In this document: in pieces, positions 1 through 34,165 of the stretch
How positions within the stretch are numbered: the first letter of the stretch is position 1
Layout: every line of letters begins with the position of its first letter
Source: Clostridiales bacterium
GTDB lineage: Bacteria > Bacillota > Clostridia > Christensenellales > Borkfalkiaceae
DNA length: 34,165 nt
Assembly (NCBI GenBank): GCA_015055545.1
Contig: SVHY01000022.1
Coordinates: 1 to 34,165 of the forward strand
Direction: 5' to 3'
Position numbers and translations under genes: made by a program
Notes under the pieces: generated by a model
What the model was told of the DNA's origin: nothing
What the model saw: the letters and a program-made list of their open reading frames with translations, nothing else
Databases searched by the model: none

Positions 1-41
1 CCGTTGGCTATATCCGTCCATTTTATCGTTGCGTAGTTCAT
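1..41 (-). CDS. nrdG: Anaerobic ribonucleotide reductase activating protein NrdG, N-terminal fragment (runs off the left edge)
   Basis: Only 13 codons are present, reading MNYATIKWTDIAN before the window ends. This matches the typical NrdG beginning (MNY..., then a DIANG/DIVNG stretch just before the radical-SAM cysteines). The ATG shares one base with the nrdD stop codon (TAATG), which indicates translational coupling. NrdG is the radical-SAM activase that uses S-adenosylmethionine and a [4Fe-4S] cluster to place the glycyl radical on NrdD. The call rests on position and these few residues; the catalytic part lies outside the window. Confidence 0.8.
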   Translation of the reverse strand, partial: MNYATIKWTDIAN

Positions 42-2224
42 TAAAGGTGCAACACTCTGTCCTTAATTTCTTGCGTTCTGCCTTGGTTCCAGTACTGCGT
101 ACCGATATAACCGCAAGTACGGCGAGCAACGTTCATTTTCGCTTGGTCTTGGTTCTTACAGCAAGGACATTCCCAAATAAGTTTGCCCGATTCGTCCGTT
201 TGGATTTGGATTTCGCCGTCGTAGCCGCAAACTTGGCAGTAATCGCTCTTGGTGTTGAGTTCTGCGTACATGATATTTTCGTAAATAAACTTCATAACGG
301 CAAGAACCGCGGGAATATTGTCTTGCATGTTGGGAACTTCTACGTAGCTGATTGCGCCGCCCGGGGAAAGCTGTTGGAATTCGCTCTCAAATTTAAGCTT
401 GGTAAACGCGTCGATTTGTTCGGAAACGTGCACGTGATAACTGTTCGTAATATAGTTTTTATCCGTAACGCCGGGGATAATACCGAAACGTTTTTGCAAG
501 CATTTCGAGAATTTGTAGGTCGTACTTTCAAGCGGCGTACCGTACAAGGAAAAGTCGATATTTTCCTTTGCTTTCCAGCCTTTGCATTTATCGTTCATCT
601 TTTGCATAACGGCAAGCGCGAACGGTTTTGCATCGTCGTCCGTATGGGATTTGCCCGTCATATACTTCACGCATTCGTACAAACCAGCATAGCCAAGCGA
701 AATGGTAGAATAACCGCCAAAGAGCAACTTATCAATCGTTTCACCCTTTTGCAATCTCGCAAGCGCGCCGTACTGCCAAAGAATAGGCGCAGCGTCGGAA
801 AGCGTACCCATCAAACGGTTATGCCTATGCATCAACGCACGATAGCAAAGTTCCAACCGTTCATCGAAAATTTCCCAGAATTTCTTTTCATCTTTACCAG
901 AAGAAAGCGCTACGTCCACAAGGTTGATCGTTACCACGCCTTGGTTGAATCTACCGTAATACTTGGGTTTACCGTTTTCGTCCACGTAAGGCGTCAAGAA
1001 ACTTCTGCAACCCATACAGGTATAGCAATGCCCTTCGCCGTTTTTGTCAACTTTGTATTCGAGCATTTTCTTTTCGGAAATGTAATCGGGAACCATACGC
1101 TTTGCCGTACATCTTGCCGCAAGTTCCGTCAAATACCAATACGGTTGTTCTTCGGAAATATTATCCGGTTCCAGCACGTAAATAAGTTTAGGGAACGCAG
1201 GCGTAATCCAAACTCCCGATTCGTTTTTAACGCCCTTAATCCGCTGTTTAAGCGTTTCTTCGATAATGAGCGCAAGGTCGGCTTTTTCCTGTTCGTTGCG
1301 CGCTTCGTTTAAATACATAAACACGGTAACGAACGGTGCTTGACCGTTGGTGGTAAGGAGCGTAACCACTTGATATTGAATGGTCTGAATCCCCCTACTA
1401 ATTTCGTTGCGTAAACGCTTTTCCGCTATTTCAGCGATATGCGCTTCGTCGTTAACGCCCACCTTAGCCAATTCTTCCGCAACTTCCTTGCGAATCTTTT
1501 TACGGCTGATATCTACAAACGGTGCAAGGTGCGTTAAGGAAATACTCTGACCGCCGTATTGATTAGAGGCAACCTGCGCGATAATTTGCGTTGCAATATT
1601 ACACGCCGTTGAAAAGCTGTGCGGTTTTTCAATGAGCGTACCCGAAATAACCGTACCGTTTTGCAGCATGTCTTCCAAATTAACAAGGTCGCAATTGTGC
1701 ATATGTTGCGCGAAATAATCGGCGTCGTGGAAATGAATCAAGCCTTGATCGTGCGCGGAAACGATATCGTCGGGCAACAAAATACGACGGGTAAGGTCTT
1801 TGGATACTTCCCCTGCCATATAATCGCGTTGAACGCTATTGACCGTCGGGTTCTTATTGGAATTTTCCTGTTTTACTTCTTCGTTGTTACATTCGATAAG
1901 CGTTAAAATTTGCGCGTCGGTCGTGTTCGATTTTCTAACGAGCTCACGCGTATAACGATAAGTAATATATTTTCTCGCCAAAACGAACGCCTTCATGTCC
2001 ATAAGGCGGTTTTCTACCATATCTTGTACTTCTTCAACGTGCGCGGAGCGCCCCATTTTTGCACATTCTTCCGATACGGTGTTGGCAATGCTTTGAATTT
2101 CCAACTCGGAAATTCTTGCCGATTCCACTACTTCTTTGTTCGCTTTACGTACTGCGCCTATGATCTTTTCAATATCATATACGACTTCCTGCCCACTTCT
2201 TTTAATGATCTTCATTTCCTTCAT
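41..2224 (-). CDS. nrdD: Class III (anaerobic) ribonucleoside-triphosphate reductase
   Basis: The 727-residue protein reduces ribonucleoside triphosphates to dNTPs by glycyl-radical chemistry without oxygen. An ATP-cone allosteric domain fills roughly residues 1-95 (starts MKEMKIIKRSGQEVVYDIEK). The catalytic barrel follows. Near the C-terminus are four zinc-site cysteines (C663, C666, C686, C689) and the radical loop RRTCGYIG, with the radical glycine at about G705. Length and motif order are normal for the family. The ATG at 2224 is preceded by AGGAGG with 8-nt spacing. It is followed at once by nrdG, and its long upstream region carries NrdR boxes, so it is very likely repressed by NrdR when dNTP or dATP is plentiful. 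Confidence 0.97.
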   Translation of the reverse strand: MKEMKIIKRSGQEVVYDIEKIIGAVRKANKEVVESARISELEIQSIANTVSEECAKMGRSAHVEEVQDMVENRLMDMKAFVLARKYITYRYTRELVRKSNTTDAQILTLIECNNEEVKQENSNKNPTVNSVQRDYMAGEVSKDLTRRILLPDDIVSAHDQGLIHFHDADYFAQHMHNCDLVNLEDMLQNGTVISGTLIEKPHSFSTACNIATQIIAQVASNQYGGQSISLTHLAPFVDISRKKIRKEVAEELAKVGVNDEAHIAEIAEKRLRNEISRGIQTIQYQVVTLLTTNGQAPFVTVFMYLNEARNEQEKADLALIIEETLKQRIKGVKNESGVWITPAFPKLIYVLEPDNISEEQPYWYLTELAARCTAKRMVPDYISEKKMLEYKVDKNGEGHCYTCMGCRSFLTPYVDENGKPKYYGRFNQGVVTINLVDVALSSGKDEKKFWEIFDERLELCYRALMHRHNRLMGTLSDAAPILWQYGALARLQKGETIDKLLFGGYSTISLGYAGLYECVKYMTGKSHTDDDAKPFALAVMQKMNDKCKGWKAKENIDFSLYGTPLESTTYKFSKCLQKRFGIIPGVTDKNYITNSYHVHVSEQIDAFTKLKFESEFQQLSPGGAISYVEVPNMQDNIPAVLAVMKFIYENIMYAELNTKSDYCQVCGYDGEIQIQTDESGKLIWECPCCKNQDQAKMNVARRTCGYIGTQYWNQGRTQEIKDRVLHL

Positions 2225-2274
2225 AACCCTAACCTCCTACGCGCCCCTTATCATTTAGAGCGGTTTTTTCTCTT

Positions 2275-2398
2275 ATACCATATATTGCGTTGCCTTTACG
2301 ATTTTTAACACAATATCTTGTATTGTAATTTTTACCGTGCCTTAATATTATACCATATATTGTGTTAAAGTCAAGCGTGTGAACACAAAATGTGGTAT
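2275..2398 (-). promoter_or_regulatory. Array of four NrdR boxes upstream of nrdD
   Basis: Four 16-nt sites fit the NrdR consensus acaCwAtATaTwGtgt: 2275-2290 (minus strand acgcaatatatggtat), 2308-2323 (acacaatatcttgtat), 2350-2365 (minus strand acacaatatatggtat) and 2383-2398 (acacaaaatgtggtat). Start-to-start spacings are 33, 42 and 33 bp, that is about three, four and three helical turns, so all sites lie on nearly one face of the DNA. The third box fills the spacer and -10 of the main promoter. NrdR is the ATP-cone repressor of ribonucleotide reductase operons; its gene is not in the window. Confidence 0.85.
2347..2374 (-). promoter_or_regulatory. Main nrdDG promoter
   Basis: On the minus strand TTGACT (2369-2374) and TATAAT (2347-2352) are separated by 16 bp, with TGG just before the -10 (extended -10). 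A second extended -10-like TGGTATAAG lies at 2272-2280 over the proximal NrdR box but has no good -35. The 2225-2562 gap holds these promoter elements, the NrdR boxes and the rho terminator; I see no gene in it. Confidence 0.75.
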
Positions 2399-2500
2399 AG
2401 AAAAAAGTTATAGATAAAAAAACAAAAAACCACCCGTATTCCCTTGACAGCCTTTAAATTGCTCATGTTTAACGGATGTGTTTTTTATAGAACTATATAA

Positions 2501-2554
2501 AAATAAAATACCTTGCCCTTTTTTTGAAGAAAAATCCGTAATGCAAGGTATTTT
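2501..2554 (-). terminator. Rho-independent terminator after rho
   Basis: Perfect 12-bp arms at 2505-2516 (aaaataccttgc) and 2543-2554 (gcaaggtatttt) enclose a 26-nt loop. On the minus strand the stem is followed by an AT/T-rich tail. It begins 9 nt after the rho stop codon. The loop is long, so efficiency may be modest. Confidence 0.65.
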
Positions 2555-2562
2555 TTATAGAT

Positions 2563-4056
2563 TTAGGACTGTAATTGCTTGTAAATACTTTCCGCAAAAT
2601 TATCATAATCGGAACATTGTTCCAAGGTATTTCGCAATTCTTTTTCGCCTACTTTTGTTAAATATTTTTCCAAAACCGCCGCGCGAAGTTTATCCGCGTT
2701 TTCAAATTTTTCCACACCGTTCCACATTATTGATCGGGATAAATTGATAGCGGGATACGTTCTTTGCATGACGAGCGACTCGCTTAATACGATTTCAGCG
2801 TTTGCAAGCGTCGAAAGCTCCGTTGCAATATAATCGTCGGCGGGAATACCAGAATCACAGGAAACTGCGCCCAAAACGGTAATAGAGCCGCCCTTTTCCA
2901 AATTACGGGCTGAACCGAAAAATTTCTTGATATATTGCACCGTTTTACTTTCCAAACCACACGCAAGCAGTTTTCCGCCCGACGATGCCGACGTATCGTT
3001 ATAAGCACGCGCCAAAGCGTTAAACGAATCGACGAACAATAATACGTCTTTTCCGGATTCCGCCATACGTTTAGCGCGTTTCAAAACAAAATCTGCCGTA
3101 AATACCTGCCGTTCAGGCGTATCGTCGTAGGTGGAATACACCAAACAGTCTTCTTTTATAATTTTGCGAAACCGACTGATTGTTTCAGGCGATTGCTCGA
3201 TTAACAAAACGCAAATACTCAATTCAGGGGTTGCCGTCGAAACGCTTTTTACAAGCTCGTAAATCAACTCCGTTTTTCCAGCCTTAGGCGCAGAAAGGAT
3301 ACGACAACGTTGACCTTTACCGATGGCAAGCAACCAGTCAACGTATTTCGACGTAACCGAATTTTCGCAGCCCGTCTTATAAAACCTGATCGGTTGGGTC
3401 GGATACGCCGCCGACATTTCTTCAAAATCACCCAAACGACGATACTTATCCAAAGCGCAACCGTTCACCGAAAGTAGCTTCACGGCAACGAAAACGTTTT
3501 TGCCTTTTTCGACGAGGCAATCTAGAACGTCGCCTTCCTTTAAACCGTGGTCGCGAATAAATTCTATCGGCACAACCACCTTTTCTCCGTTATCGCGGCA
3601 ATTTAACGGCAATAAGTAGGATACGCCGTCAAAGGTTGTAAGCTGACCGCCGCGTTTGGATAATTCGTTCGATATATTCGGGGAATTGAAAACGATTCTA
3701 TTCTTATTAGAAGCTTGAAAATCTGCAATTTCTTTGACTATATCGCGTTTGCTTACGACCGTATCTTGCGGTTTTGAAAATCCCGCGTTCGCACGGATAC
3801 GGACGTTTTCAATCATAACGGGAATCTTTGGATCAAAAAAATCGCTTTTCACGGGCGCGCCGCGCGTACTTCTTTCCACGGGCGGAATTTCACCGGCTAA
3901 AACGCCTATAATCGATTCTAATAACGGACCAAGCGTTTTTTTCGTCGGTTCTTTAACCCCAACGTTTCTGGCGTACGCGCGGAGTTGGTGTAAATCGTAC
4001 GCCGAAAGCACCGATAGACATTCCCTTTTAAATTGTTCTAAAACTTCCTTTTCCAT
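2563..4056 (-). CDS. rho: Transcription termination factor Rho, divergent active site
   Basis: This 497-residue protein shows Rho architecture: a Rho_N helical domain (about 1-60), a cold-shock-like RNA-binding domain (about 120-200) and a RecA-type ATPase (about 225-495). Walker A SAPKAGKT (255-262), Walker B LLFVDSFNALARAYN (339-353), KKFFGSARN and YPAINLSRS align with E. coli Rho. Four catalytic positions differ: E211 is Q288, R212 is S289, R269 is A347 and R366 (arginine finger) is W445. The primary RNA-site aromatic motif is also weak. Rho is a hexameric RNA helicase that ends transcription; whether this version hydrolyses ATP normally is open. It is the last gene of the tyrA operon, its ATG one base after the previous stop, and is followed by an intrinsic terminator. 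Confidence 0.9.
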   Translation of the reverse strand: MEKEVLEQFKRECLSVLSAYDLHQLRAYARNVGVKEPTKKTLGPLLESIIGVLAGEIPPVERSTRGAPVKSDFFDPKIPVMIENVRIRANAGFSKPQDTVVSKRDIVKEIADFQASNKNRIVFNSPNISNELSKRGGQLTTFDGVSYLLPLNCRDNGEKVVVPIEFIRDHGLKEGDVLDCLVEKGKNVFVAVKLLSVNGCALDKYRRLGDFEEMSAAYPTQPIRFYKTGCENSVTSKYVDWLLAIGKGQRCRILSAPKAGKTELIYELVKSVSTATPELSICVLLIEQSPETISRFRKIIKEDCLVYSTYDDTPERQVFTADFVLKRAKRMAESGKDVLLFVDSFNALARAYNDTSASSGGKLLACGLESKTVQYIKKFFGSARNLEKGGSITVLGAVSCDSGIPADDYIATELSTLANAEIVLSESLVMQRTYPAINLSRSIMWNGVEKFENADKLRAAVLEKYLTKVGEKELRNTLEQCSDYDNFAESIYKQLQS

Positions 4057-4057
4057 T

Positions 4058-4702
4058 TTATACCCTTTCCATATATATAATTTGCGTTTTATCGTCCTTT
4101 AAATCGTTTACGTTAATGATCGTTTGATTTTTCTTAGACGGATATATAACGTCTGCATACCCTTGTAAAAAAGCCTTAGCGTCCGTTATATCAATCGTTC
4201 CGTCTTGCGGACGATAGTGCATAGGGATCACGATTTTCGGCGCAATATTTTCTACGAACACCTTTGCCCTCGCGGCATCTATCGTATACCTGCCGCCAAC
4301 GGGAATAAGTAGCACGTCCACCTTACCTATCCTTTCGGCAAACGCCTTTGTGTACGGTTCACCCAAATCGCCTAAATGACATACCCGTATTCCGTCTATC
4401 TCCATTATAAACACGACGTTTTTTCCACGTAATGCGCCCTGCTTATCGTCGTGATAGGTGGAAAATCCTTGAATGGCTACGTCTGCCACTCGCTCGTTTA
4501 CGGGCGTATCAAAAACCCGTTTTACACCCTTTACAGCCGGCGTATAGTTATGGTCGAAATGCCCGTGACTGACCGTTAAAATATCCGCGTACAAATCTTG
4601 CGGTAATTCATACCCCACGCCCGTATACGGATCGGTGATGATTTTGACTCCCTGCGCGTTCGTCAACGCAAAACATGAATGACCTAAATACTCAATTTTC
4701 AT
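4058..4702 (-). CDS. MBL-fold metal-dependent hydrolase (UPF0173-like)
   Basis: A 214-residue single-domain metallo-beta-lactamase-fold protein. Visible metal ligands are the SHGHFDH motif (H46, H48, D50, H51), the Asp of HLGDLG and a C-terminal PMHY histidine. The N-terminus MKIEYLGHSCF is typical of the UPF0173 / L-ascorbate-6-phosphate lactonase-like branch. The substrate is unknown. It has a GGGG-rich ribosome-binding site and lies 12 nt after the DUF1934 gene; its stop is one base before the rho start, so it is translated from the same transcript as rho. No signal peptide is visible, so it is probably cytosolic. Confidence 0.85.
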   Translation of the reverse strand: MKIEYLGHSCFALTNAQGVKIITDPYTGVGYELPQDLYADILTVSHGHFDHNYTPAVKGVKRVFDTPVNERVADVAIQGFSTYHDDKQGALRGKNVVFIMEIDGIRVCHLGDLGEPYTKAFAERIGKVDVLLIPVGGRYTIDAARAKVFVENIAPKIVIPMHYRPQDGTIDITDAKAFLQGYADVIYPSKKNQTIINVNDLKDDKTQIIYMERV

Positions 4703-4714
4703 ATTTTCCCCTTT

Positions 4715-5095
4715 CTACAATCGTGCGTGCAAACGGATTTTCATGACTTGCCGTTCGTCCCCGAACAGCAAATCGTAATGGGCGGATAACAACAACGACC
4801 GCTCCGTAAGAGAATACGAAAGCTTATGCGTTTGCGTAAAGACTTGTCCTTGTGAACCCATAATCCCAAGCGCGCCTGCGCAAATTTCGCCTTTACGAAG
4901 CGTTAAACGCATATCGTAATCGCCTGAGCGCGTAACGATTGCTTGGTCTTTCTCCACGGCAATCTCCACGCTTGCTTGTCCGTCTTGATAACGAATCTTA
5001 GCACAAAGTCCGTTGATTTCCATTTCACCGTCGCGCACAATTTCGTTTTCACGTCCGTCCGCCGACGATGCGACGGTGATACGACACTTTTTCAT
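4715..5095 (-). CDS. DUF1934 (YwiB-like) small beta-barrel protein
   Basis: A 126-residue protein rich in beta strands. The features that suggest DUF1934/YwiB (calycin-like barrel of unknown function) are an N-terminal 'KKCRITVASS..DG' strand, a central 'GEICAGALGIMGSQGQVF' turn and a C-terminal strand ending MKIRLHARL. No catalytic residues can be named. It sits between tyrA and the metallo-hydrolase with gaps of about 12 nt, so it is co-transcribed with them. The family call is by pattern only. Confidence 0.65.
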   Translation of the reverse strand: MKKCRITVASSADGRENEIVRDGEMEINGLCAKIRYQDGQASVEIAVEKDQAIVTRSGDYDMRLTLRKGEICAGALGIMGSQGQVFTQTHKLSYSLTERSLLLSAHYDLLFGDERQVMKIRLHARL

Positions 5096-5107
5096 AATTC
5101 TACCTTA

Positions 5108-5932
5108 TTAATCGTTCGGGCGGCGAATGGTTTCACGAATCAAACGACCTTCGCGTAAAAGCTCGGACGTACGTTCGTCGTCGCCTGCCGTCAACGCATC
5201 GCGATACGCGGATAAATGCTCGATAAGCCCGTTTAATTCACGAACGATATTCTCGCGGTTGCAAGCATACAAGGGCGTCCAAACGTGCTCGTCCACCCCC
5301 GCAATACGCGTCATATCCTGAAAGCTGCCGCCCGTAAAGCCGTGACAGCCTTGCACCTGCGGACTTTTTACGTACGCATTAGAAACGATATGCGCAAGCT
5401 GGGACGTGAGCGCAATTTTCTTATCGTGTTCTTCCGCCGTACATTCCACAATCGTACCAAAACCCATTTTTTGCGCGTATTCTTTTACCTTAGCAACGTC
5501 TTGCGATTGTGTTTGCGGTGCGTGGGTGATAATCAAATTCGCGCCTTTAAATAAATCGGGCGAAGCGGAATCAATCCCCGACGTTTCCTTACCCGCCATA
5601 GGATGAATCCCTACGTAGCGATAGTTTCTTTCCGTTTCGTAAACCGCGCGTTCGGGAGCTTGTTTCACACCGCAAATATCCATAACGAGCGCGCCGTCTT
5701 TGAACTTGCCGTTTCGCAAATAATCCAAGGTCGCTTGCGGGGGAACGGCGATAAACACCACGTCGTAGTCTGCGATATCCGCGCCTTGACGGCGAATATA
5801 CCCCTTTTCAATAGCGCGCAAAACGGATTTTTCACTACGTCCAAAACCGTCCACTTCATAGCCTGCGCGCGTAAGCGATGCGCAAATTGAACCGCCGATG
5901 ATTCCCATTCCTATAACCGCTATTTTTTCCAT
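5108..5932 (-). CDS. tyrA: Prephenate dehydrogenase
   Basis: This 274-residue enzyme oxidatively decarboxylates prephenate to 4-hydroxyphenylpyruvate with NAD(P)+, in tyrosine synthesis. The N-terminal Rossmann fingerprint is IAVIGMGIIGGSI. VFIAVPP, then GIHPMAGKETSG (substrate-site His and the conserved PMAGKE), and the helical dimerisation domain with LTSQLAHIVSNA follow in family order. There is no fused ACT or chorismate mutase domain, so this is the short monofunctional form. It is the first gene of the four-gene operon ending in rho. The start at 5932 has only a weak ribosome-binding site (TTTTAGG). Confidence 0.92.
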   Translation of the reverse strand: MEKIAVIGMGIIGGSICASLTRAGYEVDGFGRSEKSVLRAIEKGYIRRQGADIADYDVVFIAVPPQATLDYLRNGKFKDGALVMDICGVKQAPERAVYETERNYRYVGIHPMAGKETSGIDSASPDLFKGANLIITHAPQTQSQDVAKVKEYAQKMGFGTIVECTAEEHDKKIALTSQLAHIVSNAYVKSPQVQGCHGFTGGSFQDMTRIAGVDEHVWTPLYACNRENIVRELNGLIEHLSAYRDALTAGDDERTSELLREGRLIRETIRRPND

Positions 5933-5983
5933 AAGCCGTGCCTAAAACCTTTTATCGCAAAATATTCACGATTATTTTTCAAT

Positions 5984-6012
5984 ATTGTACCATATTTATA
6001 TAAAAATTTCAA
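5984..6012 (-). promoter_or_regulatory. Promoter of the tyrA-rho operon
   Basis: Minus-strand TTGAAA (6007-6012), a 17-bp spacer and TACAAT (5984-5989), with TGG directly before the -10. The -10 ends about 50 nt upstream of the tyrA start. Confidence 0.7.
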
Positions 6013-6033
6013 GTATTTTGTCGTAAAAAGTAT

Positions 6034-6060
6034 GAAAATCGGGAATTTCGCCCGATTTCC
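6034..6060 (-). terminator. Terminator after spoIIID
   Basis: Inverted repeat with arms 6034-6043 and 6051-6060 (core AAATCGGG/CCCGATTT plus a wobble pair) and a 7-nt loop, starting directly after the spoIIID stop. The minus-strand tail has only a five-T run a few bases on, so it is moderately convincing. Confidence 0.55.
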
Positions 6061-6061
6061 G

Positions 6062-6313
6062 TTATTGTTTTGCATATTTTTCCTTGGTCGCAAGCCCGCC
6101 GCGGATATGCCGTTCGCTTAAATTGCGAGCAAGCACGGCTTGCGTGCGTTCGTATAAATCCTCATCGACGTATTTTAAACGTTCGGAAACGTCTTTATGT
6201 ACCGTTGATTTACTGATAGAAAAATGCGCGGAGCACGCGCGGACGGTGCAACCCGTCGCCACAATATACTCAGCGCATTTTTTAACGCGTTCTTCTATAT
6301 AATCCCACAACAT
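6062..6313 (-). CDS. spoIIID: Sporulation transcriptional regulator SpoIIID
   Basis: About 83 residues. SpoIIID is the mother-cell DNA-binding regulator that modulates the sigma-E regulon during sporulation. The sequence follows B. subtilis SpoIIID closely: WDYIEERVKKCAEYIV, the helix-turn-helix containing SISKSTVHKDVSERL, then RHIRGGLATKEKY. I choose the ATG at 6313 rather than the one at 6325 because GGAGG lies 5 nt upstream of it and the protein then begins like the B. subtilis one. It lies just downstream of parC on the same strand, with a sigma-E-like promoter across the parC stop codon. Confidence 0.93.
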   Translation of the reverse strand: MLWDYIEERVKKCAEYIVATGCTVRACSAHFSISKSTVHKDVSERLKYVDEDLYERTQAVLARNLSERHIRGGLATKEKYAKQ

Positions 6314-6342
6314 TCCGACCTCCATAATACAAGCTACGGAAT

Positions 6343-6369
6343 ATACTATGTGGAATTTTTACAAATTAT
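6343..6369 (-). promoter_or_regulatory. Possible sigma-E-type promoter of spoIIID
   Basis: On the minus strand ATA (6369-6367), 16 bp, then CATAGTAT (6350-6343). The sigma-E consensus is approximately ATA-N16-18-CATACAnT. The -35 part overlaps the parC stop codon. Position (30 nt before the chosen start) and the known sigma-E dependence of spoIIID fit, but two -10 positions differ. Confidence 0.4.
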
Positions 6370-8831
6370 TCGTCCTTTTTGTACGGCATGGGAATTACTC
6401 TATCAATCGAACCCTCTGCGTAGCGGGAAATCTTCTTTGCTCGCGCACTTTGAACGGAAATGAACACGTCTTCGCTGGAAAGCTCGGAAACGGCGTTCGT
6501 TTTATCGACAACCGCAAGCATATACGGAACGGTTACGTAGCTTGCCGAAAGCACGCTTGCACCCTCTTTCATCGCCACGATAATCGAGCCTTTACGATAA
6601 CGCTTGGAAGGCTCGATTTGCGAGGAAATAACCCGTTTAAATTTACCCTCGTCCGTGGCTATTACAATCTCGCCCTCGCCGTTGATTTGCGTCATTAACA
6701 CTACGCTGTCACCCTCGCGGAGCATGATACCGCGCACGCCCGTAGAAATTCTGCCTTGCGTGGGTATATCGTCTTTCATAGCGTTTAGACAAATACCGTC
6801 CTTGGTTACGATGATAATCGTATCGTCCTCGTTCGTATCTTCTTCTACGGCAAGCACTTCGTCGCCGTCGTTAAGTTTGACCGCTTGGAACGCAGATTTA
6901 CGCTGTTCGTATTCCGCCCAGTCCGTCTTTTTAATCATGCCGTTCTTCGTGAAGAACAACAAATTCCCGTACGGCATTTTTTCACCCACTTCAAAGAGTG
7001 CAACCACTTTCTCGTCCACGTCGGCGTCCTTAGACAAATCTTTTAAGCTTGCGCCGCCGTCCGTAAGTTTACATTCCAGCTTGGGCGCAGATATATCCAA
7101 CTTATAGCAATTACCAAAGTTTGTAAACGCAAAAATGCGTTTATCCGTCGCCGTTTTCAGCGTTTGTAAAGCAATAACCTGCGGTTTGAATTTGCCGTCT
7201 AATTCCTTTTGCAACGCATCCGCCTGTTTACCGACGAGAACCTTGAATTTATCGTCCACCGTATATACGAGCGTACAAGGCATACCCGCTTTCTTTTCGG
7301 GCGCGGCGGCAACCATAACGTCCGCTTCTTCACGCGTATAAACGAGCTTGCTCTTGCGGGGCGTGGGATACGCCGCTTTGATTTCGGAAATTTCTTCTTT
7401 GACGACTTGGAGCTGTAAATCCCCGCTCTTGGAAATTGCCGTCAAACGCTTGATTTCTTTCTTCAATTCTTTGAGTTCTTGTTCGAGTTTGAAAATTTCA
7501 AGCTTGGTCAAACGGGCAAGGCGCAAATCGAGAATTGCCTGTGCTTGCTGTTCGGAAATTTCAAAACGAGCCATGAGCTTGTTTCTCGCGTCCGAGGTGC
7601 TATCCGATCCTTTAATGATCGCGATAACTTCGTCGATATTCTGCACGGCGATAATCAAGCCTTCCAAAATATGGCAACGTTGTTGCGCTTGTTTTAAATC
7701 GAAAAGCGTCCTGCGTTTTACGACCTGTTGTTGATAGCGTACGTAATGACGAATAATTTCCATAATCCCAAGTTGTTGGGGTTTGCCGTCCGCAATCACG
7801 ACCATATTGATACCGAACGTGATTTCCAAGTCGCTGTACTTATACAAGCATTTCAAAATCGCGTTGACGTCGTATTCCTTTTTCACGCGAATAACCGCGC
7901 GCATACCCGTTCTGTCCGATTCGTCCGCAACGTGGTCAATCCCTGCCAAATCGTCCTTTTTCTCTTCGCAAAGTTCGACGATTTTCCGCAAAAGCTGCGC
8001 TTTATTGACTTGATAAGGAAGTTCAGTTATGACGAGATTCGTCTTACCGTTATCGAGTTTTTCCGTATGGATTTTCGCACGGAGCGTGATTTTACCGCGC
8101 CCCGTTTTATACGCTTGAATCAGCTCGTTTGCAAGAATAAGACCGCCCGTAGGGAAATCGGGGCAAGGGATATATTCCATCATTTCTTCGAGCGAAATCG
8201 CGGGATTATCGATATACGCTACGACGCCGTTGATGACTTCTTCCAAGTTATGCGTAGGGATATTCGTCGCAAGCCCGACGGCAATCCCCGATGCGCCGTT
8301 GACGAGCAAGTTAGGGAAACGTCCGGGCAATACGTCCGGTTCTTTTAAGGTGTCGTCGAAATTCAAAGAAAAGCTGACGGTTTCTTTATCGATATCGCGC
8401 AAAAGTTCTAATGCAAGCGGCTGCATACGCGCTTCCGTATAACGCATAGCCGCGGCAGGATCCCCGTCTACCGAACCGAAGTTACCGTGTCCGTCTACGA
8501 GCATTTTGCCCATATTAAAATCCTGTGCCATACGCACCATCGCGTCGTATACCGAACTGTCGCCGTGCGGGTGGAATTTACCCATACATTCCCCGACGAT
8601 ACGCGCGCTCTTTTTATGCGGTTTATCGGGTGTTAACCCCATTTCGTGCATGGTATATAAAATACGGCGCTGTACGGGTTTTAAACCGTCTTCTACGCGT
8701 GGCAAAGCACGGTCGAGAATAACGAATTCCGCGTACGGGAGCATAGACGTATGCAATACCTTTTCAAGCGGTTCAACGTATAACTGACCCGTAGGTTCTA
8801 AGATTTCAGGTTCTTTCTTAGTTTTCGCCAT
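6366..8831 (-). CDS. parC: Type II topoisomerase subunit A, probably topoisomerase IV ParC
   Basis: The 821-residue subunit carries the DNA-cleaving tyrosine at Y131 ([11 protein letters not shown]), the quinolone-region motif [10 protein letters not shown] and a C-terminal beta-pinwheel. I favour ParC over GyrA on several grounds. It has KPVQRRILY (GyrA usually has H), [17 protein letters not shown] and NFDDTLKEP, all as in B. subtilis ParC. The first C-terminal blade has no QRRGGKG-like GyrA box. The gene overlaps the B-subunit gene by 14 nt. Topoisomerase IV decatenates sister chromosomes; gyrase would add negative supercoils. Start at 8831 has GGAG 7 nt upstream. The subunit type is certain; the IV-versus-gyrase choice is about two to one. 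Confidence 0.75.
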
Positions 8832-11013
8832 TTCCGTTCTCCTTTCCGCTCGTTTTTTCTATCTTATCAATAAAAGTATCCCGTTTATTGAAGTTGGCGT
8901 ATTTCGCCAAAAATTCCTTTCTACCTTCCACTTTATCGCCCATGAGCGTCGTTATCATACGTTCGGCTTTTGCCGCGTCCTCTACGGTTACTTGCGTTAA
9001 GTTTCGCGTAGCAGGGTTCATCGTCGTTTCCCAAAGCTGTTCGGCGCTCATTTCGCCAAGACCTTTATAGCGTTGGAGTTGATAGCCCTTACCTATCTTT
9101 TCAATCTTCTCGTTGAGTTCTTTATCGTCGTACGCGTACTCTACCTTGTCGCCCTTGTAGACTTTATACAGCGGCGGCATACCGATATACACGCACCCCG
9201 CATTGACGAGCGGGCGCATATAACGGAAGAAGAACGTAAGCAAAATACAACGAATATGCATACCGTCTTGGTCGGCATCCGACAGGATAATTACCTTATG
9301 GTAATTGACTTTATCCATTTTGAAATCCGGGTCAATCCCCGCGCCGATCGCGCTTATCATCGTACGAATTTCTTCGTTTTCGAGGATTTGGTTGAGCTTT
9401 TTCTTTTCCACGTTCAACGGCTTACCGCGCAAAGGTAAAATGGACTGATATTGCCTTACTCTTGCCTGCTTTGCCGTACCACCAGCCGAATCCCCTTCGA
9501 CTATGAACAATTCGTTCAGTTCAGGTTTTTTACCCGAACAAGCTGCAAGCTTGCCCACCAAGTTCAAGCCGTCAATGCCGCTCTTTTTACGGGCGTTGTC
9601 CTTGGCTTCCTTTACGGCAAGACGCTCTTTGGCCGCGCCCTGCGCTTTTTTGATGATTTCTTCCATCGTCTTTTTATAACCGCGGACGTTCTGCAAAGCG
9701 TTAAAGCCTTCAATAACCGTCGCCTCAACGGGCGGGCGGGCTTCGGTATTACCAAGCTTGGTTTTCGTTTGACCTTCAAACTGCACGTTTGCCATTTTCA
9801 CAGACAAAATCGCCGTCAGACCTTGACGGAAGTCTTCGCCTTGGAAGTTGGGATCTTTATCTTTCAAAAAACCGTTGCTACGCGCGTATTCGTTGAGCGC
9901 ACGAACCATACCCGATTTGAAACCGATCTCATGATAACCACCCTCGGGCGTGGGGATATTGTTGACGAACGAGAACACGCTTTCCGTGTAATCGCCCGTA
10001 TGCTGAATAGCAAATTCAACCTGAATATCGTTTTTAACCGCTTTATAATAAATGGGCTGCGCGTATAACTTTTTCTTACCTTCGTTTAAACTCTTGACGT
10101 AATCGGAAATACCGCCGTCGTATTTGAATACGGCGCGGTACGGTTCGCTTTCCAACGCAAGCTCGTCCACTTCCGCGAACAAAGACTGCTGCGGTTCGCT
10201 GTCAATACTTTCCATTGCAAACTCTTCCAAAGGCGTTTGTTCCGTTTCAACCGCTTCTTCGTCGGTTGCCTGTTCTTCGCCCGTTTCGCCTAAATATGCG
10301 CGCGTGCGTTTCGCTTCCGCCATAGAAATACGTTCGTCTACGATCGTAATTTCCACGCCGCGGTTTAAAAACGCAAGGACGTTCAAACGTTCTTCTACGG
10401 TGTCTAAATCGAAATCCACTTCGGAAAACACCGTCGCGTCCGGTTTAAACCGCACGAACGTGCCTTGGCGGTTGGTCTTAATCCCCGTATCTTCCAAAGG
10501 TCCGTCGGGTATACCCGAATCCACCTTTTTTTTGCGCGGGTTGTATTTGGAATGGAAACCCATTTTATAAATGCGCTTATTCCTGCAAATTTCAACGGTA
10601 AGCCATTCGGAGAGCGCGTTCGTTACCGACGCACCAACGCCGTGCAAACCGCCCGAATATTCGTAATTACCCTGTCCGAATTTGCCGCCTGCGTGCAACT
10701 TCGTAAAAACAAGCTGAACACCCGAAACTTTTTCTTTCGGGTGTATGTCGGTGGGAATACCGCGCCCGTTATCTTCTACGGACGCACTGCCGTCGCTATG
10801 CAACGTCACTTTAATTTTGCTTGCATAACCGTTTGCCGCTTCGTCGATTGCGTTATCCACAATCTCCCAAAGAACGTGGTGTAAACCTTTGATGCCCGTC
10901 GAACCGATATACATACCCGGCCGCATACGAACGGCGTCTAAGCCTTCCAACACTTCTAAGTTTTTCGCGCTATACTCGTCTTTCTTGTTCTCGTTTTTCA
11001 CTTCTCTTGCCAT
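8818..11013 (-). CDS. parE: Type II topoisomerase subunit B, probably topoisomerase IV ParE, with acidic insertion
   Basis: A 731-residue ATPase subunit, longer than the usual 630-660. GHKL ATP-site motifs are visible (VDNAIDEA at 52-59, [23 protein letters not shown]), then the transducer, TOPRIM ([15 protein letters not shown]) and tail. The tail [20 protein letters not shown] followed by [16 protein letters not shown] matches ParE better than GyrB. Between ITIVDER (about 222-228) and FKYDGGI (about 296) there are some 65 residues, rich in Glu/Asp, where relatives have about ten. The ribosome-binding site is AGG(T)/AAAGGG before ATG 11013. It forms an operon with parC, which starts inside its last codons. 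Confidence 0.75.
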
Positions 11014-11059
11014 TGTACCCTTTTACCTTTTATCCGCGAATTTTTTGCCAATTTCTATC

Positions 11060-11097
11060 ATTATACCATTTTTTTTATTATTTTTCAAACGTTTGAA
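11060..11097 (-). promoter_or_regulatory. parE-parC promoter with overlapping perfect palindrome
   Basis: Minus-strand TTGAAA (11083-11088), 17 bp, TATAAT (11060-11065) preceded by TGG. A perfect 14-bp palindrome TTCAAACGTTTGAA spans 11084-11097 and covers the -35, so it could be an operator. No clear terminator separates this from the upstream helD gene, so some read-through is possible. Confidence 0.7.
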
Positions 11098-11115
11098 TTA
11101 AAAAATCCGTTTTTT

Positions 11116-13524
11116 TTATTCGTTTACCTGTTTTTTCGCTTTAATTACTGCTAAATCCTTTAAAGCGCGCGTATAGGCGATATACCGTTCTGCCGACGAT
11201 AACCCGTCTTCCACAACGCACACGGACGAAAATTCTAAGCCTTTACTTTCGTACACCGTCATCAAGTTGATTTTGTTTCGCGATACTTTACCTTTGACGG
11301 AAAGCTCGTTATACGATTTACGTAAATATTCCGCTTTACACTTTTCCGAGCAGATAATCGCCTTTAAGCCCTTTTTGTTCTTGAAAAATCCACTAATATT
11401 ACGTGCGGAAATATATTCAACGGGCGGGCCGTCAAAACCGATCGGTTGCATATCCAAATCCAAAGCCGACGATACGAAGTCTACGATTTGGTTGGTATTG
11501 CGGTAGTTTTGATTGAGCGTGTAAATATCGTCTTTAGGGAACACGTCTTTCCAATCGCGCACGCCCCGCCAAGGCGTTACGTTTTGCGCCAAATCCCCGA
11601 ATACGTTAAACGAGGCTTTTTTGTTGATTTTTTTCAAAAGCTCGTATTCGCAAACGGATACGTCTTGCGCTTCGTCTACGAACACGTACGAATACACGGG
11701 CGAAAGCCTATCCGTAAGATTAGAACATATCACGCACAGCGCGTACGCGTCCGAGGTATACATTTTGCTCGACTTCATACCGTACTTATACTTATATTTT
11801 TTCACCGTTTCACGATAAAAATACCGTACGATATCGATAAAGCCTTCGCCTCTGCCTATTTCCGTGAATTCCTTTTGGCAACGCAAATACAGGAAAAATT
11901 CCGTAAGCGCCGTAATTTTTTCGCCGATAAGCGTAACCTTTTCCGCTACCTTTTCCGTTTCCTTGACAAGCTCTTCACGACGCGCGATTCGGTCGGCATA
12001 GGTATACACCTCTACGCTACCTATACGTTGACGGAAGCGGCGCAAATCGAATACTTCCTTTTCAAGCGCGATTTTGAGCTCTTTCAACGTTTGCAGTGCG
12101 TCCGCCGTAATTCTTTCCGTATTGCGCACGATATACGATACGCTTTTATAAAAAGACGATAACTGGCGATAGAAATAATCGGGCGATTTTGCGTTCGCGC
12201 TCGTAAGCGTTCCGCCGAGAAAATCTTCTACGTCCAAAAAGCAGTTCATAAGTGAACGGAAAGGTTTCGTATAATACAAACCGCCCTCTTTGCGTTCTTT
12301 CATTTCACCGAGCACGGCACGCCGCACGCGCATAGACGAATTTTTAATCCCTTCATATGCAAGGAGTTGTTTTTTGCAATCGGATAATATGCTTGCAATA
12401 AATTCCGCACATTCCGCGCCCGTGAACATACCGTATAAATCGTCGTACGATTTTTGTAATTTCTTGCCAACGTCTTTTGTAAATTTAGGCGAATACAAAT
12501 ACGCAAGATATTCGTCCGTTTCCCTTTGTGTATAATCGATTTTGCTTTCGATTTCGATTTTTTCGTTTTTCAATACTTGTAAGAAATAATCGAAAACCGT
12601 AACCGTTTTTACCCGTTCAAGCTCCAAAATTTCCGCGAGCTCGTCGATGAACGCATTGAACGAATTGCTGGGTGTAAGCACGAGCACGTCGCGCGGTTTT
12701 ATTTCCTCGTTATTGTACATCAAATAGCTCAAACGGTGCAACATAACCATCGTTTTTCCGCTACCAGCACAGCCCTGCAACACGAAATTGCTCTTTTCGG
12801 GACGAGTGATTATTTCGTATTGCTTTTCCTGTATCGTTTCGATGATATCCCTAACGGCGGATTCTTCCTTGCGGTTTTTGATAATTTCGCGCAAAAACGG
12901 ATCGAGCACGTTCTCTTCGTCGCGGTCGGCTATTTCTTCTGCCGTCAAATAATCTCTCAAAGACAAATACTCGTTTTTAAAATCAATAAGCGTTCCGCAC
13001 TTTGCTCGGATTGCGCGGCGTAAAACCGTTTTGTATTCGTATTCGTTAATGGTAAAGGTGGAACAGCTTTTTTGATAATACCGTCTTGCAAGCGGCGCGC
13101 GCCAATCGACGATTTCCAGTTTGACGTCCCCTTTTTTACCGATATAATAACTATTATACCCCTCGATATTATCAACTAAATCCATACGCGCAAAATACGG
13201 CTCGTCAAAGAACGGACGAAAAGTATCCGTCTTTTCTTTTATGCGCTCGATTTCCGCAAGCAGGATTTTGATTTTACGGTAATTCTCCGCAGGCGTATCC
13301 TTATCTTTTTCCAAACGCGCGATCTCTTCCCGCGCCTGTTTTTCCGCTTTTTTGCGCGGACGGATATGCGCGATGCGCAACATTTGCATCACCGCGTTTA
13401 AATGCCCGTCCTCATACCTTTTTTGTGCTTCGTCGTCAAGCAAGGATAAAAACCAAGCGTGGTCGCCCGATTTTTTCGGTTCAAGATATTCCGTTAATTT
13501 TTCGTAAGGGAGCTTTTCTAACAT
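11116..13524 (-). CDS. helD: HelD-like UvrD/Rep-family motor (RNA polymerase recycling)
   Basis: 802 residues. HelD proteins are SF1 ATPases that push arms into RNA polymerase and release stalled or hibernating enzyme from nucleic acid. Seen here: a charged coiled-coil N-terminal arm (about 40-100), the HelD hallmark DWRAPLARRYY (140-150), Walker A QGCAGSGKT (250-258), a long inserted helical region (about 380-570), FVDEAQDVS (motif II), NVFGDLAQNV (motif III), NQNYRNT (motif IV) and YESKGLEF (motif V). The DWRAP motif and the split 1A domain distinguish it from UvrD and PcrA. The ATG at 13524 has no Shine-Dalgarno sequence and lies very close to the promoter. Confidence 0.85.
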   Translation of the reverse strand: MLEKLPYEKLTEYLEPKKSGDHAWFLSLLDDEAQKRYEDGHLNAVMQMLRIAHIRPRKKAEKQAREEIARLEKDKDTPAENYRKIKILLAEIERIKEKTDTFRPFFDEPYFARMDLVDNIEGYNSYYIGKKGDVKLEIVDWRAPLARRYYQKSCSTFTINEYEYKTVLRRAIRAKCGTLIDFKNEYLSLRDYLTAEEIADRDEENVLDPFLREIIKNRKEESAVRDIIETIQEKQYEIITRPEKSNFVLQGCAGSGKTMVMLHRLSYLMYNNEEIKPRDVLVLTPSNSFNAFIDELAEILELERVKTVTVFDYFLQVLKNEKIEIESKIDYTQRETDEYLAYLYSPKFTKDVGKKLQKSYDDLYGMFTGAECAEFIASILSDCKKQLLAYEGIKNSSMRVRRAVLGEMKERKEGGLYYTKPFRSLMNCFLDVEDFLGGTLTSANAKSPDYFYRQLSSFYKSVSYIVRNTERITADALQTLKELKIALEKEVFDLRRFRQRIGSVEVYTYADRIARREELVKETEKVAEKVTLIGEKITALTEFFLYLRCQKEFTEIGRGEGFIDIVRYFYRETVKKYKYKYGMKSSKMYTSDAYALCVICSNLTDRLSPVYSYVFVDEAQDVSVCEYELLKKINKKASFNVFGDLAQNVTPWRGVRDWKDVFPKDDIYTLNQNYRNTNQIVDFVSSALDLDMQPIGFDGPPVEYISARNISGFFKNKKGLKAIICSEKCKAEYLRKSYNELSVKGKVSRNKINLMTVYESKGLEFSSVCVVEDGLSSAERYIAYTRALKDLAVIKAKKQVNE

Positions 13525-13536
13525 AACTTATATTTA

Positions 13537-13545
13537 ATAATACCA
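13537..13545 (-). promoter_or_regulatory. Extended -10 promoter of helD, very short leader
   Basis: Minus-strand TGG followed by TATTAT; no good -35 is found. Only 12 nt separate the -10 from the ATG, so the predicted leader is about 5-6 nt and contains no ribosome-binding site. Confidence 0.4.
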
Positions 13546-13600
13546 TATTTTTTACAAAAATGGAAGAGTTTGACGGGAAATTTTTAAAATTTTTTTCGAC

Positions 13601-13636
13601 AAAAAACCGCGTAGAAGAAGTTTTCTCTTCTACGCG
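13601..13636 (-). terminator. Terminator of the GtaA-like / glycyl-radical operon
   Basis: An 11-bp perfect stem, CGCGTAGAAGA (13608-13618) with TCTTCTACGCG (13626-13636), 7-nt loop, followed on the minus strand by GG and six T residues (13601-13606). It lies about 20 nt after the stop codon of the last gene. Confidence 0.85.
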
Positions 13637-13657
13637 ATTCTTTTGCGTTTCGTCCGT

Positions 13658-15679
13658 TTATAACATCAATAAAATGAAACAACCGCCCTGCACCGTACGG
13701 GCACGGAAATAATGGTATTTGCCGTCTTTCGTTTCATACCAGTCGGCAAAAGGCACGCGATCGGGCGATTTTATTAGAAAATTCGCAACTGCGTTTACAA
13801 AGCGTTCCCGCTTGCTTTCATCGTCCGTCAACGCAGCCACCCACAACAGCCAGTCGCTTTTGGTAAACCCTGCACGATTGTCAAGCGGCGTACCGTACTC
13901 GTTCATCTCGGCAAGATACGCGTCCGTTTCCGTTTCGAACAGTTCTTGCGGGAATAAATGCAAATCGAGCAACTTATCGAACGCAAAATTGTATTTAAGC
14001 GAAAAGGTCGTTTCATCCGCGTCCCACGAAATGGGCATACGGGGAAAAGATTTCCCAAATTTTGTAAGCTCCGCAGCGAAATTTTTGGCAATCGAAATAT
14101 ATTTTTCATAGGCGCAGGCGTCGCCCGACGCTTTGCAAAGCATTGCGTACGAGCCGATTCCCACCGTGGCTTTGACGGCAAGATTGACGTTGTTTTTCAT
14201 TCTACCCGCAAAATCGTCCGTACAAAGCTGTTCTTCGGGTTTCAAACCGAATTGGACGAGATAACGCACCCATTTTTCTGCCAAATCGGCATTGTTTTGA
14301 TAAAATTGCAAATCCCCGTCCGCTTTATAACAAGCGTATAACATCACGAGCATATCCGCACATTCTTCCACGGGCATTTGCCGAGCGTATACATACAAGT
14401 TAAAGCCCGCAGGCAAAAGATAATACGGGAAATGCGTCTTAGGAACGCCGTATTCAAAAAAATTACCGTAATAGCGACGCTCCGATTCCGTTACTCCGCC
14501 GTCGCCGTACACCCCGTAGGCTTGCCCGCAACATGCAGGATACACCCCCGCGTCGTGCGGTGCGAAATCGTATTCCCAAACGGGCATTCTCGCAAACTCA
14601 AAAATCGGACGCAGCATACCTTTTACAAGCTCGGGATTGTACAACAAATAGAGCGGCATAGACGGATAACTCACGTCCACTGTGGCGATACAACCGCCCG
14701 AATTACATTCTTTGGATAAAAACAAAGCCTTTCCGTCCTTTCCACGAATAAGCTTGTGCGCCGCCACGCTTTGACGCAAAGACGCCACCAGTACGAGATA
14801 ATAATTCTCCCCGTATTTTTTTGCCTTTTCTTTCAAACGCTCGTCAAACGCTCCAAGCTGCGCGTTGATTTGCTCCCGATTGCAATACGCGTCGTTCAGC
14901 GCGTCTATAACGGTATGATTTTCCAAATACCAGCCCTTTTTCCACGCACCGAAATAATCGATAGCCACCGTTTCGTCGTAAGCAAGCATAACGACGCCTT
15001 TGTTTCCATCGTTTACCGAGCCGATATAATGATCTTCGCCCCGATAGGAAAAATTTTTATTATTCCCCACCAAGTACGAAACGAGATCTCTTTCGTCGAG
15101 AAAATACGCTCGTTGCCCCGAAAGATAATAATATCCCCAGTCCGCGCCCATACAATCGCTGTTATTAGAAAGCGGGAATTGCCGTTTCAATCCAAAAAAA
15201 GCACTTTCAAACTTTTCAAATCGTATCGCGCCACCGCGGACGCCAAGCTTTTCGCCGTTAGGCGAATTGTAGCAAACGCGGCGGTTGACGAATACCGAAA
15301 GTTCTACCTCGCTTGCGCCCGTAACTTCATATTCCATATAGCATACGGGCATAGACAACAAATCAAGATCGTCGGGCGGGAGCGGGGAAACGAAACGCAA
15401 CCTAAGCGTTGCGTCGCCTACCGCAAACGCGTAGTCGGTGGAAAACGCCGTTACTTCAAGCGACGTTTGCGTTGCCGCTTTTACCCCGTAACAAGCAAAC
15501 TCCGAAGCGTTGCCAAGAAAGCAATAGGTTTCATCTTTGATTTTCAAAAAGCCGTACACGGGTTTTTCTTCCCCAAACCAACTTTGCGGATTTCCGCTAT
15601 TCAGCTCGTCGCAAGCCGACCAAAGCGAAAAATTAGGGGCTTTAACGAATAAAGGATACGCCGGTAATTTTCTATTCAT
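13658..15679 (-). CDS. GtaA-family protein (DUF5127/DUF4965/DUF1793), cytosolic
   Basis: A 673-residue two-part protein. The N-terminal beta domain opens PAYPLFVKAPNFSLWS and continues with 'SWFGEEKPVYGFLKI.DETYCFLG', as in fungal glutaminase A (GtaA) relatives. The C-terminal part is an (alpha/alpha)-barrel with the hallmarks FAFDKLLDLHLFP (about 565-577), EYGTPLDNR (594-602), FTKSDW (605-610), PFADWYET (643-650) and RTVQGG. Fungal GtaA is a secreted glutaminase, but most bacterial members are uncharacterised and often sit among sugar genes. No signal peptide is seen here, so it should act in the cytosol. It is the last gene of the activase/glycyl-radical operon, 35 nt after the glycyl-radical enzyme, with GGAGA as ribosome-binding site. 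Substrate unknown. Confidence 0.8.
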   Translation of the reverse strand: MNRKLPAYPLFVKAPNFSLWSACDELNSGNPQSWFGEEKPVYGFLKIKDETYCFLGNASEFACYGVKAATQTSLEVTAFSTDYAFAVGDATLRLRFVSPLPPDDLDLLSMPVCYMEYEVTGASEVELSVFVNRRVCYNSPNGEKLGVRGGAIRFEKFESAFFGLKRQFPLSNNSDCMGADWGYYYLSGQRAYFLDERDLVSYLVGNNKNFSYRGEDHYIGSVNDGNKGVVMLAYDETVAIDYFGAWKKGWYLENHTVIDALNDAYCNREQINAQLGAFDERLKEKAKKYGENYYLVLVASLRQSVAAHKLIRGKDGKALFLSKECNSGGCIATVDVSYPSMPLYLLYNPELVKGMLRPIFEFARMPVWEYDFAPHDAGVYPACCGQAYGVYGDGGVTESERRYYGNFFEYGVPKTHFPYYLLPAGFNLYVYARQMPVEECADMLVMLYACYKADGDLQFYQNNADLAEKWVRYLVQFGLKPEEQLCTDDFAGRMKNNVNLAVKATVGIGSYAMLCKASGDACAYEKYISIAKNFAAELTKFGKSFPRMPISWDADETTFSLKYNFAFDKLLDLHLFPQELFETETDAYLAEMNEYGTPLDNRAGFTKSDWLLWVAALTDDESKRERFVNAVANFLIKSPDRVPFADWYETKDGKYHYFRARTVQGGCFILLML

Positions 15680-15714
15680 AACATTTTCTCCGTAAATTTT
15701 TATTGTATTTTAGT

Positions 15715-17727
15715 CTAAAAAGTATATTCCATACGGCGGATAATATGATTTTGGAATACGGGGTCAAGTTCGTTGAAATATCCGCTCCAACCCCATACGC
15801 GTACAATCAAATTCGGATATCGTTCGGGATGCGCTTGCGCCTGTAAAAGTATCTCTCTATTCACGGCGTTGATTTGGATTTGATGTCCCCCGCGATCGAT
15901 AAACGCCTTTACGAGCATTGCCGTCTTTTTCTCGCCCTCGTCGTTTCTAAACACCGTATCGTGGATTTCTATCGTAAACGGTCCGCCGTTGATGATTTTC
16001 GACAAATCGAATTTCGTAAACGAGGCAATCGCCGAAAGCGGTCCATTCACGTGCGTGGTGATAGCAGGCGAAAAGCTTGAACCGAACGGTGCTGCCGCAT
16101 TACGGCCGTCTGCCGTTGCCCCCACGTATGACGCACTATAATGATATTCATGCGCGCTGCCCGTACCCGCACGGTACACACCGCCGCGATTGTTGGGTTT
16201 TAAGTTGACGCTATCAGCAAACCAGCCCATCAATTTTGCCGCCTTTGCGTCGACGCTATCTTCGTTATTGCCCATTTTCGGGCAAGCCAACAAGCGTTTT
16301 TGCACGTCTTCGTAACCGACAAAATCCTTACAAGTCGCCCGCAATAAGGTTGTTTTGCCGACGGATTTTTCAATAAATACCGCGCGTTCAATCGCTTCCA
16401 ACGCGTCTGCGGCGTTTGCAATTCCCGCGCCGTGTATACCGTAATTGTTATATTTCCCGCCGTAACAGGATATATCCCGACCCTTTTCGATACAAGGACG
16501 AATGAAAATAGACAAAAACGCGTCGGGCGGTTCAATACAACGGTTCAACGATTCTATTTTATCGACACAATCCTCGCGGATTTGTCGTTCTACGTATTTT
16601 TCAAAGGTTGGATAATCGGGAGAATACAGCAAATATTTCTTCGTTGCCAGTTCTACGGAAAGCGGGAAATTCATCGTGCCTATATTCGGGATATCCGCAC
16701 CGTAGGCGGGAATGATAAATTCCCAACACGCCGCCACCGTATAATTTCTCGCGTCCTTTTCATCGTAACCAAGTGCAATCAACCCAGGAATCACGACGTC
16801 GTCGTTGGAATACTGCGGAAACCCAAGCCCCTGCTTGGTTAATCGCGTACCCCGTTCGTACAGCGAAAGCGGCGTATCTTTATTTACCCGTATATTGATT
16901 TTGGGATCAATCACTTTCAGCTCTTCCGACGCAGTTAAACATATCTCGGAAAGCTCGTTAAACGCTGCTCTTCCCTTCTCGTCGCAACCGCCGAGCATCA
17001 TACTCTGCCCGTTATCACCCATTTGCACGCCAACGTAGATATCCGAATCCATATTAAGGGAAAGGAAAAAGAGTTCGGTCAATTCCAAAAGCTCTTCGTC
17101 CGTCGCCCCCGCAGCCTTGGAAGCGTCGAAATACGGCTTTGCGTATTGATCAAAACGGCCGAGCGTCACGTGCGTCGTTCCGTTTAGGCGTAATATATAT
17201 TGCATAAAACGAACGGTTACGATAGCTTGATAATAATCCTTTGCCCCGTTTTCGGGCACGGTGCAAAGCGCTTGGTAAAGTTTCTCATTCCCCTGTCGTT
17301 TTGCCCCGTCGCGATATTTTTTTACCGCGTCTCTCGCAATATCCAAACAAAGCAACGCCTCGTCGTAAAATTCTTTTGCGATTTTATCCGCCTGCTCGTA
17401 ACGCGCTACGATTTCTTCACGCAGTCCGTTTAAGCCACCCTTTAATACGCTTTCGTAATCTATACATATATTGCCGAACGCACCCTGCAACAAGTGTATG
17501 GAATCAAAAGCCAACCGCACTCGGCTTTGATTAAAACCGATGATATCGTCCCCGTAAAATACGGGGCTTTCTTCCTTAACGCGTTGCGCAAAAAGATTTC
17601 TTCGACACGCCATTAACGACAGACCTTCGTTTTTCGCCCCCATATCAGTCGCCGCGTCCGTATTGCGCAACGAACGATATTCTCGCGACCTAAAATATTC
17701 CAGCCTTTGTTTTACTCTTTCCGTCAT
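15715..17727 (-). CDS. Glycyl-radical enzyme of the PFL/dehydratase superfamily, substrate unknown
   Basis: 670 residues, shorter than the usual 780-850 of dehydratase-type members. The thiyl cysteine is C334 in AACWEFIIP; the general-base glutamate two residues on (C-x-E) is kept, as in diol/glycerol dehydratases, choline lyase and relatives. Pyruvate formate-lyase proper has two adjacent cysteines, so this is not PflB. The C-terminal radical loop is RVWGWSGYF with radical glycine G646. CWEF and RVWGW differ from the GCVE and RVSGY signatures of the characterised subfamilies I know. The cognate activase is 11 nt upstream. It presumably acts on a small cytosolic substrate by dehydration or C-X cleavage; which one cannot be told. 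Confidence 0.88.
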   Translation of the reverse strand: MTERVKQRLEYFRSREYRSLRNTDAATDMGAKNEGLSLMACRRNLFAQRVKEESPVFYGDDIIGFNQSRVRLAFDSIHLLQGAFGNICIDYESVLKGGLNGLREEIVARYEQADKIAKEFYDEALLCLDIARDAVKKYRDGAKRQGNEKLYQALCTVPENGAKDYYQAIVTVRFMQYILRLNGTTHVTLGRFDQYAKPYFDASKAAGATDEELLELTELFFLSLNMDSDIYVGVQMGDNGQSMMLGGCDEKGRAAFNELSEICLTASEELKVIDPKINIRVNKDTPLSLYERGTRLTKQGLGFPQYSNDDVVIPGLIALGYDEKDARNYTVAACWEFIIPAYGADIPNIGTMNFPLSVELATKKYLLYSPDYPTFEKYVERQIREDCVDKIESLNRCIEPPDAFLSIFIRPCIEKGRDISCYGGKYNNYGIHGAGIANAADALEAIERAVFIEKSVGKTTLLRATCKDFVGYEDVQKRLLACPKMGNNEDSVDAKAAKLMGWFADSVNLKPNNRGGVYRAGTGSAHEYHYSASYVGATADGRNAAAPFGSSFSPAITTHVNGPLSAIASFTKFDLSKIINGGPFTIEIHDTVFRNDEGEKKTAMLVKAFIDRGGHQIQINAVNREILLQAQAHPERYPNLIVRVWGWSGYFNELDPVFQNHIIRRMEYTF

Positions 17728-17738
17728 ATGATAACCCC

Positions 17739-18563
17739 CTACATTATTTTCGCTTTTATTCCGTATTCAGCCAAAAACCGTTCGGGGTTTTGGCTTACAT
17801 TCGTTTCGTCAAAATTAGGTGCATACCGTCTTTGCAACGCCTTGTATTTGCCACCCGCCATCTTATTATACGGCAACAACTCCGCATGCTCTACGCCCTT
17901 ATCCTTTATAAAACGTGCAATCGCAGACAAGTTTTCGCGCGTATCCGTCACCGACGGGATTAAGGGAATACGCGTAACGAACGCTTTTCCGCTTTTTACC
18001 AACAAATCGTAATTTTTAAGAATTTTTTCGTTGCCCACGCCGCACCACTGCCGATGCGCGTCGTCGTCCATAATTTTCAAGTCGTATAACACGAAATCAC
18101 ACACGGACAAAACGCTTTCAAACGTTTCGCAATTTGCAAAGCCGCTCGTTTGCAAAGCCGCGTGTAAACCGTTCAAACGGCTTACGCAATCAACGATAAA
18201 TTGCGATTGCGATAAGGGTTCGCCACCCGAAAAGGTAACTCCGCCTCCGCTTGCTCGTAAAATCTCCGCGTTTTTTAGTATTTTATCCGCTAATCTTTGC
18301 GGCGTATACTCTTCGCCGACTGCCCGCACCAAATTTCGCGGACACGCCCCTATACTTTTTTCCGTAAGCCGACCGCTTTCGTCTTCGCATTTTTTACAAC
18401 CTAAACAGCCGTTAGGGCTACGCATATATTCCTTTTCAAAAGCTTGCCCCTCGGGATTGTGACACCATGCGCATTTAAGCGGACAACCCTTCAAAAATAC
18501 CGTCGTCCGTATCCCCGGACCGTCAAAAGTGGAAAATTCTTCGATTGAAAAAATCCGCCCCAT
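17739..18563 (-). CDS. Glycyl-radical enzyme activase (radical SAM, PflA family)
   Basis: 274 residues. It installs the glycyl radical on the neighbouring enzyme using SAM and a [4Fe-4S] cluster. Radical-SAM cysteines are C27, C31, C34 (CPLKCAWC), preceded by FDGPGIRTTVF and followed by TFSGGEPL. An inserted ferredoxin-like segment has only four cysteines (C53, C56, C59, C74), so probably one auxiliary cluster where many dehydratase activases have eight cysteines for two. I place the start at ATG 18563, with AGGTG six nt upstream, rather than the in-frame GTG at 18572. First gene of the operon. Confidence 0.93.
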   Translation of the reverse strand: MGRIFSIEEFSTFDGPGIRTTVFLKGCPLKCAWCHNPEGQAFEKEYMRSPNGCLGCKKCEDESGRLTEKSIGACPRNLVRAVGEEYTPQRLADKILKNAEILRASGGGVTFSGGEPLSQSQFIVDCVSRLNGLHAALQTSGFANCETFESVLSVCDFVLYDLKIMDDDAHRQWCGVGNEKILKNYDLLVKSGKAFVTRIPLIPSVTDTRENLSAIARFIKDKGVEHAELLPYNKMAGGKYKALQRRYAPNFDETNVSQNPERFLAEYGIKAKIM

Positions 18564-18584
18564 CACATTCACCTTTTTTATTTT

Positions 18585-18613
18585 ATTATACTATGATACG
18601 CTTGACAGTTCAA
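18585..18613 (-). promoter_or_regulatory. Promoter of the glycyl-radical operon
   Basis: Minus-strand TTGAAC (18608-18613), 17 bp, TATAAT (18585-18590). Its -35 directly abuts the -35 of the divergent AraC-gene promoter. Confidence 0.75.
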
Positions 18614-18630
18614 GAAATTTTTTGTATAAT
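18601..18630 (+). promoter_or_regulatory. Consensus promoter of the AraC regulator and central inverted repeat
   Basis: TTGACA (18602-18607), 17 bp, TATAAT (18625-18630), an exact sigma-A consensus. The perfect inverted repeat CTTGA-CAGT-TCAAG (18601-18614) spans both divergent -35 hexamers. It may be an operator, or simply the result of two back-to-back -35 elements. RNA polymerase should not be able to occupy both promoters at once. Confidence 0.8.
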
Positions 18631-18662
18631 TATAGCCATAAATTGACTTTTAGGTGTTCGTT

Positions 18663-19475
18663 ATGATTTTTCATCAAATCGACAATTCCATCGGCAATAA
18701 TATTTACAATGCGTATATATACGAAGATTTCAATTTCCATTTACATTTTCATAAAGGTTATGAATTCGTATTCGTATTAAAAGGCGAGCTTTGCGTTACG
18801 GTTGATAAAAAAAAGTATTTTCCAAAACAGGGAGAATGTATGTTGATTTTCCCTTATCAGTTTCATTCGTATCAAAAAGGCGAAGGTTCGAAAATTTTCG
18901 TCGTCGTTTTTTCAAACGCGCACGTACCTTTCTTTCATAATTTAACGGAAAATCGTTTGGCAGTCAGCCCCGTATTTTCTTTAAGTGAAACTACGGAAAA
19001 ATTCATACTTGCGTCTTTAATCGGAAACACTCTCGTCGAAGGCGAAAAGATAGAAATTCCCGCGCCCGACCCGCTCCTATTAAAAGCTACGCTTTACGCG
19101 CTCTGCGCGGAATTTTTTCAGTTATCCGAGTTCGTTCCAGCACCCGCTTTTCGCAGCGACCCCGTTCTCGATTGCCTTTTATATATCGAAAGCCGTTACA
19201 CAGAGAACGTTTCTCTGCAAGATATGGCGAAAGAACTTGGGTTTAACGCCGAATATTTATGCCGTTTGCTCAACCGCACGCTCGGCATAGGCTTTAAAAC
19301 GCTTATCAATCAATACCGTTGCGAGCGTGCGCAATACCTTCTCACCAACACGAAAGCCACGGTGACGGTTGCAGCGATGGAAAGCGGATTTCAAAGCATC
19401 CGTTCGTTCAATCGCGTGTTTAAGGAAACGACGGGTATATCTCCACACGAATTAAAACAATCTTCAAAAATATAA
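18663..19475 (+). CDS. AraC-family transcriptional regulator, next to the glycyl-radical operon
   Basis: About 270 residues. The N-terminal half is a cupin-like sensor (LHFHKGYEFVFVLKGELCVTV..., PYQFHSY). The C-terminal 100 residues hold two helix-turn-helix motifs (VSLQDMAKELGFNAEYLCRLLNRTLG and ATVTVAAMESGF...FNRVFKETTGISPHEL, in part) typical of AraC/XylS. It is divergent from the activase gene, so it is probably the regulator of that operon, binding a small ligand in the cupin. I choose ATG 18663 over GTG 18654 because AGGTG precedes it by six nt, as in the divergent activase gene. Confidence 0.9.
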   Translation: MIFHQIDNSIGNNIYNAYIYEDFNFHLHFHKGYEFVFVLKGELCVTVDKKKYFPKQGECMLIFPYQFHSYQKGEGSKIFVVVFSNAHVPFFHNLTENRLAVSPVFSLSETTEKFILASLIGNTLVEGEKIEIPAPDPLLLKATLYALCAEFFQLSEFVPAPAFRSDPVLDCLLYIESRYTENVSLQDMAKELGFNAEYLCRLLNRTLGIGFKTLINQYRCERAQYLLTNTKATVTVAAMESGFQSIRSFNRVFKETTGISPHELKQSSKI

Positions 19476-19535
19476 CCGAATACCCCGCAAAAGTTTTCCA
19501 ACTTTTGCGGGGTATTCGGTTATTAGCGTTTTTTT
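19472..19535. terminator. Bidirectional terminator between araC gene and argS (24-bp perfect stem)
   Basis: Arms 19472-19495 and 19500-19523 are perfect reverse complements (24 bp) with a TTCC loop. The plus strand continues TAGCG and seven T residues; the minus strand continues into ATTTTTG. The stop codon of the AraC gene (19473-19475) is inside the left arm. It serves both convergent genes. Confidence 0.92.
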
Positions 19536-19553
19536 ATGAAATGATATTACACG

Positions 19554-21239
19554 TTACATTTTATCGGGAATACCTATCCCAAGGAGCGCAAACGCGTTTT
19601 TGAGCGTTTGCAACGTAGCGTTCGTCAACGCCAAACGGAAGTTTTTCGTCTTCTCGTCTTCTGCAGCCAAAATCTTGCAATCAAAATAGAATTTATTGAA
19701 CTGTTTAGCTACGTCCACGGCAAAACGCGCGATAAAGGACGGTTCGTATTTTTCAGCCGCGGCTTTTACCGTTTCGGGGAATACGGACAATGCTTTTACA
19801 AGCTCGATTTCTTCCGCCGAAAGCGTAGGAATTTCAAACTCGGTTACCACGCCGCCCTTTTGTAATACGGAATTTGCTCTCGCGCAGGTATATTGCACGT
19901 ATACGCTCGTTTCCCCGTCGAAATTGAGCACTTTATCGTACGAGAACACGATATCTTTGATTTTACTATTATACAGTGCACCGAAGATGACCGCACCCAC
20001 ACCCACTTTCTTTGCAACGTCTTCCTTGTTTTCAAGGTTAGGATTTTTACCGTCGATAACGCCGTACGCTTTTTCGATACACTTTGCAATAACGTCTTCC
20101 AAGAATACGACGTTACCCTTACGCGTAGACATCGTGCCCTCTTCCAAGGAAACCATACCATACGCCACGTGCACCAAGTCTTTTGCCCAATCTTTGCCCA
20201 TCAATTCGAGCACTTTGAAGAACTGCTTAAAGTGCAGATTTTGTTGATAGGCAACTACGTACAAACATTTATAAAAATCGTATTCGTTTTTGCGATAGGT
20301 TGCGGCAGCCATATCGCGCGTAGCGTAAAGCGAACTGCCGTCCGATTTCAAAATAATGCAAGGCGGCATACCGTATTCTTCCAAGTCAACTACCTGCGCC
20401 CCGCGGCTTTCCACGAGCAAGTTCTTTGCTCGTAATTCGTCTACGACGGGTTGCATTTTATCCGAATAAAAGCTTTCGCCTGCGTACGAATCGAAGTGGA
20501 TATCGAGCATATCGTATATCTTTTGCACGTCTTTTAACGTCAGTGCTTTAAACCACGTGAAAAGCTGTTGACATTCCTCGTCGCCTTGTTCGATTTTCTT
20601 AAAATACGCGCGCGCCTCGTCGTCGTATTCGGGGTGTTCTTCCGCTTCTTTGTGGAAACGCACGTACAGCTCGTTCAATGCGCGAATACCGCCCTTTTCC
20701 ACCGTTTCTTTATCCCCCCAACGCTTGTACGCGGAAATGAGCTTTCCAAACTGCGTACCGTAATCGCCAAGGTGGTTAATCCCTACCGCTTTATAGCCAA
20801 GGTAATTAAAAATGCGGTATAATGCGCCGCCAAGGACGGTTGTGGATAAATGCCCGATATGAAAAGGTTTTGCGATATTGATAGACGAATAATCAATACA
20901 AACCGTCTTGCCTGCGCCCTCGTTTGAAGATCCGAACGCGTCTTTTTCGGATAAAATTTTATCGAGCGTAGCACGCACGAATCCGTCTTTATTGATTTTG
21001 AAATTCAAATAACCGTTCACGGCAGAAACTTCGCTTATGATATCGTCCGTGGAAATACCCGCTTTTAATTCTTCCGCAATCATAGCGGGACTTTTTCTAA
21101 AAATTTTAGCGAATTTAAAACAGGGAATGGCGTAATCGCCCATTTCCGTATTCGGAGGCAAAGCAATCAGCGAATAAATTTCGTCTTGCGTTACGCCCTC
21201 CACTTTGATTTTTTCGGCAATATACTGTTTGTAGTCCAT
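19554..21239 (-). CDS. argS: Arginyl-tRNA synthetase
   Basis: 561 residues; charges tRNA-Arg with arginine in the cytosol. It has the N-terminal Add-1 type domain (about 1-95), the class I HIGH motif in KPFHIGHLSTTVLGG (HIGH at 127-130), GDYGTQFGKLI, SDGSSLYATRD and a C-terminal anticodon-binding helical domain ending with the conserved LLGIGIPDKM-type tail. The KMSKS position reads TMSTRKGN, a degenerate form common in ArgS. ATG 21239 is preceded by GAAGG. It is convergent with the AraC gene and divergent from ychF. Confidence 0.96.
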   Translation of the reverse strand: MDYKQYIAEKIKVEGVTQDEIYSLIALPPNTEMGDYAIPCFKFAKIFRKSPAMIAEELKAGISTDDIISEVSAVNGYLNFKINKDGFVRATLDKILSEKDAFGSSNEGAGKTVCIDYSSINIAKPFHIGHLSTTVLGGALYRIFNYLGYKAVGINHLGDYGTQFGKLISAYKRWGDKETVEKGGIRALNELYVRFHKEAEEHPEYDDEARAYFKKIEQGDEECQQLFTWFKALTLKDVQKIYDMLDIHFDSYAGESFYSDKMQPVVDELRAKNLLVESRGAQVVDLEEYGMPPCIILKSDGSSLYATRDMAAATYRKNEYDFYKCLYVVAYQQNLHFKQFFKVLELMGKDWAKDLVHVAYGMVSLEEGTMSTRKGNVVFLEDVIAKCIEKAYGVIDGKNPNLENKEDVAKKVGVGAVIFGALYNSKIKDIVFSYDKVLNFDGETSVYVQYTCARANSVLQKGGVVTEFEIPTLSAEEIELVKALSVFPETVKAAAEKYEPSFIARFAVDVAKQFNKFYFDCKILAAEDEKTKNFRLALTNATLQTLKNAFALLGIGIPDKM

Positions 21240-21283
21240 AATTTTACCTTCGTTTTTTCTCGTTTATAATTTTTTCTGCAATA

Positions 21284-21312
21284 ATATTAACACATTTTTC
21301 AAAATAGGTCAA
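21284..21312 (-). promoter_or_regulatory. argS promoter
   Basis: Minus-strand TTGACC (21307-21312), 17 bp, TAATAT (21284-21289). The -10 is weak. No T-box leader is present: the leader is only about 40 nt. Confidence 0.45.
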
Positions 21313-21319
21313 GTTTGAT

Positions 21320-21348
21320 TTGCCAAATTTTTAATTTTATATTATAAT
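21320..21348 (+). promoter_or_regulatory. ychF promoter
   Basis: TTGCCA (21320-21325), 17 bp, TATAAT (21343-21348). The leader is about 40 nt and ends in AAGGAAG before the ATG at 21394. Confidence 0.7.
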
Positions 21349-21393
21349 ATATTGGAAAATTTCTCAAAATTTTATCAAAAGGAAGTAAATGTT

Positions 21394-22509
21394 ATGAAAC
21401 TCGGCGTCGTAGGACTCCCCAACGTAGGAAAATCCACTCTCTTTAACGCAATTACCCGCGCAGGCGCGGAATGTGCGAATTATCCCTTCTGCACCATCGA
21501 ACCCAACGTGGGCGTGGTTGCCGTTCCCGACGAACGCTTGGACAAGCTCGCCGCTTTATATACGAGCAAAAAGGTTACCCCTGCCGTTATCGAATTCGTC
21601 GATATAGCAGGGCTTGTAAAAGGCGCGTCCAAGGGCGAAGGCTTGGGCAATAAATTCCTTTCGCATATCCGTGAAGTGGACGCTATCGTGCACGTAGTAC
21701 GCTGTTTTGAGGACGCGAACATCACACACGTAGACAATAACGTCAATCCCGTAAGCGATATCGAAACGATTAATCTCGAACTCGTTTTGTCGGACATGGA
21801 AGCCGTGCAAAACCGCATGAACAAAGTAAAAGTGCAAGCCCGCGGCGGCGCGGATAAAAAAGCGGCGGAAGAATACGCGTTTTTGGAACGTTTATACGCG
21901 CACCTTGAAAGCGAAAAACCTGCCCGCAACTTTGCGACGACGGACGACGAAAAAGAGTTTTTGAAAAATTGTTTTCTGTTGACTACCAAACCCGTTATTT
22001 ACGCGGCAAACATCAAAGAAGACGATATGGGTAAAGACGAAGACACCCTCCCCCACGTCGTAAGCGTAAAAGAATTTGCAGCGAAAGAAGGCGCGGAAGT
22101 GTTGGTTATTTGCGCGAAAACGGAAGAAGATTTAGCGCAAATGGATGCGGAAGACAAAGCGATTTTCATGGAAGAATTCGGGCTTGGCGAAAGCGGCTTG
22201 GATAGGCTCATTAAAAAATCCTATTCCCTGCTCGGCTTGATTTCCTATCTGACGGCAGGCGAAAAGGAAACGCGCGCGTGGACGATTACGAAAGGCACGA
22301 AAGCGCCGCAAGCCGCGGGCAAAATCCACACCGATTTTGAAAAAGGCTTTATCCGCGCGGACGTTGTGAACTGGGAAATTCTCGTAGAACTCGGCTCTAT
22401 CGCCGCCGCAAAGGAAAAGGGGAAAGTTCGTTCCGAGGGCAAAGAATATATCATGCAGGACGGCGACGTTGTAGAATACTATTTCAACGTTTCCAAAAGC
22501 TCCAAATAA
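21394..22509 (+). CDS. ychF: Ribosome-binding ATPase YchF (Obg family)
   Basis: 371 residues. YchF/OLA1 binds ATP rather than GTP and associates with ribosomes. The G1 motif GLPNVGKST is at residues 7-15, G3 is DIAGLVKGASKGEGLGN, the central coiled coil covers about 120-190, and the C-terminal TGS domain includes TAGEKETRAWTI and YIMQDGDVVEYYFNV. Start: an in-frame ATG exists at 21352, but GGAAG sits eight nt before the ATG at 21394 and family proteins begin MKLGVVGLPNVGKS, so 21394 is used. Transcribed alone between argS and nahK. Confidence 0.96.
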   Translation: MKLGVVGLPNVGKSTLFNAITRAGAECANYPFCTIEPNVGVVAVPDERLDKLAALYTSKKVTPAVIEFVDIAGLVKGASKGEGLGNKFLSHIREVDAIVHVVRCFEDANITHVDNNVNPVSDIETINLELVLSDMEAVQNRMNKVKVQARGGADKKAAEEYAFLERLYAHLESEKPARNFATTDDEKEFLKNCFLLTTKPVIYAANIKEDDMGKDEDTLPHVVSVKEFAAKEGAEVLVICAKTEEDLAQMDAEDKAIFMEEFGLGESGLDRLIKKSYSLLGLISYLTAGEKETRAWTITKGTKAPQAAGKIHTDFEKGFIRADVVNWEILVELGSIAAAKEKGKVRSEGKEYIMQDGDVVEYYFNVSKSSK

Positions 22510-22521
22510 GCGAAAGCAATC

Positions 22522-22554
22522 AAAAACAGACGGGCAAACAACCCGTCTGTTTTT
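22522..22554. terminator. Bidirectional terminator between ychF and nahK-like gene
   Basis: A 13-bp perfect stem (AAAAACAGACGGG at 22522-22534, CCCGTCTGTTTTT at 22542-22554) with a 7-nt loop and T runs on both strands. Confidence 0.9.
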
Positions 22555-22566
22555 CGTTTCGTTCTA

Positions 22567-23643
<1,077 letters not shown>

Positions 23644-23663
23644 CTAAGGTTATTTATGACAAT

Positions 23664-23692
23664 ATTATAACCGAATTTTCTTTAGATTGCAA
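23664..23692 (-). promoter_or_regulatory. nahK promoter
   Basis: Minus-strand TTGCAA (23687-23692), 17 bp, TATAAT (23664-23669). Confidence 0.75.
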
Positions 23693-23772
23693 TAGAAATT
23701 ATTTCATCGTTTTGTGGAATTCTTTCGCTGTTTATTTTTGTGAAAAATTTCTATGTTTTTACCTTGAAACAG

Positions 23773-23802
23773 TTTACAAACGGAAACAAAAAATGATATA
23801 AT
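23773..23802 (+). promoter_or_regulatory. Promoter of the second AraC regulator
   Basis: TTTACA (23773-23778), 18 bp, TATAAT (23797-23802). Only six bases separate the -10 from the ATG, which places the expected transcription start at or next to the A of the start codon. GAAACA occurs at 23766-23771 and 23783-23788, flanking the -35. Confidence 0.65.
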
Positions 23803-23808
23803 AAAACC

Positions 23809-24690
23809 ATGGAACAGGAAAAGAAAAAATTTTATATGCATAAGATTGCAAACCTTTTGAACATTCAAAAGATTGTAACTATTCATTACCAAGTGCTTGG
23901 CAGTCATTACGTATTTCCCGGAGAAACGCATGATTTTTGGGAAATTAACTACGTAGATAAAGGCAATGCGTTCGTGGGTATCGACGGGCAAATCGTAGAG
24001 CTGAAACAAGGCGAAATCTTGTTTATCAAGCCCAATCAACCGCATTATTTAGAAACGGGCGATGGTGAACCGAACGTGTTTATTGCGTCCTTTTTATGCC
24101 GTTCCCCGTCTATGAACTTCTTTTGCGATAAAAAATACGCCGTACCCGAAAAATACCGTTATCTTTTGCAAAACATTATGACGGAAGCCTCGGATACGTT
24201 TAACCTGCCCGATTTTGATCCTAATTTGAGCGCGTTGGAACTTAAAGAAAACCCGAACTTGGGCGGCGAACAAATTATTAAAAACTCGTTGGAAACGCTG
24301 TTTATTTATCTTTTGCGCCACGCGCAAAACAAGCAACAAACGCAAGAATTTTTCGTTTCCAAGATCGCCGATTCTACCGAGCTGCAAGACGAAATCGTGC
24401 GCATTTTAAACGCTAAACTCTACGATAGGTTTACCTTAGAGTCCCTGCGCGACGAACTGCACTACGGCACGACGCAGCTTTGCACTTTTTTCAAAAAGAA
24501 AACGGGCATGACCATTTATCAAACGTATTTGAAATTAAAAATCGACGAGGCTAAAAAGTTGATTAGAAAGAACTTTTCCTTTTCGGAAATTGCCGATAAG
24601 CTGTGTTTCGATTCCGTATCCACGTTCACGTTCGTATTCAAAAAACACGTGGGTATGACTCCGGGCGAATACAGAAACAGCATTAAATAA
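23809..24690 (+). CDS. AraC-family transcriptional regulator, next to nahK-like gene
   Basis: 293 residues. The cupin-like sensor is at the N-terminus (FPGETHDFWEINYVDKG, ELKQGEILFIKPNQPHYLETG). The C-terminal AraC domain has two helix-turn-helix motifs, the first around YDRFTLESLRDELHYGTTQLCTFFKKKTG, given here only in outline, and the second ending FTFVFKKHVGMTPGEYR. Divergent from the nahK-like kinase, so an amino-sugar or related ligand is plausible but unproven. There is no Shine-Dalgarno sequence before ATG 23809, and the -10 hexamer is six nt upstream, so the mRNA may be leaderless. Confidence 0.9.
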   Translation: MEQEKKKFYMHKIANLLNIQKIVTIHYQVLGSHYVFPGETHDFWEINYVDKGNAFVGIDGQIVELKQGEILFIKPNQPHYLETGDGEPNVFIASFLCRSPSMNFFCDKKYAVPEKYRYLLQNIMTEASDTFNLPDFDPNLSALELKENPNLGGEQIIKNSLETLFIYLLRHAQNKQQTQEFFVSKIADSTELQDEIVRILNAKLYDRFTLESLRDELHYGTTQLCTFFKKKTGMTIYQTYLKLKIDEAKKLIRKNFSFSEIADKLCFDSVSTFTFVFKKHVGMTPGEYRNSIK

Positions 24691-24705
24691 TCCAAACAAA
24701 AATTC

Positions 24706-24735
24706 TACACCCCGCTTTTAGCAAAGCGGGGTGTA
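24706..24735. terminator. Bidirectional terminator between araC gene and recA
   Basis: A 13-bp perfect stem, TACACCCCGCTTT (24706-24718) with AAAGCGGGGTGTA (24723-24735), loop TAGC. The minus strand continues GAATTTTTG; the plus tail is TTCGTTTATTC. Confidence 0.85.
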
Positions 24736-24740
24736 TTCGT

Positions 24741-25772
24741 TTATTCTTCCGTTTCTTCTTGTTGTTCCACGTTACCCTTTGCCGCGTCGCGAATCTTTTG
24801 TTCGATTTCCGCGCGAACTTCGGGGTTGTCTTTCAGGTATATACGCATTTTTTCTCTACCTTGCGCCACTTTTGCGCCGTTGTAGCTATAAAACGCGCCG
24901 CTCTTACCGATGACTTCGTATTGTACGCCCGTATCGATAATACAACCCTCCTGCGAAATACCTTCGCCGAATACGATATCAAATTCCGCCTGACGGAAAG
25001 GAGGCGCGAGCTTGTTTTTCACGACCTTCGCTTTCGTTCTGTTGCCCATAGCCCCGTCCGCGTCTTTCAAAACGTCCATCTTTCTTACGTCCAAACGTAC
25101 GCTTGCATAGAATTTAAGCGCTTTACCACCGGGCGTGGTTTCGGGGTTACCGAACATAACGCCTACCTTTTCGCGGAGCTGGTTAATAAAGATAACGCAG
25201 GTTTTGGATTTATTGACGATTGCCGTCAATTTTCTAAGCGCTTGCGACATCAAACGCGCTTGCAAACCGACGTGGGAATCGCCCATATCCCCTTCGATTT
25301 CCGCTTTCGGCGTCAACGCCGCAACCGAGTCGATAACGATAATATCCACCGCGGAACTTCTAACGAGCGCGTCCGCGATATCGAGTGCTTGTTCACCCGT
25401 ATCCGGCTGGGAAACGTACAAATCGTCCAAGTTTACCCCTAACTTGCGCGCATAAACGGGATCTAACGCGTGTTCCGCGTCGATAAACGCCGCTACGCCG
25501 CCCATTTTTTGCGCTTCGGCAATCGCGTGCAACGCAACCGTCGTTTTACCCGAAGATTCAGGGCCGTAAATTTCAATAATTCTCCCACGCGGAAAACCGC
25601 CGATTCCAAGCGCCAAATCCAACGTTAAACAACCCGAAGGAATGACTTCTATTTCCGTTTTCCCCGCTTCGTCACCAAGGCGCATAATCGAACCCTTGCC
25701 GTATTGCTTTTCAATCTGCAACAGCACCGCGTCTAACGCCTTCATTTTGTCCGTATTCTTTTCGTTTGCCAT
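24741..25772 (-). CDS. recA: Recombinase RecA
   Basis: 343 residues, full length. RecA forms filaments on single-stranded DNA for strand exchange and stimulates LexA cleavage. Visible: Walker A GPESSGKT (70-77), the MAW-region '[19 protein letters not shown]', [20 protein letters not shown] (L1 nearby), [22 protein letters not shown] (L2) in outline, and an acidic tail ending EEQQEETEE-like. It is the last gene of the rimO-pgsA-cinA-recA operon, 26 nt after cinA. No LexA-type box is seen directly upstream. Confidence 0.98.
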
Positions 25773-25798
25773 TATATATATTCTCCTATACTATTATT

Positions 25799-26905
25799 TT
25801 ATATCTTTTTTAAATGTTTATACGCTTGATAGAGCGCGTAATTGATTGCCGTTTCCGTAATTTCCTTTCTCCTACCGTCAAATTTATAACGATAAACGAA
25901 AATGCTTTCTTTCGTACCAACGGCAATATAACAAAGCCCTACGGGTTGCATGGATCGATCCGACTTTGGCCCTGCTATGCCCGTCGTAGCAATGGAAATA
26001 TCGCAATCGCCCGTTGCTATCAGCCCTGCCGCCATTTCGTACGCCGCTTGATCGGATACCGCGCCCATCGTCGCAAGCGTATAATCGGACACACCCAAAC
26101 GCTTGATTTTCGACAATTCGTTATACGTGTTCAAGCCCTCGAAATAGACTTCGCTTGCCCCCGAAACGGACGTGAGTTTTCGCGCAATTCCACCGCCTGT
26201 AAACGATTCCGCTACGCTGATTTTTTTACCGCGCAATTTCAAAAGCGTAATGAGTTGCTCGGCAAGCGGCGTATCGTCCATGGCGTATACGCTACCGTCC
26301 AACCCGTCCGCAAACAAACGGAGTAGATCGTCTACGAGCATTTTCGGTGCGTCTTCGCCGTATAAAATCTCAATAATATCTTCATCGTAGCGGCGCGTAT
26401 GCAAATACGTTATCCGACCACCGTCCAACTCCTTAGCACGATCGATCAAGCTCTTAACGCGCATACTATTCGCGCCTACCGTACGTATAACGATACGCGC
26501 ACGCTTAACTCCGCTCTTTTTTTGCAAGTAGGGAACGCAGACCGTTTTCGCGTATTCTTCGCCCCATTCCACACTGTCCAAAGCGAGTAAAAACAGCGTT
26601 TTTTCCTGTTCACCGAATATCCCCGCGCCGTTTGCATCGCCGTGAAAGCTCTGTTCTTGAAAAACACCCGAAATCGCATTTTTAATCGCGAACAAACGAG
26701 TCTTTCCCGCCATAACGAACAGGTTGTCGTATTCTTCTTTCCACTCCGAAATAGAGGAACGGATTTTTTGCTCGTTTGCGTTTATTAAATAACGTATCTC
26801 GTCTACGGCATAACCGTATTCTGTAAACGCGTTCAACACGGCGTTCGTATCGTCGCTTGCGTATTCATATCGACCGTTTCCGATGATGACACACGCGTTT
26901 TTCAT
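25799..26905 (-). CDS. cinA: CinA-like protein with intact NMN deamidase domain and eroded N-terminal domain
   Basis: 368 residues. The C-terminal PncC-type domain (about 215-368) keeps the AESFTGG motif (232-238) and ATTGIAGP (306-313) of nicotinamide-mononucleotide deamidase. The N-terminal MoaB/COG1058-like domain is recognisable by layout, but the usual GGLGPTxDD is replaced by AGKTRLFAI (66-74), so its pyrophosphatase activity is doubtful. The start at 26905 is preferred over 26914: AAAGG lies nine nt before it and it avoids overlap with pgsA. The neighbours rimO, pgsA and recA are its classic Firmicutes partners. Confidence 0.85.
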   Translation of the reverse strand: MKNACVIIGNGRYEYASDDTNAVLNAFTEYGYAVDEIRYLINANEQKIRSSISEWKEEYDNLFVMAGKTRLFAIKNAISGVFQEQSFHGDANGAGIFGEQEKTLFLLALDSVEWGEEYAKTVCVPYLQKKSGVKRARIVIRTVGANSMRVKSLIDRAKELDGGRITYLHTRRYDEDIIEILYGEDAPKMLVDDLLRLFADGLDGSVYAMDDTPLAEQLITLLKLRGKKISVAESFTGGGIARKLTSVSGASEVYFEGLNTYNELSKIKRLGVSDYTLATMGAVSDQAAYEMAAGLIATGDCDISIATTGIAGPKSDRSMQPVGLCYIAVGTKESIFVYRYKFDGRRKEITETAINYALYQAYKHLKKI

Positions 26906-26906
26906 C

Positions 26907-27509
26907 TCACGCATCCTTTAAAACCTTTCTGTATTTCCACACGTACGAAATCCCCGACCAAACGGTGAGAACGGTTGCCGCCGCAAACAAACCGAAACCT
27001 ACGCCTGCAATAAACTGTCCGGCTTTGCCCGTAATATCCGCCGCAAAAATCATAACCGCAATCGCCGCGTCTTGGCAAGCCGTTTTATACTTACCCAACT
27101 TTTCTGCCGCCATGACGATACCGTTCGTCGCCGCTATTTGACGGAACGCGCTGATAATCAATTCACGAGCCAAGATAATGCAAATGGAAACCGCCGTTGC
27201 GATATATACGCCGTTGGCAAGGCTTGCGTTTTCGATTTTTCCGTACAACTGTCCAAGCGTTAAAAGCAAAATCGTCGCCGTTGCAACGAGCACTTTGTCA
27301 GCAATGGGGTCAAGGAATTTACCAAGGTTGGTAACAAGTCCTCGCGAACGGGCGATATGCCCGTCGATAAAATCCGTACATGCGGCAATCACGAAAATCG
27401 CCGCCGCAATCGCGTAATTATACGGCAAAACGCCGTCCAAAAAGAATACCGCTACAAACACAGGTATTAAACATATTCTCGTTAAGGAAATTTTATTGGG
27501 TAAATTCAT
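26907..27509 (-). CDS. pgsA: CDP-diacylglycerol--glycerol-3-phosphate 3-phosphatidyltransferase
   Basis: A 200-residue membrane enzyme that makes phosphatidylglycerol phosphate. The CDP-alcohol phosphotransferase motif is present: DFIDGHIARSRG followed by TNLGKFLDPIADK, matching DGxxARx8Gx3Dx3D. Several hydrophobic segments (about 10-40, 70-105, 145-190) span the membrane. Its ATG overlaps the rimO stop by four bases (ATGA), with GGAGG ten nt upstream inside rimO. Confidence 0.95.
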   Translation of the reverse strand: MNLPNKISLTRICLIPVFVAVFFLDGVLPYNYAIAAAIFVIAACTDFIDGHIARSRGLVTNLGKFLDPIADKVLVATATILLLTLGQLYGKIENASLANGVYIATAVSICIILARELIISAFRQIAATNGIVMAAEKLGKYKTACQDAAIAVMIFAADITGKAGQFIAGVGFGLFAAATVLTVWSGISYVWKYRKVLKDA

Positions 27510-28837
27510 TCTTCGTAGTCCTCCGTTTTTCCGTATAAATCATAACTGTCTGCGTCCGTAATCAAGACTTCGTAACGCTCGCCTTGCATAGCTTGCGTAG
27601 CGTTGAAATACACTTTTCCGTCGATATCGGGAGCGTTAAAATACGCTCTGCCAACGAAACAGTTTTTATCGTAATCAATCCCGTCGCAAACAATTTCCAA
27701 TTTCTTGCCGATATACTTTGCCAAGATATGCGCGGATATGCGCGCTTGCGTTTGATACAAAGCCTTTACGCGACGTTTTTTCGTTGCGTGATGGATTTGC
27801 GGTTGCATTTTATACGCGCCCGTGTCAGGCTCACGTGAATATGCGAAAAACCCACAATTCGTAAGCTTAGCTTGCTCTAAAAACGCTTGCATTTGCAAAA
27901 ACTCTTCTTCCGTTTCCGTCGGGAAACCGCTGATAAACGTCGAGCGTATCGCAATTTCGGGAATTTTTGCACGCAATTTTTCAAAAAGCTGTAAATATTT
28001 TTCCCGAGTCCCCCTACGGTTCATAAGCTTTAATACTCTGTTTTCCGAATGTTGCAAAGGAATATCCAAGTATTTTAAAATTTTAGGGTTGTTTGCTATC
28101 TCGTCGATTAACGCGTCCGTTATCATTTCGGGATAACAATATAAAAGCCGAATGGTTTGAATATTATCGAGCGCGGAAAGCTTTTGCAACAATTCCACGA
28201 ACTTGTTTTCCCCGTATAAATCTTCCCCGTAACGGGTTGTGTCCTGCGCAACGAGAATAAGTTCGGACGTTTCCCCAAGTTCTTCCGCTTCTTTTACCAA
28301 ATTTTCCATAGGATACGAGCGGTATTTTCCACGAATTTTCGGGATTAAGCAATAGGTACAATGGTTATAACAGCCGTCCGCTATTTTCAAATACGCGTAG
28401 TGTTCCGCCGTCGTAATCACACGCGAATAGGCGTATTCGTCCATACCTGCGCCGACAAAATTTTGCCGCGCATCACTTTTGTACGATTGTTCAAGAGCCG
28501 TGAATAATTGATCGTAATCGTTAATTCCTAAGAACACGTCCGCCTCTTGCAAGGGCGCAAACAGTTCGCCTATAAATTTTTGCGGTAGACAGCCCGTAAC
28601 CACGATTTTTTCCAGATTACCCTTTTTATAATCGGCGTATTCGAGCACCGTTTCTATCGCTTCTTCCCGCGCAGACTGTAAAAACGCGCAGGTATTCACG
28701 ATTAAAATTTGTGCCTTGGAAATATCGTCCGTTATGCGATAACCTTTATCTTGTATTCTGCCCAGCAATTTTTCCGTATCTACCCGATTTTTATCGCAAC
28801 CGAGCGATATCACGCCGAACGTCTTTTTCGATAACAT
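27506..28837 (-). CDS. rimO: Ribosomal protein uS12 (aspartate) methylthiotransferase RimO
   Basis: 443 residues. RimO adds a methylthio group to an aspartate of ribosomal protein S12. The N-terminal UPF0004 domain has cluster cysteines C14 (SLGCDKNRVD), C50 (VNTCAF) and C83 (TGCLPQ). The radical-SAM motif is CYNHCTYC (156-163), followed by LIPKIRGKYRS. A TRAM domain closes the protein. SLGCDKNRVD and the IPKIRG context favour RimO over MiaB. First gene of the rimO-pgsA-cinA-recA operon. Confidence 0.95.
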   Translation of the reverse strand: MLSKKTFGVISLGCDKNRVDTEKLLGRIQDKGYRITDDISKAQILIVNTCAFLQSAREEAIETVLEYADYKKGNLEKIVVTGCLPQKFIGELFAPLQEADVFLGINDYDQLFTALEQSYKSDARQNFVGAGMDEYAYSRVITTAEHYAYLKIADGCYNHCTYCLIPKIRGKYRSYPMENLVKEAEELGETSELILVAQDTTRYGEDLYGENKFVELLQKLSALDNIQTIRLLYCYPEMITDALIDEIANNPKILKYLDIPLQHSENRVLKLMNRRGTREKYLQLFEKLRAKIPEIAIRSTFISGFPTETEEEFLQMQAFLEQAKLTNCGFFAYSREPDTGAYKMQPQIHHATKKRRVKALYQTQARISAHILAKYIGKKLEIVCDGIDYDKNCFVGRAYFNAPDIDGKVYFNATQAMQGERYEVLITDADSYDLYGKTEDYEE

Positions 28838-28858
28838 TCCTTCCGTACCTTTGTATAC

Positions 28859-28867
28859 AGTATATCA
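28859..28867 (-). promoter_or_regulatory. Possible extended -10 promoter of rimO operon
   Basis: Minus-strand TGATATACT (TGn plus TATACT), 21 nt before the rimO ATG. No -35 with normal spacing is seen; TTGTCA is only 12 bp upstream. The rest of the 28868-28984 gap is A/T-rich; I see no strong terminator for ftsK there. Confidence 0.35.
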
Positions 28868-28984
28868 AATAAAATATGACAACCGTATGCGTGATTTAAA
28901 AATTTTTTGAAATTTTTTAGGCGATGTCACAATTAACGTTTTTCCGTCAAAAAATCAAACGGGAAGTATGACAGAGCCTTTTTT

Positions 28985-31900
28985 TTAAAGCGAGCCATAT
29001 TTGCTTTCAAACTCTTCTTTGGTAATGAGTACCTTACGGGCTTTCGCGCCTTCAAAGCTGGAAATGTAGCCCATATCTTCCATCCATTCGACGATTTTCC
29101 CCGCCTTATTGTAACCGACGGAGCATTTGCGTTGGATCATAGAAATAGACGCGCTGCCGATGGCAATCACGTAGCGCAGAGCGTCGATATAAACGGGTTC
29201 GACTTCCTCGTTACCACCGCTAAGCGAATCGTCGCTGCTGCCGCGCGAATTGTTGATAAACGCCGTCGCGCTTTCGTCGTAATACGCTTCGTTGTTCGCC
29301 TTAATAAAGTTGACCACGCGTTGGGAATCTTCGGGGGAAATAAACGCGCTTTGCACACGCACGGGGGTATTGATGCCCGACATGGTGTATAAGAAATCCC
29401 CTTTCCCGAGCAATTTCTGCGCACCCGACTGGTCGAGTATAACCCGCGAGTCTACGTCAGTTGCTACGGCGAACGCGATACGCGTAGGCAAATTACTCTT
29501 GATAACGCCCGTAATAACGTCGATAGACGGACGTTGGGTTGCTACGATTAAATGTATACCCGCGGCGCGTGCCTTTTGCGTAAGGTTTTGGATTCTGTCT
29601 TCTATATCCTTCTTTGCCGCAAGCATCAAATCGGCAAGCTCGTCGATGATGATAACGATTTTCGGTAAGCGTTCGTTTTTCTCGATATGCGCGTTATACT
29701 GATCAAGATTGACCACGTACGTACCCGCGCGGCTCATTTGTTCAAACAGACTATAACGGCGGTTCATTTCGCCGATTGCCCAATTCAAGCTTTGCACCGC
29801 TTTATTTACGTCCGTAATAATTTCGTTGATCATCAGATGGGGCAAGTTGTTATAAAGCACGAATTCCGTCTTTTTCGGGTCAATCAAAATCAAACGCAAT
29901 TCTTCGGGAGAGTACTTATAAATCATGCTCACGATAAGCGAGCCCAAGAATACGCTCTTACCCGAGCCGGACGAACCCGCCACGAGCAAGTGTATCATCT
30001 TGGAAATATCTCCATACACCTTACGGTTGCCGACGTCCTTACCCATTGCAAACATGAGCGACGACGATTTCGCGTTGACGAACGAATCACCCGTCAACAT
30101 ACAGCCAAGCTGCACGAACTGCCGTTCTTTATTCGGTACTTCTATGCTCACAACCCCGTCTTCGTAATTAGGATAAATATTTACGCCGCTCGAATACAAG
30201 CTGAGCGCAATTTCTTGATCGAGCGCAACCACTTTTTTAGGCGATACGTTGCGGGGGATCGTCACGTTATAACGCGTAACCGTAGGTCCGAACGTAACCG
30301 ACGCGATTGACGCACCCGTTACCTTAAAATCGTCAAGAATAGCGATAATATTCGCTTTCGTTTGTTCTACGTCCGCTAAATTAGAAGTCGGTTCGATATC
30401 CCGACAATCAAAATCGTCAAGCGGCACGCGAACGTACGGCCGAATCACGCGCGGTTTCGGAGGCGGAGGCGGCGCGGGTTTTTCTTGCGGTTTCACCACT
30501 TCCTCTACAATCCGCGGCGTTTCTTCCACCCGTTCCATACGCTCCACGCGTTCCATGCGATCGTCCAAATCCAAACCACGGCTTGCGGTAAAATCCGTGC
30601 CTCGCGGTTCTTCAAACGTAGAACGTAAATCTTCTACGGGTTCTTCTTCGTCAAAAATATTAATACCGTCGCGCGAGGACAGCGGTTCTTCTTCATATCT
30701 ACGCGCAGAAAAATCCAGTTCTTCACGCACAGGCGGCGTTTCTTCCACTCGACGGGAAGAAAAATCTTCTTCAAAGCCCCTTCTGTCGCCAAACGTTTCT
30801 TCTGCAAATTCTCTGTTTTGTTCGTCGTCGCCAAACACGTTCGGATTGGACGGCGAGAATAAATCCATATAATCGTGCCGACGGTATTCCGTTTGTGTTT
30901 CTTCCGTCGGTTGCGGCGTAAAAGCGTCAACCGTCGGCGTTTCCGCTACGGGCGCAATCGGCGTTTCTTCCCGAAACGCGGGTATGGAAACGGACGGCTG
31001 TCTTACGATCGGTTCTTCTTGCGGTTTGTACGTACCGTACGTTCTATCCGCATAATCGGTGAATACTTTCGCAGGCCGAACGTCCGCATTGACGGAATCT
31101 TGATACGCCTCCGAATAGGATTTCGTATACGCGCTGGTCGTTGTTTGCGTCGTAGGATCGGTAGGCGTACGCTTATTCGCTTGCGAATTCGGATCGAATA
31201 TCAAATTCCGACGGTAATTTTCCGCAGGCGTGCTGCCGAATAAAAACGCACGGCTATTTTCGTATTCTTCCTTGGTCGGTTGCGGCTGTTGACGCATATC
31301 GGACGGCTTGCCGAACGGCGATATACCACCCGTGGGTCTACCCGTTTCGTATGCAGGACGCACGTCGTCGTCGGATAAGCGCACACCTGGCGTTTGTCCA
31401 AAAACCAAATCGTTATAAGCGTTTGTGTACGCCGCTTGCGACGCTGTTTCCTTCGTTTGCGTTTGCGGAACGGGCTTGTCCACTTTTGCTTCCGTTTCGG
31501 ATTTAGCAATCCATTCTTCCTCGTTTTGCACGTCGTCGGAAGTTTCTTTTGCCTTTGCAGGACGTTTAAAACGCTTGTACGCAAAATACGCGAACGCCAC
31601 GGCAAGCAATGAAAAGATAACGATTGCCCCGACTTTACTTGTTACGGCAGACAAAACGTAAACGAACAATCCGCCAAACCAGCCCGTAACCGTACATTTA
31701 GGGAAGTTCTCGCCCGCATAAAAACAGCTACTCAAATATCCGTCCTTAGCCCAAGAATACGTGAACGCAGTATGTAAAACCAGCGCAACAAAGATAAGCG
31801 CTGCAAGCACGTACCCGAATACTCTTCTGTTTTTTATCAATTTTTTACCGAATAACGAAGTTGCGGAAATATAAAAAACGGCAAAAATAACGGGATACGC

Positions 31901-32098
31901 CGCATATCCGAAAAGTCCCGTAAAAAACGCGTGAATGGCTACGCCGACGTCGCCGAATATCAGCGAACGCGTACATAATATGAAAAAAGCCAACGCCGAA
32001 AACAAAGCGCATACGGCGCTGAAACTTTCTTTCGTGACAATGTCCGATTCTTTTTTATTCTTCTTTACGTTGTCGTTTGTATGCTCTTTCTTTTTCAA
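28985..32098 (-). CDS. ftsK: DNA translocase FtsK/SpoIIIE
   Basis: About 1037 residues. It pumps chromosomal DNA through the division or sporulation septum. The N-terminus has four or five transmembrane segments (about 25-190). A long Pro/Glu/Arg-rich linker follows (about 200-590), then the ATPase motor with Walker A AGSSGSGKS (about 707-715) and Walker B IVIIIDELADLML. A C-terminal gamma winged helix begins near 967 (YVIAIGSASISMIQRKCSVGYNKA in part). I choose TTG 32098 as start: GGGAGGGGAG lies eight nt upstream, whereas an upstream in-frame TTG at 32152 falls inside the -10 of the promoter. Within the linker a short ERMERVERMERVEE repeat is visible. Confidence 0.93.
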   Translation of the reverse strand: MKKKEHTNDNVKKNKKESDIVTKESFSAVCALFSALAFFILCTRSLIFGDVGVAIHAFFTGLFGYAAYPVIFAVFYISATSLFGKKLIKNRRVFGYVLAALIFVALVLHTAFTYSWAKDGYLSSCFYAGENFPKCTVTGWFGGLFVYVLSAVTSKVGAIVIFSLLAVAFAYFAYKRFKRPAKAKETSDDVQNEEEWIAKSETEAKVDKPVPQTQTKETASQAAYTNAYNDLVFGQTPGVRLSDDDVRPAYETGRPTGGISPFGKPSDMRQQPQPTKEEYENSRAFLFGSTPAENYRRNLIFDPNSQANKRTPTDPTTQTTTSAYTKSYSEAYQDSVNADVRPAKVFTDYADRTYGTYKPQEEPIVRQPSVSIPAFREETPIAPVAETPTVDAFTPQPTEETQTEYRRHDYMDLFSPSNPNVFGDDEQNREFAEETFGDRRGFEEDFSSRRVEETPPVREELDFSARRYEEEPLSSRDGINIFDEEEPVEDLRSTFEEPRGTDFTASRGLDLDDRMERVERMERVEETPRIVEEVVKPQEKPAPPPPPKPRVIRPYVRVPLDDFDCRDIEPTSNLADVEQTKANIIAILDDFKVTGASIASVTFGPTVTRYNVTIPRNVSPKKVVALDQEIALSLYSSGVNIYPNYEDGVVSIEVPNKERQFVQLGCMLTGDSFVNAKSSSLMFAMGKDVGNRKVYGDISKMIHLLVAGSSGSGKSVFLGSLIVSMIYKYSPEELRLILIDPKKTEFVLYNNLPHLMINEIITDVNKAVQSLNWAIGEMNRRYSLFEQMSRAGTYVVNLDQYNAHIEKNERLPKIVIIIDELADLMLAAKKDIEDRIQNLTQKARAAGIHLIVATQRPSIDVITGVIKSNLPTRIAFAVATDVDSRVILDQSGAQKLLGKGDFLYTMSGINTPVRVQSAFISPEDSQRVVNFIKANNEAYYDESATAFINNSRGSSDDSLSGGNEEVEPVYIDALRYVIAIGSASISMIQRKCSVGYNKAGKIVEWMEDMGYISSFEGAKARKVLITKEEFESKYGSL

Positions 32099-32151
32099 AA
32101 GACTCCCCTCCCGTGCGCATATAAAAGCAAAAGTTATACCTATTCTAAACA

Positions 32152-32180
32152 ATTATACCATTTTTTTTTGAAATTATCAA
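32152..32180 (-). promoter_or_regulatory. ftsK promoter
   Basis: Minus-strand TTGATA (32175-32180), 17 bp ending in TGG, TATAAT (32152-32157). Predicted leader about 47 nt. Confidence 0.75.
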
Positions 32181-32205
32181 TAGTTTAAAGCCAAAAAAAT
32201 AAAGG

Positions 32206-32238
32206 AAAAGACGAGAATTTTTTTCTTTCTCGCCTTTT
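32206..32238 (-). terminator. Terminator after murC
   Basis: A 12-bp stem with one wobble pair (32206-32217 and 32227-32238), followed on the minus strand by a T-rich tail (TCCTTTATTTTTTT). It separates murC from the ftsK promoter. Confidence 0.75.
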
Positions 32239-32245
32239 TTATATT

Positions 32246-33589
32246 TCATGAGAGTTCCTTTAAGATATATTGCGCCGCATAATAGATATCGCCCGCGCCT
32301 AAAAACAAAACCATATCCCCCTCGCGCACCGTCTTTTTTAACCACGTGCGCATGACGTATACGTTTTCCATATATAAACTGCCTATCCGCTCGGAGAGTG
32401 TTTTCGCGCTCCCTTCTTCATCGAATTTTTCCCGCGCGGGATAGGTTTTGTAGACTGCTACGTTTTCAATCGGTTGCAACACGTTTATAAAATCCGCCAT
32501 GAGTAATTTGGTTCGAGAATACGTATGCGGTTGAAACACTACGTATAATTTCCCCTTACAGATGCCTTTCGCCGTTGCAACCGTAGCGGCAATTTCCCGC
32601 GGGTGATGCGCGTAATCGCAAACGAAACTCGCGCCGTGATACCCACCTATACGTTCAAACCTGCGTTTTACCGCCGTAAACGTTTCCACACCGCGCTTGA
32701 TTTCCTTTTCGTGAAAGCCGTAAGAGCGCAACGCTGCAAACGCCGCTAAAGCGTTGTATACGTTGCAACGCCCTATCGCGTTTAATCGCACGCGACATAA
32801 CGCCTTTCCGTATTCTTCTACCGTAAAGGAATATTTCTCGTTAACGGCGCGAAGTTCCACCGCTCGATAATCGCATAGCGTGTTTTGTATACCGAAAGAC
32901 GAAAAATCACCCAAAGCCACGCAATTTTCATCGTCCGCGCAAACGAACGCCGTTTTGGCAGATTGACAAAAACGACGAAAACAATCTACTAAATCCCGTT
33001 CGTCTTCATAACATTCCATATGGTCGCGGTCGATATTTAATACGATCGCCGTTTCCGCTTTCACTTTTAAAATATTGCGTTTGTACTCGCACGCTTCCGT
33101 GACGAAATATTCTCTACCCGTCGTGTAAAAATTCCCAAAAACTCCGTCTTCGCCGCCTATATGCGCCGTAAACGGCACGCCTACCGATTTCAAGATATGC
33201 GCGCACATAGACGTACAGGTGGTTTTACCGTGACTTCCAGCCACCGCCAACGTATGCGGAAACGCGGCGCAGACGATTTGCAATAATTCCGCGCGGGCGT
33301 ATATGCGTTTTTGGAGGCGTTTCGCCGTCAACAATTCGGCGTTATCCGCTGCAATCGCGTCCGTATACACTACTCCGTCCGCTTCGATAAGCTCTTTTCT
33401 CTCTCCGTCTACGCCGATATACGCTTTAACGCCGTAAAACGCTAAATTTTCCGTTTCTTCGCCGCGCGCACCGTCGCTGCCCGCAACGGAATATCCGCTC
33501 GTTTTCAGTAGCTTTGCAAGCGCGCTCATGCTAATCCCACCGATACCGATAAAGTAAAATTTTTTGCCTTTCAAACCTTTTAAAAACAT
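32246..33589 (-). CDS. murC: UDP-N-acetylmuramate--L-alanine ligase
   Basis: 447 residues. It adds L-alanine to UDP-MurNAc in the cytosol, the first peptide step of peptidoglycan synthesis. Seen: N-terminal FYFIGIGGISMSALA (UDP-binding), the ATP loop AGSHGKTT (117-124), EACEYKRNIL, LNIDRDHMECY, the domain-3 entry RFERIGGYHGASFVCDYAHHPREI and FQPHTYSRT. The DYAHHP and HTYSRT motifs are diagnostic for MurC/Mpl. No Mpl-like extra features are obvious, and length fits MurC. ATG 33589 lacks a Shine-Dalgarno sequence; the leader is pure A/T with TATATATAAT directly before it. Confidence 0.93.
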   Translation of the reverse strand: MFLKGLKGKKFYFIGIGGISMSALAKLLKTSGYSVAGSDGARGEETENLAFYGVKAYIGVDGERKELIEADGVVYTDAIAADNAELLTAKRLQKRIYARAELLQIVCAAFPHTLAVAGSHGKTTCTSMCAHILKSVGVPFTAHIGGEDGVFGNFYTTGREYFVTEACEYKRNILKVKAETAIVLNIDRDHMECYEDERDLVDCFRRFCQSAKTAFVCADDENCVALGDFSSFGIQNTLCDYRAVELRAVNEKYSFTVEEYGKALCRVRLNAIGRCNVYNALAAFAALRSYGFHEKEIKRGVETFTAVKRRFERIGGYHGASFVCDYAHHPREIAATVATAKGICKGKLYVVFQPHTYSRTKLLMADFINVLQPIENVAVYKTYPAREKFDEEGSAKTLSERIGSLYMENVYVMRTWLKKTVREGDMVLFLGAGDIYYAAQYILKELS

Positions 33590-33625
33590 CAATTATATAT
33601 ACGTTTTTTAGATCGAAATTATGAT

Positions 33626-33661
33626 AAAAAAAGAAACAAAACGCTCGCGGCGTCTTGCTTC
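33626..33661 (-). terminator. Terminator after murQ
   Basis: A 12-bp stem with two wobble pairs (33633-33644 and 33650-33661), loop of five, followed on the minus strand by seven T residues (33626-33632). It lies about 20 nt after the murQ stop. Confidence 0.85.
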
Positions 33662-33682
33662 CTTTTAAGATATTTCGTTTTT

Positions 33683-34165
33683 TTATTTTTCAACGGCTTG
33701 TTTGATATTCCAATCGTTTTCTTCTAATAGTTTTTCCGCTTTTGCTTCGTCCACGTTTAAAATATCGCGCACAATACCAATCATGCGGTTTTTCAGCTTA
33801 ATATTCGACGGCTTTAAGTTAATCATCAAATTTTCATACACGTAACCGCTCTTTACCATCGCACACGTGGACAGCATATTGAGCACGAATTTTTGCGAAT
33901 TACCGCCTTTCATACGCGACGAACCTGTGATTACTTCCGCGCCTGTGTCGGGACAAATCGCGATATCCGCTTGTTTTGCAAGCGCGCTGTCCGCGTTCGA
34001 CGTAAGTCCAACCGTCGTTGCGCCCTTGCTCTTTGCGTAATCAAGCGCCGCAAGCACGTACTGCGCACCGCCCGCAACGGAAATACCTACCACCACGTCG
34101 TTCTCCGTCACGTTATACGCCGCAAGATCGGCAACGCCCTTCTCCCCGATATCTTCCGCGTTTTC
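33683..34165 (-). CDS. murQ: N-acetylmuramic acid 6-phosphate etherase MurQ, C-terminal 160 residues (runs off the right edge)
   Basis: MurQ cleaves the lactyl ether of MurNAc-6-phosphate to GlcNAc-6-phosphate and D-lactate in cell-wall recycling. The open frame enters from the right edge (ENAEDIGEKGVADL...). It shows the SIS-domain core VVVGISVAGG, AEVITGSSRMKGGNSQK and FVLNMLSTCAMVKSGYVYENLM, then a UBA-like C-terminal helix bundle (ILNVDEAKAEKLLEEN). EVITGSSRMK and NLM are strongly MurQ-like. The usual ASGRTPY segment reads VAGGAQY, a departure in the phosphosugar-binding loop. The catalytic glutamates lie outside the window. Together with murC, and nahK elsewhere, it points to amino-sugar handling. 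Confidence 0.85.
   Translation of the reverse strand, partial: ENAEDIGEKGVADLAAYNVTENDVVVGISVAGGAQYVLAALDYAKSKGATTVGLTSNADSALAKQADIAICPDTGAEVITGSSRMKGGNSQKFVLNMLSTCAMVKSGYVYENLMINLKPSNIKLKNRMIGIVRDILNVDEAKAEKLLEENDWNIKQAVEK

Follow-up and report, generated by a model that had tools for sequence, protein, structure and literature searches.

The window, by which we mean the whole stretch of 34,165 nucleotides analysed here, contains three minus-strand genes for an activase, a glycyl-radical enzyme (GRE) and a GtaA/DUF4965-type protein (GtaA), and a divergently oriented gene for a cupin-AraC regulator (Table 1). Open reading frames and Pfam matches agree with this layout, which an earlier note on the DNA had described, and the ORF coordinates place gaps of 11 nt between activase and GRE and of 35 nt between GRE and GtaA. 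The shared promoter and terminator that the note had assigned to the three genes are likewise borne out by a minus-strand promoter-like site, a hairpin 3' of GtaA and the finding that none of the terminators predicted for the region lies between GRE and GtaA. The sigma-70-like sites of the AraC gene and of the activase operon overlap and diverge within the short intergenic gap. Since the counts for the whole region are near the shuffled level (12 promoters versus a shuffle mean of 9.9, 13 terminators versus 10.3), weight rests on the best promoter and terminator sites only. Judged by their fit to homologues, the regulator probably begins at the ATG at 18663, and the start of the activase probably lies a few codons downstream of its listed GTG.

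Table 1. Genes, putative transcription signals and motifs of the cassette, in positions of the window
Feature	Position	Strand	Basis
GtaA	13658-15679	-	ORF list and Pfam; 673 aa
GRE	15715-17727	-	ORF list and Pfam PF02901, PF01228 over cut-off; 670 aa
Activase	17739-18572	-	ORF list and Pfam Radical_SAM
Cupin-AraC regulator	18663..19475 (listed ORF 18654-19475, GTG start)	+	Pfam HTH_18 and Cupin_2
Promoter-like site of activase-GRE-GtaA	18585..18613	-	TTGAAC-17-TATAAT, 10/12
Promoter-like site of AraC	18602..18630	+	TTGACA-17-TATAAT, 12/12
Terminator-like hairpin 3' of GtaA	13608..13636	-	11-pair stem, then minus-strand T run
Long inverted repeat, terminator-like, AraC/argS intergenic	19474..19521	.	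20-pair stem, listed on minus strand
C334-W335-E336, C-x-E motif of GRE eliminases	16720..16728	-	kept in 106/106 alignment rows (a few rows are duplicates)
RVWGWSG glycyl-radical fingerprint, G646	15781..15801	-	W645, G646, W647 in 105/105 rows reaching it

A family scan of 19 window proteins revealed housekeeping-like flanks of the cassette (HelD-like, GyrB, ArgS, YchF and RecA) and no transporter, as the earlier note had it. Its statement that no microcompartment gene is nearby also holds: the genome's microcompartment locus is a separate one that includes a different GRE, and the genome's seven matches to the shell-protein family PF00936 are all on contig C11, with none on the window's contig C25.

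A sharply bounded family of glycyl-radical enzymes

The GRE superfamily fingerprint is a C-terminal RVXG[FWY], according to an extract of PMC11528403, and GRE eliminases are marked by a C-x-E motif, according to an extract of PMC7077986. With its RVWGW fingerprint, the mid-protein C334 and an adjoining activase gene, the window enzyme is by sequence a GRE, whose radical is predicted to reside on G646, and C334-W335-E336 supplies the eliminase motif. The profile places it in an uncharacterised eliminase-like family with sharp bounds, as 21 of 396 genomes of the order, the window genome included, score at least 756.8 bits and the next match scores 402. Identity to the window GRE falls to about 41% within the family, a spread that may encompass several functions, and is about 30-35% for the other GREs compared here. 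All nine other GREs of related genomes have a histidine where the family has N86, and none has the family's H186, N239, A333, R519, G523 or W645; N348 (present in one of the nine) and C-W-E (in two) are not exclusive to the family.

Assignment to a known subfamily was rejected, as the window GRE reaches no NCBIfam equivalog cut-off, including those for HypD, CutC, HpsG/HpfG, the indoleacetate and hydroxyphenylacetate decarboxylases and PFL; its best scores are 271.5 bits (cut-off 1109) and 257.2 bits (cut-off 1100). The earlier note had counted membership in a characterised subfamily against its undescribed cassette. The GRE lies below every such cut-off, and the regulated cassette is real. 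Among the top matches listed from open-licence PMC papers, we found no description of this family or of the GRE/GtaA pairing. A plasmid collection yielded 135 matching records, all below 60% identity and at 30-31% in the five listed.

The activase scores 259.3 bits against TIGR02494 (cut-off 174.35) and carries its CX3CX2C motif at Cys30/34/37, with further cysteines at positions 56, 59, 62 and 77. To view the cassette elsewhere, at least 541 stretches with the family's peptide pattern were confirmed as relatives (E 1e-3; one locus can hold two), of which the best 80, leaning to close relatives, were listed. The GRE was found in all 106 loci via the full ORF list, and removal of six duplicates left 100, the flanks of some of which end at contig ends. 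AraC and GtaA were assigned by similarity to the window proteins (E 1e-8), and their counts are lower bounds. For the neighbour views, ORF picking fails in GC-rich loci (e.g. L174, L202, L209) and missed the GREs of L047 and L048; neighbours named by eye were named without a family search. In 89 of the 100 other family loci, an activase homologue is encoded on the strand of the GRE no more than 300 bp away, and a divergent AraC homologue lies upstream of the cassette in at least 39, with 38 of 52 loci inside one clade, to which the window belongs, and 1 of 47 outside it. The recurrent unit is hence activase-GRE, joined in one clade by the divergent cupin-AraC gene.

GtaA as a probable occasional companion

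The window GtaA shares the domains of the GtaA/DUF4965 family, matching PF16335 (376.5 bits), PF17168 (DUF5127) and PF16334 (DUF4964) over cut-off, and it has the conserved acidic motifs in a 21-sequence alignment. It differs in being bacterial, probably cytosolic, with no signal peptide evident by eye, and in sharing an operon with a GRE. A PDB sequence search gave no real match. An extract of PMC9668830 quotes a prediction that the family is GH116/GH52-like and describes a bacterial relative as a weak beta-galactosidase without glutaminase activity, on which ground a glutaminase function was discarded; the window protein is probably a cytosolic glycoside hydrolase.

That GtaA and the GRE catalyse successive steps of a single catabolic route dedicated to them seems unlikely to us, despite their common transcript. 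GtaA occurs near at least 2 of the 100 other GRE loci, and tblastn found neither GRE nor activase in 18 neighbourhoods of GtaA from 14 relatives; a fixed GRE-GtaA pathway, the pairing proposed in the earlier note, was therefore given up as the main reading. That note had named occurrence in this genome alone as the case against the pair, which is nearly what we see, apart from the two loci. In one of these (L068), GtaA adjoins the cassette's AraC gene in a different layout, an arrangement that speaks for the route; in the other (L119), it lies 7.2 kb from the GRE, and both proteins are just 35-36% identical to the window GtaA. Genome co-occurrence also favours a connection: PF16335 is present in 10 of 26 genomes with the GRE versus 2 of 54 without it (p = 1.3e-4). 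The GRE-negative set does not sample the window's own family, in which GtaA was found in 14 genomes lacking a match to the GRE family. The association holds within families (z = 2.74) and among GH43-positive genomes (10/21 versus 1/17, p = 0.0099). Against the route, eight genomes of the window's family have GtaA orthologues (53-63% identity) and no match to the GRE family. Co-occurrence and the L068 arrangement thus leave a loose functional link possible, and GtaA is probably an occasional companion of the GRE cassette. The case is a cautionary one, in which an attractive operon partner turns out not to be conserved.

A putative plant-sugar lyase

The neighbours of the GRE elsewhere suggest a role in plant-sugar, perhaps pentose, metabolism. 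Operons of the GH2-activase-GRE-GH43 type, with GH2 and GH43 beside the GRE, are found at L058, L069, L073, L079 and L195, which make up five of a clade of seven loci, and the order sugar porter-activase-GRE at L100, L112 and L120. At L082, the distance from the GRE is 1.3 kb for xylB and 2.8 kb for xylA, both over their NCBIfam cut-offs; GH51 occurs at L191, and GH127 at L068, L074, L081 and L085 and adjoining the GRE of genome G172. Paralogues of the regulator, scoring only 202-267 bits, also lie near pentose genes, being divergent from a GH51-like (arabinofuranosidase-like) gene at 130 nt (G124) or from xylose isomerase at 123 nt (G109), or near xylose isomerase, GH3 and GH43 (G255); four of seven AraC matches outside GRE loci have no recognised xylA or GH51 neighbour, one of the four lying beside GH3. 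GH43 and GH127 co-occur with the GRE at genome level, an enrichment that may simply mark fibre degraders and that for GH43 is not significant once stratified by family (z 0.83). Other contexts are not of the pentose type: L200 carries uxaC-uxuA-eda and a GH95-like gene, L027 has galactose and glycerol kinase genes, L107 and L208 have isomerase-kinase-aldolase sets with a class II aldolase, phosphatases occur at L112, L120 and L198, and LarA at L031. In the window's AraC clade, inspection by eye showed many listed loci with no obvious sugar gene next to the cassette, so that the neighbourhood is of little help there.

We favour, with middling confidence, a reading in which the GRE is a radical C-O lyase of a regulated plant-sugar cassette, acting on a small polyhydroxylated plant sugar or a close derivative, with GtaA as an accessory. 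The arrangement of the genes, the family assignment, the motifs and their conservation are observed; for ligand, substrate and product we infer the following course. A pentose-type sugar would bind the cupin-AraC protein and switch on the overlapping divergent promoter, and the activase, with SAM and its Fe-S cluster, would generate the radical at G646. This radical would pass to C334, which would abstract a hydrogen atom from the polyhydroxylated substrate, with E336 aiding loss of the neighbouring oxygen substituent, be it water or the oxygen of a ring or an ether. The resulting deoxy carbonyl product would be consumed by housekeeping enzymes. The likeliest substrate would be a small plant-wall monosaccharide of the xylose/arabinose type or a close derivative, which GtaA, as a predicted cytosolic glycosidase on the same transcript, may release. 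Uronates, anhydro-sugars, diols and phosphorylated compounds are further candidate substrates. A bolder version, which we consider doubtful, sees in the undescribed family, found in herbivore-gut Clostridia, Bacteroidales and others, a kinase-free fermentation entry by radical C-O cleavage of pentoses (xylose/arabinose) in free, unphosphorylated form or of their simplest derivatives, under a pentose-sensing AraC switch. Newly assigned GRE subfamilies have opened important anaerobic routes, as for choline, hydroxyproline, isethionate and anhydrohexitols; the present family, in compact three-gene form, is spread over many gut species, most of them uncultured.

Relation to characterised enzymes

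The best PDB relative of the window GRE is glycerol dehydratase (1r8w, 262.6 bits). With this B12-independent enzyme (1r8w/1r9d) and GRE propanediol dehydratase (5i2a/5i2g; 241.3 bits), it shares the PFL-like family, C-x-E, the fingerprint and a partner activase, but it is distant in sequence and, in the alignment, about 80 residues shorter in its N-terminal part. H164, S282, D447 and Y640 of 1r8w, which we take to be substrate-binding residues, are replaced by N86, V187, N348 and G523, F333 is replaced by N239, and the Y339 segment is missing. Because of the changes to N239, G523, N86 and N348 and the missing segment, the pocket is predicted to be larger and more polar than that of glycerol dehydratase; judged from these residues, the active site is unlike those of the solved enzymes aligned with it. 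A diol dehydratase of the glycerol/1,2-propanediol type, clearing diols from the lactaldehyde, glycolaldehyde and glyceraldehyde branches of sugar breakdown, would fit the PDB match, the alignment of glycerol dehydratase H281 with H186 (kept in 103/105 rows), the aldolase sets at L107 and L208 and a glycerol-1-phosphate dehydrogenase-like gene, named by eye, within 1.7 kb of the GRE at L032, L046 and L050. We regard it as improbable, as the remaining compared positions are altered across the family and no aldehyde or diol reductase is among the 25 commonest of 109 Pfam families of operon partners (n = 104 from 39 loci, spurious ORFs included). Shell-protein matches are moreover absent from 21 of the 27 genomes with the GRE, though not all of these genomes are complete; microcompartment dependence was discarded on this count, and the family differs here from both dehydratases.

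Sugar-related C-O cleavage by a GRE is also known from the E. coli anhydrohexitol-6-phosphate lyases YbiW and PflD, which have a similar profile score (8yjo, 385.7 bits). A ring-opening lyase of this kind, acting on anhydro-sugars or their phosphates, is the least probable reading: PflD is the second-best PDB profile match, and a few GREs have as neighbours either phosphatases (L112, L120, L198) or, at L063/L028 and L198, an MFS carrier with distant resemblance to PgtP/galactonate carriers, but the sequence is distant (239 bits in a single-sequence search), the phosphatases are confined to small subclades, and no PTS gene was noticed among the neighbours. In E. coli the substrate is PTS-phosphorylated, according to an extract of PMC12441222.

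The favoured radical C-O lyase of plant sugars has further counterparts. Trans-4-hydroxy-L-proline dehydratase (HypD) is likewise a C-x-E eliminase, to whose equivalog the window GRE scores 257 bits against a cut-off of 1100, and its His160 presumably occupies the position of the family's N86. The aminoacyl radical enzymes, in an extract of PMC11528403, are also uncharacterised eliminase-like GRE homologues from metagenomes; they have Ala, Ser or Thr in place of the radical glycine, whereas the window family has Gly in 105/105 rows. In this gut bacterium, the cassette unites a switch, an activator and an oxygen-sensitive radical enzyme whose family is apparently tied to plant sugars.

Architecture of the cassette

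Four genes make up the cassette, and ORF calls and Pfam matches place them as the earlier note had. On the minus strand, the activase, the glycyl-radical enzyme (GRE) and the GtaA/DUF4965-family protein (GtaA) follow one another with gaps of 11 and 35 nt, as had been read from the sequence, and the AraC gene indeed faces away from them across a short gap that holds two good, mutually overlapping sigma-70-like sites. The proposal of one promoter and one terminator is likewise borne out by a sigma-70-like site ahead of the activase and a hairpin with a T run downstream of GtaA, which marks the operon end; no terminator between GRE and GtaA was among those listed in a scan of the region. According to family scans, both flanks of the cassette consist of housekeeping-like genes. 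Activases of this kind usually carry two accessory Fe-S clusters, and the closely spaced extra cysteines of the window activase suggest that it probably has one instead of the usual two.

Coordinates of the cassette and of further features (window positions unless a contig or locus is named; G000, window genome)
Feature	Position	Strand	Remark
AraC	18654-19475	+	start probably 18663
Activase	17739-18572	-	four extra, closely spaced cysteines (56, 59, 62, 77)
GRE	15715-17727	-	670 aa; PF02901 and PF01228
GtaA	13658-15679	-	all three family domains (Pfam); conserved acidic motifs present
Long inverted repeat	19474-19521		between AraC and argS; terminator-like on minus strand; overlaps AraC stop codon
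NrdD, class III ribonucleotide reductase	41-2224	-	PF13597, 651 bits; second glycyl-radical protein of the window
GRE-type microcompartment	G000:C11:16925-25305		seven BMC shell matches around a different GRE
GRE of the microcompartment	C11:21511-23592
GRE cluster	L107:4121-13488		PfkB-type kinase, class II aldolase, and an isomerase with remote similarity to sulfoquinovose isomerase (97 bits against a cut-off of 700)

Spread of the GRE family and its link to GtaA

The window GRE reached none of the NCBIfam equivalogs at cut-off (PRK09983, 271.5 of 1109 bits; HypD, 257.2 of 1100 bits) and is 30-35% identical to other GREs in related genomes. Searched across 396 genomes of the order, a profile of this enzyme and its close relatives, hereafter the family, gave 756.8 bits or more in 21, the window genome among them. 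No other match exceeded 402 bits, which sets the family sharply apart. A sample of 398 genomes from the phylum contained two with a member, again counting that of the window. Among genome contigs, at least 541 stretches with the family peptide pattern encode a relative (E 1e-3), a lower bound on stretches, two of which may lie in a single locus; the record names of the best 80 include Clostridia, Hungatella hathewayi, Massiliimalia massiliensis, Bacteroidales, Paludibacter, Prolixibacteraceae, Thermoguttaceae and Victivallales. The window genome itself (1.95 Mb, incomplete) has eight PF02901 matches at seven places, corresponding to seven PFL-like genes.

Of 100 distinct family loci outside the window, 89 have an activase homologue no more than 300 bp from the GRE and in the same orientation (upstream in 71, downstream in 18), and 39 have a divergent AraC homologue upstream. 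In a FastTree phylogeny of 106 rows (99 loci, the window and six GREs from outside the family), one 53-row clade with local support of 100 holds most AraC-divergent loci (38/52 labelled versus 1/47 outside) and includes the window GRE. LacI-type genes occur within 1 kb of the GRE at five loci (L086, L099, L101, L202, L207) and at 5-6 kb at two (L107, L201).

The earlier note had further proposed a catabolic pathway pairing the GRE with GtaA, which the neighbourhood search does not sustain: GtaA is near the GRE at 2 of the 100 loci, adjoining the cassette AraC at L068 and, at L119, lying at a distance of 7.2 kb, where an ABC transporter is also present. GtaA homologues (E 1e-30) are present in 18 of 121 relatives, including 14 genomes from the window's taxonomic family without a match to the GRE family. 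A tblastn search for GRE and activase around GtaA in 14 genomes (18 neighbourhoods, L171-L188, some of them short) found neither, the only GRE adjoining GtaA in that run being the window's own copy. Per genome, PF16335 is present in 10/26 GRE-positives versus 2/54 GRE-negatives, GH127 in 19/26 versus 15/54 and GH43 in 21/26 versus 17/54. All positives but one are from the order, the exception coming from another part of the phylum, and no negative belongs to the window's own taxonomic family. The association of GtaA with GRE is kept after family stratification (z 2.74) and among GH43-positive genomes (10/21 versus 1/17, p 0.0099). In PMC9668830, a bacterial GtaA relative had no glutaminase and weak beta-galactosidase activity, and the authors proposed a glycoside hydrolase role. 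We regard the pairing of GRE with GtaA as local, and any functional link between the two as loose at best.

Genomic context and candidate substrate

The best-supported reading is that the family comprises eliminases of plant-sugar metabolism, including a compact AraC-controlled form, with a pentose-type substrate as the best single guess. One clade of seven loci has GH2 and GH43 close to activase-GRE in five of them (L058, L069, L073, L079, L195), with ABC permeases next in four. Three further loci (L100, L112, L120) combine a sugar-porter gene with activase and GRE, two of them with an MDP-1-type phosphatase. At L082, xylulokinase and xylose isomerase, both over their cut-offs, lie 1.3 and 2.8 kb from the GRE. 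GH127 is present at L068, L074, L081 and L085 and directly downstream of the GRE in genome G172, GH51 at L191, and arabinofuranosidase domains at L061 and, by similarity, at L101; L119 has a cut GH51-like fragment (34%, blast; no Pfam match). Across operon partners (n=104), the commonest Pfam families are GH43 (6 members), AAA domain (5), and GH2, LacI and ABC components (4 each).

Other contexts count against a purely pentose reading: glucuronate isomerase and mannonate dehydratase with, by eye, an aldolase and a GH95-like gene (L200); isomerase, PfkB-type kinase and class II aldolase, partly by eye (L107, L208); galactose genes, by eye (L027); LarA (L031); and a glycerol-1-phosphate-dehydrogenase-like gene, named by eye (L032, L046, L050). 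A calcineurin-like phosphoesterase is seen near GRE-activase at L198 (Pfam match) and L031 (similar by eye), and an MFS carrier with remote similarity to PgtP/galactonate carriers adjoins the GRE at L198 and L063/L028.

To follow the regulator, 28 AraC proteins (the window's and 27 from GRE loci) were combined in a profile, and 200 genomes of the order were searched with it. The top three matches (at least 286 bits) all lie at GRE loci, two being profile members by construction and the third, in G124, not. The fourth, also in G124 (267.6 bits), has a GH51-like gene in divergent orientation 130 nt away (219.8 bits to the ArfA model, below cut-off). Six matches follow at 202-212 bits: one with a divergent xylose isomerase at 123 nt (G109), one near xylose isomerase, GH3 and GH43 (G255), one adjoining GH3 (G238) and three with no recognised neighbour gene. 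As a lead and not as proof, these contexts point to a pentose ligand.

The active site compared with glycerol dehydratase

In the family alignment, which contains a few duplicates, C334-W335-E336 is invariant in 106/106 rows and G646 in 105/105. The C-x-E motif is described as a mark of GRE eliminases in PMC7077986, and RVXG[FWY] as the GRE fingerprint in PMC11528403. When the family is set beside nine further GREs from related genomes, its N86 stands where all nine have H; H186, N239, A333, R519, G523 and W645 are found in none of them, N348 and W647 in one each, and C-W-E in two. Among solved structures, glycerol dehydratase is the closest relative (262.6 bits with the single sequence, 392 bits with the family profile). 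In alignment with its structure (1r8w; residue numbers counted by hand), H164, S282, D447 and Y640, which we take to be its substrate-binding residues, correspond to N86, V187, N348 and G523 of the family, F333 corresponds to N239, H281 pairs with H186, and a five-residue segment including Y339 is absent from the family. We infer from this alignment that the family pocket may be larger and more polar than that of glycerol dehydratase.
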